NCBI RefSeq assembly: GCF_003416765.1
Contig: NZ_QSNG01000001.1
Location: forward strand, 1,452,742-1,516,741
DNA: 64,000 nt
Source of the DNA: Paratractidigestivibacter faecalis
Lineage (GTDB): Bacteria > Actinomycetota > Coriobacteriia > Coriobacteriales > Atopobiaceae
Direction: 5' to 3'
Shown: in pieces, positions 1 through 64,000 of the stretch
Position numbering within the stretch: position 1 is the first letter of the stretch
Layout: each line of letters opens with the position of its first letter
The notes under the pieces: model-generated
Told to the model about the DNA's origin: nothing
What the model saw: only the letters and a program-made list of their open reading frames with translations
The model's database searches: none
Translations under genes and position numbers: made by a program

Positions 1-1
1 G

Positions 2-1123
<1,122 letters not shown>

Positions 1124-1145
1124 CCACAGCGTCACGCGCAACGCC

Positions 1146-1174
1146 AAGGCCCCGGACCCGCTCCGGGGCCTTTT
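1146..1174 (+). terminator. Rho-independent terminator after enolase
   Basis: Eleven-base arms AAGGCCCCGGA and TCCGGGGCCTT separated by five bases and ending in a T run, 22 bases after the enolase stop. Seen directly; a classical intrinsic terminator. Confidence 0.9.
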
Positions 1175-1247
1175 GCGTGCGCCAGCGCACTTCTGGCCGT
1201 CTGCCGTGCGCTATCCTAGCTGCAGCAACCACCACGAGAGGAGCCCC

Positions 1248-2480
1248 ATGTCAGGCGAGAAGAACATCCTGGTCGGCCAGTCCGGCGGTCCCACGGCGGC
1301 AATCAACGCGAGCCTGGCGGGCGTCGTCGCGGCGGCGCGCGCGGAGGGCTGCCGCGTCACGGGCATGCGCCACGGCATCCAGGGGTTTCTCGCCGGCCGG
1401 ACCGTCGACCTGAGCGAGACCCTTCCTGGTCAGGAGAGCCTGACGCTGCTGAGGCAGACGCCGGCAAGCTGGCTGGGAAGCTGCCGCTTCAAGCTGCCCG
1501 ACCTCTCTGACCAGGCATTCTATGAGGACGCCCTTGCGCGCCTGGACGCGGCCGGCATTGACGCCGTGCTCTACATCGGCGGCAACGACTCCATGGACAC
1601 CATCGCCAAGCTGGGCACCTACGGCGCGCGCGTGGGCAGCCCCATCCGCTTCATCGGCGTGCCCAAGACCATCGACAACGACCTCGTGGGCACCGACCAC
1701 ACGCCCGGCTACGGCAGCGCGGCAAAGTTCGTGGCCACCTCCTGCGGCGAGCTCTTCCGCGACGCCGACGTCTACGACCTCAAGAGCGTGACCTTCGTGG
1801 AGATCATGGGCCGCGACGCCGGCTGGCTCGCCGGGGCCTCCGCCCTTGCTGGGCCGCGCGGCGCCGGTAGGCCCGACCTGGTTCTTCTCCCCGAGGTGCC
1901 GCTTGGCGAGGATACCCTGATGGAGCGCATCGCAGAGCTTCTGAGCAGGCAGAACACCGTTATGGTAGGCGTCTCGGAGGGCGTGCGCACGGCCGACGGC
2001 ACCCTCATCTGCGAGAGGACCGTGGCCGCGGGCACCGGCACGGACGAGTTCGGCCACCTGGCCCAGCTCTCCGGCACGAGCCGCTACCTGGCCGGCGTCG
2101 CCAAGGTGCGCCTGGGCTGCAAGACCCGCGCGGTGGAGCTCTCCACGCTGCAGCGCTGCGCCTCTCACGTGGCCAGCAGGACTGACCTCGACGAGGCCTT
2201 TGAGCTGGGACGCGCCGGCGTCCGCGCCGCGCTTGACGGGCAGACGGCCAGGATGTGCGCCCTCACGCGCGTGAGCGACGAGCCCTACCGGACCGTGCCG
2301 GCGCTGCTGGACGTGGTCGAGATTGCCAACAGGGTCAAGCCCGTGCCGCGGGCCTGGATAAGCGCCGACGGCATGGACGTCACGGAGGACTTCGAGCGCT
2401 ACGCGCGCCCCCTCGTCTGCGGCGAGGAGCCCGTCACCTACGCGGCCGGCGTCCCCGCCCGGCTGGCGCCACTGGCGTAG
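1248..2480 (+). CDS. 6-phosphofructokinase, probably pyrophosphate-dependent
   Basis: Phosphorylates fructose 6-phosphate at the committed step of glycolysis; 410 residues. The ATG at 1248 has GAGAGGAG just upstream. The N-terminal LVGQSGGPTAAIN block is typical of phosphofructokinases. Two positions decide the donor: GGND (111-114) has Asp where ATP enzymes have Gly, and VPKTIDND has Lys140 where ATP enzymes have Gly. In this family Asp plus Lys goes with pyrophosphate use, so a reversible PPi-dependent enzyme is inferred. The length exceeds bacterial ATP-PfkA (~320) and fits PPi-type forms. It follows enolase as a separate transcript. Confidence 0.92.
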   Translation: MSGEKNILVGQSGGPTAAINASLAGVVAAARAEGCRVTGMRHGIQGFLAGRTVDLSETLPGQESLTLLRQTPASWLGSCRFKLPDLSDQAFYEDALARLDAAGIDAVLYIGGNDSMDTIAKLGTYGARVGSPIRFIGVPKTIDNDLVGTDHTPGYGSAAKFVATSCGELFRDADVYDLKSVTFVEIMGRDAGWLAGASALAGPRGAGRPDLVLLPEVPLGEDTLMERIAELLSRQNTVMVGVSEGVRTADGTLICERTVAAGTGTDEFGHLAQLSGTSRYLAGVAKVRLGCKTRAVELSTLQRCASHVASRTDLDEAFELGRAGVRAALDGQTARMCALTRVSDEPYRTVPALLDVVEIANRVKPVPRAWISADGMDVTEDFERYARPLVCGEEPVTYAAGVPARLAPLA

Positions 2481-2486
2481 CCGCAC

Positions 2487-2554
2487 CCGCGGTTTGCATG
2501 TGTTTGCGGTCTGTCCGGCGAATGCCACCAGCCACTTTCACCGGCAAACCGCGG
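2487..2554. repeat. Inverted repeat between convergent genes
   Basis: CCGCGGTTTGC at 2487-2497 is exactly complementary to GCAAACCGCGG at 2544-2554, with 46 bases between. It lies between the converging ends of the phosphofructokinase and thioesterase genes, so a bidirectional terminator is possible, though there is no clear T run. Confidence 0.45.
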
Positions 2555-2564
2555 GGCACCGACC

Positions 2565-2996
2565 CTACCGGCGGCCCACGTGCATGACGGTGCCGGTCAT
2601 GCGGGCCACGGGCGTGCCGAGGTCGTCCTCGATCAGGCAGCCGTAGAAGCCCAGCGTGCGGCCGCGCTTGTCCTCGTCGGCGGTGGCGATGAGCCGGCCA
2701 CCTTTGGGCGCGCTCATGAAGTTGACGTTGAACGCCACGGAGACCGTGTCGGGCGCGCCCACGGTTGCCGCCACCACGATGGCAAAGTCGCCCAGCGAGA
2801 AGATCGCGCCGCCCATGACGCCGCCCTTCTCGTTGAGGTGGCGCTCCTCCAGGTCAAAGGCGCAGACGGCATGCCCGGCGGCCGCCTCCAGGATCTGCGC
2901 CCCAAGCGCCCCGGACACAAACCGGTCATGCGAGAAGTGCTCGCGCACCTCCTCGAGGCTGGCGTCGGCGGGTATGGCAAGGCTGGCATCGCCCAT
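2565..2996 (-). CDS. PaaI-like hotdog thioesterase
   Basis: Small hotdog-fold acyl-CoA thioesterase of the PaaI type, 143 residues, cytoplasmic. The start at 2996 is preceded by GGAAGGGAG. Recognisable parts are the central helix region HLNEKGGVMGGAIFSLGDFA, where PaaI enzymes have N.HG..HGG..F.L.D.A, followed by strands SVAFNVNFMSAPKGGRLIATA and the C-terminal MTGTVMHVGRR. The exact substrate cannot be read from sequence. It lies downstream of the P-type ATPase on the same strand (65 bases), so it may be read from that transcript. Confidence 0.85.
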   Translation of the reverse strand: MGDASLAIPADASLEEVREHFSHDRFVSGALGAQILEAAAGHAVCAFDLEERHLNEKGGVMGGAIFSLGDFAIVVAATVGAPDTVSVAFNVNFMSAPKGGRLIATADEDKRGRTLGFYGCLIEDDLGTPVARMTGTVMHVGRR

Positions 2997-3061
2997 GGGG
3001 CTCCCTTCCGCAGGTTGACCGCTCCAGTCTAGCGCCGGACGGCGACCGCACGCCCCGGTGG

Positions 3062-5761
3062 CTACTCCTGCCCGCCAGCCTGGTGGCGCACCAGGCGCCG
3101 CGAGAAGAGCCTGGTCTCGTGGCGGTTCTCCCAGAGCTTGAAGAGCTCGGCCACCAGGGTGGGCACCACGGCCAGCGCGCACGCCACCGCCCAGCGCACC
3201 CAACCCACAGCGGACATGCCAAAGACGGCGCCCAGGGGCTCCACCAGCACCAGCGCGGAGAAGACCGCCACCATGGCCGCGGCGCTCCACGCCAGCGGCA
3301 TGTTGTCGCGCACGGTGCGGCGGAAGACCGAGCCGCGGCTGCGCACGGTGAAGACGTGCAGCACGCTCGTCACCGCCATGACGAAGAAGCACATGGTCTG
3401 CCCCACGCCAAAGCCCGCCGCCACGGCGCCCGGCAGCTCCACGAAGCGGCCCAGCCAGAACGCCAGCAGACCCACCGCGGAGAACGCCACCGTCTGCTGC
3501 AGCGTGGCCCGCACCACCAGCGGCGAGAAGAAGCTCTCGTTGCGGCCGATGGGCTTGCGGCGCATGATGCGCTCGTCGGAGGTGTCCTGGGCCAGGTGCA
3601 GGCCCGGGATGCCGTCTCCCAGCACGTTGGCGAGCAGCAGCATGACCGGCGTGAGCGCCGTGCCCCAGCCCGCGAGCTGGGCTCCCAGCATGACCACGAT
3701 CTCGGACAGGTTGCAAGACACCAGGAAGTACACGGTGCGCTTGATGTTTGAGAAGACGTTTCTTCCCTCGCGCACGGCCTCCACGATGGTCGCGAAGTTG
3801 TCGTCGGTCAGCACCATGTCGGCGGCCGCCTTGGCAACCTCGGTGCCGGCCGCGCCCATGGCAACGCCCACGTCGGCGGCCTTGAGCGCCGGGGCGTCGT
3901 TGACGCCGTCGCCCGTCATGCTCACGACCTCGCCCTGCTCCTGCCAGGCCTCCACGATGCGGATCTTGTCCTCGGGAGAGACGCGCGCGTACACGGAGTA
4001 GCCGCGCACGTTGGCCACGAGCTCCTCGTCCGTCATGGCGGCCAGCTGCTTGCCCGTGACCACCGTGCCCTTCTCGCCGAGGATGCCGATCTGCCGCGCG
4101 ATGGCCGCGGCCGTGGCGGCGTGGTCGCCGGTGATCATGACCGTGCGGATGCCGGCGCGACGGGCCGTCTCGATGGCGGCCGCCACCTCGGGGCGCGGCG
4201 GATCGATGAGCCCGACGATGCCCTCAAAGGTGAGGTCGCGCTCGAGTTCCTCCAGGTCCCCGCTGGCGGGAAGCTCGTCCACCACGCGGCTGCCCAGCGC
4301 GATGACGCGCAGCGCGTCCGCGGCAAACCCGTCGTGGACCTCCTGGCGGCGCCGCAGCTCCTCCGCAGGCGCCGGCGAGAAGGGCAGCCGGTCGAAGGCT
4401 CCCTTGGTGAGCACCAGGTAGCCGCCCTGCGGCAGCGCGTGCACGCTCGTCATCATCTTGCGGGCGGACGAGAAGGGCACCTCGCCCACGCGCGGTCGCT
4501 CGCGCTCAAGCTCCTCGCGGGTCTGGCCGCCCTCCATGAGCAGGCGCATGATGGCCGTCTCGGTGGCGTCACCCACGATGCGCGTGCCGCCCTCGCCGTC
4601 GGGCTCCACGGTGGCGTTGCTGGCCAGCGCGAGCTTGCCAAGCAGGTCGAGCTCGGCCACGCCCTCCACCGGGCCGTCCACCGCCACGGGCACGCTCACG
4701 GGCAGGAGCGGCGAGGCCGCCCACATGCGCCGGATGGTCATGCGGTTCTGCGTGAGGGTGCCGGTCTTGTCGGAGCAGATGACCGAGACCGAGCCCAGCG
4801 TCTCCACGGCGGGCAGTTTGCGCACCAGCGCGTGCTTCTGGACCATGTTGTGGACGCCCTGGGTGAGCGTGAGAGTGACGATGAGCTGCAGGGTCTCGGG
4901 CACGGCGGCCACGGCCAGGCTCACGGCCGCCAGCACCATGGCCCAGAACTCCTCGCCCTGCTGCAGGCCCGTTGCCAGAAGAATAGCCGCGGCCACCATG
5001 GCGACGGCGCTGATGGCGCGCACCACGCGGACCAGCCGCAGCTGGAGCGGGGTCTGCATCTTCTGGGCGTCGTTGAGGTAGCCGGCGATGCGGCCCATCT
5101 CGGTGCCCATGCCGGTGGCGGTCACCACGGCCGTGGCGTTGCCGGCCGTGACCAGGCAGCCCGAGAAGACCATGCTCGCGCGGTCTCCCAGCGCGGCGTC
5201 GTCCTCGGGCGTGGCGGAGGCGTCCTTCTCGGCGGCCTCGGACTCTCCGGTGAGGGAGGACTCGTCCACGGCCAGGCCCGTGGCCTCTATGAGGCGGGCG
5301 TCCGCGGCCACGAGGTCACCGGTCTTGAGCAGGAGGATGTCTCCGGGCACCACGTCGGCGGTGTCCACCTCCACGCGGGCGCCGTCGCGCAGCACCAGGC
5401 AGGTGGGGCTGTTGAGGTTGGAGAGCGCCTCCAGGGCGCGCTCGGCGCCGCGCTCCTGCGTTACCGCCAGGACCACGTTCAGGCAGATGATGACCAGGAT
5501 GACCACGGGCTCCAGGTAGCCTGCGCCCTCGCGGACGGCAAGCGCCAGTGAGAGCGCGGCCGCCACCAGCAGGATGACGTTGGAGACGTCCCTGAACTGG
5601 CGTAGGACCTGCGCGGCAACGCTCTCGCTCTTTGCCTGCTGGTAGGCGTTTGCGCCGTGGGCTGCCAGGCGGCTGGCCGCCTCGGCGGAGGAGAGGCCCG
5701 TCCGGCTAGACGTGCCCTGCTCGTGGATGAGCCGGTCGATGGGGGTGTTCCAGTGCTTCAT
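3062..5761 (-). CDS. Cation-transporting P-type ATPase (P2A, Ca2+/Mn2+-like)
   Basis: Membrane ion pump, 899 residues, start at 5761 after GAGGGA. Domain order is the usual one: N-terminal cation-ATPase domain, M1-M2, actuator with TGES at 171-174, M3-M4, phosphorylation site Asp331 in SDKTGTLTQN, nucleotide-binding domain, hinge with TGDGVNDAPALK, then M5-M10. The M4 motif is unusual: the typical PEGLPAIVT is here PETLQLIVT, keeping the Glu but changing the following ligand-loop residues. M5/M6 keep NLSEIV and a GDGIP Asp. A Ca2+ or Mn2+ efflux role is inferred from overall class; the altered M4 means the ion is uncertain. Confidence 0.9.
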   Translation of the reverse strand: MKHWNTPIDRLIHEQGTSSRTGLSSAEAASRLAAHGANAYQQAKSESVAAQVLRQFRDVSNVILLVAAALSLALAVREGAGYLEPVVILVIICLNVVLAVTQERGAERALEALSNLNSPTCLVLRDGARVEVDTADVVPGDILLLKTGDLVAADARLIEATGLAVDESSLTGESEAAEKDASATPEDDAALGDRASMVFSGCLVTAGNATAVVTATGMGTEMGRIAGYLNDAQKMQTPLQLRLVRVVRAISAVAMVAAAILLATGLQQGEEFWAMVLAAVSLAVAAVPETLQLIVTLTLTQGVHNMVQKHALVRKLPAVETLGSVSVICSDKTGTLTQNRMTIRRMWAASPLLPVSVPVAVDGPVEGVAELDLLGKLALASNATVEPDGEGGTRIVGDATETAIMRLLMEGGQTREELERERPRVGEVPFSSARKMMTSVHALPQGGYLVLTKGAFDRLPFSPAPAEELRRRQEVHDGFAADALRVIALGSRVVDELPASGDLEELERDLTFEGIVGLIDPPRPEVAAAIETARRAGIRTVMITGDHAATAAAIARQIGILGEKGTVVTGKQLAAMTDEELVANVRGYSVYARVSPEDKIRIVEAWQEQGEVVSMTGDGVNDAPALKAADVGVAMGAAGTEVAKAAADMVLTDDNFATIVEAVREGRNVFSNIKRTVYFLVSCNLSEIVVMLGAQLAGWGTALTPVMLLLANVLGDGIPGLHLAQDTSDERIMRRKPIGRNESFFSPLVVRATLQQTVAFSAVGLLAFWLGRFVELPGAVAAGFGVGQTMCFFVMAVTSVLHVFTVRSRGSVFRRTVRDNMPLAWSAAAMVAVFSALVLVEPLGAVFGMSAVGWVRWAVACALAVVPTLVAELFKLWENRHETRLFSRRLVRHQAGGQE

Positions 5762-5879
5762 GTCCCTCGTTTCGTGCGACGCGCGAGCGGGAGACGGGCG
5801 CCCCCAACCGCGGGGGCGTCTCACATTCGCTGGTTTTCAAGGTGCGCCGGCCGTCCGGCCACGCAACGTTTGGTTAAAT

Positions 5880-5900
5880 ACCCCCTTTCGAGGGGGTTTA
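5880..5900. promoter_or_regulatory. UUCG-capped hairpin between divergent genes
   Basis: Seven-base stem ACCCCCT/AGGGGGT closed by a TTCG tetraloop and followed by TTTAT, in the 247-base gap between the divergent P-type ATPase and DUF4365 genes. It could act in the leader of the rightward gene or end antisense transcription. Structure seen, function unknown. Confidence 0.45.
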
Positions 5901-6008
5901 TACGCCCTGGCTTGGAGCGCGCGGCAAGAAGGGCTTCTCGCCGAGAAACACGCGCTACCATGGGAGGCCCACGCCAAGACGTCACCCCTACCGCCTCGAG
6001 GAGCGCCC

Positions 6009-6737
6009 ATGACCCCCGACTTCTATGACCTTCTGTACAACGGCTACACCGGCGAGTACCAGCTCATGAGCTCGCTGTACCGCAACGGCCTGGACGCCGT
6101 GCGCCCGCCCGCGGACATGGGCATTGACGTGGTCTCGCTCAACCTCAAGGACCAGCTCGAGAACCCCGACCACGCACCAGAGACGTTCTTCTTCCAGGTC
6201 AAGACCGCCGTCACCTCAATCGAGAAGAGCGACGGCCACCCCGGCGTGCTCGTCACCGTCGCCTTCAAGCTCAAGCCAAGCGAGGTGGACCTGCTGTGCG
6301 CCGACGCCAGCCGCGCCCTTATGTGCTACGTCTACAACCAGCAGAGCGACGCGCTCACCAACGCCTACGAGAGCCCGTTCATCTGCTTCTGGATCGACGG
6401 CGCGCGCCTTGCCGCCATCCGCGAGGCGGCCCTCTTCCAGCGCCCCGGGGACTCCAAGCTCACCCTGGCCTGCCAGCTGCGCAGGCCCGCCTACGAGGGC
6501 GGCCACTGGTACGCCGTGATCGTCGACGAGAGGGGCCACCAGGTCCCCGAGGGCTACCTGGGCACGGTGGACTCCGAGAACGAGAGCACGCAGGCCTCCG
6601 ACGGCGCCGACCACTACAGCGTCCGCGGCTACCTGGACTACGCGCGCGGCAAGCGCGGGCAGGCAGGGCGGACGTCGCAGGCGGCGCCGGCGGCCCCGAA
6701 GGAGCCCCTCGAGCCCGAGGATGCCTTCAGGGCCTAG
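6009..6737 (+). CDS. DUF4365-like putative PD-(D/E)XK nuclease-fold protein
   Basis: Protein of 242 residues; the ATG at 6009 has GAGGAG upstream. The first ~100 residues show the pattern of DUF4365 and related restriction-endonuclease-like proteins: GYTGEYQLMSSL, then PPADMGIDVVSL with the candidate acidic residue, and FFFQVKT in place of the (D/E)XK strand. The C-terminus is Ala/Pro/Glu-rich and likely disordered. Its stop overlaps the stop of the VirD4-like gene on the other strand by four bases. A nucleic-acid role is inferred from fold only; whether it is catalytic is unknown. Confidence 0.65.
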   Translation: MTPDFYDLLYNGYTGEYQLMSSLYRNGLDAVRPPADMGIDVVSLNLKDQLENPDHAPETFFFQVKTAVTSIEKSDGHPGVLVTVAFKLKPSEVDLLCADASRALMCYVYNQQSDALTNAYESPFICFWIDGARLAAIREAALFQRPGDSKLTLACQLRRPAYEGGHWYAVIVDERGHQVPEGYLGTVDSENESTQASDGADHYSVRGYLDYARGKRGQAGRTSQAAPAAPKEPLEPEDAFRA

Positions 6738-8122
6738 AACGCCGCCTCCTCGGCGCGCTCCTGCGCCAGGCGGGCATCCCACTCGGCAAAGAGCTCCTCG
6801 ACCTCCCACAGGCTGAGCACCTCCTCGGCCTGCGCCCGAGCATGGTCGCGCTTCTCGCAGAAGTCCTGGTAGCGGGGGTGCCTCTCCAGCTGGTACGCCC
6901 CGTCTGCCACGCCCTTCTGGCCGCGGCAGAACAGCCACCAGGTGCCCTGGGGCGTCTCGAGCAGCGTGGTGGGCATGCGACCCGCGCGAGTGGAGAAGTA
7001 GCGCGCGGTGCGCTCGTCCTGGAAGGCCAGCACTAGATGGCGGTCGCAGTTGCCCACGATGGAGTTGGCCGAGGCCTCGCCGTAGCGCGCCTCCAGCTGG
7101 CTCACCGTCTGACAGACCACGGTGCAGCTGATCTCCCTGCTGCGGATGACGGAGAGCACGTCGTCAAAGTCCGGCAGGCGCAGGTTGGCAAAGTCGTCCA
7201 GCATGAAGCGGACCGGCACGGGCAGCCGGCCTCCCTCGGAGGCGTCGGCCTCGTCGCACAGCGAGCAGAACGCCTGGCGCACAAACAGGCTGGTCAGCGC
7301 AGTCATGCTGTGGTCGAGGTCGTCCATGGTCACAAAGAGGGCGCACTTCTTGTGGCCGAGCGCGGCAAAGTCGACCTGCTGGGGGCGCTCGTAGCTTGCC
7401 ATGGCGGCCTCGTGCGAGAAGGGCAGGATGTCCGCGGCAATGATGCCCATGATGCTCGCGTGCATCTTCTCCGCCCGGCCCGTGGCGCGGGCGCGTCGGT
7501 AGAGCGAGACGGCAAAGCTGCTCGGGTTGTCGTGCTCCAGGTCTTCAAAGAGCTCGCCCGCGTGGCCGTCTGCCGCCTGCTCGAAGACGCGCACCACCGA
7601 TGCCATGTTGCAGGAGCGCTCGGGCATTGCCTCAAGGACGTAGGCCACGTAGCTGGCCAGGTAGTTGGCGGCGGCGTGGCCCCAGAAGGGGTCGCTGCCC
7701 ATGTCCTCGGCCGAACAGACGGCGTTTGCCACCGCAATGACGTCCTGCGTGTTGGGACGGCCGTGGCTCCAGCGGACGTGCGCCAGCGGGTCGTAGCCCA
7801 CGGTGCCCGCGCCCTCGCGAGTGAAGTCTAGCTGGTCCACCTGGTAGCCGTTGGCGCGCAGGTACGGTGCGAGCTCGTCGTAGAGCGACCCCTTGCCGTC
7901 AAGGACCACGTAGGACCCCTGACACTGGAGCAGGTTGGGCACCAGATGGTTCCTGGTCTTTCCCCCGCCGGAGCAGCCCAGCACCAGCACATTGTTGTTG
8001 AGGCCGGTCTGCCAGGCGTCCGTGCTGGCGGAGTGGTTGGCGGTGAGGAGCAGCTCGCCGGCATAGGCGGCGCGCGGGTTGGCGGGGGCGGCGAGGACGT
8101 CTGCGTTCTTGTCGATGTTCAT
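6734..8122 (-). CDS. Orphan VirD4/TraG-like coupling ATPase
   Basis: Protein of 462 residues; the start at 8122 has GGAAAGG nine bases upstream. It has a Walker A motif GCSGGGKT near residue 55, a TraG-type block DGKGSLYDEL, Walker B-like VRFMLDDFANL, and the late CTVVCQTVSQLEARYG region of type IV coupling proteins. Those proteins pump DNA through conjugation channels, but this one lacks the usual N-terminal membrane helices, is shorter than most (~600), and has no relaxase, mating-pore or integrase gene nearby. It lies 41 bases downstream of a clpP-like gene on the same strand and is probably co-transcribed with it. The actual substrate is unknown. Confidence 0.82.
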   Translation of the reverse strand: MNIDKNADVLAAPANPRAAYAGELLLTANHSASTDAWQTGLNNNVLVLGCSGGGKTRNHLVPNLLQCQGSYVVLDGKGSLYDELAPYLRANGYQVDQLDFTREGAGTVGYDPLAHVRWSHGRPNTQDVIAVANAVCSAEDMGSDPFWGHAAANYLASYVAYVLEAMPERSCNMASVVRVFEQAADGHAGELFEDLEHDNPSSFAVSLYRRARATGRAEKMHASIMGIIAADILPFSHEAAMASYERPQQVDFAALGHKKCALFVTMDDLDHSMTALTSLFVRQAFCSLCDEADASEGGRLPVPVRFMLDDFANLRLPDFDDVLSVIRSREISCTVVCQTVSQLEARYGEASANSIVGNCDRHLVLAFQDERTARYFSTRAGRMPTTLLETPQGTWWLFCRGQKGVADGAYQLERHPRYQDFCEKRDHARAQAEEVLSLWEVEELFAEWDARLAQERAEEAAF

Positions 8123-8163
8123 CTTTTTATCCCTTTCCAAAGGACGGCGAGAAGTGCGTGCGG

Positions 8164-8763
8164 CTAGAGGCTTGCGACGACCGCGTCGGCCAGGCCGGCC
8201 TCCACGGCCGCCTCCGCCTCGAAGTAGGTGTCCTGCGCGGTGAGCTCGAAGACGCGCTCCAGCGTCATGCCCGTGTGGCGGGCGAGCACCTCTCCGGTGA
8301 TGTCGCGGATGCGCATGAGGTCGTCGGCGCGGGCCTTGACGGAAAGGGCGCTGCCGCCAAGGCCGCCGCCAATGAGCGGGTCATGGATCATGACGCGGCT
8401 GTGCGGAAGCATTTCTCGCCGAGCGCCAGAGACAAAGACCAGGGCCGCCATGCTTGCGGCCATGCCCAGGCAGATGGTGGTGACGGGGCAGGAGAGCGTC
8501 TGCATGACGTCGTAGAGCGCAAGGCCGGACTGGACCTCGCCGCCCGGGCTGTTGATGAACATCTTGATGGGAGCGACGGCATCGGCGCGCTGCAGGTAGA
8601 GCAGGCTCCTGATGAGGATGGCGGCCGACTCGGCGTCGATGGGGCCGCAGAGCTCCAGCTCGCGGTTGGCAAGCATCTGGTCACGCACGTCGAGGCGGCA
8701 GATGCCCTCGCAGGTCTCTTGCAGGACCTGCGGCTGGTAAAGGGGGTAGATGGCTTCGCTCAT
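8164..8763 (-). CDS. clpP: ClpP-family protease subunit
   Basis: Serine peptidase subunit of the Clp protease, 199 residues, start at 8763 after GGAAGGAG. The catalytic triad is present: Ser104 in GMAASMAA, His127 in RVMIHDP and Asp178 in TAQDTYF; INSPGGEV and GPIDAES are also conserved. ClpP rings need an unfoldase such as ClpX or ClpC, and none is in the window. The gene precedes an orphan VirD4-like ATPase with only 41 bases between, an unusual pairing. The HDP (rather than HQP) after the catalytic His and the divergent N-terminus suggest a paralogue rather than the housekeeping copy. Confidence 0.9.
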   Translation of the reverse strand: MSEAIYPLYQPQVLQETCEGICRLDVRDQMLANRELELCGPIDAESAAILIRSLLYLQRADAVAPIKMFINSPGGEVQSGLALYDVMQTLSCPVTTICLGMAASMAALVFVSGARREMLPHSRVMIHDPLIGGGLGGSALSVKARADDLMRIRDITGEVLARHTGMTLERVFELTAQDTYFEAEAAVEAGLADAVVASL

Positions 8764-8986
8764 GGGAAGCTCCTTCCAGAGGTTTGCCGGTCGCAGATGC
8801 GCGACCGGACGGCGTTTTGACAGCAGCCATGGTTGGCTGCCATACATGCCGTGAGTCCTCTTTGGGTTGTGGAGCTTCCGCCGCATGCGTCTGGGCGGTG
8901 AGCGTGATACGCACTCTAGCACATCGTCCGGACGTTTGCGCGAGTTTTTTCTGGCGAGAAGGGCACTCCTTTGGGCACCGCAAATA

Positions 8987-9022
8987 CCGACCTGGGTATT
9001 CTCCGGCCAATACCCAAGTCGG
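8987..9022. repeat. Hairpin with CCGACCTGGGTAT motif, copy 1
   Basis: CCGACCTGGGTATT (8987-9000) pairs with AATACCCAAGTCGG (9009-9022) with one mismatch and an eight-base loop, followed by a T-rich stretch and TTCTCGCC. It lies upstream of clpP in a 430-base gap with no other gene. Confidence 0.6.
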
Positions 9023-9048
9023 CTTTTCTCGCCAGATGACCGCTAATC

Positions 9049-9084
9049 CCGACCTGGGTATCCGCTTTTGGACACCCAGCTCGG
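9049..9084. repeat. Hairpin with CCGACCTGGGTAT motif, copy 2
   Basis: Fifteen-base arms at 9049-9063 and 9070-9084 around GCTTTT, ending in TTTTT. The left arm repeats the motif of the hairpin 62 bases earlier. It looks like a rightward terminator, but no rightward gene precedes it. Confidence 0.55.
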
Positions 9085-9201
9085 TTTTTGTGGCACTGCC
9101 ACCCCTGCGGCAGCCCGCTCCGCCTCCAGCCATTTGTGGCGACTCCGTCGCGGCTCTTGCCCTGGAGCGCACTCAAAGTCCTATGCTCTTCTCGACCACA
9201 A

Positions 9202-9300
9202 GAGACGGGCCACGACGTCCTGGGCGAGTTTGCGCCCGAGTTTGCCCACCTCAACGACGACGTCCTCTTTGGCGAGGTCTGGAACCGGACGGAGGCTTAG
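9202..9300 (+). pseudogene. Carboxymuconolactone decarboxylase-family N-terminal fragment
   Basis: The last ~30 codons before a TAG spell GHDVLGEFAPEFAHLNDDVL and FGEVWNRTEA, which match the start of AhpD/carboxymuconolactone decarboxylase-family proteins (typically followed by LS.RDRSL). Nothing recognisable follows the stop and no start with a ribosome site precedes it, so this is a remnant of a ~110-residue or longer gene. Confidence 0.5.
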
Positions 9301-9396
9301 GCTCCGACTTGGGCACCAGGCCCTAGTTGCAGTAGACCTGGGCAAAGACGCTGTAGCGCCAAGAGCGGGGCAATCTAATAAGGCGGCCGACGCCCT

Positions 9397-10164
9397 CTAG
9401 AGCGTGGCGTCGACGGCGCGGATGAGGGCGGCGCGCAGGCCGGAGGCCTCCAGCTCGGCCACGCCGCGGATGGTGGCGCCACCTGGGGAGCAGACCGCAT
9501 CTTTCATGGCGGCAGGATGCTCACCAGTCTCTAGCTGCAGCTTTGCCGTGCCAAGCATCATCTGGCTCACGATTCTGTACGCGTCCGCACGCGGGATGCC
9601 ATGCTTGACGGCGGCGTCGGCCAGGGCCTCGATGCCCATGGCGACAAACGCGGGAGAGCAGCCGCCCACCGTTCCGCCCACAAACAGCAGGCGGCTCTCA
9701 AGCTCCACCACCAGGCCAAGCTTGCACAGCAGGTCAAGCACCTCGACGCGTATCTCCGCGCCCATCGTTGAGGCGCGCTCCACCGCGATGACGCCCTCGT
9801 TGACGGAAACCGGCGTGTTGGGCACGCAGGAGAGGTGCGCCGCACCAGGCAGGAGCTCCTCCCACTTGGCGCAGTCCCAGCCCCAGGCAACGGAGAGCAC
9901 GGCCTTGCCGGAGAGCCCCTCTGCCAGCGGCCCCACGACCTCGGCGATGAGGTGCGGCTTCACAGCAACGACCACCAGGTCAGACGCCGCGACGACCTCC
10001 GCCGCACCCGAGCAGGCCGTCATGCCGCGCGCCTCGCAGCGCTCACGCAGCGCGTCAAAGCGCCCCGCGCAGGCGCACATCCGCCCCGCGTCCACGCCCG
10101 CGGCAATCCAGCCGTCCGCCATGGCGCTCGCCATGTTGCCAAAGCCAATGAAGCCAATCCTCAT
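9397..10164 (-). CDS. proC: Pyrroline-5-carboxylate reductase
   Basis: Last step of proline synthesis: NAD(P)H-dependent reduction of 1-pyrroline-5-carboxylate; 255 residues. The start at 10164 follows GGAAGGGG. The N-terminal Rossmann motif is MRIGFIGFGNMASAM; later blocks are VVAVKPHLI, SVAWGW, CVPNTPVSV and the dimer domain VGGCSPAFVAMGIEALADAA, with the substrate-site SPGGATIRGVAELE near the end. The usual SIAAG segment is SVAWG here, a mild divergence. It stands alone between a decayed gene and a toxin-antitoxin pair. Confidence 0.93.
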   Translation of the reverse strand: MRIGFIGFGNMASAMADGWIAAGVDAGRMCACAGRFDALRERCEARGMTACSGAAEVVAASDLVVVAVKPHLIAEVVGPLAEGLSGKAVLSVAWGWDCAKWEELLPGAAHLSCVPNTPVSVNEGVIAVERASTMGAEIRVEVLDLLCKLGLVVELESRLLFVGGTVGGCSPAFVAMGIEALADAAVKHGIPRADAYRIVSQMMLGTAKLQLETGEHPAAMKDAVCSPGGATIRGVAELEASGLRAALIRAVDATL

Positions 10165-10327
10165 AGCTGCCCCTTCCACGATGCCTGTTGCCGCCAGTAT
10201 GCCAGAGCATGCCCACACGGGCGCCCCCGACCGCGCGCACGCAAAACAGCGTACATAAACGCAAGAGACCCTTCTCGCCAACTGGGCAAACGCGGCGAGA
10301 AGGGCGCGGGCAACGGTCACCTAGCGC

Positions 10328-10379
10328 GGGCTCAAACTCCGCAATAGCGAAAAAAATCGATATTGCGGAGTTTGAGCCC
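10328..10379. repeat. Perfect 19-bp palindrome downstream of the toxin gene
   Basis: GGGCTCAAACTCCGCAATA at 10328-10346 is exactly complementary to 10361-10379 with a 14-base A-rich loop. There is no T run on either side, so it does not look like an ordinary terminator. It contains CAAACTCCG, also in the palindrome upstream of the antitoxin. Confidence 0.7.
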
Positions 10380-10422
10380 AGTTCTATTACGCAATATTGC
10401 AGTCCAGCTGAGAGGAACGTCC

Positions 10423-10728
10423 CTACACCAGCCTGGCGTAGTCCTGGCTCTGGTGGAAGACGTGGGCCACGTAGACCTTCTCGCCTTTGACACGGTACAG
10501 AGCAAGATAGCCCTCCAGCGCTGCCTTACGATATCCCAAGCGGGCAAGCCGCGACTCCCTGGCTGTGGGATACATCAGCGGAAACGCCTCGACCTTGGCC
10601 ACAAAGCCATCGAAGGCGTCCAGCAGGTCGCCCGCCGCCGCGGGGACACCCAGGGACTCCGTCAGATACAGCACGGCCGCATCGAGGTCTTCCTTGGCCT
10701 CGTCGGTGACCACGACCTCACAGGCCAT
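10423..10728 (-). CDS. ParE/RelE-family toxin
   Basis: Type II toxin of 101 residues. The pattern MACEVVVTDEAKEDLDAAVLYL, then LLDAFDGFVAKVEAFPLMYP, RLGYRKAALEGYLALYRV and a final VAHVFHQSQDYARLV is that of the ParE/RelE fold: N-terminal helices, an R..Y/F.L.Y strand and the terminal HxxQDY. ParE members poison gyrase and RelE members cleave mRNA on the ribosome; sequence alone does not say which, though the terminal QDYARLV is common in ParE-type proteins. It overlaps the antitoxin gene by 11 bases. Confidence 0.85.
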   Translation of the reverse strand: MACEVVVTDEAKEDLDAAVLYLTESLGVPAAAGDLLDAFDGFVAKVEAFPLMYPTARESRLARLGYRKAALEGYLALYRVKGEKVYVAHVFHQSQDYARLV

Positions 10729-10993
10729 ACTTGGCCCTCAGGCCTGCAGAGACCTCGCGCGCATCGGCCACCCTGCCGGCGGCGATATCCGCCTCGGCGC
10801 GGTCGATGGCCTGGTAGAGCTTGGCCCGAGCTGCCTCGGCGCAAAGGGCCTCGTAGCCGCTCACGGAGAGGGCGACAAACGCCTCTCGCCCATTCTTGGT
10901 CACCAGGACCGGGCCGGCGGCATTCTGGACGGTGTCCGTGAACTCCGCCGTATTCTTGAGCTCCTTCATGGGCACGCAGGTAGCAGGCGCCAT
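10718..10993 (-). CDS. Phd/YefM-family antitoxin
   Basis: Antitoxin of 91 residues, start at 10993 after AGGAAG. MKELKNTAEFTDTVQNA, then GPVLVTKNGREAFVALSVSGYEAL is the Phd/YefM DNA-binding fold; the C-terminal half is a charged helix expected to wrap the toxin. First gene of the pair, overlapping the toxin by 11 bases. A perfect AAATACCAC/GTGGTATTT palindrome 31 bases upstream is the likely autoregulatory operator. Confidence 0.86.
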   Translation of the reverse strand: MAPATCVPMKELKNTAEFTDTVQNAAGPVLVTKNGREAFVALSVSGYEALCAEAARAKLYQAIDRAEADIAAGRVADAREVSAGLRAKYGL

Positions 10994-11023
10994 CTTTGGC
11001 TTCCTTTCGTCTTGGCAGCTTAA

Positions 11024-11045
11024 AAATACCACGATTGTGGTATTT
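11024..11045. promoter_or_regulatory. Palindromic operator of the toxin-antitoxin operon
   Basis: AAATACCAC-GATT-GTGGTATTT, perfect nine-base arms just upstream of the antitoxin start. Phd/YefM antitoxins bind such palindromes to repress their own operon; assignment by position and symmetry. Confidence 0.65.
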
Positions 11046-11072
11046 CTCTAACAGCGACGAGAGGAAGTCACC

Positions 11073-11131
11073 CAAACTCCGTCACCGGCGGACACTTTGG
11101 CGAGAAGAACGTCCGCGGGTGACGGAGTTTG
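11073..11131. repeat. Long palindrome upstream of the antitoxin gene
   Basis: Arms 11073-11093 and 11111-11131 (21 bases) match with one mismatch around a 17-base loop that contains GGCGAGAAG. Each arm carries CAAACTCCG, as in the palindrome on the other side of the operon. Confidence 0.7.
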
Positions 11132-11187
11132 TCGCCGCCCGCGGCGCCGGCCCGCGGCGTCCGCGCCGCCAACCCGCGCTGCCAGCC

Positions 11188-12141
11188 CTACCCGCGATGC
11201 CTCGCCGACGGGAGGAACTTCTCGCCAGAAAAGATGGACTCCACGGCGGTCTGGTACTCCCCCACCTTGCGGGCGGACCTCACCCTGCGCCGGACGGACT
11301 TCTCGTCAGCGAACGCGCAGCTGGCGTAGAGCCACCACTCCTTCATGCGCATTACCGCGTTGCCGCCCATCTCCTCCTCGTAGGCGGCAAACAGCGCGTC
11401 GTGAAAGCGCCGCAGCTCGTCGGCCGCAAGCGGCGCGCCGCCGCAAAGCACGCGCGGCAGGGCGGGGTTGCCAAGCACGCCGCGGCCCAGCATCACATGG
11501 CGCGTCTGCGGATACGCGCTGGTCAGGCGCTTGAAGTCATCGACATCAAAGATGTCTCCGTTGTAGGCCACGGCAAAGGGCGCCTCCTCCAGCGTGCGCC
11601 CATAGGGCTCCCAGCGCGCCGTCCCCCGATAGGCGTCCACCCGCAGCCTCGGGTGCACGATCAGCTCCGCCAGGGGACAGCGGCAGTAGGCGGCCAGGAC
11701 CTCCCCGTACTCGTCGTCCCTCTCCACGCCGATGCGCGTCTTGACCGAGACCGGCAGGGGCGACCTCTCGCACACGTCCTGCAGAAACGCCTCCAGCTCC
11801 CGCGGCTCCCGCAGGAAGCCCGCACCCTTGCCCTTGGAGACCACGGTGCCCGAGGGGCAGCCCGCGTTGAGGTTGACCTCGCGATAGCCCATCTGCTCCA
11901 GAAGACCGGCCGCCCACACAAAGCGGTCGGCGTCACGGGTCAGCAGTTGGGGGACCACGTCCAGCCCCTCGTTGACCACGGGGTCCAGCTCCTTCTTGGC
12001 GCGGCCGACAAACCCCTTGCCCACCTGCGGCGGAGCCACAAACGGCGTGTAGTAGCGGTCGAGCGCGCCAAAGCACTCGGCGTGGACACGCCTGAACACG
12101 TGCCCCGTGGCCCCCTCCATGGGGGCAAGCGAAAGAATCAT
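11188..12141 (-). CDS. dus: tRNA dihydrouridine synthase
   Basis: FMN-dependent reduction of uridines in tRNA; 317 residues, start at 12141 preceded by GAGAGAAGG. The TIM-barrel motifs are clear: LAPMEGATGHVFRR near the N-terminus, YTPFV, VVPQLLTRDADRF, the catalytic VNLNAGCPSGTVVSKGKGA with its cysteine, VSVKTRIGV, VHPRLR, VAYNGDIF and MLGRGVLGNP. The C-terminal helical domain is shorter than in DusA/B. Which uridine it modifies is not readable. The gene has its own promoter region and no close partner. Confidence 0.93.
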   Translation of the reverse strand: MILSLAPMEGATGHVFRRVHAECFGALDRYYTPFVAPPQVGKGFVGRAKKELDPVVNEGLDVVPQLLTRDADRFVWAAGLLEQMGYREVNLNAGCPSGTVVSKGKGAGFLREPRELEAFLQDVCERSPLPVSVKTRIGVERDDEYGEVLAAYCRCPLAELIVHPRLRVDAYRGTARWEPYGRTLEEAPFAVAYNGDIFDVDDFKRLTSAYPQTRHVMLGRGVLGNPALPRVLCGGAPLAADELRRFHDALFAAYEEEMGGNAVMRMKEWWLYASCAFADEKSVRRRVRSARKVGEYQTAVESIFSGEKFLPSARHRG

Positions 12142-12246
12142 CCTTCTCTCCGTTCTTCTCCCCGCCATTGTGGCATGCCGGCCTGCCGGGCAGAAGCGCC
12201 GGCAGGGCGCCGAGCTCACCCGCGGGCATGCGCCGGCTCTTCTCGC

Positions 12247-13122
12247 CTACCTCACGAACACCATGAGCAGCGTGCCGGCAACGATGAGCGCCAGGCCGGC
12301 GCCGGAGCAGGCCGTGAGCTTCTCGCCAAATACCAGACGAGAAAAGCCAATGGTCACGAGGATGCTCAGCTTGTCTATGGGCACCACGACGCTGGCCAGG
12401 CCGTCCTGCAGCGCCTTGTAGTAGCAGAGCCACGAGGCGCCCGTGGCCAGGCCGGAGAGGCAGATGAAGAGAAGCTCGCGGCGGGGAACGGAGCGGACCT
12501 CACCCACCTTGCCCGTCACGGCGACCATGGCCCAGGACATGACCAGCACCACGATGGTCCTGACGGCCGTGCCCAGGTTGGACTCCACGCCCTCGATGCC
12601 CACCTTGCCCAGGATGGCCGTCAAGCTGGCAAACACCGCGGAGAGCACGGCGAACACCAGCCAGGAGCCTCCCTTGGACGGGGCGCCCGCCGAGGGCGCG
12701 GCCGGCTTGCGCTCGATCATCATCAGCGTGCCGGCGAGGATAAGCACCATGGCGACGACGCTTGCCCAGCTCAGAAGCTCGCCCAGCAGCAGGAAGGCAA
12801 GGAGCATGGTGAGAACGGTGCTGGACTTGTCGATAGGCACGACCTTGTTGACGTCTCCCAACTGGAGCGCCTTGAAGTAGCACAGCCACGAGGCACCCGT
12901 AGCCAGGCCGGAGAGGCCCAAGAACGCCCAGGTCATAGGCGCAATCGAGGCAATCTGCCCCGCCGAGCCCACCGCCGCGACCATGACCCAGGCAAACGCT
13001 AGGACAACGATGGTCCTGATGGCGGTGGCAACCGTCGAGTCGGTCTCGCGGATGCCGCACTTGGCCAGGATGGCCGTGATTCCCGCAAAGAACGCCGACC
13101 CGCACGCAAACGCAACCCACAT
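12247..13122 (-). CDS. EamA/DMT-family transporter
   Basis: Inner-membrane transporter of 291 residues with about ten hydrophobic helices arranged as two EamA repeats (roughly residues 1-135 and 150-291). The repeats are visibly homologous: LSGLATGASWLCYFKALQ and LSGLATGASWLCYYKALQ, each followed by VVPIDK. The start at 13122 has GGAGG eight bases upstream. Members export amino acids, drugs or other metabolites; the substrate here is unknown. Confidence 0.88.
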   Translation of the reverse strand: MWVAFACGSAFFAGITAILAKCGIRETDSTVATAIRTIVVLAFAWVMVAAVGSAGQIASIAPMTWAFLGLSGLATGASWLCYFKALQLGDVNKVVPIDKSSTVLTMLLAFLLLGELLSWASVVAMVLILAGTLMMIERKPAAPSAGAPSKGGSWLVFAVLSAVFASLTAILGKVGIEGVESNLGTAVRTIVVLVMSWAMVAVTGKVGEVRSVPRRELLFICLSGLATGASWLCYYKALQDGLASVVVPIDKLSILVTIGFSRLVFGEKLTACSGAGLALIVAGTLLMVFVR

Positions 13123-13219
13123 GTCAAAGCCTCCGAACCCAGAATCGCACCAAGGGCGGCAATCCAGCATAGTCCTCGCGCGTAACGGGGGCGTAAAGAG
13201 GCGCGGCCGCGGGAGCGCG

Positions 13220-15739
13220 CTAGCCCAGGTAGCGCCCAGTGACGCTCTGGGGGCAGGTGGCAACCTGCTCGGGGGTGCCGCAGGCCACCACGCGACCGCC
13301 GGCCTCGCCGCCGCCCGGGCCCATGTCTATGACCCAGTCCGCGTTGGCTATGAAGTCAAGGTCGTGCTCCACGACCACGACGGTAGCCCCCTGGTCCACC
13401 AGGCGCTGGAACACGCCCAGGAGGGTCTCCACGTCGCGCGGGTGCAGGCCGATGGTCGGCTCGTCAAACACAAAGACGGCGTCCGCCTGGCCGCGACCCA
13501 TCTCGCTAGCGAGCTTGAGGCGCTGGGCCTCGCCGCCAGAGAGCGCAGGCGTGGCCTCCCCCAGCGTGAGGTAGCCCAGGCCCAGGTCGTGCAGGGTCTG
13601 GAGCTTCTCGCGGGCGCGCTTGAGATCGGCCACGTGCGGCAGGGCCTCATCCACGGAGAGGGCCATGAGCTCCGGCAGGCTGAGGCCCGGGCCGTCCGTG
13701 CCCTTCTCCACGCGCCGAACGCCTGCGGCCGCGGTGCCGTAGCGGCTTGCGCGGCAGTCCGGACAGTCGATGTCCACGTCGGGCAGAAACTGCACGTCAA
13801 GCGATATCTGTCCCGTGCCGTCGCAGGTCGGGCAGCGCAGGCGGCCCGTGTTGTACGAGAAGTCCCCGGCCTTGTAGCCCGCCTCGCGCGCGGCGTCCGT
13901 GCGCGCGTAGGCCCGGCGCAGGTCGTCGAGGACGCCGCAGTAGGTTGCCACCGTGGAGCGCACGTTGGTGCCGATGGGCGTGGCGTCTATGAGGTTGGCG
14001 CGCGAGACGCCCGCGGCGTCAAGCGCCGTCACGTGGGCGGGCAGCGGCTCGCCCGCCGCCGCGGCCGCAAGCGCGGGAACGAGCGTCTCGAGCACGAGCG
14101 TGGTCTTTCCGGAGCCGGAGACGCCCGTCACGGCCACAAGACGCCCCTTGGGAACGTCCACGCAAAGTGGCCTCACCGTGTGGAGACCGCTCGACTCAAG
14201 GTGAATGCGCCCCAGGCCAAACATGTCGTCCGCCTCGGTCCTCGGCCGGGCCCCCACGCGCTTCTCGCCGCTCAGGTACGGGCCGATGAGGGACTCCGGG
14301 CACGCGGCCACCTCGTCCACGCCACCCTGCGCCACCACGGTTCCGCCGCCCGCGCCCGCCGCCGGGCCCATCTCCACCAGGTGATCGGCCGCCGCGAGGA
14401 TGCGCGTGTCGTGGTCGACCATGACCACGGAGTTGCCGTCCGCAATGAGGTCCCGCATCACGCCCAGAAGGCCGTCCACGTTGGCCGGGTGCAGGCCAAT
14501 GGAGGGCTCGTCCATGACGTAGAGCACGCCCGTGGTGCGGTTGCGCACGGAGCGCGCCAGCTGGACGCGCTGCCGCTCGCCCGTGGAGAGCGTGGAGCCC
14601 GCGCGGTCAAGCGAGAGGTAGCCCAGGCCAAGCTCAAGGAGCCGCCGCGCCGTGGACTGGAAGGACTCGCAGATGGAGGCCGCCATGGGACGCATCTCGG
14701 CGGGTAGGCTCTCCGGCACGCCCGCCACCCAGGCACAGGCCTCGTCAAGCGTCATCTGCGTGGCCTCTGCCAGGTTGATGCCGCGCACGAGGGGGCCTCG
14801 CGCCGCGGCCGAGAGTCGCGTGCCACCGCAGTCCGGGCACGGGCCCTCAACCAGGAACTTTGCCACGCGCTTCAGGCCCTTCTCGTCCTTTGCCTTGGCA
14901 AGGGAGTTCTCCACGGTGCGCACGGCGTTGAAGTAGGTGAAGTCCAGCTCGGCAAAGTTGTCGCCCTTCTTGGCCTTGTACAGGATGTGGCGCTTCTCGG
15001 CGGGGCCGTCAAAGACGATGGCGCGCTCCTCGGGCGTGAGCTCGCAGAAGGGCACGTCGGTGCGCACGCCCATGGCGCCGCAGACCTGCTTCATGAGGTC
15101 CCACATGAGCGAGCCCCACACCACCACGGCGCCCTCGTCTATGGACTTGCTCTCGTCGGGCACCAGCGCCGCGCGGTTGACGGTGCGGGCCACGCCGGTG
15201 CCGCCGCAGATGGGGCAGGCGCCGCCGCTGTTGAAGGCCAGCTCCTCGGCGCCGGGGCCGCGGAACTTCTGGCCGCATTCGGGACAGGTCAGGGGCAGCT
15301 CGGCCGCCACGTTGAGGCTCGGCGGCACGTAGGCGCCGCAGTGCGGGCACACGTGGCTGCCCACGCGCGAGAAGAGCAGGCGCAGGCTGTTGAGAAGCTC
15401 GCTCGAGGTGCCAAAGGTGGAGCGCACGCCGGGAACCGCCGGGCGCTGGCGGAGGGCCAGCGCCGCCGGAACGTAGCGGACGTCGTCGACCGCGGCCTTG
15501 CCCGCCTGCGAGATGCGCCGGCGCGTGTAGGTGGAGAGGGCCTCCAGGTAGCGGCGCGAGCCCTCGGCGTAGAGCACGCCCAGGGCCAGCGAGCTCTTGC
15601 CGGATCCGGAGACGCCGGCCACGCCCACCAGCTCCCCCAGCGGGATGTCCACGCTCACGTTCTTGAGGTTGTGCACGCGCGCGCCGCGTACCTCGATGTG
15701 GTCGATGCGGTCGGGGTTCTTGGCCTGGCTCTTCTCCAT
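13220..15739 (-). CDS. UvrA-like excinuclease/ABC protein (UvrA2 type)
   Basis: Tandem ABC ATPase of 839 residues related to UvrA of nucleotide-excision repair; start at 15739 after AAGGAAG. Both Walker A motifs (GVSGSGKSSL and GVSGSGKTTL) and both signatures (LSTGERQRVQLA, LSGGEAQRLKLA) are intact. Zinc-binding pairs occur as CPHCG/CPECG, CPICGG, CPDCGG and CPTCDG/CPDC. It is about 100 residues shorter than housekeeping UvrA (~940), as in UvrA2/DrrC-type proteins that lack part of the UvrB-binding region and are often tied to drug or DNA-damage resistance. No uvrB or uvrC is adjacent. Confidence 0.9.
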   Translation of the reverse strand: MEKSQAKNPDRIDHIEVRGARVHNLKNVSVDIPLGELVGVAGVSGSGKSSLALGVLYAEGSRRYLEALSTYTRRRISQAGKAAVDDVRYVPAALALRQRPAVPGVRSTFGTSSELLNSLRLLFSRVGSHVCPHCGAYVPPSLNVAAELPLTCPECGQKFRGPGAEELAFNSGGACPICGGTGVARTVNRAALVPDESKSIDEGAVVVWGSLMWDLMKQVCGAMGVRTDVPFCELTPEERAIVFDGPAEKRHILYKAKKGDNFAELDFTYFNAVRTVENSLAKAKDEKGLKRVAKFLVEGPCPDCGGTRLSAAARGPLVRGINLAEATQMTLDEACAWVAGVPESLPAEMRPMAASICESFQSTARRLLELGLGYLSLDRAGSTLSTGERQRVQLARSVRNRTTGVLYVMDEPSIGLHPANVDGLLGVMRDLIADGNSVVMVDHDTRILAAADHLVEMGPAAGAGGGTVVAQGGVDEVAACPESLIGPYLSGEKRVGARPRTEADDMFGLGRIHLESSGLHTVRPLCVDVPKGRLVAVTGVSGSGKTTLVLETLVPALAAAAAGEPLPAHVTALDAAGVSRANLIDATPIGTNVRSTVATYCGVLDDLRRAYARTDAAREAGYKAGDFSYNTGRLRCPTCDGTGQISLDVQFLPDVDIDCPDCRASRYGTAAAGVRRVEKGTDGPGLSLPELMALSVDEALPHVADLKRAREKLQTLHDLGLGYLTLGEATPALSGGEAQRLKLASEMGRGQADAVFVFDEPTIGLHPRDVETLLGVFQRLVDQGATVVVVEHDLDFIANADWVIDMGPGGGEAGGRVVACGTPEQVATCPQSVTGRYLG

Positions 15740-16027
15740 GTGCTTCCTTGCCGTTGGGGTTTCTCGCCCCCAAGGGTAGCGCCGACGCGACGCGCTTGTC
15801 ACGGCTGGGGATGACGGCCGAAAAATCGATAGCAAATGCCCGAACCGTGCGGCTCGCAACGTGAGCTAGGCAGACTATACATCAAGACTGGCACCGACCA
15901 GGCAAGAAGGGCACTCGCCCCGCCCATCCCCCGCCTGCGCGCAGCCCACCCGCCCGCGCTGGTAAAGTGGTGTCCTGCAACCATGCACAGCCGCCGCGCC
16001 GGGCGCGGCCTTCAGCGGGAGGAACCC

Positions 16028-17596
16028 ATGACGCAGATGTCCGCCTTCGAGGTCCTTGGCCCCATCATGATCGGCCCCTCGAGCTCCCACACGGCCGGCG
16101 CCCTGCGCTGCGCCCAGACGGCCCTCGCGCTGTGCGCCGGCGAGCCCGCCTCCGTCACCTTCACGCTGTGGAACAGCTTCGCCCACACCTACCGCGGCCA
16201 CGGCACCGATCGCGCACTTCTCGGCGGCATCCTGGGCTTTGACACCGACGACGAGCGCATTCGCGACTCGTTCCAGATTGCCGACGAGCGCGGCCTGGCC
16301 TACCGCTTTGCCATCGGCGGGGACGACCCGGCCCTGCACCCCAACACCGTCGACATCGCCATCACAGAGTCCGGCGGCGGCACGCTCGAGGTCCGCGGCG
16401 AGAGCCTGGGCGGCGGCCGCGTTCGCCTCTGCCGCATCAACGGCGTCTCCGTGGACATCCTGGGCGAGTACGAGACGGTCTTTGTCTCCCACCGAGACGT
16501 GCCCGGGGCACTGGCCAGCATCATCGCCTGCGTGGCGGACGACGGCGTGAACATCGCCTTCATGAAGACCTATCGCTCCGAGCGCGGCGGCATGGCCTAC
16601 ACCGTACTGGAGATGGACGACGCCCCGGCAGACGCCGTTCTGCAGCGGCTCTCCCAGCTCGCGCCCGTCACCTCCGCGCGGCGCATCCACATCCCCGGCG
16701 CCACCCGTCCCGGCGGCGAGGGCAGCTCGCCCTACCTGTTTGCCAACGGCCGCGAGCTGCTGGACCTCTGCGAGAAGCACGGTACTAGCATCGGCGCGGT
16801 CATGCGCCTGCGCGAGGAGTCGCTCTTCTCGCCTGGGTTTGACGAGCGCATGGCCCACGTGCTCCAGGTGATGCGCGAGTCCTCCACCCGCGCCATCGAG
16901 AACCCCCGGCCGTCGCTCGGCGGCTTCATCGGCGGAGAGGCGCGGCTGCTGTCCCAGGCGTCCGGCACCGCCGCGTCCTCGCTCGTGGGCGCCCCGCTCA
17001 CGCAGGCCGTCACGCGCGCCATGGCCGTCCTCGAGCAGAACGCCACCATGGGCGTCATCGTGGCGGCACCCACCGCAGGCTCCTCGGGCGTGGTCCCCGG
17101 ATGCGTCATCTCCGCAGGCGAGGCCCTTGGCGCAGGCGAGAAGGACGTCCAGCAGGCGCTCTGGTGCGCCGCGGCCGTGGGCATGCTGCTCTCCCGCAAC
17201 GCCAGCGTGGCCGGCGCCGAGGGCGGCTGCCAGGCAGAGGTGGGCTCGGCCGCGGCCATGGCGGCGGCAGCGCTCGCGCAGATGCTCGGCGGCACCCCCG
17301 AGCAGGCACTCAACGCCTCCTCCATTGCCTTGGGCAATCTGCTGGGCCTTGCGTGCGACCCCATCGGCGGCCTGGTGGAGGCGCCCTGTCAGAACCGAAA
17401 CGCCATCGGTGTGGCCTGCGCGTTCACCGCGACGCAGCTCTCGCTCGCGGGCATCAAGGCGCCCGTCTCCTTTGACGAGGCCGCCGACGCCATGCTGCGC
17501 GTGGGCCGCATGCTCCCCCTCGAGCTGCGCGAGACCGCCCTCGGTGGCCTGGCCACCTGCCCCAGCGTCTGCTCCGCCTGCGGCGCTTGCGCGTAG
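16028..17596 (+). CDS. sdaA: L-serine dehydratase, fused beta-alpha chain
   Basis: Iron-sulfur L-serine ammonia-lyase, making pyruvate and ammonia from serine; 522 residues, start at 16028 after GGGAGGAA. The N-terminal beta part (to about 220) has VLGPIMIGPSSSHTAGA and an ACT-like region around residues 150-215. The alpha part has TMGVIVAAPTAGSSGVVPG, EGGCQAEVGSA, LGLACDPIGGLVEAPC and the CQNRN block; cysteines here and in the SVCSACGACA tail are available for the [4Fe-4S] cluster. Fused chains of this kind occur in enterobacteria and actinobacteria. It stands alone. Confidence 0.93.
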   Translation: MTQMSAFEVLGPIMIGPSSSHTAGALRCAQTALALCAGEPASVTFTLWNSFAHTYRGHGTDRALLGGILGFDTDDERIRDSFQIADERGLAYRFAIGGDDPALHPNTVDIAITESGGGTLEVRGESLGGGRVRLCRINGVSVDILGEYETVFVSHRDVPGALASIIACVADDGVNIAFMKTYRSERGGMAYTVLEMDDAPADAVLQRLSQLAPVTSARRIHIPGATRPGGEGSSPYLFANGRELLDLCEKHGTSIGAVMRLREESLFSPGFDERMAHVLQVMRESSTRAIENPRPSLGGFIGGEARLLSQASGTAASSLVGAPLTQAVTRAMAVLEQNATMGVIVAAPTAGSSGVVPGCVISAGEALGAGEKDVQQALWCAAAVGMLLSRNASVAGAEGGCQAEVGSAAAMAAAALAQMLGGTPEQALNASSIALGNLLGLACDPIGGLVEAPCQNRNAIGVACAFTATQLSLAGIKAPVSFDEAADAMLRVGRMLPLELRETALGGLATCPSVCSACGACA

Positions 17597-17891
17597 AGAC
17601 CCCTCGCTAGCTTGTGAGCGCCGCGAATGCCCACGCTCTTAGGAACAAACAAGCCGCTGGTATAGCACGCAATTTCGTCATCAAGGCCGCAGGTCATTCC
17701 AATGTGCACGAAGGTGCAGCCGGGGTCTGCCATGGCGCGCGATGCCATCGCGGCATTCTTCCATGTGTCAGGCGCATGGGCCACTCAGGCACGGCACATC
17801 GGGCAAGGTAGCGCTACGTCGTACCCCTTGGGTATCGACCCCCGCAACGCAACGTTTGCCCTGTTGGCAACAGAGCAAAATGGGCCGCTAC

Positions 17892-18725
17892 TCAAGGGGT
17901 CCGTGACAAGACGCAAACGTAAGTCTGTAGATTATTTGACCTCAGCGCCTGCATGACGGAATTCTCCGCCAGCGCACCTCTGAAGTCAGAGGACCCCAGA
18001 GGCAGCCCCTGCTCCTGAGACTCCAACCAAAGACGTGGGTTGACTCCGAGCTTGTAGAACATGAGACCCGTATCGGACAGGTACACCTTGAAGAAGCTAC
18101 CCTCCGTGTCATCGTAGGGAACGAGCGGCGCCTCGGCGCAGTCGGTCAAGGCGTTGATGGAAATGATTCCCGCTGCCTCAAGCCAATCCAGCGGTTCAAT
18201 GAGCTTTGCGCGGCGTCCACCGCGCTCGGCCTCAGAGTATTTGAATTTTTTAGTCGACGAACGGAGAAGCTGCGAGGGAATCGACCGCCACACCTTTCGA
18301 GCGGCAAGGCCGCTGATTCCATTATCTGGGTCTGTCATGTCAGCGGTGTACGTCTGGTCGACCTCGCGCTGCTCGATTCGAGCGTCGTCGATTGACCTTG
18401 CTGCCACATAGGCGTCGTCATAGGTCCCGTTGGCCTCGGCCGCCGCAGCCGCGGCGACGTCATAGGCCCTCTGCGCGTCATCGGCGGTCTTCTGGGCGGC
18501 GTCAAGCTGCGCCTTGGCCTCGGCAGCCGTTGCGGGAGCTTTCTTGGCGTTGGGCTCTACCCGGCGGTTTGAGCTGGCGTCACCCGTCGCGCCATTGGCG
18601 GGCACGGCCCCGGCAGGCGCGGGCTGGACGCTCGGCGCCAGCAGCGCGGCCGCCGTTGCCACTGCCAGAAGGCGCTTGCCCATCTCGCGACCAGCCTGCT
18701 CTTCACGATTCGGAGTGATGCTCAT
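17892..18725 (-). pseudogene. Chimera: secreted coiled-coil protein head joined to DUF4143 ATPase tail
   Basis: The 277-codon frame has two unrelated parts. Residues 1-~120 form a signal peptide (MGKRLLAVATAAALLAPSVQ) and an Ala/Glu/Asp-rich coiled coil as in secreted wall proteins. From about YTADMTDPDN on, the sequence matches the middle of DUF4143 ATPases (IPSQLLRSSTKKFKYSEAERG, WLEAAGIISIN, KVYLSDTGLM, FRGALAENSVMQALRS). The ATPase part lacks its Walker domain and breaks off after NNLQTY. The simplest reading is a deletion fusing two genes. The 295 bases downstream (17597-17891) contain nothing I recognise. Confidence 0.75.
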
Positions 18726-18799
18726 GACGCTGCCCGTTCGCCGCCCATTGGCGAAGAGGTTACCGTGAGGTCCGTTCCGCGACTGGTGTGATGTACCCC

Positions 18800-19441
18800 C
18801 TACCGCGGTCTTCTCGCCACCAGGTGCGCGCGGAAGTCCTTCTGCGCCTCCATGGAGACCACCTCAAAGCCCGCGGCGCGAGCAGCCCCCACAAAATCGC
18901 GCTGCCTGAGTACGCGCACGTCACCGTGGCCAAACGCGCGTGCCAGTGGCAGTTCGAAGTGGTTCATAAGCCATACCACCAGGTCATTTGAGGTGTAGTC
19001 CCGCAGAATCAGGCGGCCGCCGGGGCGAAGCACGCGGAGGGCGCCCGCCAGAAACGCCGCCTGGTTGGGGTAGTGGTGAAAGCTGTTGGAGCACAGCACC
19101 GCGTCAAAGGAAGCGTCCCCAAAGGGCAGGTCCTCGGCATCTCCCACCACAAACTCCATGCCAGGCGCCACCTTGGTGCGCGCGACCTCAATCATCTCCG
19201 GCGTGAGGTCAAGGCCCACGTAGTGCCTGCCGGGGTACTTGTCGTTGAGCAGTGCGATGACCGCACCCGTGCCGCACCCCACGTCAAGCACGTCGAAGAA
19301 GGGCTCCTTCTCCAGCTCCGCCAGCATCTGGGGATAGTCGTCCTTGCACATCTCGTAGAGGCCCGCGTGGTTGGTGTCGTAGGTCTTTGCTGCCTCGGAG
19401 AACTCCTTGATGGAAAGCTGCTTGTACTGCTCGGGCGTCAT
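18800..19441 (-). CDS. Class I SAM-dependent methyltransferase
   Basis: Rossmann-fold methyltransferase of 213 residues. Motif I is VLDVGCGTGAVIALL, followed by the acidic strand VGLDLTPEMIEVA, VVGDAEDLPFGDASFDAVLCSNSFHHY (motif IV) and LRPGGRLILRDYT. This is the UbiE/Methyltransf_11 subgroup; substrate unknown. The ATG is at 19441 and it is flanked by a decayed gene and a repeat field, with no partner. It is unrelated in detail to the three methyltransferases at 21-23 kb. Confidence 0.88.
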   Translation of the reverse strand: MTPEQYKQLSIKEFSEAAKTYDTNHAGLYEMCKDDYPQMLAELEKEPFFDVLDVGCGTGAVIALLNDKYPGRHYVGLDLTPEMIEVARTKVAPGMEFVVGDAEDLPFGDASFDAVLCSNSFHHYPNQAAFLAGALRVLRPGGRLILRDYTSNDLVVWLMNHFELPLARAFGHGDVRVLRQRDFVGAARAAGFEVVSMEAQKDFRAHLVARRPR

Positions 19442-19534
19442 GGCGCCTCCCCCTGCGACTGTTTGGTGGCGTGATTGTTAGTCTAGTTTAACTCTTAAGT
19501 TGAGCGAGCCGCCTGTATACCGCGCAAAACCGCG

Positions 19535-19680
19535 TTCCAGCGGAAGGCGATCCTGCGCGCAGGGCGATCTTCTCGCCATTTGCGCAGTTTTCCCTTCCAG
19601 CGGAACCAAATTCTGCGCGCCGAGAAGCCCTTCAAACCCCTCGCGTACAAATGCCTTCCAGCGGATGGCAAATCTGCGCG
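19535..19680. repeat. Three ~25-base repeats at 60-61-base period
   Basis: TTCCAGCGGAA/T, two variable bases, then a short spacer and TCCTGCGCG or TCTGCGCG occur at 19535, 19595 and 19656. Spacing is 60 and 61 bases, with non-identical DNA between. Non-coding; function unknown. Too few and too degenerate to be a CRISPR array. Confidence 0.7.
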
Positions 19681-19752
19681 GCAAAAGCGTGGCCCGGCGA
19701 CCAACTTGCAAGGCGCGGCAAGCAACAGGCGGCGGGCTCTCCCTCCTTTGCC

Positions 19753-20006
19753 GCGCAGAACCCGCCTTCGTGCGAGTACTTTTGGCTTGGGCGGTGCAGA
19801 AGTGGCCTTAGTGCGAGTGCCTTTATGGCACCTCGGCAACCGGTCTAGGAATTTTATGCAGTCGAGCCATTGACGATCTGCGATTTCCCGATGAAATATA
19901 CATTGCTTTTTTTGATATATTCTCCAGAGTCAAAACAACGCACTCGCACGAAGCTCACTTCTGCGCAACGGAACGGAATTCACTCGCACGAAGGGGAGTT
20001 CTGCGC
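19753..20006. repeat. Paired inverted repeats GCGCAGAA..CTTCGTGCGAGT
   Basis: Two rightward copies of a ~25-base motif (starts 19753 and 19795, the second imperfect) face two leftward copies (19941-19966 and 19981-20006). The copies are 42 and 40 bases apart, and a ~120-base AT-rich centre (about 19820-19940) separates the sets. The region 19442-20404 holds no credible gene apart from these structures. Confidence 0.7.
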
Positions 20007-20404
20007 CAACAGTGGCCGCTCCTTACATCCCAGATGGTCAACCTCCTTCTGGATCTCGGTCATCTGCCCGCGGGCCTTCTCCTTTTGCTGCCGGATGCTC
20101 ATCAACCTCTGTACCTGGGCCAATAGCCCCCCGCGAGCAAAGGTACATGCGACGCCAGATCTCGGAAAGCCACATTCCAGTATCGCGCAGGCAGAGCACG
20201 ATGCGAGCGGTGCCAAGCTGGCTGACGGCGCATCGACACGGCCACTGCCTGCGAGAATGAGCCAGTAGTCAGCCAAATCAGGGTTCACATCGGTCATACC
20301 CCACGGAGGTCAGCGCCCTTCTCGCCTACTTGCAAGAGTGAGCGCTGCAGAGCGGTATAGTTAGCCTAGACCAACAAGTTGGGACCCAAGCGAGGGCGGC
20401 GACC

Positions 20405-20614
20405 GTGAAGAAGCACTCCTTTGAGACAGAGCGCGATGGCTTCTACGGCACCTACTATGAAAATCCGCGCGGAGCAGGCTGCGCCATGATTGGCCTGTTT
20501 GGGGACGATCCGAACGACTACATGGCAAAGTGCGGTACAAAGTGGCTGCATAAGAATGGCGTCAACGCGCTTTGCATTTCTCCCGGTAAGCACAACTACA
20601 GCCACGTCAACTAA
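20405..20614 (+). pseudogene. Truncated alpha/beta-hydrolase (acyl-CoA thioester hydrolase/BAAT-like) N-terminal part
   Basis: A GTG-started frame of 69 codons reads FYGTYYENPRGAGCAMIGLF, then GDDPNDYMAKCGTKWLHKNG and VNALCISPG, the beginning of the acyl-CoA thioester hydrolase/BAAT C-terminal hydrolase family found in gut actinobacteria and clostridia. The nucleophile region (GxSxG) and the rest are missing; the frame ends just where an unrelated LPxTG tail begins in another frame. Confidence 0.55.
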
Positions 20615-20735
20615 TCTGCCAAAGACCAGCGATAACAGCAATCTTGCCTCATGCTTTGCTCTGCTGCTCGTCGGCGGTGGCGCACTAACCGCAACGGCCG
20701 TTATCGGCAGCAACAAAAAGCGTAGCGAACGTTAA
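20613..20735 (+). pseudogene. Orphan LPxTG-type cell-wall anchor remnant
   Basis: The frame reads NLPKTSDNSNLASCFALLLV, then GGGALTATAVIG and NKKRSER, the three parts of a sortase signal: LPKTS (LPxTG-like), hydrophobic helix, basic tail. No export signal or protein body precedes it; upstream bases belong to the hydrolase fragment in a different frame. Remnant of a deleted surface protein. Confidence 0.65.
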
Positions 20736-20762
20736 GATCGCATAGATTCCAAGCAAGACAAA

Positions 20763-20789
20763 GCGCCGTAGAGATACGGCGCTTTTTTG
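20763..20789 (+). terminator. Rho-independent terminator
   Basis: AGCGCCGTA-GAGA-TACGGCGCT followed by six Ts; terminates rightward transcription from the decayed surface-protein locus. Confidence 0.88.
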
Positions 20790-20994
20790 TTACCCATAAG
20801 CGATACACAACGGCTTATTACCAGGCAAAGAGGCTCGCGAGGGGCAAAGACGCGGCGCCTGCCGGAAGCGGTTTGCATGAGCGGGAAAGCCGCAGCGTAC
20901 GGCTTTTCAACAGGACTGCGGTTAGCCCAATCTAGGCGGTAGTATCATCTATGCGAGTTAGTGCAGTGCAACTTTTTGCTGCAAGGATAGGGCA

Positions 20995-21612
20995 ATGGAA
21001 AAAAGCCAAACCTTCTGGGATAAAAACGCTGGGCGGTACGACGCCTTCATGCGCAAGGACGCAGCAGCCTACGGGCAGCTATACGAATTGCTGCGCCCCG
21101 TGGTGCGGCGCAAAACGGTGCTGGAGCTGGCCACTGGCACGGGGCTTATCGCAAAGAACCTCGTGAGCAGCGCCAAACATATCGAGGCTACAGACGCATC
21201 GCCTGAGATGATCGCGGAGGCACGGCGAGGCAACCAATCTGCCAAGCTGCATTTCTCCGTGCAGGATATGTTCCACCTCCCCTACGCCGATAAAAGCTTT
21301 GACGTGGTCATTGTGGCCAATGCCCTGCACATCGTGCCGGAGCCGCAGAAGGCTCTCTCCGAAATTCGCCGGGTGCTGAGGGACGACGGCGTTCTAGTTG
21401 CGCCAACCTTCACCCACGCGGACAACTCGCTTTCCGGCAAGGTCAAGGCGTTTTTCATGAAGCTGGCGGGCTTTCCGCTGCACAGCAGGTGGACGAGCAA
21501 AGAATACCTGGCATTTCTGCGGGAAAACGGCTGGACGGTGCAAAAAAGCACCGTGCTGAAGGCCTCGTTCCCACTGACGTACGCAGAATGCGCAAAAGCG
21601 AAAGGGCTTTGA
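20995..21612 (+). CDS. Class I SAM-dependent methyltransferase (first of three)
   Basis: 205 residues; ATG at 20995 after AAGGATAGG. Motif I is VLELATGTGLIAKNL, then ATDASPEMIAEARRG, VQDMFHLPYADKSFDVVIVANALH and LRDDGVLVAPTF. Belongs to the Methyltransf_11/25 group; substrate unknown. Its TGA is one base before the next ATG, so the three methyltransferases form one operon. Base and codon use is less GC-rich than the core to the left, resembling Firmicutes genes, which suggests transfer. Confidence 0.88.
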   Translation: MEKSQTFWDKNAGRYDAFMRKDAAAYGQLYELLRPVVRRKTVLELATGTGLIAKNLVSSAKHIEATDASPEMIAEARRGNQSAKLHFSVQDMFHLPYADKSFDVVIVANALHIVPEPQKALSEIRRVLRDDGVLVAPTFTHADNSLSGKVKAFFMKLAGFPLHSRWTSKEYLAFLRENGWTVQKSTVLKASFPLTYAECAKAKGL

Positions 21613-21613
21613 C

Positions 21614-22402
21614 ATGGGAGAAAAAATCAAGCTCTCGGGCGTGCCGGAGACCATGCTGCAAACCGTCTATGCAAGGGCAAAAGAGAGTCGGGGACGCGGG
21701 GTCATTCACGACGCAAAAGCAGAGGAAATCATTGAAAAGCTGGACTATGATTTCTCCCTTGCCGACAAGGATACCGCCATGCACAGCGGCGTTATTGCCC
21801 GCACCATTGTCCTGGATCGGCTGACGAAGGAATGGCTTGCAAAGCACCCCGGTGCGGTAGTGGTCAATATCGCCTGCGGGCTGGACACCCGCTGCTATAG
21901 GGTGTCGGGTTACTCGCATTGGTACAACCTCGACCTGCCGGAGACGATGGCGGTGCGGGAGAGGCTCTTGCCAGAAAACGGCGCGATTTCGCAAATCGCC
22001 ATGTCCGCCATGGACGATTGGGGAGGCAAAATCAGCGAGCAAAATGCGCCGGTGCTGGTCGTCATTGAGGGACTGACCATGTACCTGAGCACAAAAGACG
22101 TGCAGCAGATTTTTGCAGTGATTTCCCGCCGCTTTGAGAAAGCCACGGTCTTTGTGGAAACGATGAGTCCGATGATGGCGAGGCGCTTCAAGGAAAAATC
22201 CATCGAGGGCACCCGTGCAAAATTCAGCTGGGGGGTGAAGAACGGTGAAGCCCTCGCGGCGCTCCTGGCGGGTTTCCAATGTAGGGAAGAACACAGTCTG
22301 ATAGAGGGTATGGCGGCGTTTGCGCCAATCTACAAGCTGCTGGACAAGCTATCTATCGTTCGGAATATCTCGAATAAGATCATCGTTTTGGAAAAAATGT
22401 AA
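21614..22402 (+). CDS. LCM/TcmP-type SAM-dependent methyltransferase (second of three)
   Basis: 262 residues; starts one base after the preceding stop. Blocks IHDAKAEEIIEKLDYDF, VVVNIACGLDTRCYR (motif I of the leucine carboxyl methyltransferase superfamily), WYNLDLPETMAVRERLL and VLVVIEGLTMYL assign it to the LCM/TcmP/polyketide O-methyltransferase family, which methylates carboxyl or hydroxyl groups. The target is unknown. Middle gene of the methyltransferase operon. Confidence 0.88.
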   Translation: MGEKIKLSGVPETMLQTVYARAKESRGRGVIHDAKAEEIIEKLDYDFSLADKDTAMHSGVIARTIVLDRLTKEWLAKHPGAVVVNIACGLDTRCYRVSGYSHWYNLDLPETMAVRERLLPENGAISQIAMSAMDDWGGKISEQNAPVLVVIEGLTMYLSTKDVQQIFAVISRRFEKATVFVETMSPMMARRFKEKSIEGTRAKFSWGVKNGEALAALLAGFQCREEHSLIEGMAAFAPIYKLLDKLSIVRNISNKIIVLEKM

Positions 22403-22414
22403 GGAAGTGACAAG

Positions 22415-23035
22415 ATGTCTTTTTTCGAGAACACCCGCAAGCCTGTAGGGCTTGGTGGGAAAGTCATGGTTTCCATGATGAATCTTGGGCATACGCCCGT
22501 GGCAACATGGGGACTTGAATTCCTGCGCCTTTCACCTGATGCCAAAGTGCTGGACTGCGGCTGCGGCGGCGGATCAAATATCAAGAGGCTGCTGAAAAGC
22601 TGCCCGCGGGGTATCGTGAAGGGCATCGACTATTCGCCCGTCAGCGTGGAGAAGGCAAGGAAGGTCAACCACGCCGCCATCGCGGAGGGACGCTGTTCCG
22701 TCCTTCAAGGCAGCGTGGCGGACATGATCTTCGCGGATGCGTCCTTTGATGCCGTCACGGCCTTTGAAACGGTCTATTTCTGGCCTGCTCTGCCGCAATG
22801 CTTCCGGGAGATCTATCGGGTGCTGAAGCCCGGCGGGACCTTTCTCATCTGCAACGAGAGCAACGGTGACACGGACAAGGATGAGAAGTGGACGGAGATC
22901 ATCGGCGGCATGGTCATCTACAAGAGCGGCGAGTTGAAGGCGTATCTGGAGCAGGCGGGCTTTCACGACGTGCAGATACACAAAAAGAAAAAATGGCTGT
23001 GCATCACGGCGAGGAAACGAGGAGATCAGGCCTGA
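22415..23035 (+). CDS. Class I SAM-dependent methyltransferase (third of three)
   Basis: 206 residues; ATG at 22415 after AAGGAAGTGAC, 12 bases after the previous stop. VLDCGCGGGSNIKRLLK (motif I), GIDYSPVSVEKARKV, VADMIFADASFDAVTAFETVYFWPAL and LKPGGTFLICNES are clear. It resembles small-molecule methyltransferases of Clostridia; substrate unknown. Last gene of the three-methyltransferase operon. Confidence 0.88.
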   Translation: MSFFENTRKPVGLGGKVMVSMMNLGHTPVATWGLEFLRLSPDAKVLDCGCGGGSNIKRLLKSCPRGIVKGIDYSPVSVEKARKVNHAAIAEGRCSVLQGSVADMIFADASFDAVTAFETVYFWPALPQCFREIYRVLKPGGTFLICNESNGDTDKDEKWTEIIGGMVIYKSGELKAYLEQAGFHDVQIHKKKKWLCITARKRGDQA

Positions 23036-23359
23036 GCATTTTCATTCGATTCGCTTCCATACTCCCGATTTCAAGCATCGATTCCCGCTGCAAGATATGT
23101 CTTTTGAATCCGAACGCCCACAATCGCAAAACGCAAATATCAAAAACAGGGGAACCGACAAGTGCAGAGCAGCATAATCCAGGCCTTAACGTATGTTCCT
23201 GGGCCGTTGATCCCCAAACGAATCCAGGTGGCTAAAACTCCATTTTGCTGTCCTCTAGAAACTGATCGCAGGCCACCAAGGCACTCTTAATCCTTTACTG
23301 GAAGTAGAACCGCTCTTGCCGCAAGGCCGCCGAGAGTTCTCGCACCATGGCTCTTGGCG
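23036..23359. other. Intergenic stretch without a recognisable gene
   Basis: 324 bases between the methyltransferase operon and apbE. I see no terminator with a clear T run and no convincing coding frame. Confidence 0.5.
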
Positions 23360-24478
23360 CTAGCGAGTCGACAGTGCCTTGCGTATCCCGCTGGTAGGCA
23401 GCAGATCGCCGTCGCGGGTGATAAGGACGGCTTCGATTCCAGGGTGTTCCTCAACGTATTCTGCCGCCCAGTCGCTACCCATGAGCAGAAGGGCCGTCGA
23501 AAGGCCGTCGCCATCGATCGACCGCTTCGATATCACCGTTGCGCTTGCAAGATCGCTTTCAGAGGGGCGTCCGGTACGGGGGTCGGCAATGTGGTGGTAG
23601 ACCATGCCCTTTTCGTCTGCGAAGCAGCGCTCGTAGATGCTGCTTGTGACAATGGAACAGTCGTTTAGCTCGAGGATACAGGCGGGCTGTTCGGCAGTCA
23701 TCTGCTTGTTGCGAAGCGTTCGCAAATCGATTCCATGCGGGCTGCGTGCCAACGCGGCGGCGCGCTTCTCTGCCCGATTCCGCTCCAGGGCATGGAGGGG
23801 CGACCTTATGCCTACGCTCCAGTGCGCTTGCCCCTCCTTTCCCAAGAAGGGCTCTCCTTTTATCACGATGTTTCCCCCAAGGTCGATAAGCGCATGGAGG
23901 ATCTGCCTCTTCTCGAAGAGCTCCCCTACCCTATCGGCGATGTAGCCCTTCGCAATGCCTCCCAACGAGACCTTGCTTTCGGGGGTGGGGAGTTGGGCAT
24001 AGTCCTCGGCCACTCGGGGCTGCCCCACTTTGACGGTTTCAAGAGCTCTGGCTATTTCGTCTGTGCTGGGAACCTGGGCCCTGTGGTGGTTCCAGAGTTC
24101 GGCAACGGGCGCCATGGCGATATCGAACAGCCCCACCGTTTCCTCGTAGTAGTGTCGGGCAGCCTTCAGGATCGCTGCGGTTTCACGACTGACGGTCACT
24201 GGCCTTCCCTGCGCGTGGTTAAGGCGCCAAATGTCGCTCCCCTCCCGCGTGTGGCTCCACATCCTCTCGTAGCGGTAGCAGAGGCCGACCGCTTCATCGA
24301 GGGCTTCGTTGAGCCTCCGGCAAGAAACGGGCGTCGCCGCGTCTCGAGGAATTGCCGCTTTGATGCGACAGTTTGTGTCAAAGGCAAAAAAGCCGCGGCT
24401 CTCCACCTCAAATCTTCCTTCCGCAGACGGAGTCTTGGGGAAAAGCGCTGGCTTGGGCTGCTCGGTCTGCTCACTCAC
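23360..24478 (-). CDS. apbE: FAD:protein FMN transferase (ApbE family)
   Basis: Covalently attaches FMN from FAD to Thr/Ser in extracytoplasmic flavoproteins. 372 residues; start is a GTG at 24478 with AGGAAAGGA upstream. Family blocks: ERMWSHTREGSDIWRLNHAQG, YEETVGLFDIAMAPVAELW, VSLGGIAKGYIADRV, ALIDLGGNIVIKG, YHHIADPRTGRPSESDL, ATVISKRSIDGDGLSTALLLMG and the late EAVLITRDG. The N-terminus has no clear lipoprotein signal, so the protein may be cytoplasmic or secreted unconventionally. It is divergent from the LPxTG surface protein; no obvious FMN-binding substrate with the D.....(S/T)GAT motif is in the window. Confidence 0.9.
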   Translation of the reverse strand: MSEQTEQPKPALFPKTPSAEGRFEVESRGFFAFDTNCRIKAAIPRDAATPVSCRRLNEALDEAVGLCYRYERMWSHTREGSDIWRLNHAQGRPVTVSRETAAILKAARHYYEETVGLFDIAMAPVAELWNHHRAQVPSTDEIARALETVKVGQPRVAEDYAQLPTPESKVSLGGIAKGYIADRVGELFEKRQILHALIDLGGNIVIKGEPFLGKEGQAHWSVGIRSPLHALERNRAEKRAAALARSPHGIDLRTLRNKQMTAEQPACILELNDCSIVTSSIYERCFADEKGMVYHHIADPRTGRPSESDLASATVISKRSIDGDGLSTALLLMGSDWAAEYVEEHPGIEAVLITRDGDLLPTSGIRKALSTR

Positions 24479-24568
24479 AGGGGGGGTCCTTTCCTGAAGA
24501 AACGATTGGCTGGACGCGCCACGGTGGGCAAAGAACGGCCCCGCAGCTAGCTGACAAATTGCAGATTG

Positions 24569-24612
24569 TTAGCTATGGTAAACTTCGTTCTTATAGTTAG
24601 CCACAGCTAACT
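24569..24612. promoter_or_regulatory. Palindromic operator(s) upstream of the surface-protein gene
   Basis: AGTTAGC-CACA-GCTAACT (24595-24612) is a perfect palindrome. A related half-palindrome TTAGCTATGGTAAAC lies at 24569-24583. The TTAG..CTAA geometry resembles DtxR/IdeR metal-regulator boxes, so metal control of the surface protein (and perhaps the divergent apbE) is suggested. The regulator identity is inference. Confidence 0.5.
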
Positions 24613-24645
24613 GAACTTCAATGGGATTAGCCAGGAAGGAAAGAC

Positions 24646-27312
24646 ATGACAGAATCCCGCTCGACTAGCTCGACTGCAGCAACCGTAGCGAAGATTGGCG
24701 TAACGGCGGCCTTGGTTGCGGGAATGGCGGTTACCGCCCCCGTCGCTACATTTGCGGCAGATGAGAGCGATCAGGATGTGGACGCCGCATCTGAAACTGC
24801 AAAGGAGGGCTACTACTACATCAGCGATAGTTCCTATGGGCTGAGCTCATATCTTTCTGAGGCGGTTTCCCAGGGATACAGAAAGATTCATATCGGAACG
24901 AGCTTTACGGACAAGGGAACGGTCACCATTCCCTCGTCGATTACCGAGCTTGCGGGGTATTCCGAAGGGTTCTTTGGATCGGGTCCAAAGACGGTCGATC
25001 TTGGGTATTCCAACAAGATGAACGCTGTCTTTCCCGCGGGTTCTAAGATCAGCGTTGATCGGATCAACTTCTACAAGCGAAACAGGTCGGACGCAGAAGG
25101 CGCCGTTGTCGAGGTCCAGAAGGGCGCCGTAGTCCACTTTTCTAATTGCACGTTTTCCAACACTCCCGTAGTAAACGGAACGGCGGTATTCGAGGACTGC
25201 ACCTTTGCAACGGGAAAGATCGAGAACAACGGCTCTGCAACGTACACGGGCAGCACCAAGGAGCCCGAAAACACGGGAACCCCCACCATGTCCTACCAGG
25301 ACCTTTCGTTTAGCTTTTCTTCGGGCAAATCGTTCTCAGCTGCCGTGAAGGGCGACGAGGTAAGCCAGACGCTGCCCTTTGAGCTGAAGGGAACGAAGGC
25401 TTCCGATGCAAAGATCTCTGCAAAGGTGGTCGATGGGCAGGGCGCCGAGGTCGATGGGTTGAGCGCCTCCGTCTCCAAAGAGAGCATTTCCCTCACGGGA
25501 GAGGCTCCCGAGGCAGGTTCGTACTCGGTTATCGTCTCCGCCTCGGCGACCAAGGAAGATGGCTCGGTGGATTCTGCCGGCGAAACTCTTGGTTTTGTGG
25601 TGCAGGAGAAGATTCAGGTACGGCTTGCGGGAGACCTTCAGTGCTTCGTCGTCAATGGAACCTCTGCCCTAAGCGGGGAATATGACGTCATGGCCACATC
25701 GACGGGCGGCGGCTCTTCAAGCACGACCCAGTCAAACAGCCTAAAGCCTGAAGTAAAGGAAGGTTCGGGCGCATGGGAAGACTGGAACACCTTCGCAACG
25801 CGCAATTCGGACGCCCATATCAGCTTCTCCATTAGCCCGGAAGGCAGTGGCATGGAGGTAAGCGCCGTAGCCTACGACACGGTTTACGTGCAGGGAACGC
25901 CGCAAACGCCCGGCACGTACTACATCACGGCAACAGTGACCTCCGGTGCGCGCACCCAGAAGAGCAGCCCCGTCGAGATGAGGATCTACTCAGACGATCA
26001 AACCCTGCAGCAGCGAATGGATGCGCTTGCCGAGGGAACCAGCTCTTGGGATATGGAACCGTACGAGATCTCCGAAACGGGCAATGCGGTTGTGCCCGTT
26101 GGGCTGCATGACATCTACGGGTCGCACGAGTCTGGTGTGTACGGCATTATCGGCAAGGGCGAAAACGGCAACTTTGGCACAGAGACCCTGACGATCCCCT
26201 CGGGCGCCGATGTCACGATCCACAACATGAAGATCTACTCCAGCGTGAAGATCGTTGTGGAAAAGGGAGGAAAGCTGACCCTCGACGACTCAGTTGCCTA
26301 TGGTGCCGTTGAGGTGAACGGCGGCACGCTGAGTGCGCGCAACAGTTCTTCGTTTGTCAACCAAATCACGTTGAACGATGGCTCCACCCTCGAGGATGCC
26401 GAAATCAGGTCTCATGCAAACTACCTCACCGACGGCAACTACAAGGTGGAGGCACCGAAGGCGCCCGTGCAGACAAATGGCACCGTTACGGTGAAGGGCG
26501 CCTGCTCAATCGAAGGCGAGGGCATCGTAGCCAACAAAGACGCCCAGTCAGGCCTGATCGTGAACGCGGGGAAGCTCGTTATCGAGCAGGGCGCCACGCT
26601 GAAGTCGACGGGCGGCTCGGTTGATGTCAACGGGGGAAACGGTGGCGCGGGCGTCGTCCTTAATGGTGGATCCATCGTTGGCAACGGGTGCCTTGAGGCT
26701 GTAGGCGGCTCCGTGGGAATGGGCGGAGGAGACGGCGGCGCGGGCATCGCTGGCAAGGGCGTTGTGAGCGTTTCCGTGCTCAAGGCCACAGGTGGCAACA
26801 CAGTTGGCGAGAATGATGCCGCCATGGGAGATCCGGGCAATGCCGGAAACGGAATCGATCCTGAGGTCTTGGTCTCGAAGTCTTCCCAGGTTGAATCAGT
26901 GGGCGGAACAGGTGTTAACCCCGGCTCGAGCGACTACAACTTCTATGAGGACCATGGCAGCGTAACCCCCGACCAGGGCAATGGCGGCGATAACGGCGAC
27001 GGCGGCAACGGCGGATCTGGTGGCGCCGACAACAATGGCGGCAACGGCGGCAGCAACAGCGGCGGTTCCGGTAACGGAAACGCCTCCGGTAACGGAAACG
27101 ATAGCGGTAGCGGCAGCAACGGAACCAGCAGTTCCAATAACGGCGGCGCCGGCACTGGCAACGGCGGTTCCAACTCCGGCAATAGCACCAAGCCTTCCCG
27201 CTCTTCCAAGCTGCCTACAACAGGCGATACGACTCCCCTTGGAGCGGCATCGGCACTTGTCGCAGCGGCCACGGGCCTTTTTGCGGCGGCCCGCAGGAAG
27301 TTCAATCGATAG
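24646..27312 (+). CDS. LPxTG-anchored surface protein with beta-helix-like repeats
   Basis: 888 residues. The N-terminus has a signal peptide (basic head, hydrophobic AALVAGMAVTAPVATFAA). Residues ~45-190 and ~465-740 show short strand-turn repeats (VEVQKGAVVHFSNCTF, VVEKGGKLTLDDSVAYGAV) typical of right-handed beta-helix or autotransporter-like folds; ~205-440 looks like Ig-like domains. A long Gly/Asn/Ser linker (~785-850) leads to LPTTGD, a hydrophobic helix and RRKFNR, the sortase signal. Likely an adhesin or wall protein. Preceded by a palindromic operator and followed by a terminator. Confidence 0.85.
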   Translation: MTESRSTSSTAATVAKIGVTAALVAGMAVTAPVATFAADESDQDVDAASETAKEGYYYISDSSYGLSSYLSEAVSQGYRKIHIGTSFTDKGTVTIPSSITELAGYSEGFFGSGPKTVDLGYSNKMNAVFPAGSKISVDRINFYKRNRSDAEGAVVEVQKGAVVHFSNCTFSNTPVVNGTAVFEDCTFATGKIENNGSATYTGSTKEPENTGTPTMSYQDLSFSFSSGKSFSAAVKGDEVSQTLPFELKGTKASDAKISAKVVDGQGAEVDGLSASVSKESISLTGEAPEAGSYSVIVSASATKEDGSVDSAGETLGFVVQEKIQVRLAGDLQCFVVNGTSALSGEYDVMATSTGGGSSSTTQSNSLKPEVKEGSGAWEDWNTFATRNSDAHISFSISPEGSGMEVSAVAYDTVYVQGTPQTPGTYYITATVTSGARTQKSSPVEMRIYSDDQTLQQRMDALAEGTSSWDMEPYEISETGNAVVPVGLHDIYGSHESGVYGIIGKGENGNFGTETLTIPSGADVTIHNMKIYSSVKIVVEKGGKLTLDDSVAYGAVEVNGGTLSARNSSSFVNQITLNDGSTLEDAEIRSHANYLTDGNYKVEAPKAPVQTNGTVTVKGACSIEGEGIVANKDAQSGLIVNAGKLVIEQGATLKSTGGSVDVNGGNGGAGVVLNGGSIVGNGCLEAVGGSVGMGGGDGGAGIAGKGVVSVSVLKATGGNTVGENDAAMGDPGNAGNGIDPEVLVSKSSQVESVGGTGVNPGSSDYNFYEDHGSVTPDQGNGGDNGDGGNGGSGGADNNGGNGGSNSGGSGNGNASGNGNDSGSGSNGTSSSNNGGAGTGNGGSNSGNSTKPSRSSKLPTTGDTTPLGAASALVAAATGLFAAARRKFNR

Positions 27313-27356
27313 CCCATCGATGCAGACAGCCGACACAGCACCGTAGCTGGCAAGAA

Positions 27357-27379
27357 GGCGCCCCCAGGGGCGCCTTTTT
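27357..27379 (+). terminator. Rho-independent terminator
   Basis: GGCGCCCC-CA-GGGGCGCC followed by five Ts, 45 bases after the surface-protein stop. The rest of 27380-27785 contains no gene I can support. Confidence 0.85.
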
Positions 27380-27785
27380 CAGGCGGCGTGCAGCCTATGG
27401 TGCCATCACATCCGAATCGATCTTTGATCAACCCTTGATTCACTTTTCGGGGAATGATTTTCAGATGGAATGCTGTGCAACGATTTGTAGATTGCCGCAA
27501 GGGCGCCTGCCGCCGCAAGCGCCCGCCAGGCATGGGACGCCGGGGCAGTCTAGCATCTCAACTCCATCGCCGTCACGTTGAGGAAGCTGCGGTAGCCGCA
27601 ACATAAGCCGGAGGGACCACGGCCTCGCCCATGCGGCCGTTGCCCCCCCCGGCCCTTGCAGACCTTAAGGGATAAGGACACGGACAAGGACGGGCGACTA
27701 AACCGGAGGCAGCAAATGGATAGGCATTATCATTTCAGTGGTAGAGTCTGACTCTGGCCGCAGCCGGTCGAGAGGAGACTATCGC

Positions 27786-28484
27786 GTGAAGCGGCCGAGG
27801 CATTATGTAGGGTCCCGCACCAGCACCAGGTTTCTCCTGACAACCTTCCTCATCACTTGGCCCGCATGGTGGCTGAATGCGGTTCTGACCTCAGCGGGCA
27901 TCATCGATTATTCAAGTCCCATCGGAACGGCAATCCACACCGCCGGCGTCTTTGGACCCACCATCGCCGGACTCTCGTTGATTCCGGGAGGCTTTACCCT
28001 GAAGCGCGGCCTCGCGTTCACGTTCGGCGGACTGAGACGCTCGCTCCCCTGGACCGCGGCGTTCCTCGTCGTGCCGCTGGTCCTTCTCACCGCCGCCTCC
28101 GATGGCCTCGCGGAAGGCTTCAGCCCAATCTCCGCCATGGGAGCCTTCCTTTTTTTCGCGGCCTGCCTTGCCACCGGGGCTATCTGGGGCCTGTGGCATC
28201 TGCCGCTGTGGTTCACGCAGGGCGCCGGGAGGGAGACGACCCCGTTTCCTGCGTTCGCAGCCCTCGCCGTGCTCCTCTCGTTCTGGCTGTCGGCGCTCTA
28301 TCGCGCGGGCGGGTGCGCCTTCTCCTGCCGCCTTCTCCATGCGCTGGCGAACACGCTCATCGGTGTGCTCACGCTCTCAAGCATCCCGCTCGTGATGGCC
28401 GCGGTGCTCGCCCTCACGGGGCTCTCGCTGGCCGCTTTGCCATATTCCGCACCTACGCGAGCGCTTGATCGATCAGCTTGTTGA
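27786..28484 (+). CDS. Degenerate CPBP-type intramembrane protease homologue
   Basis: Multi-helix membrane protein, 232 residues from a GTG at 27786 with AGAGGAG eight bases upstream. The second and third CPBP (Abi/CAAX-protease) motifs are present: IWGLWHLPLWF and LLHALANTLIG. The first catalytic motif, EExxxR, which normally lies just before IWGLWHLP, is absent: the preceding region reads SAMGAFLFFAACLATGA. This looks like loss of the catalytic Glu pair by an internal deletion. The last ~10 codons run into the tlpA-like gene on the other strand (32-base overlap), suggesting the end was also replaced. Probably inactive as a protease. Confidence 0.65.
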   Translation: MKRPRHYVGSRTSTRFLLTTFLITWPAWWLNAVLTSAGIIDYSSPIGTAIHTAGVFGPTIAGLSLIPGGFTLKRGLAFTFGGLRRSLPWTAAFLVVPLVLLTAASDGLAEGFSPISAMGAFLFFAACLATGAIWGLWHLPLWFTQGAGRETTPFPAFAALAVLLSFWLSALYRAGGCAFSCRLLHALANTLIGVLTLSSIPLVMAAVLALTGLSLAALPYSAPTRALDRSAC

Positions 28485-29403
28485 GTGCCTCGCGCTGCTC
28501 AGCAGAGTTGATACCGCCCATGATCGGCTCTCCCACGATGTTGCCGTTCTGGTCGATCACGTAGGTGGTCGGGAACGAGTACAGGTTGGAGGTGAACTTG
28601 CCGGCCTCGCTATCCGACTTGAACCAGATGTTCTTGTACGTCACGCCCTTCTTGGAGAGCACGTCCTTGGCATCGGCCACCTCGCCCTTGCTACCATCGA
28701 GCGTAAAGGAATTGACGCCCACGACCTGGCCGCCCTTTGCGGCAAGCTCCTTGTTGAGCTCCTCCAGATCGCTCAGTTCGCCCACACAGGGCTTACAGGT
28801 GGTAAACCAGAAGTTCATGACGGTGACCTTGTTCTTGGAGAACAGCTCGTCGCTGTTTACATCGTTGCCGTCAAGGTCCTTGCCCTTGAAGCTGGGGAAC
28901 TTTGCTGCCTTGCTCTCGCCGTTGGCCATTCCCGCGGCCGAAGCATCAACGCTCTCCCCCTCGCCAGGCGCGCTGCCACATCCGGGGAACTCCTTCTCCA
29001 GCGCCATGAGCTTTTCCTCGATCTCCTTGACCTGCTGCGCGCCGGCCTTCAGCGTCTTGAGCTCGTCAGCCGTAAACTGGTCCTTGGCGCCCTCGATGGT
29101 GCCGAGCAAAAAGTCGCCGTAGTTCTTGCCGTCCTCGATCATGGGGGTGTCCTTGTTGGCCGCAAGGAACACCTTTTCCCACAGGGCGTTATCGCTCGCA
29201 AAGATCTCGTTTTCCTTTTGCAGCAGCTGCTTGTGCAACTCGGCCGCCTCGTCGGCACTCGATGGCTTTTGCGCCATGAGCTCGGCAATCTGCGCATCGC
29301 CGCTCGTGGCATCGCTCGCGTCGCCCTTGGGCACAGAGCACGCCACGAGACTCAGCGCCAGCACGGGCGCCATCAACAGGACCGCAATTTTTGACAGTTT
29401 CAT
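28453..29403 (-). CDS. TlpA/ResA-like thioredoxin-fold lipoprotein
   Basis: 316 residues. Lipoprotein signal with lipobox LVAC (Cys22), a ~130-residue charged helical region, then a redoxin domain with KVTVMNFWFTTCKPCVGEL containing the CKPC redox pair, and SFPTTYVIDQNGNIVGEP with the cis-proline. Anchored outside the membrane, such proteins reduce or exchange disulfides. Third gene of a leftward operon behind a 4Fe-4S membrane protein (22 bases) and a small CXXC protein, so an electron relay from membrane cluster to extracytoplasmic thiols is inferred. Confidence 0.9.
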   Translation of the reverse strand: MKLSKIAVLLMAPVLALSLVACSVPKGDASDATSGDAQIAELMAQKPSSADEAAELHKQLLQKENEIFASDNALWEKVFLAANKDTPMIEDGKNYGDFLLGTIEGAKDQFTADELKTLKAGAQQVKEIEEKLMALEKEFPGCGSAPGEGESVDASAAGMANGESKAAKFPSFKGKDLDGNDVNSDELFSKNKVTVMNFWFTTCKPCVGELSDLEELNKELAAKGGQVVGVNSFTLDGSKGEVADAKDVLSKKGVTYKNIWFKSDSEAGKFTSNLYSFPTTYVIDQNGNIVGEPIMGGINSAEQREALNKLIDQALA

Positions 29404-29425
29404 GGTTCCTCCGTTACATCGAAGC

Positions 29426-30349
29426 TTATATGGATGCCTGTTTGCTTTCGCAGGCTTGCGAAGACTGCGCGGGCTTGTTGCCCGTCACGCCCAGCCCGTA
29501 GCGAAAGCTAATGGCATCGACGGGGCACGCACCCACGCACTTGCCGCAGCGGATGCACTCGGCATGGTCGGGCGTACGCGTAACGTCCACGTCCATCTGG
29601 CACACCTTGGCGCACTTGCCGCACGAGACGCACTTGCACTTATCAACCTTGATCCCCAGCAACGACACCTTGTTCATGAGCGCATAAAACGCGCCGAGGG
29701 GGCAAATCCATTTACAGAAGGGGCGATAAAACAGCACGCTCAGCACCGCAACCGCAATGAGAATCGCGAGCTTCCAGGTAAAGAGCTTTCCCAGCGCGGA
29801 GCGGATCCCCGCGTTCATGATTGACAGCGGAATCGCTCCCTCGAGCACACCCTGCGGGCAGATGTACTTGCAAAAGAACGGGTCGCCCATGCCCACATCG
29901 TTGACCACCAAGACGGGCAGCAGCACCACGGCAAACAGCAGCACGGCATACTTGATGTACGTGAGCGGCTTGAGCTTTTTCGTGGAGAGCTTTTTGCCGG
30001 GAATCTTGTGCAGAAGCTCTTGCAGCCATCCAAACGGACACAAAAAGCCGCATACAAAGCGCCCCAACAGCACACCGATCAGGATGAGGGTTCCGGTGAC
30101 GTAATACGAGAAGCTGAACTTAGACGAGCCCACCACCGACTGAAACGACCCGATGGGGCACGCACCCGAGGCCGCCGGACACGAGTAGCAGTTGAGCCCC
30201 GGCACGCAGACGGCTTTGCCCGCCCCCTGATAGATGCCTCCCTTGGCAAAGTTAGGCAGGTGAATATTGGTCGCAAGCGTCGCCACCGCCTGGATCAGTC
30301 CGCGAAATCGCGCCAAAAGGTGCGATACGGTGTTTATTCTTTTATCCAA
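29426..30349 (-). CDS. NapH/RdxA-like 4Fe-4S membrane protein
   Basis: Polytopic membrane protein, 307 residues, with cytoplasmic ferredoxin-type clusters. Cysteine motifs include CGFLCPFGWLQE and CKWICPLGAF (the CxxxCP pairs of NapH/CcoG proteins) and two [4Fe-4S] motifs, CKCVSCGKCAKVC and CIRCGKCVGACPVD. About five membrane helices lie between. I place the start at a TTG (30349) with GGAG ten bases upstream, overlapping the stop of the small CXXC gene by eight bases, because homology begins there; the frame is open to 30421. It likely passes electrons across the membrane to the TlpA-like lipoprotein. Confidence 0.88.
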   Translation of the reverse strand: MDKRINTVSHLLARFRGLIQAVATLATNIHLPNFAKGGIYQGAGKAVCVPGLNCYSCPAASGACPIGSFQSVVGSSKFSFSYYVTGTLILIGVLLGRFVCGFLCPFGWLQELLHKIPGKKLSTKKLKPLTYIKYAVLLFAVVLLPVLVVNDVGMGDPFFCKYICPQGVLEGAIPLSIMNAGIRSALGKLFTWKLAILIAVAVLSVLFYRPFCKWICPLGAFYALMNKVSLLGIKVDKCKCVSCGKCAKVCQMDVDVTRTPDHAECIRCGKCVGACPVDAISFRYGLGVTGNKPAQSSQACESKQASI

Positions 30350-30488
30350 TTCCGATACACTCCAAGCACAGCCTGATTGCCTTGGCCAGCACGGCATCCG
30401 CCTCGCCGCGCATGACGCCAAAGCACACCATGGCCATCCCGACGATCAGCAAAGCAACCTGCGCCACAGGCTTGATCGCTTTGAACAA
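30342..30488 (-). CDS. CD1871A-family CXXC small membrane protein
   Basis: A 48-codon gene, easily missed because it starts with TTG (30488; AAAGGAG eight bases upstream). It encodes a basic start (LFKAIKPVAQ), one hydrophobic helix (VALLIVGMAMVCFGVM), a charged loop and a C-terminal IRLCLECIGIG, which is the signature of the CD1871A-family CXXC proteins of anaerobic Firmicutes and Coriobacteria. That family sits beside 4Fe-4S membrane proteins and redoxins, as here. First gene of the redox operon, translationally coupled to the next. A GTG at 30497 is an alternative start. Confidence 0.8.
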   Translation of the reverse strand: MFKAIKPVAQVALLIVGMAMVCFGVMRGEADAVLAKAIRLCLECIGIG

Positions 30489-30577
30489 TCTGACCACTCC
30501 TTTCGCTTCGCGACCCATTGGACCATACCGACTATAAAATCCGCGTTAAGCGCGAATGACTATGCAAGGAGAACGTT

Positions 30578-31252
30578 ATGCGCATCTTGGTCGTCGAGGA
30601 CGAGCGGGCGCTGTGCGATGCGATCGCACGCAGCCTGCGTAACTTGGCCTATAGCGTCGACTGCTGCTACGACGGGCAGCAGGCCCTCGATCTGCTCGAT
30701 GTCGAGACCTTTGACCTTGTCGTGCTCGACCTCAATCTCCCCCATGTCAACGGCATGGCCGTGCTCAGGCAACTCAGAAAAACCGATTGCGAGACCAAGG
30801 TGCTCGTGCTCTCGGCACGTGGCGAGGTCGCCGACAAGGTGGCGGGGCTCGATGCCGGCGCCAACGACTACCTCACCAAGCCGTTCCATCTTGACGAGCT
30901 GGCGGCGCGCATCCGTAGCCTCACGCTCAGGCGCTTCATGCAAAACGATACTGTCCTCACCTGCGGGTCGCTGAGCTTTGATACCAAGACGCGCCTCGCC
31001 TCCGTGGGCGACGTGCCCCTATCCCTCACGCGCAAGGAGACCGGCATCTTGGAATACCTGATGCTTAACCAGGGGCGACCGGTGAGCCAAGAAGAGCTTA
31101 TTGAGCACGTATGGGACTGCAGCGTCAACAGCTTTAGCAACGCGACTCGCGTGCACATCTCGTCGCTGCGCAAAAAGCTGCGCGGCGCGTTGGAGCACGA
31201 CCCCATCCGCAACCGGATCGGCGAAGGCTACGTTATGGAGGATGGCGAATGA
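30578..31252 (+). CDS. OmpR/QseB-family response regulator
   Basis: 224 residues; ATG at 30578 after AAGGAG. The receiver domain has the acidic pair E7/D8, phospho-acceptor Asp51 in VVLDLNLP, Ser79 in VLVLSARG and Lys in YLTKPF; a winged-helix DNA-binding domain follows (LTRKETGILEYLMLN, VHISSLRKKL). It is transcribed divergently from the CXXC/4Fe-4S/TlpA operon, with only 89 bases between, so that operon is the likely target. The stop overlaps the kinase start (ATGA). Confidence 0.94.
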   Translation: MRILVVEDERALCDAIARSLRNLAYSVDCCYDGQQALDLLDVETFDLVVLDLNLPHVNGMAVLRQLRKTDCETKVLVLSARGEVADKVAGLDAGANDYLTKPFHLDELAARIRSLTLRRFMQNDTVLTCGSLSFDTKTRLASVGDVPLSLTRKETGILEYLMLNQGRPVSQEELIEHVWDCSVNSFSNATRVHISSLRKKLRGALEHDPIRNRIGEGYVMEDGE

Positions 31253-32388
31253 AGCGGCTGTCGCTGCAGTGGCGCATCACGTTGATGACGGCCCTGCTGA
31301 TGTGCTTGACCGGCGTGCTCATTAATTGCATGGTCGGCTACTCCGGCATGCGCTACATGGACTCGATTGGCACTGAAGTGTCGGCGCATGGCGAGGTGCA
31401 GGCGGACTCGCCCAGCTCATTTGACCCGGCGAGCAAAGAGCTCGATGACGAGCTGACCATCGTCGTGAGCAACGCCCAGGAATCGTTTGGCGCGACGAGC
31501 TGGTATATAACCGCGGCGGTAACGCTGCTCGGCGGCGTGCTGGCCTATTTTGTGAGTGGGCATGCGCTACGGCCGCTGCGTTCCTTTGCGGCGCAAGTCG
31601 AGAGCGTGCAGCCCGACAACCTCGCCGACACAAAGATCAGCGAAGACGTGCCTGCCGAACTCAGGCGCTGCAGCGCGTCGTTTAACGACATGATTGCCCG
31701 CCTTGACGAGGGTTTTTCTGCGCAAAGGCAGTTTACGGGCAATGCGGCGCACGAGCTGCGCACGCCGCTCGCGCTCATGCAGGCCCAGGTTGAACTGTTT
31801 TGTGCCGAGCACCCCGGCATCGACGCTGACACGGCTAGCCTGCTCGGCCTGCTGCAGGAGCAGACCGAGAGAATGACGCACATGACAGCGACGCTACTTG
31901 AAATGAGCGAGCTGCGCGGCGTCCCCTGCAACGACGAGATTGACCTGGCGCCGATGATCGAGGAAGTGCTCACCGACCTGGCGCCGCTTGCCGAGGAAAA
32001 GGGCATCACACTTGCAAGCGAGGGCGAAGCGCAAATGATCGGCAGCGACACGCTGATCTATCGACTGCTGTTCAACTTGGCCGAAAACGCCATTCGCTAC
32101 GGCGCGCCCAGCTCGACCGTGCAAATCAGCACCCGCGACGAGGGCAACCGCGTGCTGCTGCGCGTGCGCGACCAGGGGCTGGGCATTCCCGAGCAATACC
32201 AGACGAGCATCTTCCAGCCCTTCTTTCGCGTCGACAAATCGCGTAGCAGGGCATATGGCGGCGTGGGCCTGGGACTTGCGCTGGCCGGGGAGATCGCCGC
32301 GCTCCACGGCGGCTCCATCGAGGTTGAAGAGAGCTCGGAGAGCGGAACGACCATGCTCGTGACCCTTCCCGCACGCACACTCGGCTAA
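31249..32388 (+). CDS. Sensor histidine kinase
   Basis: 379 residues; ATG at 31249 overlaps the regulator stop by four bases. Two membrane helices (about 12-30 and 85-103) bracket a small extracytoplasmic loop of ~55 residues; then HAMP, HisKA with His168 in AAHELRTPLALMQAQ, and HATPase_c with NLAENAIRYG, VRDQGLGIP, FFRVDKSRSR and GGVGLGLALAG. Partner of the preceding regulator, likely sensing an envelope redox or stress signal given the divergent redox operon. Confidence 0.94.
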   Translation: MKRLSLQWRITLMTALLMCLTGVLINCMVGYSGMRYMDSIGTEVSAHGEVQADSPSSFDPASKELDDELTIVVSNAQESFGATSWYITAAVTLLGGVLAYFVSGHALRPLRSFAAQVESVQPDNLADTKISEDVPAELRRCSASFNDMIARLDEGFSAQRQFTGNAAHELRTPLALMQAQVELFCAEHPGIDADTASLLGLLQEQTERMTHMTATLLEMSELRGVPCNDEIDLAPMIEEVLTDLAPLAEEKGITLASEGEAQMIGSDTLIYRLLFNLAENAIRYGAPSSTVQISTRDEGNRVLLRVRDQGLGIPEQYQTSIFQPFFRVDKSRSRAYGGVGLGLALAGEIAALHGGSIEVEESSESGTTMLVTLPARTLG

Positions 32389-32995
32389 TAACGCCTCGTC
32401 ACAAGGCAGCGCAACGTCAAGACCCGCACCCCAATGTCAACTCTTTTCGAAAAAAGGGGCCCTGCTCGCCTTTGCTGAATGGGGTCGCTTCGCGTCAGCA
32501 GGTACTTGGGGTAGTTGTCTCTGACCTGTTCGAACGGGCGGTATTCGCGCTCCTCGATGGACTGGTCGGCCATGATGGTCATTGCGACCTGAACGTATGC
32601 GTAGCCCATCTCCGGGTTCCTGAGGATGAAGTCGCATTCCAGCTTTCCAATGCGCCCGACGCTGACCTTGCAACCCTGCGCGCGAGCGTCTCGCGCTTGA
32701 CCCTCACGCCCTGCTTGCTTTCGAGGTCGGACTGGATGTTCGCAAGCGAAGTGGTGACGCCGAAGTTGTTGATGACGTAGTCGCGCACCTGGTTGAACAC
32801 GGAGACGTTCTTGATCTTCACGCGCCTGCGGATGTCCTTTTCGAAGATCTCCTGGATTACCGCCGCGACGTAAGCGCGCTTGTCGGTGAGCTGGGGGGTG
32901 GTGATGCGTGCCATGTCGTCAGGGCGCTTGTTGGGATCCACGCAGGGCCCCTTCGGGGCCGATGGGATGCGCCGGCGCGCAGGCGCATTGGCCAC
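32385..32995 (-). pseudogene. DUF4143-type ATPase, internally deleted and frameshifted
   Basis: Reading leftwards, MARITTPQLTDKRAYVAAVI, the following IRRRVKIKNVSVFNQVRDYV and VKRETLAR match the middle of DUF4143 ATPases. The frame then jumps, after a loss of roughly 70 codons, to KVSVGRIGKLECDFILRNPE and YAYVQVAMTIMAD up to YPKYLLTRSDPIQQR, the normal C-terminus, in another frame. The N-terminal Walker domain is absent. Such ATPases are common accessory genes in Coriobacteria; this copy is dead. Confidence 0.8.
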
Positions 32996-33062
32996 AACAT
33001 TAAATTACATGCAGACACGACCAGGTTTTCCCTGCTGAGCACGACCGGAAGACGCAGCACGG

Positions 33063-33324
33063 CTCATCGTACTGGCGAACCCCTACGTCTTCATCAGCCA
33101 TATCATGAGCCTGCCCGCCCTCCCTTTCTTTATCCAAAGCCTGGGCGGAAGCGAGGCGATCGTGGGCATCTGCGCAGCGGCCTTCTCTTTAGCCGCCGTG
33201 ATCAACAGACCGTTTGTGGGCTGATGGCTCGATAACGGAGCTCGCAAGGTGGCGCTTGCGATAGGCCTTCTGCTCTTGGGCGCCGCGCCACCAGGCTATG
33301 TGTTTGTGCCGATTTCCTGTCATG
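33063..33324 (+). pseudogene. MFS transporter fragment with in-frame stop
   Basis: LIVLANPYVFISHIMSLPAL and PFFIQSLGGSEAIVGICAAA lead to NRPFVG, a TGA (33222-33224), then WLDNGARKVALAIGLLLLGA. This is the first two or three helices of a major-facilitator transporter, with the loop-2 motif G..LDNGARK split by the stop. No upstream start and no downstream continuation: a remnant. Confidence 0.65.
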
Positions 33325-33386
33325 CCGCCCAATGACCCCGAAGCGGGTATCACCCAAGAGGCGCAGACCCAGTTGAAAGAGGCATC

Positions 33387-33941
33387 ATGTCCAAGCTTGA
33401 CGATTTCATGCGGCTCCTATGCGGCGAGTTCGACAACAGGGAGCAGTTCGAGGCGAAGCAGGCCGCGGGCGAGACCTTCCCCCTTGCCCACCACGTCAAC
33501 ACCGCCTGCAACGATAAGATCCTGGGGCTTCCCGACGACTTCGCCGGCACCTTCATGGTCGAGGAGTGCTACTACGAGGTTGACGGCAAGAAGTCCGCCT
33601 CGCCCCACCTGTTCCTCTTCACCGAGGAGAAGGACGGCGTCCTTCTGACCTCCTACGACACGCCCGAGGGCAACGACAAGCGAACGTTCTCCTACGTGAC
33701 CATGGTCCCCGCCGAGTTCTCATCTCTGCGCGAGTCGGGCAAGTTCACGCCCGCGCTCTACCGCGAGCACGATGGCGTATGGGAGGGCGGCTCGGACTCC
33801 ATGTTTTCGCCCGTCATGAGGTTCCACCTGTTCGAGAGGTTCTCCGCCGACGTCCTGGAGGTCTCCGAGTCCATGGAGATGAACGGCAAGCGCGTGTTCG
33901 GCTTCGACGAACCAATCCTCTACAAGCGCATCGGCAAGTAG
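33387..33941 (+). CDS. Conserved protein, CpeT-like (calycin) candidate
   Basis: 184 residues; ATG at 33387 after AGAGG. The order L..LLCGEFDNREQFEAK, then HHVNTACNDKILGLPDDFAG, FMVEECYYEV, HLFLFTEEKDGVLLTSYDTP and late FERFSADVLEVSESMEMNGK recalls the CpcT/CpeT lyase-like calycin family (N-terminal GxFxNxxQ, then beta strands). Non-photosynthetic bacteria carry such proteins with no known role. It appears intact although surrounded by remnants. Confidence 0.6.
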   Translation: MSKLDDFMRLLCGEFDNREQFEAKQAAGETFPLAHHVNTACNDKILGLPDDFAGTFMVEECYYEVDGKKSASPHLFLFTEEKDGVLLTSYDTPEGNDKRTFSYVTMVPAEFSSLRESGKFTPALYREHDGVWEGGSDSMFSPVMRFHLFERFSADVLEVSESMEMNGKRVFGFDEPILYKRIGK

Positions 33942-34201
33942 CCACGAGGTGAGAACGGATAGGCGTGGGACGTGGGGGTTCGTCATGCAGAGGAGCGCGC
34001 CCAGACACATCCTGTACACAGCGATGCTGGTTCCGTTCATCTTGATGACCATAGCGTCGACGCACTCGAGATATTAGCAAGATGATGGACGGTTGTCGTC
34101 GATGGGCCACCACGGACGCAGTCCCAGCAGCTCCCGATTTGTTTTTAGCTCGTTTGTCTCCGTTTGCCGGACGGTAGTACAGAAATTGGGCTGCTTGATG
34201 A

Positions 34202-34240
34202 AAGGGGCCGAGCCTGGAGACAATCCAGACTCGGCCCCTT
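34202..34240. terminator. Strong GC hairpin in intergenic DNA
   Basis: AAGGGGCCGAG and CTCGGCCCCTT enclose a second stem CTGGA/TCCAG. It lies in the gene-free stretch 33942-34623, which otherwise holds nothing I recognise. Possibly a bidirectional terminator; the T run is poor. Confidence 0.5.
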
Positions 34241-34623
34241 CGCTTTGAAGTGAGAATGGGACGGATGCCCAAAACACGTCGATCGTGGCGTCAAGCGTAC
34301 TGGACGCGCTAACACCGCTGGCGCCACCGGCAGCAGCGACATCCGGGACGGGTCGAGCGCTGGCGATGGCATTTTCGGCGCACCTGGGGAGTAAATGATA
34401 CGGTGGCTTACACGGCGACGCTCGGCGGTATGCCGCGGCATTTCCCCTGATTGCTCCCGTTTTCATTGAGGCGGCGAGATTCTTTGCTCCCCATTAACCA
34501 CCTGGGGAAACGCCGTACGGAGACCGCAAAAACGCCCGTTGAGTTCGATTTGAGTTTCACGGGCCCCGAAACGGCGTCGTTTCGCCCCCGGGGACAAAAA
34601 CCGCGCGTCTACTCACTTGGGAT

Positions 34624-34896
34624 GAATCCTTACTCCCGTCCCCCCCCCCCCCGAATGCCGCCCCGTGCCTTGTTGTCTTTAAATGCGGGGAGTAAATGGC
34701 GAAATCTCAGGTGAAAAGGAGTAAATAGCCAAAGAAAAAGCCTCCGTTCCAACGCGGGGACAGAGGCCAGATCATCGTATTTACTCACCGCCGTCGCTGG
34801 CGGCTTTGCCGTGACTATCGTACGAAACGAAACTCAACGCCACAGTGCGGCACTCAAAAATGCAGGTCAGAACCCTATCGACCTACTCCCACTCGA
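34624..34896. repeat. Non-coding repeat, left half (copy A)
   Basis: From GAATCCTTACTCCCG to CTACTCCCACTCGA it matches 60585-60850 over about 270 bases with scattered differences. It includes a C13 tract (34640-34652) and a leftward hairpin around AAAAAGCCTCCG. It breaks exactly at TACTCCCACTCG, where the RloC-like segment begins. Confidence 0.85.
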
Positions 34897-35007
34897 CATT
34901 GAGATTTTGCATCGTCATAAATCGTTATTCCCTTTGATTTCGCATAGTGCCCACAGTGGACATAGGAGAAAGAAGAACGCGTACTCAAACGATACTCGCA
35001 AATGCCT

Positions 35008-37254
35008 TTATTCCGCATTGGATTCAACGGTTTCCTTGTACACATCCCCCATCATCATCTTGTAATGTTCAATGTTCTCGCTGACCTCGAAAATTCTTTT
35101 GAAGACTTCTCTATATTTGTCAGGAGATTCCGAATAGCTATCGATGTACAAATCATCTGGAATCGAGTGAGAGCCATCATTCATCCAAGCAAACAATGAT
35201 CTGCAAATTATCTTATCTTCGATAGTTTCGAATCGATTTTCGATTTTGTCGGACTTATCTTTTCCGAGCATCCGGAAATAGTTTTCTATGATTCGACGCA
35301 TTGAGTTCTGAAGTGCGATAGTGCTGGCAGAACGGCTCTTAACCTCCTCCCAAAGCAATTCATATGAGGTTTTGATTGGATTGGTGCTGCCATGGTCCTT
35401 AATGAATGATTGATTTCCACGCTTTTGGATCGTCCAGTATTTCGTATTCCTGTCGTCATATGCTTTTCCTTTTGAGAACGATGCTTCTTTATGGAAAAAT
35501 GCATTGTGGGTGAGTACGAATACCTGCTTTACTTCACTTTGATTCTTTTTTGCATCGTCAATCAATTGCTTCACCATACAGCTGACAATGTAGAGGACGG
35601 TGCTATCTAAGCTGCAGATAGGATCGTCGATCACGACAATCTTTTCTTGTGCGAATTGATTAGGGTCAACTGATCCCTTGATAAGTTGCATGAAATAGAG
35701 AAATGCGACAAAAGTCTCCTCTCCCTCACTTAGGGTCTTACCAGCAGGAGAACCGTCGGGTCTAACAATTTGGTATGCATTTTCTGACGCACCTGAAGGC
35801 TGGATGCTGAATCCATCGAAGCCATACGCTAACAGTGAACGATTTATTTCATCGACTGTCGGTTGTATGCTCGTGATTCCTTTTCTGGCTTCAACAATTT
35901 GTTCGTTGAAGTTTTTTTCGTAACCTTTTTGTTCCCTGATGGTTTTCTCAAGACCCTTCTTTGCACCCTCTAGTTTTTTGATGGCTTCCTCATGCGACTG
36001 GATTGCAGCTGCGCCAATCTTTCTTAGAGTCGCCCATGTATCCTTAAGAAGTCGTTCTTTTTCCTTGCTGATGTTTAGCATTGCCTCATTATGCTCGATG
36101 ATTGCATTATTGATGACAGTTATCTGCTGCAACAACTCCTCGTACAGTTTGCTGCATGAGCTAATCGTGACCCTTCTGCTAGGCTCCGCCACTTTGCCCT
36201 CCATCAGCTTGATGTTTTCTTCAATTGCAGGGCGGATTTCTAATACTTTGGTCTCGAGCAACTGCCGACTCTGATCACCGCAAGCAACGATAAATGGGTT
36301 TTCTAAAAGTGCTTCAAATATCGTTAAAAGTGCACCAGCAGTGGATCGATAGCAGTTTAATTCGTCTTTCGCCTTACGAAGATTGGTCTCATATTGATTG
36401 TCAAAGAAAGATTCAAGCTGGGTCTTTAAATCGGAGGTGATCGTATGTTGCTGACAGAACGGACACACATCCGTTTCGTCGACATAAACCATACCTTGCC
36501 TAACCCAGTCGGAATTACCAAGGGTACCAATAAGCTCGGCTATGCCAACATCCTGATTGCCTATGATGGCCAATTCCCAAATATCGCAAGTTTCGCAATT
36601 ACCCAAATTGTCGACAAGGGTTCTAAATGAATCAATACTGATGCTTTCGTAGGTGTTCGGTTCTCCTGAGAATACGTCAGCGATTTGGGCTTCTAGCTCA
36701 TCAATGGTGACGCTGGGCTCTTCTCCCGGCTTTTCGAGTAACTTCGATGCGAATTTCGATTTACTGTTTCTGTATCCAGTAAGGGCTGGCCCAAGCAGCC
36801 GTTCATTTGGCTTAAGAACGTTATCCCAAACGCTATCACGGAAAGACTCTGTCGCATCGTCTATTTGTTTTTGTTTGTCTTCCAGTTGCTTATTGGCTGA
36901 AGAGATTTTCTCTTGAGTTCTTTGGAGCTTATCTAGAAGATCATCGATATTCTTCTGAGCTTCGACAGAATCGGAACCCAGGGTAAATACACCTGGGAAG
37001 TTCTGTTGATCTCGAAAGTTTTCCTCTCGCCACTCCTTGTTGTAGACAATGATTTCTGAAGAATCCCCATCCCATTCAATTGAGGATGGCTCTGAGTCAA
37101 GATCATCTTGATTTCTTAGAAGATTGCTGATGGTTGATTTGCCGCTTCCATTTGGGCCGTAAATAAAGTTTGCAATAGCGCAGCCCTCAAAAGAGGAGTG
37201 TTGCTCCTGAAAAACACCGTGTCCACTCATGTGGATTGCTTTTATAGCGCCCAT
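35008..37254 (-). CDS. RloC/PrrC-like AAA ATPase, putative anticodon nuclease
   Basis: 748 residues, ABC/SMC-type ATPase of the AAA_13 family. Walker A GPNGSGKST (33-41), long coiled coils broken by a zinc-hook-like CPFC (264-267), signature LSEGEET (508-514), Walker B VVIDDPICSLDS (540-551) and H-loop LTHNAF (His583). RloC and PrrC cut tRNA anticodon loops with an Arg-x3-Glu...His triad in the C-terminal domain; here R653-x3-E657 and His696 (MNDGSH) are compatible. Role: likely phage defence by abortive infection. Its ATG lies inside the end of the 94-codon frame, so translation is coupled. Much more AT-rich than its surroundings; the nuclease function is inference. Confidence 0.72.
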   Translation of the reverse strand: MGAIKAIHMSGHGVFQEQHSSFEGCAIANFIYGPNGSGKSTISNLLRNQDDLDSEPSSIEWDGDSSEIIVYNKEWREENFRDQQNFPGVFTLGSDSVEAQKNIDDLLDKLQRTQEKISSANKQLEDKQKQIDDATESFRDSVWDNVLKPNERLLGPALTGYRNSKSKFASKLLEKPGEEPSVTIDELEAQIADVFSGEPNTYESISIDSFRTLVDNLGNCETCDIWELAIIGNQDVGIAELIGTLGNSDWVRQGMVYVDETDVCPFCQQHTITSDLKTQLESFFDNQYETNLRKAKDELNCYRSTAGALLTIFEALLENPFIVACGDQSRQLLETKVLEIRPAIEENIKLMEGKVAEPSRRVTISSCSKLYEELLQQITVINNAIIEHNEAMLNISKEKERLLKDTWATLRKIGAAAIQSHEEAIKKLEGAKKGLEKTIREQKGYEKNFNEQIVEARKGITSIQPTVDEINRSLLAYGFDGFSIQPSGASENAYQIVRPDGSPAGKTLSEGEETFVAFLYFMQLIKGSVDPNQFAQEKIVVIDDPICSLDSTVLYIVSCMVKQLIDDAKKNQSEVKQVFVLTHNAFFHKEASFSKGKAYDDRNTKYWTIQKRGNQSFIKDHGSTNPIKTSYELLWEEVKSRSASTIALQNSMRRIIENYFRMLGKDKSDKIENRFETIEDKIICRSLFAWMNDGSHSIPDDLYIDSYSESPDKYREVFKRIFEVSENIEHYKMMMGDVYKETVESNAE

Positions 37255-37526
37255 TCAAAACCTACTTTCCAGTCCAAGGGCTCTTGCCATCGGGGGGTGT
37301 TCATCCAGTAGCCGGGGTCGTAGGTCTTCTTCCAGTCCTCGTACTCCTTGCGGGTGATCTCCTTGGCATCGAGCCTCTGCTTCATCTCTTTCCAATCCCT
37401 GAGGAAGCCGTCGAAGGTCAAGCCAACGGTATAGAGGCCACCGGTGGTGACGGGCCGACCATCAAGCTCGGTGATGGTGTAAACCATGAGTTCGTCGTTC
37501 TCCAGGAGGGCGTAGAAGAACTCCAT
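37242..37526 (-). CDS. Unknown 94-residue protein upstream of the RloC-like gene
   Basis: Acidic protein: YALLENDELMVYTITELDGR, then TTGGLYTVGLTFDGF and a C-terminal MKQRLDAKEITRKEYEDWKK reminiscent of short SHOCT-like tails. It overlaps the ATPase gene by 13 bases (FEWAL-stop / MGAI). The same frame stays open about 35 codons upstream (..IFSAPEFGPK before the Met) with protein-like sequence but no start, so it may be the tail of a truncated gene. Function unknown; by position a possible regulator or partner of the ATPase. Confidence 0.55.
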   Translation of the reverse strand: MEFFYALLENDELMVYTITELDGRPVTTGGLYTVGLTFDGFLRDWKEMKQRLDAKEITRKEYEDWKKTYDPGYWMNTPRWQEPLDWKVGFEWAL

Positions 37527-37954
37527 CTTAGGGCCAAACTCCGGTGCGGAAAAGATGTGTTCTTGCGTCCCTTGGCTGTATTCCGATTGCTGACGATATG
37601 GAGGAAGTCGAGCCGCTCCAAATTCAAGGTTAGCTTAACCTGAGTATTGTATGAGTAGCAGAGGCTGTTGTTCTAGAACGACAATCTCTGCTTGAGTATA
37701 TTATTTTGAATGGTTGCTGTTGGAGCTTGCCATAAGCACAAAATCGTAACGTTGTGGGTGTTTCCAATCGAATAATTAGTAATCATGAAGGTGAATATGC
37801 AGCTCAGATGCATGAAAATGGTCCTCTGGGTTAATCACAGAGGACCACTTAGCTTTCATGGTGCCGAGTGGTTACCTGATGATTTCAGTGCATATCGAGC
37901 AACTGAATTGCACTCGAAACTACTCGAATCAAACATTACAATAATGTGCGGATT

Positions 37955-38688
37955 TACTCCCACTCGGTGGCACCGTTTCTGCTGTCCCGTCATTCCAGTT
38001 GCGCCCAGTTTTTGGTGTCGCCTCGAGCCGAGTGCCGTCAGGTAACGCTATGTCGTGTTTCATCGGCTTCGGGGACAAAAGTTGGGACAACTTCAAAAAC
38101 TATTTTCAAACTCAGGGCCTTGAGTTTTTGTCCCAAGGGGCACGGCGAACAGCCTTAGAGGCTCGATATCGACGAAAACGCCCGCTTTGAAACTCAAGTG
38201 CCTTTTCGCGTGCAAGCCGCCAGCTGCAATGGGAAGTGAATCAACGCAGGTGGCTTTCAAGCAGTTTGCAAAACTGCAGGTCGCAGGCCTTCATTGCTAG
38301 TAGGGGAAATGAGTAGTCTCAGGTGGCTTGCCCATGAGCTGGCGAGCAGGTCGGAGCTTCGTTGTTGGCGCGATCGCTTCGTGCGCGCTCGATAGGCCTG
38401 TTTAACAAAAGGCCTATCGGATGCGACTGGTCGCCCATACGGCGACGGCGTTTCCCGTGCGGGCGCGAACGGCCCCGTGTGCCCTATCGAGCGATATCCC
38501 CGTATGACGCTCAGAACTCCTGCTCGCCGAGCAGCCACCTCGCAAGATCCAGCACGAACACGCCCTCTCGGGTATAGGGCTCATGCCTCGTGCGGGCGAT
38601 GAGGACCTTCGGGAACGCATCCCTGACGGACAGGAGCGGCGCGAGCTCCCTCTCGAGCGTCGATTCGGAGCTGATGTCGTCACTTACC
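37955..38688. repeat. Non-coding repeat, right half (copy B)
   Basis: Begins with TACTCCCACTCG and matches 60838-61531: the TGTCCCGTCATTCCAGTTG block, the GGGACAAAAGTTGGGACAAC block, a CAAACTCAGGGC/TTGAGTTTTTG hairpin, the ACGGCGTTTCCCGTGCGGGC block and then the end of a DUF4143 ATPase. The rest of 37527-38510 has no gene I can support. Confidence 0.85.
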
Positions 38689-39721
38689 TGAATGTAGACG
38701 AGCTCCGACCCCCTCTTCGCGACGAAGTCGACCTCCTTTTGGTACAGCTTCCCGACGTAGGTCTCGTAGCCTCGCCTCATCAGCTCCAGGAAGACCGCGT
38801 TCTCGTACATGCGGCCCCAGTCCATGTCGCGCGTCCCCAGGACCGCATAGCGCATTCCCGAGTCGCATACGTTATGCTTCGCCTGCGTGCTCAGATATTA
38901 CTTCCCCTTGATGTCGTAGCGCTTCGCCTCATAGAAGACAAAAGCGTCGCGGAGGTAGGAGATGTAGCGCCCGATGGTGACGTGGTTGGTGGGAACCCTG
39001 TTGGCGTCGAGGACGTTGGCGATGTTGTTGGGCGAGTTGAGGTTGCCGGAATTGTCCATCATGTACTCGGCCAGCCTCTCCAACACGGTGGAGTCGGGCA
39101 GCGAGAACTTCTGGACGAGGTCGCGCGTGAGGATGGTCTTATAGACATCGCGGATGTAGCCGTACGACTCCGAGATGTCATCGTAATCGTAGGACCCGGC
39201 GAGCCCGCCGCGCCTGATGAGCCCGTCGAAGTCGTCGTCGACGGCCCCTTGCTCGCCGAAGTAGGAGCGGTATTCACCGAAGCTGAAGGGGGGATGTGTA
39301 CCTCCCTGTGGCGCCCCGTGAACAGGGTCGCCAGGTCCGAACTCAGGAGGAACGCGTTCGATCCCGTGAGGTAGACATCCCATCCGCCGCGCGCATGAAT
39401 GCTGTTAATTGCCTTCTCGAAACCCTCGCACAGCTGCACCTCGTCGATGAAGAGACGGTTGCGGGCGCCCCCCTTGTGCCGCTCTATGATTTCGCGATGC
39501 AGCGCGTGGTACTCGAGCAGCGGCTCGTTGTCGAGGTCCAGCAGATCGATATAGACGTTGTTGGAGGATGGGTCCCTCCGAGCAACGGAGGCGGAGAACA
39601 CCTTCATGAGCTCGGACTTGCCGGAGCGGCGCATTCCCGTGACCACCTTGTGTCCCGGGCGCCCTCGAACGCCCAAAGCCGCTCCATGTACGTATTGCGG
39701 TCTACCTAAGCCATCATCCAC
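38511..39721 (-). pseudogene. DUF4143-type ATPase with frameshifts and a stop
   Basis: Leftward gene in pieces. TYMERLWAFEGA (one frame) shifts to HKVVTGMRRSGKSELMKVFS (Walker A) and VYIDLLDLDNEPL, RLFIDEVQLCEGFEKAINSI and YLTGSNAFLLSSDL. It shifts again near 39285 to FGEYRSYFGEQG, YIRDVYKTILTRDLVQKF and VTIGRYISYLRDAFVFYEAK, where a TAA (38898) intervenes. It resumes with [30 protein letters not shown] and the C-terminus at 38511. At least two shifts and one stop: inactive. A GTTTCGAAAC palindrome lies at its 5' end. Confidence 0.85.
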
Positions 39722-39725
39722 TCCT

Positions 39726-39770
39726 TCTCGGTTTCGAAACTTAAATTTTTTTAAAGTTTCGAAACCGAGA
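39726..39770. promoter_or_regulatory. 17-bp perfect inverted repeat at the ATPase 5' end
   Basis: TCTCGGTTTCGAAACTT (39726-39742) and its exact complement (39754-39770) flank an 11-base T-rich centre. Each arm contains the self-complementary GGTTTCGAAACC. A similar GGTTTCGAAACC occurs near 61545 beside another DUF4143 remnant, suggesting an operator tied to this gene family. Confidence 0.6.
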
Positions 39771-39777
39771 AAGGTTA

Positions 39778-40626
39778 GTGAGCAGGTTCGAGAACATGAG
39801 CGATGTGGAGGACGTGACCCAGCTGTTCACCTCGTGCAGCGAGCTTCGCACCGTGAGCGCGACCTCGTTCGACAACTCCAGGATCAAGAAGTACGCGAGC
39901 GTTCCCTACGGGTGCAGCAAGCTCGTGGGCGGCACCGACGGCTTTGTGCCATCACCCTCCTACGGCTTTGTGCCGTCACCCTCCTCGGGGGCCTCCGTGC
40001 TCAAGCTGGGTACGGGCGGCGTGCTGACCGACCCCGAGAGCGACATCCGCACCTGGCTCGATGCCACGCTGTTCGCCAACGGCGGGTTGAAGATCGGCTT
40101 CGCCAAGGCCGACGCGGCCGGACGCGAGGTGCTGGCCGCGGGCAAGCTGTACGCCAGCGCCAAGTACAACGCGATCCAGGCAACCCCCTGGGCGTCCTTC
40201 GGCAAGAGCGTCAAGGCCGTGGCGATCGCCGCCGATGCGTCGAGGCTCGCCAACGTGAACCTGAACTACTGGTTCTACGGGTGCAACGCGCTCGCGTCGG
40301 TTTCCGGCATGGCGAACCTGCGGGGCGTGGCCCGCATGGACCACACGTTCAACTCGTGCTCCGCGCTCGCCGAGCTCGACCTGCGGGGCATGAGCCCGGC
40401 GTCGCTTTCGAGTCTGCCCTACACGTTCGGGGCCTGCACGAGCCTGGCCAAGATCATGGTCGATGCCGACTGAGAGCTGCCCAAGGGGTGCACGGGCTCG
40501 TCCACGTTCCACAACTGCAATGCCATCGTGGGCGGCAACGGCACGGCCTACGACTCCAAGCAGACGACGTGCGCGATGTGTCGAATCGACCGCGAGGGGC
40601 AGGCGGGCTACCTCACTGCCGGGTAG
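39778..40626 (+). pseudogene. BspA-like (DUF285) leucine-rich repeat surface/phage protein remnant
   Basis: Repeats such as YWFYGCNALASVSGMANLRG, then MDHTFNSCSALAELDLRGMS and LPYTFGACTSLAKI are typical of BspA/DUF285 proteins. A TGA at 40471-40473 replaces what is normally Trp (DAD-stop-ELPKGCTG), after which STFHNCNAIVGGNGTAYDSK and the end MCRIDREGQAGYLTAG follow in the same frame. The 5' part is missing, and a 24-base tandem duplication gives GFVPSPSYGFVPSPSS at ~39940. In Coriobacteria such domains end prophage tail proteins, fitting the lysis genes downstream. Confidence 0.7.
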
Positions 40627-40761
40627 CGGTATGGGACCGCACAAAATGGCACCCCTGTCGGCTGCGCAGGTGTCCTTCCTGCGCTGCTGCCAGGGGTGGG
40701 CGCGCCACCCCCGTGGTGCGGGTTAGGCAATGTGACGTGGCGGCGTGTAGCGAGGACTTGC

Positions 40762-41148
40762 TTACTCCTCGATTTCGGAAGATAGTCGAACCTTCCCCTT
40801 TATTTGAGGCTTCTGTTTTTCGATCTGGCGATACAGCTTGCTGTACTCGATAGCCCACGGCCTTTCGATTTTTCGCAGAGCCAGAAGGTTCATGTGGCTA
40901 GTCGTATATGCCCTTGCCTTTTCTTCAGAAAAGCCTTCGTACATCGTCAGGTATCTTGCGAAATCACGCTGGAAGAATCCTTCGTAGCGTTCCTGCGACA
41001 ACAACTGTTCCGCTTCTCCTCGAGGCAAATCCCAGTGTTTTTGCAACAGGCCCAGAATCGCTTCCGTGGATGCAGGAGTCTCGTTAAGAGCCGCTACAGC
41101 TCTCAAGAGGCTTTCGTTGTACCCCTCCTCGTAAAGCCGGCTCCCCAT
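40762..41148 (-). CDS. Uncharacterised 128-residue protein
   Basis: ATG at 41148 with GGGAGG upstream. Mostly helical and charged: MGSRLYEEGYNESLLRAVAA, EAILGLLQKHWDLPRGEAEQ, FFQRDFARYLTMYEGFSEEK and a Lys-rich tail. I do not recognise the family. It is transcribed against the flanking prophage remnants, so it may be an independent cargo gene. Confidence 0.6.
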   Translation of the reverse strand: MGSRLYEEGYNESLLRAVAALNETPASTEAILGLLQKHWDLPRGEAEQLLSQERYEGFFQRDFARYLTMYEGFSEEKARAYTTSHMNLLALRKIERPWAIEYSKLYRQIEKQKPQIKGKVRLSSEIEE

Positions 41149-41282
41149 TTCTACCTCCCGTTAGCAATTCTTTCGAGCAATCGTTACTGTTCTTTTTCTA
41201 ATTTTACCTCGCATTTTGCTCTAATGATTCAGCTACCAGCTTTTGTGACCGCAGCGGATGATGGGGCCGATGTAATTGACCC

Positions 41283-41525
41283 ATGTCCTGCTGGGAGGTC
41301 CTTGTGGAGTCTATTGCGGTGGCGCTCATCGGCGGCATCGTGACGCTGGTCGGGGCGATTGTCTCGAACTCGCGCAGCCGCGCGGTGATGGAGCTCAAGA
41401 TCGATGAGCTCACCTGGCGCGTCGAGAAGCACAACTGCCTCATCGAGCGCACCTACAAGCTCGAGCAGGACATGGCCGTGGTCAGGCGCGACGTTGACGC
41501 GCTTGAGGAGAGGAGCGGCACATGA
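41283..41525 (+). CDS. Prophage lysis-cassette protein with one membrane helix and coiled coil
   Basis: 80 residues: hydrophobic VESIAVALIGGIVTLVGAIV then NSRSRAVMELKIDELTWRVE and LEQDMAVVRRDVDALEER, a charged coiled coil. This layout is that of small phage proteins preceding holins (XhlA-like reversed). No good ribosome site at the ATG, so the 5' end may be trimmed. Its stop overlaps the next start (ATGA). Confidence 0.6.
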   Translation: MSCWEVLVESIAVALIGGIVTLVGAIVSNSRSRAVMELKIDELTWRVEKHNCLIERTYKLEQDMAVVRRDVDALEERSGT

Positions 41526-41724
41526 ACCTTTTTTGACGAGCAACGAGTGGCAGTGGCGCCTGTTGCGCACCGTCGTCCAGGGCGTCATGGTGGCGAACGT
41601 CGGCTTGCTCATGGGCGAGGCGGTGCTCGACCCCACATGGCGTGCGCCGTGCATGGCCATGGTGATGGCCGTGCTCTCGCCCGCGATGGCGGAGCTTGGC
41701 AAGGCGGATGACTCCGATGAGTGA
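41522..41724 (+). pseudogene. Phage holin, frameshifted in a T tract
   Basis: ATGAACC is followed by six Ts and then TGA. One more T would join MNLF to LTSNEWQWRLLRTVVQGVMV and GLLMGEAVLDPTWRAPCMAM, a small two-helix holin-like protein ending KADDSDE. So a single-base loss in a homopolymer probably inactivates the gene, unless slippage restores the frame. Overlaps genes on both sides, as in phage lysis cassettes. Confidence 0.55.
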
Positions 41725-41854
41725 GTACGCGAGCGAGGAGGAGCCCTGGGAGGACCTGCGCGAGCCGGGCTACAAGCCCGCCGCGCCCAGCGACTTCAGG
41801 CCCGAGGAGGGCGAGGGCGCAGGCTTCGAGGAGGTCGGCGCCAATGGGGCATAG
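41717..41854 (+). CDS. Small acidic prophage protein
   Basis: 45 residues, MSEYASEEEPWEDLREPGYK then PAAPSDFRPEEGEGAGFEEV; very acidic. Starts inside the holin end and ends inside the amidase start, so its place in the cassette is tight. Function unknown. Confidence 0.5.
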   Translation: MSEYASEEEPWEDLREPGYKPAAPSDFRPEEGEGAGFEEVGANGA

Positions 41855-42494
41855 CATCCTGTTCAAGCAGTGTGGAAGCGACCACATGACGCGCGGGCGC
41901 TCCCACGCCATCGACCGCATCGTGATCCTCTACACGGCGACCCTGGCGTCGGCCCACAACAACGCGATCTACTTCTCGCGCAATGAGCGGCAGGGCTCGT
42001 CCGCGCACTACTTCGTGGACGACATCACTGACGAGATCTATCAGAGCGTGGCCGAGGGCGACACCGCCTAGCGCGCCGGCAACTGGCTCATGAACTGTCG
42101 CAGCGTCGGCATCGAGGTCCTGAGCGCCGGCGAGGACTACAGCGAGGTCGAGGTGGGCAAGCTCGCCTGGCTCGTACAGACCCTCATGAAGCGCTACAGC
42201 ATCTCCGAGGGCGGCGTCATCCGCCACTACGATGTGACGGGCAAGGTCTGCCCCGCGCCTTACATCGCGGCCGGGTGCTGGGTGGCGCTACGCTCGCGCA
42301 TCTGCCGCGGCATCGCGTCCTCGGGCACGACGGCTGTGGAGTCTTCTGGTAGCTCCTCCGCTCCCTCGGGCGACGTGGCGAGCCTGGCGCGGCGCGTCAT
42401 CAACGGCGACTACGGCAACGGCGAGGAGCGCAAGCGACGGCTGAGCTCCAACTACGCCGCCGTGCAGCGCCGCGTGAACCAGATGCTCTCGTGA
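41844..42494 (+). pseudogene. Prophage endolysin (amidase + CW_7), nonsense-interrupted
   Basis: N-acetylmuramoyl-L-alanine amidase of the amidase_2/PGRP type. Blocks: RIVILYTATLASAHNNAIYF, SSAHYFVDD, WLMNCRSVGIEVLS and RHYDVTGKVCPAPYI. The TAG at 42069-42071 sits where the family has Trp (TAW.AGNW). The first zinc ligand is also lost: IVILYTA in place of the usual I.IHYT. The C-terminal DVASLARRVINGDYGNGEER is a CW_7 wall-binding repeat. Clearly a dead lysis enzyme. Confidence 0.75.
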
Positions 42495-42622
42495 GTCGGC
42501 TGAGAGAGGAAGCGATGTGGGCGCTGGCGGGCGCAACGGCATTGCTGCTTTGCGTGGCGCTGGCGCACTTCGTCTTGATGGCCCTAGTTTATGAGAGGGC
42601 ACGGGACGCATGCCGCCGATGA
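42491..42622 (+). CDS. Small one-helix membrane peptide of the lysis region
   Basis: GTG at 42491 overlaps the amidase stop (GTGA); an internal ATG at 42515 with AGAGGAAG upstream is an alternative start. It encodes MWALAGATALLLCVALAHFV and LMALVYERARDACRR, a single membrane helix with a basic tail, like small phage spanin or lysis accessory proteins. Weak evidence. Confidence 0.4.
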   Translation: MSRLREEAMWALAGATALLLCVALAHFVLMALVYERARDACRR

Positions 42623-42656
42623 GATTCGTACCAGGCAAGAGGGTAAGGAGAGCAAA

Positions 42657-42857
42657 ATGTCCCGTTCTGTTTCAAAACGTAGCATTCCACCTGCTGATAC
42701 TCTGAGCTGGGGTGGTACGAATACCGTCGGGAAAAATGAGTATCCGGTACGAAATATCCTGAAGAAAGCGTTCTGGAGTGTTCTTGACTGTAAAAACAAG
42801 AAACCCCAGATAGATACTCCTACCTGGGGTTTCGTTGGTTTTCGTTACCTAGCGTAG
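42657..42857 (+). CDS. Hypothetical 66-residue frame with a good ribosome site
   Basis: ATG after AAGGAG at seven bases. Sequence MSRSVSKRSIPPADTLSWGG then VRNILKKAFWSVLDCKNKKP is unlike anything I know. A terminator-like hairpin lies inside its 3' half, so the true gene, if any, may end differently. AT-richer than its neighbours. Confidence 0.3.
   Translation: MSRSVSKRSIPPADTLSWGGTNTVGKNEYPVRNILKKAFWSVLDCKNKKPQIDTPTWGFVGFRYLA
42800..42833. terminator. Terminator-like hairpin
   Basis: GAAACCCCAG (42800-42809) and CTGGGGTTTC (42824-42833) with a 14-base loop, followed by a T-rich stretch. Could end transcription in either direction. Confidence 0.55.
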
Positions 42858-42879
42858 CGAACCGTTATGAGGGGATCTT

Positions 42880-43120
42880 TACTCCCACTCTTTCACGCCC
42901 ATTTGCTGTGGTGTCATTCCAGTCAACTCCAGCTGGGCTGTTGGGCTTGACTGTCTTGCCGCCGAATCCCGCCGCGTGACTTCGCGTAGGCGTTTGGGAC
43001 AAATTCTGGGACAAAACCGCAAACTATTTCGAAACCACGAGCCCGCAGTTTCATTTTTGTCCCGGGGACAAAAAACGGGTTGGTCTTGAGGCCCTAAAAC
43101 GTCCGATATGAACGCCAAAA
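42880..43120. repeat. Diverged right-half repeat (copy D)
   Basis: Begins TACTCCCACTC (11 of the 12 bases) and has the same order of blocks as copies B and C: GTCATTCCAGT, CCGAAT, two GGGACAAA boxes, a hairpin ending TTTTTGTCCC, then GAGGCCC and CGATATGAACGCC. More diverged than B and C. The rest of 43121-43693 has no gene I can support. Confidence 0.65.
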
Positions 43121-43693
43121 CAGCCGACTATCCTTTTCGACACCCGTTTGGCAAAGTGAATCGTAGCCAGTGGCTTTAACGTCTTGCATTCCCGCAGGTC
43201 AGACGAGATATGCAAGAGCGATGACTGAAAGAATCGTCGCGGGTGGCTTTGTTTTCGCCCTTATGAGCCGGCTCTAAGCGCCTTAGGAACCGAGCGGGAA
43301 ATCCGAGTTAGTGGATCCCGATCGTCGCCTTATTTCGGGCTGATCGCAAATCAGTTGGCAACCGAAAGCCAAGGTATAGAGACGGGCCGCACCTATGCGC
43401 ACATATTTCGGTACGTTTCGTGCGGCATCGGCCATAACAAAACAAACCGCCGAACGATTCAGATTGCAGACGGCCAACTCGACGCGATAAATCCGCCCTA
43501 TCATCTTCCCAACACCCGCCTCCGCGCCATCAGCGCCCCGCGAAATGGTGAGTTTTTCAGCGCTTTTTCGGGTGCCATTGCCCCGATTCGGCAGGCTCAG
43601 CCTCCGCTCGATCTTACGCATGTTTTTTGGGAGGGCACGAATCGTCGCCCGCCACGGCGGCTTATACAGCCTCTCGGCATAGAGGGAAACGCC

Positions 43694-43990
43694 ATGGTCA
43701 CGCTCAACGTCTACGTCGACATCGAGCCGATGTCCAAGATACAGAACATGCTGCTCGTGTCGCCGAGCCTGTGGCGCGGCTACCTCAGCCTGAGGGTTGA
43801 CCCTGGCCCCATGTTCCAGCAGAAGATCCGCGAGGCGATCGAGACGCTCGAAGCGTTCGGCTACGGCATCTCCGAGCCGGACGACCGCAACGTCCTCATC
43901 CGAGACGTGCAGACGATCAGCAGCCTCTATCCCACCGAGTACGCCGCTGTTCTGGGGGCCATCCCGACCGAGGCGACCGTGGTCGAGTAG
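43694..43990 (+). CDS. Uncharacterised 98-residue protein
   Basis: ATG at 43694 after GAGGGAAA. Reads MVTLNVYVDIEPMSKIQNML, FQQKIREAIETLEAFGYGIS and RDVQTISSLYPTEYAAVLGA, ending VVE. Soluble, mixed alpha/beta. Family not recognised. It lies alone between repeat copy D and restriction-modification remnants. Confidence 0.5.
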   Translation: MVTLNVYVDIEPMSKIQNMLLVSPSLWRGYLSLRVDPGPMFQQKIREAIETLEAFGYGISEPDDRNVLIRDVQTISSLYPTEYAAVLGAIPTEATVVE

Positions 43991-44178
43991 AGGCTGAGGC
44001 TGGCGCTTTCCCAAATCCATAGTGCAAGTACGGGAATGTGGAATCGCGTTTAGATAGATTCTACTCGGCCTTCTCGGTGACGCAAATGCGGCACGGGTTT
44101 CCGCGAACGCAGATGCCCGTGCCCTTCCTTTTATGATTATGCAAAGAGTCTACGCGAATGTAGATGAGGCCTCGCGGT

Positions 44179-44742
44179 TCAGGCCGGCAATTTTCCGCCG
44201 CGCCGCCCATATGGCCCTCGAAGAGTTCGCAACCGTAACAAACGTTGGGAGGCCTTTAGCGGCAGCCCTGGTTCCTTCGGACTATTCGGTTCCGATCGCT
44301 TGCGCGGGAAGTCGAGCAGGCGGTCGCAGTAGTACCCGTACTGCGCCCGGCGTGCCTCGGTCTCGGCAGGGATACCGTCGGTGAGCGGTTTCGTTAGGGT
44401 GTCGAAGCGGTCGAGGATGTCGACGACCTTCTGCTGTGTTTCGAGGGATGGGACGGGAATCTCGACTCTCGCTAAGTCCACAGGCGCGACTTCGATTACC
44501 TTTGTCCCTTTCGCCACCTTTCGTTTTGATATCTGAGAGTCCTAAGCAGTAGCTAAATATGCTAGATATCTCGGGATAATGCTTTCAGTCGCATACGCGC
44601 AAGAGTGCCCGCTGATTGCAAGCGGCTGTTCGCCTTCCCACACCAATGGCGTGCAGACATCTTCGATATTCTCGCTCGTTATGGCAAAAATCACGTCTCC
44701 AGGGTTTGCCTTTTTCGATTTAACGTATTGCTCTTCAGATCA
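44179..44742 (-). pseudogene. hsdS: Type I restriction specificity subunit (hsdS) C-terminal fragment
   Basis: EEQYVKSKKANPGDVIFAIT and ENIEDVCTPLVWEGEQPLAI, SGHSCAYATESIIPRYLAYL, then a TAG (44542-44544), then in the same frame ISKRKVAKGTKVIEVAPVDL and ARVEIPVPSLETQQKVVDIL with FDTLTKPLTDGIPAETEARR. This is the second target-recognition domain and the conserved distal helix of HsdS. The first half and hsdR/hsdM are absent; the fragment starts exactly where a tetR fragment ends. Confidence 0.8.
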
Positions 44743-44836
44743 TCGTTGTGTGCTCGTAGCCGCACTCCACGAAGAGCCGCTCGGCAACGTCGAGAATCTT
44801 CTCGACCGTCTCCTCCGGGCACTTATTGCGTGCCAC
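44735..44836 (-). pseudogene. TetR-family regulator N-terminal fragment
   Basis: GTG at 44836 after GGAGGTG, encoding 33 residues VARNKCPEETVEKILDVAER then LFVECGYEHTTMI and a stop. This is the first helix and the beginning of the helix-turn-helix of a TetR repressor; normally TT..DI....G.T.G..Y.HF follows. The rest was lost by a junction to hsdS DNA. It is divergent from the ABC transporter operon at 45032, which it may once have controlled. Confidence 0.65.
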
Positions 44837-45031
44837 GGGCACCTCCGTCCTTATTGTCGCGATAAACACACCATGAGTGGCGTGCGGGTCGAGAAGGGCT
44901 GGCGCCAAAAGAGCCCAACGGCCGTTACGGCTTCGTTAGAAACGCGCCCCACCATGGATGGTGAACCCGAAAGGTAAGGCGCGTGGGCACGGCGACTCGG
45001 CCCGCGCGCCCGGAAGAGAAAGGATAAACCC

Positions 45032-45760
45032 ATGGGTTACATGCTCGAGACGCGCGGGCTCACCAAGCGCTTCGGCCGCGGCGACCAGGCGCAGGACGCC
45101 GTGGGCGACGTGAGCCTTCATATCCGCGAGGGCGAGGTGTACGGGCTGCTCGGCCCCAACGGCGCCGGCAAGTCAACAACGCTCAAGATGATCTGCGGGA
45201 TGCTGCGGCCGACGGCCGGGGAGATCCTCTTTGCCGGGCACGCCTGGCGCCGCGAGGACCTCTACGCAATCGGCAGCCTCATCGAGGAGGCGCCGCTCTA
45301 CCCCAACCTCACCGCGCGCGAGAACCTGCGCGTGCGCACCACGCTGCTGGGCCTTCCCGAGAGCCGCGTAGATGAGGTGCTCGCCGCCGTGGACCTCGCG
45401 GACACCGGGAAGAAGCGCGCCGGGCGCTTCTCGATGGGCATGCGGCAGCGCCTGGGGCTCGCGCTGGCGCTAATCGCCCGGCCACGCCTGCTCGTGCTCG
45501 ACGAGCCCACCAACGGACTCGACCCCATCGGCATCGAGGAGCTGCGCGACCAGATCCGCGGCTTCGCGGCGGCGGGCACGACGGTGATCGTCTCGAGCCA
45601 CATCCTCTCCGAGGTGCAGCAGATGGCGGACACCATCGGCATCATCTACGGGGGGCGCCTCGCCTACGAGGATGCGCTTCGACCCGGGCAGGACCTCGAG
45701 GAACTCTTCATGAGCGTCTGCCGAGAGGGGCGACGAGCGCGCGGGGAGGTGGCGGCATGA
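45032..45760 (+). CDS. Lantibiotic-immunity-type ABC transporter ATPase (LanF/BcrA-like)
   Basis: 242 residues. Walker A GPNGAGKST, Q-loop replaced by the family's SLIEEAPLYPNLTARENL, signature FSMGMRQRLGLA, Walker B LLVLDEPTNGLDP and H-loop SSHILSEV identify the BcrA/LanF group, which removes lantibiotics or bacitracin from the membrane. The ATG at 45032 is preceded by GAAAGG. First of six tightly overlapping genes: ATPase, two permeases, YxeA-like protein, regulator, kinase. Very GC-rich. Confidence 0.9.
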   Translation: MGYMLETRGLTKRFGRGDQAQDAVGDVSLHIREGEVYGLLGPNGAGKSTTLKMICGMLRPTAGEILFAGHAWRREDLYAIGSLIEEAPLYPNLTARENLRVRTTLLGLPESRVDEVLAAVDLADTGKKRAGRFSMGMRQRLGLALALIARPRLLVLDEPTNGLDPIGIEELRDQIRGFAAAGTTVIVSSHILSEVQQMADTIGIIYGGRLAYEDALRPGQDLEELFMSVCREGRRARGEVAA

Positions 45761-46527
45761 CGGGCGAGAAAGGCGGCCTGCTCGCGGGCCTGCGCGCTGA
45801 GGCCCTGAAGTCGCGCCACGCGGCACCGGTTCGCCTGGCCGTGCTCATGGCGCTGCCGATGCCGCTGCTCGGCGCGATGCCCTACCGAGGCGTGCAGATC
45901 TTCAGCGCGTGGAACTACTGGTACGCGCTCTTCCTGCCCGTGGCTCTCTCGCTCGTGGTGGCTTGCGTCGCGCGCGCGGACGCGCGCACGCGGATGCGGG
46001 GGCTTCTGGGCCTGGGCTTCCCGCTCGGGCGCACCTGGTGGGCCAAGGCGCTCTGGTGCCTCGCGCTCTGCGCGCTCTCGAACCTCGTGGTCTTCGGCAT
46101 CTACCTCGCGGGCTCGGCGTTCTCCTCGCAGGGCCTCACGGCCGCGGGCACGCTCACGATGCTCCTCTGCGCGCTCGCCAACACGGTGACCGCGGCGTGG
46201 ATGATCCCCGCGGGGCTCTTCCTCACGGCGCGGCTCGGCATGCTCGCGGGCATCTTCTGCCCGCTCGCCGCGCAGCTCGTGGGTGGGTTCGCCTGGTCGC
46301 TGGTGCCGCTGCCGCAGCTCTTTCCGCCGTCGGCGAGCATGGTCATCCCCACGAGCTTCATTCCCGTGCTGCCGAGCGGCGAGCCACTCGCGGCGGACAT
46401 GGCGCTCGGCGGGGCGCTCGCGGCGGACGGCATGCTCACGCTGGCGGGCCTTGCGGTCTGTGCGCTCGCGTTCGCCGCGCTCACGGCGGCGGGCGCGGCC
46501 TGGTTCGCGCGCTCCGAGGAGAGGTGA
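45757..46527 (+). CDS. ABC permease (LanE/MutE-like)
   Basis: 256 residues with six hydrophobic helices; ATG at 45757 overlaps the ATPase stop (ATGA). Layout and the opening LRAEALKSRHAAPVRLAVLM, with ARTRMRGLLGLGFPLGRTWW and KALWCLALCALSNL, follow the LanE/MutE immunity permeases, where short cytoplasmic motifs contact the ATPase. The extreme GC content gives many Ala and Leu codons. Confidence 0.85.
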   Translation: MTGEKGGLLAGLRAEALKSRHAAPVRLAVLMALPMPLLGAMPYRGVQIFSAWNYWYALFLPVALSLVVACVARADARTRMRGLLGLGFPLGRTWWAKALWCLALCALSNLVVFGIYLAGSAFSSQGLTAAGTLTMLLCALANTVTAAWMIPAGLFLTARLGMLAGIFCPLAAQLVGGFAWSLVPLPQLFPPSASMVIPTSFIPVLPSGEPLAADMALGGALAADGMLTLAGLAVCALAFAALTAAGAAWFARSEER

Positions 46528-47342
46528 TGGCCGTGACACGACTCTCCGACCCGACGCCGCGCATGACTCTCCCGCGGGCCCTGCTCTCCGAGGCCCTGCG
46601 CCTGGCGCGCTCCCCGCTCGCGGCGGCGCACCTCGTCTGCGGCCTGGCAGCCGGTCTTGCCTGCGGCGAGTACTTCTCCGTAACCCGATGGGACCCGGCG
46701 CTGGGCGCGGACGCCTACGCCCAGTTCCTCGGCGCCCTCATGCCGCTCATGTCCGCCATCGTCTGCGGGCTCGCCGTGGACGAGGAGCGCGCTGCCGGGC
46801 GCCTCGCCAACCTCACGGCGGTCCCCTCGCGCGGGCGCGCCGTCGCGGCGAAGCTGCTCGCCCTTGCGGCGCTCGGCGCGGGCGCGCTGGCCGTGGCGCT
46901 CGGCGTGTTCGGGGCCGTGCTCGCCGTCGCCGGGCGCCTGCCGCTCGGGCCCGCTCCGCTTGCGGCCGCCTGGGCGGGCATCGTGCTGGGCAGCCTGCCC
47001 CTCTACGCGCTGGGGCTCGGCGTGGCCCTGCGCCTCGGCCGCAACGCCGCCATCGGCGCCGGCGCGGCGGGGATGCTCCTCGCGTTCTTCTCAGTGGGCG
47101 GGCTTGCGCACGGCCTCATGACCGGCGAGCTCACCGGTGCCCTGGCGACGCCCCTGAGCTGGGTGCCGCTCGCCTGGCCCGCGCGCCTGGGGTCGCTCGG
47201 GGTAGAGGCCTTCATCGACGCCGCACGCGCGGCGGGCCCTCTCCTCACGACGGCGCTCGCTGGCCTCGTGCTCACCCTGGCAACCGCCGCCGTCCTTATC
47301 GCCTGGTTCTGCCGCTTCGAGGACGGGAGGGCAGATGCGTAG
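46527..47342 (+). CDS. ABC permease (LanG/MutG-like)
   Basis: 271 residues, six predicted helices. The start ATG at 46527 shares its A with the preceding TGA. LLSEALRLARSPLAAAHLVC, then CGLAVDEERAAGRLANLTAV and PSRGRAVAAKLLALAALGAG match the second immunity permease, MutG/EpiG. It pairs with the upstream permease to form the pore of the LanFEG exporter. Overlaps the YxeA-like gene by eight bases. Confidence 0.85.
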   Translation: MAVTRLSDPTPRMTLPRALLSEALRLARSPLAAAHLVCGLAAGLACGEYFSVTRWDPALGADAYAQFLGALMPLMSAIVCGLAVDEERAAGRLANLTAVPSRGRAVAAKLLALAALGAGALAVALGVFGAVLAVAGRLPLGPAPLAAAWAGIVLGSLPLYALGLGVALRLGRNAAIGAGAAGMLLAFFSVGGLAHGLMTGELTGALATPLSWVPLAWPARLGSLGVEAFIDAARAAGPLLTTALAGLVLTLATAAVLIAWFCRFEDGRADA

Positions 47343-47736
47343 GAAGCCACTCGCCGCCGTGCTCGCCCTCCTCTCCGCAGCGCTCGTCCTGGGCGGGAAT
47401 GCCCTGCTCGACGCTGGCTGGGGGTCGGCGCTGCGCTCGATCGCCGATCGCGTGCTGCCCAACCCTGAGATCGCCATGTGGGCGCCCGCGCCCGAGCCCG
47501 GCAGCCACGCGAGCTCCTACGCCGACGCCACCGGGGCGGGGGCGAACTACGTCTACCTGGTGGACGCGGCGGACGACAGGGGCAATATCCGAGAGCTCCA
47601 GCTCATCTTCTTTGGGCGGGAGTCGGACGGCGAGGGCTGGCTCGAGATCGAGGCGCGCGGCGGCTCGGGCGTGCGCTACCGCGCGTGCAACGCGGCCGAG
47701 GCACCCGCGGCTGCGCGCGGGGCGCTGGACCGCTGA
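47335..47736 (+). CDS. YxeA-family (DUF1093-like) exported protein
   Basis: 133 residues: short N-terminal signal-anchor (LAAVLALLSAALVLGGNALL), then a small beta domain NYVYLVDAADDRGNIRELQL and IFFGRESDGEGWLEIEARGG, RYRACNAAEAP. In YxeA proteins the same order Y.......G....Y.......LK...K....V..WE....P is found. YxeA-like genes accompany bacitracin and lantibiotic ABC pumps and two-component systems. Overlap with the upstream permease indicates translational coupling. Confidence 0.65.
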   Translation: MRRKPLAAVLALLSAALVLGGNALLDAGWGSALRSIADRVLPNPEIAMWAPAPEPGSHASSYADATGAGANYVYLVDAADDRGNIRELQLIFFGRESDGEGWLEIEARGGSGVRYRACNAAEAPAAARGALDR

Positions 47737-47781
47737 GCGCGGCGCAAGTACAATGCCGACGGGAGTTTCAGGAGGTCGAAC

Positions 47782-48444
47782 ATGGCGAGGATACTGGCAG
47801 TGGATGATGAGCGGGCGATTCTCGACGCGCTCGCGCGCGTCCTCGGCCGCGACGGCCATGAGGTCGTCAAGGTAGCGGACCCGACGGCGGTCCCGGGGAC
47901 GGACCTCTCGCGCTTCGACCTCGTGCTCTGCGACGTCATGATGCCGGGGCTCGACGGCTTCGAGCTCGTGCGGCAGATCCGCCCGGACTTCGACGGGCCC
48001 ATCATCTTCCTGACCGCGCGCGTGGCCGAGGAGGACGCCGTGGCCGGCTACGGCCTGGGCGCCGACGACTACGTCCGCAAGCCCTTCGGGGCCGCGGAGC
48101 TGCGCGCCAAGGTCGCGGCCCATCTACGCCGTGAGCGCCGGCCGCGCTCGCACGCCCTCTCCTTCGGGGAGGTGCGGATCGACCTCGGGGCGCGCGAGGT
48201 CGCCGTGGGTGGCGAGGCCGTGCCGCTCACGCCCACCGAGTACGCCATCTGCGAGTACCTCGCCCGCCACCCCGGGCAGGTCATGAGCCGCGCGCAGATC
48301 CGCGAGGCGGTGCTCGGCTGGGAGAGCGACGCCGACGACGCGGCTATATCCATGCAGGTCAGCCGCGCCCGGAGGAAACTCTCCGAGGCCGGCGCCGATC
48401 CGATCGCGACCGTCTGGGGGATGGGGTACAAGTGGCAGCTCTGA
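47782..48444 (+). CDS. OmpR-family response regulator (LanR-like)
   Basis: 220 residues; ATG after CAGGAGG. Receiver with D8/D9, phospho-Asp51 in LVLCDVMMP, Thr in IIFLTAR and Lys in YVRKPF; winged helix with PLTPTEYAICEYLARHPGQV and MQVSRARRKLSEAG. Predicted to switch on the upstream ABC genes when peptide antibiotic is sensed. It overlaps the kinase gene by 13 bases if the GTG start of the latter is used. Confidence 0.92.
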   Translation: MARILAVDDERAILDALARVLGRDGHEVVKVADPTAVPGTDLSRFDLVLCDVMMPGLDGFELVRQIRPDFDGPIIFLTARVAEEDAVAGYGLGADDYVRKPFGAAELRAKVAAHLRRERRPRSHALSFGEVRIDLGAREVAVGGEAVPLTPTEYAICEYLARHPGQVMSRAQIREAVLGWESDADDAAISMQVSRARRKLSEAGADPIATVWGMGYKWQL

Positions 48445-49859
48445 GGACCGGGGCGCGAGGTCGCGGGGGCATGCCGCTCTCCTTCGTCATCGCGCGCTAC
48501 TTCGCCTACGCGTTCGCGGCGGTCGCTACGGCGTGGCTCGCCTCGTTCATGGCGCTCTCCGCGGCAATCAACGCGGGCTTCGTCTACGAGGCAAGCTGGG
48601 GGCCGGCCAATGCGCGCGAGGTCGCGGAGGGCCTGGCACGCGACGGCGTCTGCGGGCAGCAGGACGTGCCGACGGCGTACCGCTACCTCATCCTGAACAA
48701 GGACGGATACGTGCTGATGACAGACCTCGAGGGCACGCGGCTCGAGGGCGCGGCGGAAATGGCCCGTGCGGCACTCGCCGCGGATCCGGGCACAGTGGAG
48801 ATCGAGGGCGGGGGCTCGGGCCTCACCTACGCCGCGTTCCCGCTCAAGGGCGGCGGGGCCTGCGCACTCGTCAGCGAATACCTGCCGCAGTGGGTCTCGC
48901 GCGACCTCGCCGGCCTGCTTCCCAACCCGCAGAACCTCATGCTCGTCGGCGCCGCGGCGGGAAGCGCGCTCGCGCTCGCGCTCGTGGCGCGCCGCGCGAG
49001 CCGCGTGATCTCGCGCAAGATGGCGCCGCTCGCGGAGGCGGCGGGGCGCGTCGGCGCGGGGGAGCTCGACTTCGCGGTCGGCAGCACCAACGTGCGCGAG
49101 GTGAACGACGTCCTCGCCGCGATGGACGCCATGCGGGCCTCCCTCGCCGAGTCGCTCGAGGCCCGCTGGGCCGCGGAGCGGGGGCAACGCGAGCAGGTGG
49201 CGTCGCTCGCCCACGACCTCAAGACGCCGCTCACCGTGCTGCGCGCCAACGCTGACTTCGTGGCGGAGGAGCTGGAAGACGAGAAAGACGCCGACCTCGC
49301 GGCCGCCGCGCGCGACATAGCCGGCAGTGTCGAAAGGCTCGACGGCTACGTGCGCCTGCTCATCGAGGCCTCGCGCGGGTCCGGCGGGGCGGAGAGGGCC
49401 CCCATGCGGCCGGCCGAGCTCTGCGAACAGGTCCTCGCCGAGGCCGCCCAGATCGCCCGGGCGCGAGGCGTGACGCTCGATGCGGCCACGGGCCCCGCTG
49501 TCGCGGGCGCGCCCGAGGCCCCGCTCGACCGAACCGCCCTGGCGCGAGCCGCCGCAAACCTTGTGGCCAACGCCGCCGAGCACGCGCGCTCGCGCGTGGC
49601 GGTCTCCTGCGACGTCACGGGTGGGCACCTCGTCATCGAGGTGGCCGACGACGGACCGGGCTTCTCTCCCGCCGCCCTCGAACGCGGCTGCGAGCGCCTC
49701 TTCACAGACGACTCCTCCCGCTCCTCGCGCGACGGAGGCCGCCACTACGGGCTCGGCCTCCACGCCGCCTCCGAGGCCGCGAGCGCCCACGGGGGCTCCG
49801 TCTCGCTCGCCAACAGCCCCTCGGGCGGCGCGGTGGCCACCATCGCGGTCCCCCTGTGA
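48432..49859 (+). CDS. Sensor histidine kinase (LanK-like)
   Basis: 475 residues from GTG 48432; an ATG at 48471 is an equally plausible start. Two membrane helices (~22-48 and ~168-188) with a ~120-residue outer domain, HAMP, then HisKA with SLAHDLKTPLTVLRANADFV (His261) and HATPase_c with NLVANAAEHA, VADDGPGF and HYGLGLHAASEAA. The HDLKTPL form of the H-box is typical of the SpaK/NisK/BcrS-type kinases that sense antimicrobial peptides. Last gene of the module; a hairpin follows. Confidence 0.92.
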   Translation: MAALRTGARGRGGMPLSFVIARYFAYAFAAVATAWLASFMALSAAINAGFVYEASWGPANAREVAEGLARDGVCGQQDVPTAYRYLILNKDGYVLMTDLEGTRLEGAAEMARAALAADPGTVEIEGGGSGLTYAAFPLKGGGACALVSEYLPQWVSRDLAGLLPNPQNLMLVGAAAGSALALALVARRASRVISRKMAPLAEAAGRVGAGELDFAVGSTNVREVNDVLAAMDAMRASLAESLEARWAAERGQREQVASLAHDLKTPLTVLRANADFVAEELEDEKDADLAAAARDIAGSVERLDGYVRLLIEASRGSGGAERAPMRPAELCEQVLAEAAQIARARGVTLDAATGPAVAGAPEAPLDRTALARAAANLVANAAEHARSRVAVSCDVTGGHLVIEVADDGPGFSPAALERGCERLFTDDSSRSSRDGGRHYGLGLHAASEAASAHGGSVSLANSPSGGAVATIAVPL

Positions 49860-49884
49860 GGGCCTGACGACTCAGGCCCTCACA
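49855..49884 (+). terminator. Perfect 13-bp hairpin at the end of the LanFEG-like operon
   Basis: TGTGAGGGCCTGA-CGAC-TCAGGCCCTCACA, overlapping the kinase stop codon. Very stable, but no T run follows, so it may act as a mRNA-end or bidirectional barrier rather than a classical terminator. Confidence 0.6.
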
Positions 49885-49946
49885 CCGGCGTGCCTCGCAA
49901 TCAAACGCTTCCCGGATAATAATGCCCGTTGCGGGGATCGCCCTGT

Positions 49947-50240
49947 CTAGTCGCCGCCCACGTGCATGAGCATGTCGGCGATGCGAGTCGCCATCTCGTC
50001 CGCCGCTGCACGGATGTTGGCGACCCAGGACGCAAGGCCGGCCTGATCGGATGCCTCCGCCTCAAGCACGTTGCAGTTCGCGGTCACCGCCGTGAGCGGG
50101 GTGACGAGGCCGTGCGAGGCGGTGCAAACAAACGCGCGCTCCCGCGCCTCGGCCTCCGCCACCGGTCGCAGGACGCGTCCCGTTGCCGACCACGCCACGG
50201 TGAGCCCCCAAAAAGCCGAAGCGATCGGCGTCACTCGCTT
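49947..50240 (-). pseudogene. Histidine kinase fragment
   Basis: FWGLTVAWSATGRVLRPVAE, then RERAFVCTASHGLVTPLTAV and NCNVLEAEASDQAGLASWVA, ending in a stop after MLMHVGGD. It matches a HAMP end and HisKA dimerisation helix (usual F...SHELKTPLT), with the Glu-Leu-Lys after His changed to Gly-Leu-Val. The catalytic domain is missing. Remnant of another two-component system. Confidence 0.6.
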
Positions 50241-50242
50241 CG

Positions 50243-50878
50243 CTAAATCAATTTTATGGGATGGCGAATCACGGTCTTGAGCTTCTCCGGCGCGCACTTG
50301 CGTGGGTCGGAGAGGTAGATCTCGTGATGGAGGCGGGATTCGGAGAAGTCGGGGGCGTAGCCCTGCTCCGCCGCGAATGCGCGCATGGCGTCTATGGTTG
50401 CCGGTTCGCCGTCGTAGGGCCCGGTGTGCATGCATTGAACGCAAAGGCCCTCGTCAACCCTCAGCAGCTCGACCGCCGAGAAGTCCAGCTTCTTCTTGGC
50501 GGCGGCTTCCGAAACTGCCCAGTCGAAATCCTCGCGAGTGACGAAATCGGGCAGGCGGATGCATGAGATGAAGCTGAAGTCGTCCTTCCGCGCATAATCG
50601 ATTTCGCCATCGGCGCGGTCTTGCCACCAGAAGCCCTCGAGCGGCGGCACGACGAAGTCGAAATAGCCTTCAATTTCCCGCGGGCCCTTCTTCGACATCT
50701 TGATGGTATAGGCGACGCCGTAGAGCAGCGGCAACGCGTTCTGGTACTCGCCGCCCTCGGCATTGGGATCGCCCTTGCCCCGCACGGCGACGTAGCTCAT
50801 GGGCGGAACGGTTACGACATTCGGCTTGCCCGACGGCCTGTAGAGCTCTCTGAACTCCTTCTTGAAATCGTATGCCAT
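50243..50878 (-). CDS. GyrI-like small-molecule-binding domain protein
   Basis: 211 residues; ATG at 50878 after AGGGAGGG. MAYDFKKEFRELYRPSGKPN, then VTVPPMSYVAVRGKGDPNAE and YQNALPLLYGVAYTIKMSKK, later LCVQCMHTGPYDGEPATIDA and HHEIYLSDPRKCAPEKLKTV are hallmarks of the GyrI-like effector-binding family widespread in Firmicutes and Actinobacteria. Such proteins bind, and some hydrolyse, small toxic compounds. Monocistronic. Confidence 0.85.
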   Translation of the reverse strand: MAYDFKKEFRELYRPSGKPNVVTVPPMSYVAVRGKGDPNAEGGEYQNALPLLYGVAYTIKMSKKGPREIEGYFDFVVPPLEGFWWQDRADGEIDYARKDDFSFISCIRLPDFVTREDFDWAVSEAAAKKKLDFSAVELLRVDEGLCVQCMHTGPYDGEPATIDAMRAFAAEQGYAPDFSESRLHHEIYLSDPRKCAPEKLKTVIRHPIKLI

Positions 50879-51244
50879 CGCAACAGCCCTCCCTGAGCTT
50901 GGGTTTCCGCCGATATCGGCTCAAATATAGCAATGGGCGCGGCTTCGGAGGAAACCGCGCCCATTGGTAGGCATTATAACATGTAATCGAACGCTTGTTC
51001 TATTCCCACTCAGTAATCAAATCGTGCACTTCCATAGCCTCTCGTCTACGTGGTGTACCGTCGTCTCCCCTCTTATTAGAGTTGGGCGATTTTCAGGCAC
51101 CCGAGCTGAACTCAAATTGAAATCAACGACGCCTTATCGGTCGGGGGCTTCCTAGCGAGAATATACAGAGGCGCACATTTCGCAGGGAACCTCCCATTCG
51201 TTATTTTATCGGGATGCTGTCAAGGCGGCGTCAATGCGTTCGAC
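50879..51244. other. Gene-free stretch with a weak att-like word
   Basis: TATTCCCACTCA at 51001-51012 resembles the 12-mer repeat found at 34.9, 38.0, 42.9 and 60.8 kb with two changes; flanking DNA does not match the other copies. Otherwise nothing recognised. Confidence 0.3.
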
Positions 51245-51871
51245 CTACACCTTCTCGCTTTTCGAGGCTTCGTCTGTAGGACCATCGGAATCGATACGGA
51301 ATCGATCGACATACCATTCATCCGAAGCAATTACCTTATGGAGCATCTGGAGATGCAGGTCGACATAGTGGCAGAACGCCTTGCCGCATTCCACGAGAGA
51401 CGCATTGTTGCTCTCGTTGGGCTCGGCTCCAAAATTAAACTCGACCTCATAGCCCTCCCCAGGCACACCCATGCTCGGCAGAATATCAGTGGAGAAGTGG
51501 ACGAATCCAGACGTCACCTTGTATACATCTTTTACCTTTGGATCGGACTTCTCGAGTAAGTCTTGAAGTCTTCCATCGGACATCTTCTCACCCGAGAAAT
51601 CTTTCAGCTTGTTCACAGGCACACCTTGAAACACCTGCTTGAGAAAGTCATCCTGGTCTTCCGCGGCGAATAACGCGAATGTCCGCAGGCAGACTCCAAC
51701 CTGCGCGCGGAGAAGCTGGGCGACGCAAACAAGATTCCTCGACTCGAGCAAGGAGATGAATCCGTCTATCAATCTCATCGCATACTCAGAGGAGGATGCC
51801 AGATATAGATCCCATTGGGTAAAGTCGCCGTTCATGAAGGGAATCATTGCATTGCGCTCGGCGACTCTCAA
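51245..51871 (-). CDS. Uncharacterised, possibly abortive-infection/HEPN-like protein
   Basis: 208 residues from a TTG at 51871; the frame stays open ~10 codons further (EIEQSLSA..) after a TGA, so the 5' end may be trimmed. FISLLESRNLVCVAQLLRAQ, then VCLRTFALFAAEDQDDFLKQ and TSGFVHFSTDI, with late FCHYVDLHLQMLHKVIA, suggest a helical protein like the DUF5677/HEPN-type proteins of defence islands. No R-x4-6-H motif is clear. AT-richer than neighbours. Family uncertain. Confidence 0.5.
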   Translation of the reverse strand: MRVAERNAMIPFMNGDFTQWDLYLASSSEYAMRLIDGFISLLESRNLVCVAQLLRAQVGVCLRTFALFAAEDQDDFLKQVFQGVPVNKLKDFSGEKMSDGRLQDLLEKSDPKVKDVYKVTSGFVHFSTDILPSMGVPGEGYEVEFNFGAEPNESNNASLVECGKAFCHYVDLHLQMLHKVIASDEWYVDRFRIDSDGPTDEASKSEKV

Positions 51872-51988
51872 GGCACTCAGGCTTTGTTCTATTTCTCAGC
51901 TTCTTGTTTGAACCGCTCGCCGTCCAAAATGCCCCCAAATGCTGGCTTCCCAACAAATCAGAAAAAGCAAGAGAGACAGAGATTAGGT

Positions 51989-52084
51989 TCATGCTCCACT
52001 GAACCCGCGCTTCCAGTCGAGGTACTCCTCATCGGAGATCTCCCCGGAGTCCCGTCTCTCGCGCCCCTCACGAAACTGTCCATA
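51989..52084 (-). pseudogene. C-terminal fragment with SHOCT-like tail
   Basis: About 30 codons, QFREGRERRDSGEISDEEYL then DWKRGFSGA and a stop. The EISDEEYLDWK pattern recalls the EITRKEYEDWK tail of the 94-residue protein at 37.2-37.5 kb. No start; likely the end of a deleted gene. The rest of 51872-52408 has no gene I can support. Confidence 0.3.
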
Positions 52085-52408
52085 TCAGTGTAGCCAATCC
52101 ACCGCAAGGCCTCGAAGCGCGCGGCGCCGCTCAGGCGCTGCGCGCCGCCGGCGCCCAAGACCTTCGGCGGCCACGACACGGCCGACCGGTCGTGGGGCGG
52201 TGCGGACTCCTAGTCGGACCTATTCGGTCCACCCATTTGTCCGCACTCCCCCATCGGAAAAGCCACCGCTATGGTCGTCACTTACGATTCAACGACCATC
52301 TCCTGTCATCTTTATGGCGATATAAAGTCTTATGTCATCATATACTTACGAAAACAGTGGACTACCTAGAACGCCCTTACTATCATCACTCGCGTCATCG
52401 GAGACGTC

Positions 52409-53167
52409 ATGGCATCTAATAACGACGCACGGCCCGACCTGCTCTACTCACAGGTAGAAAACAATCTCCGTCAGCAGATCATCTCCGGAGAGCTCGGCGT
52501 GGGAGAGAAGATTCCGACCGAGCTCGAGCTCTGCGAACGCTATTCGGTGAGCCGCATTACAGTCCGAAGAGCCGTCCAGAATCTCGTGGATGAGGGTCTT
52601 ATATACCGGCTGCGCGGAAAGGGCTCCTTTGTCTCCGTCCCCAAGCGAGTCATCCGAAAAGGATCGCCTAACAATTTTGGCTACCACGCCTTTTCTGATA
52701 TCGGTGGCAAGAGTCACAGGCGGGTCCTGGAGCGGTCCTCCCTCGAAGCCACCCCTGCCCTCGCAAACGCACTGGACATAAAGGTCGGCGATACCGTTCT
52801 GATGGCAAAGAGGCTCGTGTTCGAAGACTCCATCCCTATCGCGCTCGACTCCGTCTATGTCTCGGAGAGGTCTTTCCCGAGCTTTCTTGACGACCTGAGC
52901 GAGGATATGAGCCTCTATGGCCTCTTGTCGGAAAACTACGGCATACAGCTGGGGGTCGAGGAGCTCGTCATAGACGTTTCAACCGCGCGCGAGGATGAGG
53001 CCAAGCTCCTCTCCTGCATCATCGGTTCGCCAATCTACGTGCTATCCAAGATAACCAAGGACAGCGAGGGCAATCCCCTTCACTATTCAAAATCCCTGCT
53101 CAGGGGAGACAGAGCGTCATTCCGCTTCGTGATTTCGCCGGAGGGAAAAATCCTTACCGAAGCATAA
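52409..53167 (+). CDS. GntR-family (HutC/UTRA) transcriptional regulator
   Basis: 252 residues. N-terminal wHTH: LYSQVENNLRQQIISGELGV, PTELELCERYSVSRITVRRA and LIYRLRGKGSFV; then a UTRA ligand-binding domain from about 85 (LVFEDSIPIALDSVYVSERS, late LSKITKDSEGNPLHYSKSLL). UTRA regulators sense sugar phosphates or amino sugars. The gene faces the distal end of the leftward PTS operon and is its likely repressor. A TTATGTCATCATATA element upstream resembles the palindrome at the PTS promoter (60034-60051). Confidence 0.9.
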   Translation: MASNNDARPDLLYSQVENNLRQQIISGELGVGEKIPTELELCERYSVSRITVRRAVQNLVDEGLIYRLRGKGSFVSVPKRVIRKGSPNNFGYHAFSDIGGKSHRRVLERSSLEATPALANALDIKVGDTVLMAKRLVFEDSIPIALDSVYVSERSFPSFLDDLSEDMSLYGLLSENYGIQLGVEELVIDVSTAREDEAKLLSCIIGSPIYVLSKITKDSEGNPLHYSKSLLRGDRASFRFVISPEGKILTEA

Positions 53168-53183
53168 GCACGTAAAAGAGGCC

Positions 53184-53209
53184 GCAAGCGGAGTTCGAGC
53201 TCCGCTTGC
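53184..53209. terminator. Terminator between convergent genes
   Basis: GCAAGCGGAG and CTCCGCTTGC with a six-base loop, between the regulator stop and the dehydrogenase stop. A T run begins ten bases on. Confidence 0.7.
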
Positions 53210-53246
53210 AGCCCTCAGCTTTTTGTTTCTCGAGGAGGGACGTTGC

Positions 53247-54350
53247 TCACTCTTGCGCGATCCTCCGCCCAAGGGCGTCAGTTGCTTTGAGAATGTCCAC
53301 GACCTCCGCGTCGCAGAGCCTCACGGGGCTCGCGCCCCAAGACTCGGCCTGCATTGCCGCCTGCGCAACCTTGCGAAGATCGTCATCGCTGGGCGCAAGC
53401 GAGAGCTCCGAGAAGGTTGTCGGAACGCCACAGTCCCTGCAGAAGCGCGCCACTCGCTCGACTTCCTCACTCGGGTAGTCCTCGGCAATCATGAGGCTCA
53501 GCGTCGAGAAACCCACCCTCTCGCCATGCATGGATTTCTCGCCATCGGGAAGCACCGTCATCGCGTTGCCCAGACCGTGGGCAAGAGAGCACCCGACATT
53601 CTCGAAACCAATGCCGCTCATGAGGATGTTTGCCTCAATCACGTTCTCAAGCGCCGGCGTAACAGTGCTCTGCTCGCATGCCTTGACGGCAGCGCGACCA
53701 TCCCTCTCGAGCGTTTCCATGCACGCGCGAGCAATCGCGCGACCTGCCGCAGTGCCAACCGCCTGCTCGCTTTGGCACCAAACGTAGTTGGCATGACCAG
53801 TCTTCCAGTTGGACTCGCCCTCATAGTAGGTCGAGAGGGCGTCCCCTATCCCCGCCGAGAGAAATCTCGTTGGGGCGCCTGCGATGACCTTGGAGTCCAC
53901 CAGAACGAGATCGGGATTCTTCACATGGAGGACAATCTCGTTCATCTCCCCTTCATCGCTATAGAGGATGGACATGGCACTCGTGGGAGCGTCCGTCGCC
54001 GCAATCGTCGGGCACACGACGAGCGCCGCGCCACTTTGAGCGGCAACCATTTTGGCCACGTCGATGACTTTCCCGCCACCCACGGCAACGATGACGTCAA
54101 ACTCACCCCCAGCTTCATTGCTAAGCCTCGATATGCTCTTGCGGCTTATCTCGCCCTCAAATGTCAGGGTCCGATACGTGCATCCATCCAAAGAGGGGTA
54201 GGCACCATAGAGTCCCTCCCCCAGCATCTGGCACACGAAGCTGTCCACAAGGAACAGGTGGTTTTTGCCAAACATCGACGCATACCGGCCTACTCGCCCA
54301 ATAACGTCAACGCCCTGCAGATAGTGGCCAACAGAACACCAAGCTCTCAT
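53247..54350 (-). CDS. Iron-containing alcohol dehydrogenase (glycerol dehydrogenase-like)
   Basis: NAD-dependent, 367 residues; start at 54350 after AAAGGGG. IVAVGGGKVIDVAKM is the NAD-binding GGGK motif; metal ligands are an Asp in GIGDALSTYYEG and two His in GCSLAHGLGNAM and KSMHGERVGF, the GldA pattern. It follows the aldolase gene as last gene of the PTS operon; reduction or oxidation of a three-carbon product such as dihydroxyacetone or glyceraldehyde is inferred. Confidence 0.88.
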   Translation of the reverse strand: MRAWCSVGHYLQGVDVIGRVGRYASMFGKNHLFLVDSFVCQMLGEGLYGAYPSLDGCTYRTLTFEGEISRKSISRLSNEAGGEFDVIVAVGGGKVIDVAKMVAAQSGAALVVCPTIAATDAPTSAMSILYSDEGEMNEIVLHVKNPDLVLVDSKVIAGAPTRFLSAGIGDALSTYYEGESNWKTGHANYVWCQSEQAVGTAAGRAIARACMETLERDGRAAVKACEQSTVTPALENVIEANILMSGIGFENVGCSLAHGLGNAMTVLPDGEKSMHGERVGFSTLSLMIAEDYPSEEVERVARFCRDCGVPTTFSELSLAPSDDDLRKVAQAAMQAESWGASPVRLCDAEVVDILKATDALGRRIAQE

Positions 54351-54403
54351 TTCGCGCCCCTTTCTTCTGGCCCGGTTATCAGGCCTGCGGCTTGCTCCCA
54401 GCC

Positions 54404-54435
54404 GAACGGCCCCACCGTCTCCGGCGGGGCCGTTC
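54404..54435. promoter_or_regulatory. Intercistronic hairpin
   Basis: GAACGGCCCC and GGGGCCGTTC around a 12-base loop in the 111-base gap between the aldolase and dehydrogenase genes. No T run on the leftward strand, so probably an mRNA processing or stability element. Confidence 0.55.
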
Positions 54436-54461
54436 ATATCCCTTGTTTGACGGCGGAAATC

Positions 54462-55160
54462 TTACGCAACCATGTCGACGATGCGGACGCCCTCGCCGAA
54501 CAGGCCTTCCCAATCAGACTTGAAGGTCTTAAGCGTGCCCTCGGTCATGGGGTGGACCGCCAGGGCCTCAAGCATCTCAAGGTCGACGGTGACGTTATCG
54601 GCACCGGCCTCGATGGCCTCTTGGAGCGAGAGCGGAGTCTTGAGGGAGGCCGCGCTGACCACGCAGTCGATGTTGTGGGCAACGAAGGCCTGCTTGATGC
54701 GGCGCACGACTTCGATGCCATCCCCGCCGTTCTTGTCGAGCCTGCTCACGTAGACGGCAACGTATGAGGCGCCCGCCATGGCCGCGAGCATCGCCTGGTT
54801 GAAGGTGTAGACGGCAGTGCAAGAGGTGGCAATGCCGGCATTCTTGAGCTCGCGAATTGCCTTGAAGCCCTCCGGACATGCCGGAATCTTCACGAAGGTG
54901 TTGCCCGGAACAGCCTTGACCATTGCCTTGGCGTCCTCCACGAGCTCCTCTGCAGTGTCTCCCATGGCCTCAAGGAAGAAAGGAGTTTCCTCACCGATGA
55001 CGCCACGGATGTCCAGCGCATTCTGCACGAAGGACTTGCCGGTACCCTTGAGGCAGTTGACGGCAATGGAGGGGTTCATGCTGAAGCAGTTAACGGGATA
55101 GATGCTACTGGCGGTCTTCACCATTTCAAAGTCGCCGGTATCGAGACAAAATTCAAGCAC
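54462..55160 (-). CDS. Fructose-6-phosphate aldolase/transaldolase-like protein
   Basis: 232 residues, Schiff-base aldolase of the FSA/TalC type. MLEFCLDTGDFEMVKTASSI, then the catalytic Lys91 in NTFVKIPACPEG, SCTAVYTFNQAMLAAMAGAS, YVSRLDKNGGDG and AASLKTPLSLQEAIEAGADN are clear. Small transaldolase-like enzymes split fructose 6-phosphate or analogues into three-carbon units; next to a glycerol dehydrogenase and a PTS the likely substrate is the imported sugar phosphate. Starts nine bases after the IID stop. Confidence 0.9.
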   Translation of the reverse strand: MLEFCLDTGDFEMVKTASSIYPVNCFSMNPSIAVNCLKGTGKSFVQNALDIRGVIGEETPFFLEAMGDTAEELVEDAKAMVKAVPGNTFVKIPACPEGFKAIRELKNAGIATSCTAVYTFNQAMLAAMAGASYVAVYVSRLDKNGGDGIEVVRRIKQAFVAHNIDCVVSAASLKTPLSLQEAIEAGADNVTVDLEMLEALAVHPMTEGTLKTFKSDWEGLFGEGVRIVDMVA

Positions 55161-55169
55161 TAGATTCTC

Positions 55170-55991
55170 CTAACCGAGGATTCCGACGGCCCCAAGCGCG
55201 ACGCCAAGGACCATGATTGCGATGATTTGTGCGAGGACGTTCACGCCCTTCTTGTTGAGGACGTACAGGATGCCGAACGCCGCCACCGGAAGAAGCTTCG
55301 GGAAGATGGAGTCGAGCGTGTCCTGAAGCGAGAACGCGGTGCCGCTGATATCAAAGGCGATGGGAGTCGTGATGGCGACGTTTGTCGCAATCATGCCGCC
55401 TATGACCATGAGACCGACGATGGAGAGCGCGCAGGTAAGCTTCTGCATGGTGCTGGGATCGGAAACCTTGGAGATGATATTCTCGCCCAGGCCGTAGCCA
55501 TACTTCACGCCAAGGCAGCGCAGAGCAATGTTGACCGCGTTGAAGATAAGCAGAAACAGAAGCGGGCCGAAGGGAGAACCCGCCATGCACAGACCGCCCG
55601 CGATGCCGGTGGCGATGATGCGCAGGGTACCGCCGATGAGGGAGTCGCCGATGCCCGCAAGGGGTCCCATGAGGGCGACCTTCATTGAGCTGATCGAGGA
55701 GGTGTCGAACTCCTCGTTGTTGGCGTTCTCCTCCTCCATGGCGCAGACGATACCGCCGATGAGGGGTTGCATGGTCGTGTGGCAGTTGTAGAACTCGAGG
55801 TGACGCTGATAGGCGGCAATCCTGTCCTCGGGCCGGTCATAGAGCTTCTTGATCGCAGGGATCATCGACCAGCAGAAGGCCATGTGCTGCTGGCGCTCGA
55901 AGTGCCATGCGTGAGACGTCGAGAAGGACCTGAGGAAGAGGCTCCTGAGTTCCTTCTTGCCAAGCTTCTTCGTTGCATCGCTAGAACTCAT
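55170..55991 (-). CDS. PTS mannose-family IID component
   Basis: 273 residues. RSFSTSHAWHFERQQHMAFC, then FYNCHTTMQPLIGGIVCAME, SSMKVALMGPLAGIGDSLIG and a run of hydrophobic helices ending in NVLAQIIAIMVLGVALGAVG are typical of IID, which with IIC forms the membrane channel. The start overlaps the IIC stop by 11 bases. The sugar is not determined by sequence; the accompanying aldolase and isomerase suggest a ketose or amino-sugar-derived substrate. Confidence 0.93.
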   Translation of the reverse strand: MSSSDATKKLGKKELRSLFLRSFSTSHAWHFERQQHMAFCWSMIPAIKKLYDRPEDRIAAYQRHLEFYNCHTTMQPLIGGIVCAMEEENANNEEFDTSSISSMKVALMGPLAGIGDSLIGGTLRIIATGIAGGLCMAGSPFGPLLFLLIFNAVNIALRCLGVKYGYGLGENIISKVSDPSTMQKLTCALSIVGLMVIGGMIATNVAITTPIAFDISGTAFSLQDTLDSIFPKLLPVAAFGILYVLNKKGVNVLAQIIAIMVLGVALGAVGILG

Positions 55992-56760
55992 TGTCGTCCT
56001 CGCCTTCCGTCATCAAAGCCGAGCCCTGGCTGGGCATAAAGATGTGTGCCATAAAGAGAATCCCGACTATCACAACCGCGAAACAAACAATGCCCAGGAC
56101 CGGAACGCCAAGGTACGCCGCGAGGACAAAGCCCAGCAGGAGGAAGACCGCGGTCTCCTTAGAGGCAATCATGGTCACAAGCTGGGCAAAGCCGAGCGCA
56201 GGGAGAATGCCGGTCGCGATGGTGATGCCAGCGGTGAGCCACGCCGGAATCGAAGCGACAAAGGCGGATACCGCGTCGCCGCCGAACATGAACGCCACAA
56301 AACCAATGACACCAAAAGTCACGTCAAAGAGAAAACCGTTGGCAAGAAACACCGCGGAGATGCCCTTATCATTGTCCTCGGCGGCAAACTTGTCTGCCGT
56401 TCGAGCCATAAGCGGGGTAATCACGCCATAGAAGAGGTTCACCACAAAGGCAGAGAGAATCGCCGCAGGCATCGCGATGGTGACCGCCGTGTCGATGCCG
56501 TTGCCCGTGCTGATGGCAAAGGCGGTGCCCAGCACCGAGCCGACGATCATGTCAGGCGGAATGGATGCGCCGATAGCCTGCATGCCCATAAAGACGAGCT
56601 CCAGCTGGAAGCCGATGATCACTCCCTGAGACACGTCGCCCAGCGCAATGCCGACAAGCATGCCAAGGACCAAGGGTCTGCCTAACATTGCCGTGCCGAC
56701 GAAGTAGTCGGCCTTTCCCACAAAGATAATCAGAGCGATAAGAAACGCTTGAAAAGCCAT
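55981..56760 (-). CDS. PTS mannose-family IIC component
   Basis: 259 residues, polytopic; start at 56760 after GAAGGAGGGG. MAFQAFLIALIIFVGKADYF, RPLVLGMLVGIALGDVSQGV and IIGFQLELVFMGMQAIGASI then PPDMIVGSVLGTAFAIST are the conserved sugar-channel segments. Sits between IIB and IID genes. The C-terminal SALMTEGEDDNEF is acidic. Confidence 0.93.
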   Translation of the reverse strand: MAFQAFLIALIIFVGKADYFVGTAMLGRPLVLGMLVGIALGDVSQGVIIGFQLELVFMGMQAIGASIPPDMIVGSVLGTAFAISTGNGIDTAVTIAMPAAILSAFVVNLFYGVITPLMARTADKFAAEDNDKGISAVFLANGFLFDVTFGVIGFVAFMFGGDAVSAFVASIPAWLTAGITIATGILPALGFAQLVTMIASKETAVFLLLGFVLAAYLGVPVLGIVCFAVVIVGILFMAHIFMPSQGSALMTEGEDDNEF

Positions 56761-56791
56761 TGCCCCTCCTTCAACTTACTGTCCGCCACAA

Positions 56792-57265
56792 TCAGAGGTC
56801 CTTCTCGGAAAGAACGACCTTCTTGTCCTTTGCTACCTGCCTCACCTCGACTTCCACGCCATCGCGGACGAGGCCGCGGACGACCTCTACCTCTTCATCG
56901 GTTAGATGGACCGCACTGCCGAAGCTGCGGGTCGTCTCGGAGCTCTTTACGGTGCCGCCCAGATTCAGCGAGGAAATGCCACACTCGCGGACCAGCCTCT
57001 CGGCATCCGCAATGCTGCCGGTAACGATGAGCAGACGATATTTGTCGGTTACGCCGCTTTTGATTGCCTTGATGGAGTCGTCGACGCCCTTGATAACCAG
57101 CTTTATGCCCACCGGCTTTGCCAGTCGCATCGTCTTCATGCGGACCTCGTTGGATACCACTTCGTCAGAGACGATAAGAATGGCATCGGCTCCCAGGGCA
57201 TGGCTCCAGGAGAATGCGACCTGGCCGTGGAGCAACCTGTGGTCCACCCTGCATAGCTTGATCAT
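56792..57265 (-). CDS. PTS mannose-family IIB component
   Basis: 157 residues, cytoplasmic phosphocarrier; start at 57265 after AAGGAAAGG. The phospho-His is His13 in RVDHRLLHGQVAFSW. Further blocks AILIVSDEVVSNEVRMKTMR, LLIVTGSIADAERLV and LNLGGT confirm the family. It would normally take phosphate from IIA, whose gene upstream is split by an insertion sequence. Confidence 0.94.
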   Translation of the reverse strand: MIKLCRVDHRLLHGQVAFSWSHALGADAILIVSDEVVSNEVRMKTMRLAKPVGIKLVIKGVDDSIKAIKSGVTDKYRLLIVTGSIADAERLVRECGISSLNLGGTVKSSETTRSFGSAVHLTDEEVEVVRGLVRDGVEVEVRQVAKDKKVVLSEKDL

Positions 57266-57298
57266 CTTTTTTCCTTTCCTTGGTTGATGCACGCCTGA

Positions 57299-58132
57299 CT
57301 AAATCGTTTGAAGGCACTTCTCGAACAGGGCTTTTGTCTCGGCTAGATACCCTGCCGGATCTTGGAAGCTCATTGGGTGCACGTACTCAAGCGAGAAGCC
57401 CCCTTTGTAACCGGCTTTCTTGAATGAAGCGAGAATGCCTCGCATGTCCAGGTTGCCGTGGCCCCAAGGCATATGTCCCGTAGGAGTACCGTCCACGAAA
57501 TGGCAGTGCGCGATGTCGCTGCCGAACGCGTTGAACCAATCGTCGACAGTCTCGCCCGCATCGCTCATGGCGCCAAGGTCAAGCGTGAGCTTCAGGCTGT
57601 CGCTATTCACTGCATCCTTGATGTTGGCAATCTGCGCTATCGTTGGCGCGATCTGGGAGGATTTACTCCAGATGCTCTCAAGCACGAGAGCAATCCCCCG
57701 AGCATGCGCGTAGACCGAGAGCTCTCTCAGCATGTCGATGCTTCGTACGCGCGCTTCATCGACCTTCTCGTCAAAGTAATTCCAGCCGGGGGTCACAAGA
57801 ACCTTCGGGCAGCCAATGGCCTCAGCAAGATCAATCACCCTGTGGAAGTAGGAGCGCGTATTGCCAACGAGAAGTTCGCCGCGAGCCGCCATGTTATTGG
57901 GTTTTGGATTGTTCTGCTCGCCACAGAGGCACTTGATCTGAACTCCGTACTCACGCATGAGAGCCTTGAGCTTTGAAGGGTCCTCCGAGAACTGCCCGTT
58001 GATCAGAAAGTGCTGGGGACAAAGCCAGATCTCTGCATTATGCAGACCTGTTTTGGCGCAGGACTCAAAGAACTTCTCGAGGCCGAAGTACCTGAACGAG
58101 ATGTTCATCGGGTAAAGGGACTGGACATCCAT
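57299..58132 (-). CDS. Sugar phosphate isomerase/epimerase (xylose isomerase-like TIM barrel)
   Basis: 277 residues; start at 58132 (GAGGA upstream), two bases after the IIA stop. AEIWLCPQHFL, later VLVTPGWNYFDEKVDEARVR and GIALVLESIWSKSSQ, LTLDLGAMSDAGE, AHCHFVDGTPTGHMPWGHGN and GGFSLEYVHP carry the metal-binding Glu, Asp, His and Glu of the AP-endonuclease-2 superfamily. Likely isomerises the sugar phosphate delivered by the PTS before aldol cleavage. Confidence 0.87.
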   Translation of the reverse strand: MDVQSLYPMNISFRYFGLEKFFESCAKTGLHNAEIWLCPQHFLINGQFSEDPSKLKALMREYGVQIKCLCGEQNNPKPNNMAARGELLVGNTRSYFHRVIDLAEAIGCPKVLVTPGWNYFDEKVDEARVRSIDMLRELSVYAHARGIALVLESIWSKSSQIAPTIAQIANIKDAVNSDSLKLTLDLGAMSDAGETVDDWFNAFGSDIAHCHFVDGTPTGHMPWGHGNLDMRGILASFKKAGYKGGFSLEYVHPMSFQDPAGYLAETKALFEKCLQTI

Positions 58133-58492
58133 GTCAGAAATCCTCGCCACAGTCCTGGCCGACATCGAGCAGGTCGTTGCAGACCATGATGGAGTCCCTG
58201 CAAGAGTCGACTGCCGCCCTTACGGCCGCGAGGTCGGGATTTGCGTCAGAGAGAATCTCGACGAGCAGGGGCATGTTCATGCCGCAGACGAGCGTAAAGT
58301 CATTCTCGGCAAGGGCAGCCATGAACTCGTTGTTCACGCTGCCGCCAAAGAGATCGGTAACGACGAGCATCTCCTCGCCGGGAACCTTACGCGCCAGCAC
58401 GTCTTTGACCTGCTGGGCTAAGGTGATGTCCGGGTCAACGTATGCGCAGAGCGTTGTCAGGTCCGGCAATTCCCCCAAAATGATGCCAAGGG

Positions 58493-59931
58493 GGGGGTGC
58501 GGACAATTTCTTAGACACTACGGAGAGAGTACCCCAGGTCCCTGCGGTACTGCTCCGGGCTCCTCCACCCCAGGCTCCGCTTGATCCTGCCCGAGTTGTA
58601 GTAGGCGAGGTAGCCCGCCAGGCGCCGCCGGAACTCCTCGAAGCCCACCCCGGACCAGTCCCTGCCGTGGTAGAACTCCTGCTTGAGCCGGCCGAAGAAG
58701 CCCTCGGCCGCGGCGTTGTCGGGGCTGCGGCCCTTCCTCGACATGCTGCGCACCAGGCCGTGGCGCTCGCATATCGCCGCCCAGCCCGGCCACCTGTAGT
58801 GGCAGCCGCGGTCGGTGTGGACCACGGGCCGCTCGCCGGCCGCGAGCGTCGAGGCCGCCGCCTCCAGCATCGAGTCGGCCATGCGGGCGTCGGGGGACTC
58901 CGACAGGGTCCACGCCACGACCGCCCCGTCGAAGCAGTCGACCACCGGCGACAGCCAGCAGCGCCCCGACCCTATCGTGAACATGGTGACGTCGGTGACC
59001 CACAGCTCGTTGGGGCGCGAGGCGGAGAAGTCGTGGGTGCCGTCGGGGCGCAGCGGCAGGTTGGGAGGGGCCTCGGAGACCTCGCCGGCATAGCTGCTCC
59101 AGCGCCTGCGGCGCCTCAGGTAGCGCACCTCGAGCCCCTCCTCGCGCATGACGCGCCTCACGACCTTCTCGGAGACCGCCAGGGGCTCGTCGGGGTCCAG
59201 GCGCAGCCTCGCCCATATCGTGCGGTAGCCCCAGGCCCCGCCCCCGGCCTCGAACAGGGCGCGCACCCGCGCCCTCAGGGCGGCCAGGCGGTCGGGGGCG
59301 CCCCTGCGGGCGCGGTGGTAGTAGTAGGTGCTGCGCGCCACGCCGGCCGCGCGCAGGGCGTCCTCCAGGCCGAACCCGGGCCTAAGGGCGTCGGCGACCA
59401 GCGCCCTCTCCGCCGCCGTCAGCGAGTCCGGGCCCCGCCCCGGGCCGCCTCCTTTTAGGACGTCCAACACCGCCTCGGCCCTGGCGAGCTCCAGCCTCAG
59501 GGCCCGGTTCTCGGCCCTGAGGGCCTCCAGGTCCCCGGGGTCGGCCGGCGGCGGCACGCGCGGGGCGCCCCGTCCGTTCGCGAGCGACACCTCGCCCTCC
59601 CTCCCCGCGGCGCGGGCCCAGCCGCGCACGGTCTCCGGGTGGCAGCCGATCGACGCGGCGACCTCGGCGGGGTCCTCCCCGGCGAGCGCCCTGCGCGCGG
59701 CGTCGGCCCTCTGGGCAAGAGTATAGGGGGCGTGCCAGCCGACGCCCAGGTCGCCGGACGCCCAGCGCCTGATCGACTCGGCGGAGGCGAGCCCCGACTC
59801 CCTGGCGAACCTGTGGGCCGGCCGGCCGGACTCGCGCCAGAGCCCCAGGATGGCGTCCCTCTCGTCGCTCGAGTACATTGCGGGCTCCAATCCGGACGCC
59901 TGTCGGCGTCCAACTTTTCGTCCGCACCCCC
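58493..59931. mobile_element. IS3-family insertion sequence in the IIA gene
   Basis: 1439 bases. Ends GGGGGTGCGGAC (58493-58504) and GTCCGCACCCCC (59920-59931) are perfect 12-base inverted repeats, weaker inwards. Target duplication GGG flanks it (58490-58492 and 59932-59934). One leftward transposase gene. Extremely GC-rich compared with the PTS genes. Confidence 0.93.
58511..59878 (-). CDS. IS3-family transposase, single-frame form
   Basis: 455 residues from ATG 59878. N-terminal helix-turn-helix regions (SDERDAILGLWRESGRPAHR, and IGCHPETVRGWARAAG), a short Leu/Ala coiled coil (DLEALRAENRALRLELARAE), HTH_21-type GVARSTYYYHRAR, then the DDE core: NELWVTDVTMF, PVVHTDRGCHYR and SPDNAAAEGFFGRLKQEF, ending GYLAYYNSGRIKRSLGWRSP. 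Most IS3 elements need a -1 frameshift between OrfA and OrfB; here both parts are in one frame. No damage is seen, so it may be active. Confidence 0.93.
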   Translation of the reverse strand: MYSSDERDAILGLWRESGRPAHRFARESGLASAESIRRWASGDLGVGWHAPYTLAQRADAARRALAGEDPAEVAASIGCHPETVRGWARAAGREGEVSLANGRGAPRVPPPADPGDLEALRAENRALRLELARAEAVLDVLKGGGPGRGPDSLTAAERALVADALRPGFGLEDALRAAGVARSTYYYHRARRGAPDRLAALRARVRALFEAGGGAWGYRTIWARLRLDPDEPLAVSEKVVRRVMREEGLEVRYLRRRRRWSSYAGEVSEAPPNLPLRPDGTHDFSASRPNELWVTDVTMFTIGSGRCWLSPVVDCFDGAVVAWTLSESPDARMADSMLEAAASTLAAGERPVVHTDRGCHYRWPGWAAICERHGLVRSMSRKGRSPDNAAAEGFFGRLKQEFYHGRDWSGVGFEEFRRRLAGYLAYYNSGRIKRSLGWRSPEQYRRDLGYSLRSV

Positions 59932-60032
59932 GGGTATCTTTCATTCCCTCAGCAAGACGACCGTGCGATGCCAGAACTACCTGCATATCGGGACTCCAAA
60001 CTTTGTTATCCGCTGTAATATTGTCATTGCCA

Positions 60033-60060
60033 ATTATATGACGTGATATAACAAATGCAA
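60033..60060 (-). promoter_or_regulatory. Promoter and palindrome of the PTS operon
   Basis: On the minus strand TTGCAT, 16 bases, TATAAT, about 50 bases before the IIA start. The -10 is perfect. TTATAT-N6-ATATAA (60034-60051) overlaps the spacer and -10 and is a candidate GntR/UTRA operator. Confidence 0.6.
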
Positions 60061-60584
60061 GACAAAGAGAACATTTCTGCTTGCAGCCCCGCGAACGGTC
60101 GCGAATGACCGGTGGATGGGTTTAAGCCCGACGCAGCACCTGAAGTAGCTGCCGCCTGAAACCTGGAGGCTGTCCGCGAAATCCGAGTTGCACGGAGAAG
60201 CAGAGACGCAAGGCGACCGAGGCGGTCGGGCACTCGGCGGCCTTCATTGACCGAATATCATCTCACCGTGTCCAGGGACACGACCCTCGTGGTCGAACTG
60301 CTCAATTATCGTGACCACGAGGGCCAATTCTTGGTAAACATCGACGCGCGATCTGCCCAGCGTGTTCCAAGACCGGCTTGTTCGCGGGTGTGTCAAGCTC
60401 GCGACAATCGCCGAGGGCGACCACTCGTATCTTAGAAAGAGTAGATGCAGCTGGTTTAATGCGATGCCGACGGCATGTGCCAGCTCTCCCCCTCGGGAAG
60501 CAATTGCGCGATATCGTTGATAAGGACTTGTACAAAGACGCCGATGCGGCGCATTTCCGGAAGCTTCACGGCTCCGGCATACAC

Positions 60585-61531
60585 GAATCCTTACTCCCGT
60601 TCCCCCGAATACCGCCCCGTGCCTTGCTGTCACGAAACACGGGGAGTAAATAGAGAAATCGCAGGTGAAAGGGAGTAAAAAGGTAAAGAAAAAGCCTCCG
60701 CCCCAACATGGAAACGGAGGCTCGATAATCGGTTTTACTCACCAACGTCGCTGGCGGCTTTGCCGTGACTCTCGTACGAAACGAAACTCAGCGGCACAAT
60801 GCGGCACTCAAAAGTGCAGGTCAGAACCCTGTCAGCCTACTCCCACTCGATGGCTTCGGTTCTGTCGTCCCGTCATTCCAGTTGCACCCAGTTTTCGGCA
60901 TCGACACGGAACGCGTGCCGCCGAATGACGCGATGTCGCGTTTCGTCGGCTTCGTGGACAAAAGTTGGGACAACCTCAAAAACTTTTTTTCAAACTCAGG
61001 GCATTGAGTTTTTGTTTTTGTCCCAAAGGGCACGGAGAGCCGCCTTTGGAGGCTCGATATCGCCGAAAACGCCCGTTTTGAAACTCAACCGCCTTTGAGC
61101 CTGCAAGCCACCAGCTTCAACAGTAAGTGAGTCGACGCGGGTGGCTTACGAGCCGTTCACAAAACCGCAGGCCACAGGTCTTTGTCAACGATAAGCAAAG
61201 TGAATAGTCTCAGGTGGCTTGCCCATGAGTTGGCGTAAGCCTGTTTAGCAAAAGGCTAATCGGACACGACAGGCCGCCCGCATGGCGACGGCGTTTCCCG
61301 TGCGGGCACAAACAGCCCTGCGTGCCCTGTCGCGCGATATCCCAATGCGACGTTCAGAACCCTACCCGCCAAGCAGCCACCTCGCGAAATTCAGCACGAG
61401 CACGCCCTCCCGGGTATGGGGCTCATGCCTCGTGCGAGTGATGAGAATCTTCGGGAATGCATCCCCGATGGATAGAATCGGCGCAATCTCCCTCTCGAGC
61501 GTCGAATCGGCGCCGATATCGTCGCTCACAT
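60585..61531. repeat. Continuous non-coding repeat with single TACTCCCACTCG (copy C, unoccupied)
   Basis: Left part (60585-60850) matches 34624-34896 and right part (60838-61531) matches 37955-38688. The 12-mer TACTCCCACTCG at 60838-60849 occurs once. It therefore represents the site without the RloC-like insert. The remainder of 59987-61361 has no gene I can support. Confidence 0.85.
61362..61531 (-). pseudogene. DUF4143-type ATPase C-terminal fragment
   Basis: VYVSDDIGADSTLEREIAPI then LSIGDAFPKILITRTRHEPH and REGVLVLNFARWLLGG, closely matching the end of the pseudogene at 38.5 kb ([20 protein letters not shown]). Upstream the sequence switches abruptly at a GGTTTCGAAACC element. Only about 55 codons remain. 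Confidence 0.75.
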
Positions 61532-61773
61532 ACACTCTCCTTCCCGGTTTCGAAACCTGGAAGGCAGTATGCGCAAGGATGCGTCGAGGTGCGATCCCAG
61601 TCGTACCATGCCAGCAGAGATGTCGAGGCACATTCGTTCATGCTGCAATGCGGGCATCGGAGATGAAAAAAAGCCCGTCGGGTAGTCATGGGCGTGCGGG
61701 AGCCCGCATCAGTAACCTGCCTCCTCGGTTGTCCCTTCTTTGCATGGTCGTCTACATAAAGGAGGAACCAGCC

Positions 61774-62055
61774 ATGCAGATCAGCATGCTTGCCCTTCTT
61801 GGGTCACGGACCGGGGAGGCGAGGGCCTCCGTCGGGACCGCCCCGAGCAACCGGCATATCCAAGGAATGACAAGGCTCGATCGCTGTGCTGGTCAGGATG
61901 CCGAAGCGGGCCGTCCGCCAATCGGAATGCGGGTCAGGATGCTGCAACGTGATTCCAGCTGCAGGATACGGCTCCTTTGCGGTTGCCGCAAAACCTGCTG
62001 GCAACATTCTTACTATCCGAATGATGTACGCATCCCTTGGGATCGTTTCGCCTGA
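61774..62055 (+). CDS. Hypothetical 93-residue frame with strong ribosome site
   Basis: AAAGGAGG lies eight to nine bases before the ATG. The start MQISMLALLGSRTGEARASV is unknown to me and the C-terminal half (Cys/Arg-rich) does not look protein-like, so a gene may begin here and be broken later. Upstream of the Mef-like pump; a leader role cannot be excluded. The rest of 61532-62363 has only a TGCGGG/CCCGCA hairpin near 61700. Confidence 0.25.
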   Translation: MQISMLALLGSRTGEARASVGTAPSNRHIQGMTRLDRCAGQDAEAGRPPIGMRVRMLQRDSSCRIRLLCGCRKTCWQHSYYPNDVRIPWDRFA

Positions 62056-62363
62056 CCAGGGCCATCTTCAGCGCCTCATCGGCCAGCTCGGCAGGCGCCT
62101 CTTCCACGCGTAATAGCCCTGGCGGGTCACCTACGCAACCAAAGATACAAAAGGGATCGAATGGCCAGAAAGGATTGTCCTTGCCGACAGGCAATCCTTG
62201 ACAAACGAGCTTCAGCCTCCTTAAAATTGCGTGGTTTGCCGAACTGAGTCAGCGAAGGAGGGGTGTCGTGGTTGGTCTTTTCCGCACGTGGATGAGCGCC
62301 TAAAAAGCGGCGCTGTTATGGCGTCGCGCTGTTTTGCACGCCATTCCACGATTGGACATAACC

Positions 62364-63650
62364 ATGATGTTTGAAACCTCTCGGCGCAGGTCTGTTTCGC
62401 TGTGCCATTCATGGCAATTTAAGATTTGTTTCGTATGGGGCGGGGAGCTCGTGTCGACATTGACGAGCTCGATTCTCCAAATGGGTCTCATTTGGCATAT
62501 CGCCCTCACGACAGGATCATCTTCCCTCCTCTCCCTGGCATCGCTGGCAGGCTTTCTGCCGATTGCTTTGTTCGGAGTCCTTGCGGGCGCCGTTGTCGAC
62601 AGACTGCCTTTGAAGCGTGTCCTCATCGGCGCCGACCTCTTCGTTGCCGCGGTGGGCGCCGCCTTGGCGATTGCCTCGTTGGCCGGCAGCTTACCTGCGT
62701 GGTCAATACTCATCGCCCTGTTTCTCCGCGCAGCTGGCACTTCGTTCTACACGCCGGCCTCCCAATCCCTCACGCCCCATCTCGCCCCGCCAGAGCATCT
62801 CGTTCGCCTATCGGGAGTGATGCAAGCGATTCAGTCCGCCGGATACATTTTTGGCGCCGCGCTCGCGGCAGTGATTTATCCTGTGGCGGGCATTACCGCT
62901 ATGATTGTCCTCGACGTGCTGGGAGCGCTTTTCGCTTCTTTAGCCGTCCTCGCCGCACAGATAGACGCAGGGGGACTCGACGAAGCCGACCGCAGCTTGC
63001 CCTTTTCCAATAAGGTTCGAGAGCTCTTCTCTGAGATTTCGGACGGCTACAAGCTGACTAGGGGGTACAGGGGGCTGCTCGCCCTTCTTTGGTGCGGGTT
63101 CGTCTTCGCTTTCGCGTTCTCTCCGCTCGCGGCATTGTTCCCAATAATGACCTTGGGGCATTTTGGCGGTAGCACGGGGGATGCCGCTTTGGCGGAAATC
63201 CTTTTTTCTGCAGGCATGCTGGCTGGGTCCGGCATCTTGGCGGTTACGGGAGGGTTCCGCAATAGGTCGTTCACCATGGTCGCCGCGATTGCCGGCTTCG
63301 GCATTGCCGCAATCGTATCCGGATCGCTCGGCCCGTCATTGTTCGCTGCTTTCCTGCCGGTGAGCTTTCTTATGGGCGCATGCTCCCCGTTGTACGCGGG
63401 AACCCAGACTGCCCTTATGCAGGAGCAGATACCTCCTGAGTACCTAGGCCGCGTTTTCGGCCTCTACGGAACCATCATGGCGTGGGCCATGCCCATGGGC
63501 CTCGCGGCCCCCTCCGTTTTTGCGGATCTGCTTGGAGCTCCGTTATGGTTTGTCGGCTCTGGAGCGACCATGGTACTGCTTGCGATGGCTATGCTGCTTG
63601 CTCCGAGCGTCCGAAACGTGGGGAAAAGAGATACCGGGCGGATTCAATAG
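62364..63650 (+). CDS. Mef-like macrolide-efflux MFS transporter
   Basis: 428 residues, about twelve membrane helices. WQFKICFVWGGELVSTLTSS, then ILQMGLIWHIALTTGSSSLL, LAGFLPIALFGVLAGAVVDR and LIGADLFVAAVGAALAIASL align with Mef(A) (..IWAGQAVSLITSAILQMAI.., ..FLPYAVFGPAIGVLVDR..), as does LRAAGTSFYTPASQSLTPHL. Start at ATG 62364; a TTG ten codons earlier is possible. It is followed by an Msr(D)-like ABC-F gene, the same order as in mef-msr operons. A diverged member of the family; macrolide export is inferred. Confidence 0.82.
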   Translation: MMFETSRRRSVSLCHSWQFKICFVWGGELVSTLTSSILQMGLIWHIALTTGSSSLLSLASLAGFLPIALFGVLAGAVVDRLPLKRVLIGADLFVAAVGAALAIASLAGSLPAWSILIALFLRAAGTSFYTPASQSLTPHLAPPEHLVRLSGVMQAIQSAGYIFGAALAAVIYPVAGITAMIVLDVLGALFASLAVLAAQIDAGGLDEADRSLPFSNKVRELFSEISDGYKLTRGYRGLLALLWCGFVFAFAFSPLAALFPIMTLGHFGGSTGDAALAEILFSAGMLAGSGILAVTGGFRNRSFTMVAAIAGFGIAAIVSGSLGPSLFAAFLPVSFLMGACSPLYAGTQTALMQEQIPPEYLGRVFGLYGTIMAWAMPMGLAAPSVFADLLGAPLWFVGSGATMVLLAMAMLLAPSVRNVGKRDTGRIQ

Positions 63651-63911
63651 CCCAAGTATTCGAAAAAAAGAGGCAGCAGCCATCGGTTCACGCGTCAGCC
63701 TTCAAGCCCTTGCGACGACGAGGTATTGCACCGACATCCCACATCGCGCTCCTTATTCGTCGCCAACTATCATTTTCGGATTTGCCGGCTTGCGCAAGGT
63801 CAAAACGCTCGCGCCGGCAATTGGGCAAAGGCGAAAAATCGACGTGAGCAATCTTTTTTGGCATGGCTGCGCTTCCAGTAAAAGGCTAATACACAAAAGG
63901 CGGTTCAACCT
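63651..63911 (+). promoter_or_regulatory. Long leader between the Mef-like and ABC-F genes
   Basis: 261 bases without a credible gene. TTGCCGGC (63782-63789) pairs with GCCGGCAA (63813-63820). In streptococcal operons msr(D) is controlled by leader-peptide attenuation in this position; a similar control is possible here, but I could not identify the leader peptide. Confidence 0.4.
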
Positions 63912-64000
63912 ATGGAACTCATAGTCAAAGCTAAAGACATCTTTTTGGAATATGCCGGCCGCGATATCCTGGATATCGAAGAGTTGGAAATCTACTCCTA
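63912..64000 (+). CDS. Msr(D)-like ABC-F ribosomal protection protein (3' end outside window)
   Basis: Only 29 codons are present: [20 protein letters not shown] then DIEELEIYS, which match the start of Msr(D)-type ABC-F proteins (MELILKAK.......GRDVLDI.ELE.Y). AAAGGCGG lies upstream. ABC-F proteins dislodge macrolides from the ribosome. The order mef-like then msr-like supports the call; the ATPase domains lie beyond the window. Confidence 0.75.

Follow-up and report, generated by a model that had tools for sequence, protein, structure and literature searches.

The locus lies in a 64,000-nucleotide stretch of the Paratractidigestivibacter faecalis genome, referred to here as the window, in a region whose GC content is 43–46% compared with 62% for the window. 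It holds a gene for an RloC-type ABC ATPase on the minus strand, a 94-codon frame preceding it on the same strand and, around both, two copies of a guaA-type direct repeat. Coordinates of these features, of the flanks and of an uninterrupted counterpart of the insertion site are given in Table 1.

Table 1. Features of the locus, in window coordinates
Feature	Position	Strand	Basis or remark
Left flank	34368-34894	.	Repeat directly downstream of guaA in this genome; 87% to C1:1546515-1547034
Att-like direct repeat, copy 1, TACTCCCACTCG	34884-34895	+	guaA 3′ end on the minus strand, CGAGTGGGAGTA
Cassette distal end	34896-35007	.	Its counterpart in the OLD-like cassette of G027 (L047:11310-11424) is 72% alike
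RloC-type ABC ATPase / anticodon-nuclease gene	35008-37254	-	748 aa; Pfam, PADLOC, motifs, predicted fold
94-codon frame, C-terminal relic of an XRE regulator	37242-37526	-	N-terminus lost, tail frame-shifted
Probable RloC ribosome-binding site, GGAAAGTAGG	37261-37270	-	Common to the G027 OLD-like cassette; homology between the cassettes ends here
C6 run where the relic leaves the ancestral frame	37292-37297	-	Other-frame tail ...DGKSPWTGK-stop
AT-rich stretch, 42% GC	37551-37954	.	Expected position of the HTH half and the usual L-end
Att-like direct repeat, copy 2, TACTCCCACTCG	37955-37966	+	Junction alignment
Right flank, island end repeat (R type)	37955-38687	.	About 75-76% to window 60838-61529, L047, L100 and L101
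Uninterrupted insertion-site counterpart	60585-61529	.	A single att copy (60838-60849) joins left- and right-type ends

The RloC-type ATPase and its restriction context

Pfam AAA_13 covered the whole 748-aa protein (E = 7.6e-161), the PADLOC candidate family PDC-S06 matched it with E = 4.7e-234, and the PADLOC PrrC model matched its C-terminal third (residues 508–732, E = 2.9e-14). The ATPase motifs comprise the Walker A sequence GPNGSGKS (residues 33–40), the signature LSEGE (508–512), a Walker B/D-loop element VVIDDP (540–545) with SLDS, and the switch histidine in LTHN (581–584). The coiled-coil insert that splits the ATPase carries the zinc hook CPFC (C264-P-F-C267, a CX2C motif), followed further on by the triad R653-x3-E657-x38-H696, with S695 in front of the histidine; all of the hook and triad residues named in a preliminary description of this DNA were found at the positions it gave. 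In an alignment of 14 sequences, consisting of the window protein and 13 homologues (28–40% identical), the two hook cysteines, LSEGE and most Walker B and switch residues were invariant, and R653 and E657 were at least 90% conserved. H696 with its preceding serine was kept in the nearer homologues and was absent from the most distant clade. The members of that AAA_13 clade (L038, L039 and L040), which keep most ATPase motifs and miss the triad histidine, are possibly not typical anticodon nucleases.

RloC is defined by an R-x3-E-x36–52-H triad, often with a serine before the histidine, a length of 658–897 aa and a CX2C insert (PMC2610378), and the window protein combines the ATPase motifs, hook and triad spacing with a length inside that range. 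On the basis of the AAA_13, PDC-S06 and PrrC-model matches, and of a motif set that fits the published definition, we conclude that it is very likely a stand-alone RloC, an ordinary member of a known anti-phage tRNA-cutting family, and the RloC/PrrC-like assignment of the preliminary description thus holds. It resembles the RloC proteins of Geobacillus kaustophilus and Acinetobacter baylyi (PMC2610378, PMC3874168) in its length class, Rad50-like split ATPase, CX2C hook and R-x3-E-x36–52-SH triad, and these too usually have no restriction partner and are found in mobile DNA, the G. kaustophilus rloC lying in an IS4-family transposon and adjoining an hsdR relic. Unlike them, the window gene follows an XRE relic in a 3-kb segment that has a guaA 3′-end copy on either side, and is known here from sequence.

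The AlphaFold model of the whole ATPase was moderate (pLDDT 77, pTM 0.42), with long helices on both sides of the CPFC hook, and its best PDB neighbours were Rad50/SMC heads with coiled coil; sequence searches of the PDB with the ATPase alone, and then with the 14-sequence profile, gave no match. The C-terminal 135 residues were modelled as an all-helical domain (pLDDT 75, pTM 0.70), weakest around H696, which sits in a poorly modelled loop. Comparison of this domain with the PDB by Foldseek and VIA-align returned no significant match, and HEPN chains were scattered among the insignificant ones. The nuclease domains of RloC and PrrC have been assigned to the HEPN superfamily (PMC3710099), and an all-helical model is as expected for a HEPN domain. 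Both the Rad50/SMC neighbours and the lack of a significant fold match for the C-terminal domain would suit a Rad50/SMC-type repair or DNA-maintenance protein with no ribonuclease activity; however, Rad50 and SbcC have no C-terminal triad domain (PMC2610378), the near homologues retain the R-x3-E and SH residues, and residues 508–732 fit the PrrC model. We therefore consider such a repair role extremely unlikely and retain the assignment to RloC.

A search of the genome (99% complete) with N6_Mtase (PF02384) gave 0 matches, and no type I methylase was detectable; the same search was positive in 13 of 14 well-known genomes. PrrC is an anticodon nuclease that is held by a type I restriction enzyme and encoded together with hsdMSR. 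The preliminary description, which had this PrrC arrangement in mind, was borne out in placing the ATPase outside a restriction system but took its absence as unusual. For RloC it is normal: 8 of 72 RloC genes are at a type I or type III locus and 12 occur in bacteria with neither (PMC2610378), and RloC is governed by an internal switch, with a putative break sensor and a coupled ATPase, DNA-break inducers activating it even in a restriction–modification-deficient host (PMC3874168). Because RloC is rarely linked to restriction enzymes and has its own switch, a missing restriction system is the normal state here, and an RloC alone in a genome without restriction enzymes is in line with the self-switching model of the family.

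The window protein shares with PrrC an ABC ATPase followed by an anticodon-nuclease triad, and its homologues, at about 25 loci, occur both within hsd loci and standing alone. Several lie inside hsdM-hsdS-hsdR loci (L028, L034 and L041) or directly after an hsdS-like gene (L030), the hsd names having been read from translations without an HMM test. Such loci would fit descent from a PrrC-like ancestor whose restriction enzyme was lost, the window gene being a decaying or inactive remnant, but the reading frame is intact over 748 codons with every motif kept, and other homologues stand alone. Length and zinc hook are those of RloC, whereas PrrC is about half as long (341–416 aa), has no hook (PMC2610378) and is encoded with hsdMSR, of which this genome, having no N6_Mtase match, shows no type I locus. 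A PrrC remnant is thus very improbable, and the window gene is better described as an RloC.

The 94-codon frame

The two frames lie as the preliminary description had them and overlap by 13 bases, although the overlap itself depends on an apparent +1 shift in the C run at 37292–37297. Compared with the frame that reads ...DGKSPWTGK-stop and ends inside the RloC ribosome-binding site, the 94-codon frame carries an extra C, which could be a sequencing error.

Relatives of the 94-aa protein were found in 17 of 140 genomes of the family (E ≤ 0.001), among them complete XRE regulators whose C-terminal half aligns with the 94-codon frame and whose HTH was confirmed by Pfam. In at least three of the loci examined (L059, L063 and L065) the XRE relative adjoins a tyrosine integrase gene, the integrase at L063 being Pfam-tested and the rest read from sequence or genome search, and another XRE of the same type lies within the guaA end of the island in this genome. 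The HTH half is absent from the window: at the DNA level, similarity to the closest relative extends only to 37550. This closest relative, in G027 (L047), is 68% identical over 78 residues; it is a pseudogene with an in-frame TGA and frameshifts, and it precedes an OLD-like nuclease. Before the C run, the window and G027 relics differ at 15 first, 12 second and 31 third codon positions, and this third-position bias between two relics indicates that the domain was once under selection.

By tblastn, the 94-aa protein was found at none of the about 25 ATPase-homologue loci, and the XRE relative from G003 gave only one match at these loci, 5.5 kb away at a single locus. The 94-aa protein has no known family in PADLOC or NCBIfam, and a PDB search with it returned chance matches only. 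The SHOCT-like tail reported earlier did not stand: the match to SHOCT (PF09851) scored 14.4 bits (E = 0.033), below the cut-off of 27, and fell on residues 47–67, away from the tail.

Given the HTH-bearing XRE homologues, their integrase neighbours, the G027 pseudogene and the lack of a copy beside the ATPase homologues, we read the 94-codon frame from its sequence as a truncated, frame-shifted C-terminal relic of a mobile element's XRE-type HTH regulator. It aligns with the C-terminal domain of the XRE-type regulators that integrative elements of this bacterial family encode, but its HTH is lost and its tail frame-shifted, and it is a relic rather than an XRE member in function, possibly still translated.

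The preliminary description had instead taken the small protein for a possible new regulator or sensor working with the ATPase. In that case the 94-residue protein, translated from 37526, would act as a functional regulator, sensor or antitoxin that binds the ATPase or its DNA and restrains the nuclease in place of PrrC's restriction enzyme. The overlap of two frames running in the same direction would agree with this, as would the past protein-level selection indicated by the third-position bias, the regulatory ancestry of the frame and the potential toxicity of RloC. Yet the frame has lost its DNA-binding half and ends in residues that no longer follow the ancestral frame; its one close relative is disrupted and precedes another kind of nuclease, and RloC regulates itself (PMC2610378, PMC3874168). 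Conservation of the small frame next to ATPase homologues, on which that proposal had been made to depend, was seen at none of the about 25 loci. We regard a functional regulator as very improbable, and recognizing the frame as a broken XRE relic removes a false lead, the supposed new RloC partner. Two further readings were rejected: a new toxin–antitoxin pair, for want of linkage, and a regulator produced as an outright fusion or by frameshifting, since no HTH half is present.

By analogy with the RloC proteins that have been studied, the window RloC would be kept silent by its own zinc hook and ATPase head and triggered by DNA breaks or phage-altered DNA; once freed, it would cut tRNA in the anticodon loop, and translation and phage growth would stop. 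The activity expected of an RloC is that of a zinc-responsive, wobble-excising tRNase. Neither a restriction enzyme nor a small partner would be needed. We infer the trigger, the tRNA substrate and its cleavage, expression and the defence role alike from those proteins, whereas family membership, domain architecture and motifs are seen in the sequence itself. The 94-codon relic would play no necessary part, its translation at most helping ribosomes to reach the overlapping RloC start. Promoter-like sites were fewer than in shuffled sequences, and none lay on the minus strand upstream of RloC.

A segment between guaA-type repeats

Homology of the left flank ends at 34894–34896 and that of the right flank starts at 37955, with TACTCCCACTCG at both ends, and the two flanks are joined directly at window 60838 and, in four other genomes, at L047, L100, L101 and L103 (five uninterrupted L–R joins). 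The 12-mer is the 3′ end of guaA (...TIEWE-stop), as the guaA genes of this genome and of L047 show. Three exact copies stand in the window, where shuffled sequences average 0.01; two weaker att-like sites, at window 42879 and 51000, each carry a mismatch and were left out. The breaks in flank homology, the repeats and the uninterrupted joins together identify 34896–37954 as a 3.07-kb insertion with a core duplication at a guaA-type att site. The mobile segment of its own that the preliminary description had suggested can thus be drawn more sharply, flank homology stopping exactly at the 12-bp direct repeats; its movement we infer.

RloC is the only ORF of more than 150 aa inside the segment, which contains no integrase, whereas att copies stand on both sides (34884 and 37955). 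IMEs with tyrosine integrases are known to insert at guaA 3′ ends, and elements that have decayed by losing the integrase while keeping their att sites are termed CIMEs (PMC5704250). Two tyrosine integrases close to this locus (C1:1526604 and C1:1544627) are candidates for moving the segment. The lack of an integrase, together with probable movement in trans, makes this a CIME-like element: relic and RloC would travel together as an integrase-free segment flanked by guaA 3′-end copies, probably moved by tyrosine integrases that neighbouring islands encode and that target guaA. With the guaA-targeting IMEs and CIMEs (PMC5704250; ATE-1, GIsul2 and the IncP island) it has in common site-specific insertion at the guaA 3′ end and tandem accretion, and with CIMEs the presence of att sites without an integrase; unlike these, the window segment is only 3 kb long and is known from sequence. 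A literature search combining guaA with this bacterial group found nothing relevant.

The stretch 37530–37965 has no relative among the other 139 genomes of the family. Within its AT-rich part, upstream of the relic, lies a 36-base imperfect palindrome (37657–37692, AGCAGAGGCTGTTGTTCTAGAACGACAATCTCTGCT), a candidate operator or hairpin.

Of the 140 family genomes, 16 contain the left repeat in a 276-base version, with tandem copies in several of them. Across several genera, one version of the left end keeps about 90% identity, which suggests recent spread of one island family. At window 60585–61529 and in L047, L100, L101 and L103, guaA-type att junctions stand in tandem, their left and right ends conserved.

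A second cassette and the contents of guaA-linked islands

In G027, the segment L047:8537–11414 holds, in order, the regulator relic, GGAAAGTAGG, an OLD-like AAA–TOPRIM nuclease, the distal end and an att site. The nuclease gene (L047:9596–11272) matched Pfam AAA_15 (4.4e-26), the OLD-like TOPRIM (4.3e-18) and PADLOC Old (1.6e-40), and the distal end is 72% alike to window 34876–34997. The next att-bounded segment in the L047 contig holds an AbiD/Abi_2 gene (L047:12550–13509). Two segments with a common relic, ribosome-binding site and distal end but different nucleases suggest that defence effectors have been exchanged behind a shared regulator end, in two cases. More tentatively, the guaA 3′ ends in this bacterial family may collect short att-bounded segments in which a platform of XRE gene, ribosome-binding site and distal end stays fixed and the effector is swapped, a generalization that is possible but for now doubtful. 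If effector exchange does take place, the guaA ends of these bacteria would offer a specific target in searches for small defence cargo, and further examples could be traced through the shared regulator end.

Several other genes were observed around these ends. Just inside the right flank, window 38511–39721 (minus strand) has a weak DUF4143 match in a gene that seems broken into overlapping frames, and an rve-type (IS3-like) transposase lies near the uninterrupted junction at window 58511–59986 (minus strand). The guaA-linked islands also carry a Mef(A)-like transporter below the curated cut-off (window 62334–63650, plus strand), an Msr-like ABC-F protein just below its cut-off (L047:4001–5470, minus strand) and a Tet(M/W/O/S)-type ribosomal protection gene above the cut-off (L100:8591–10510, minus strand).
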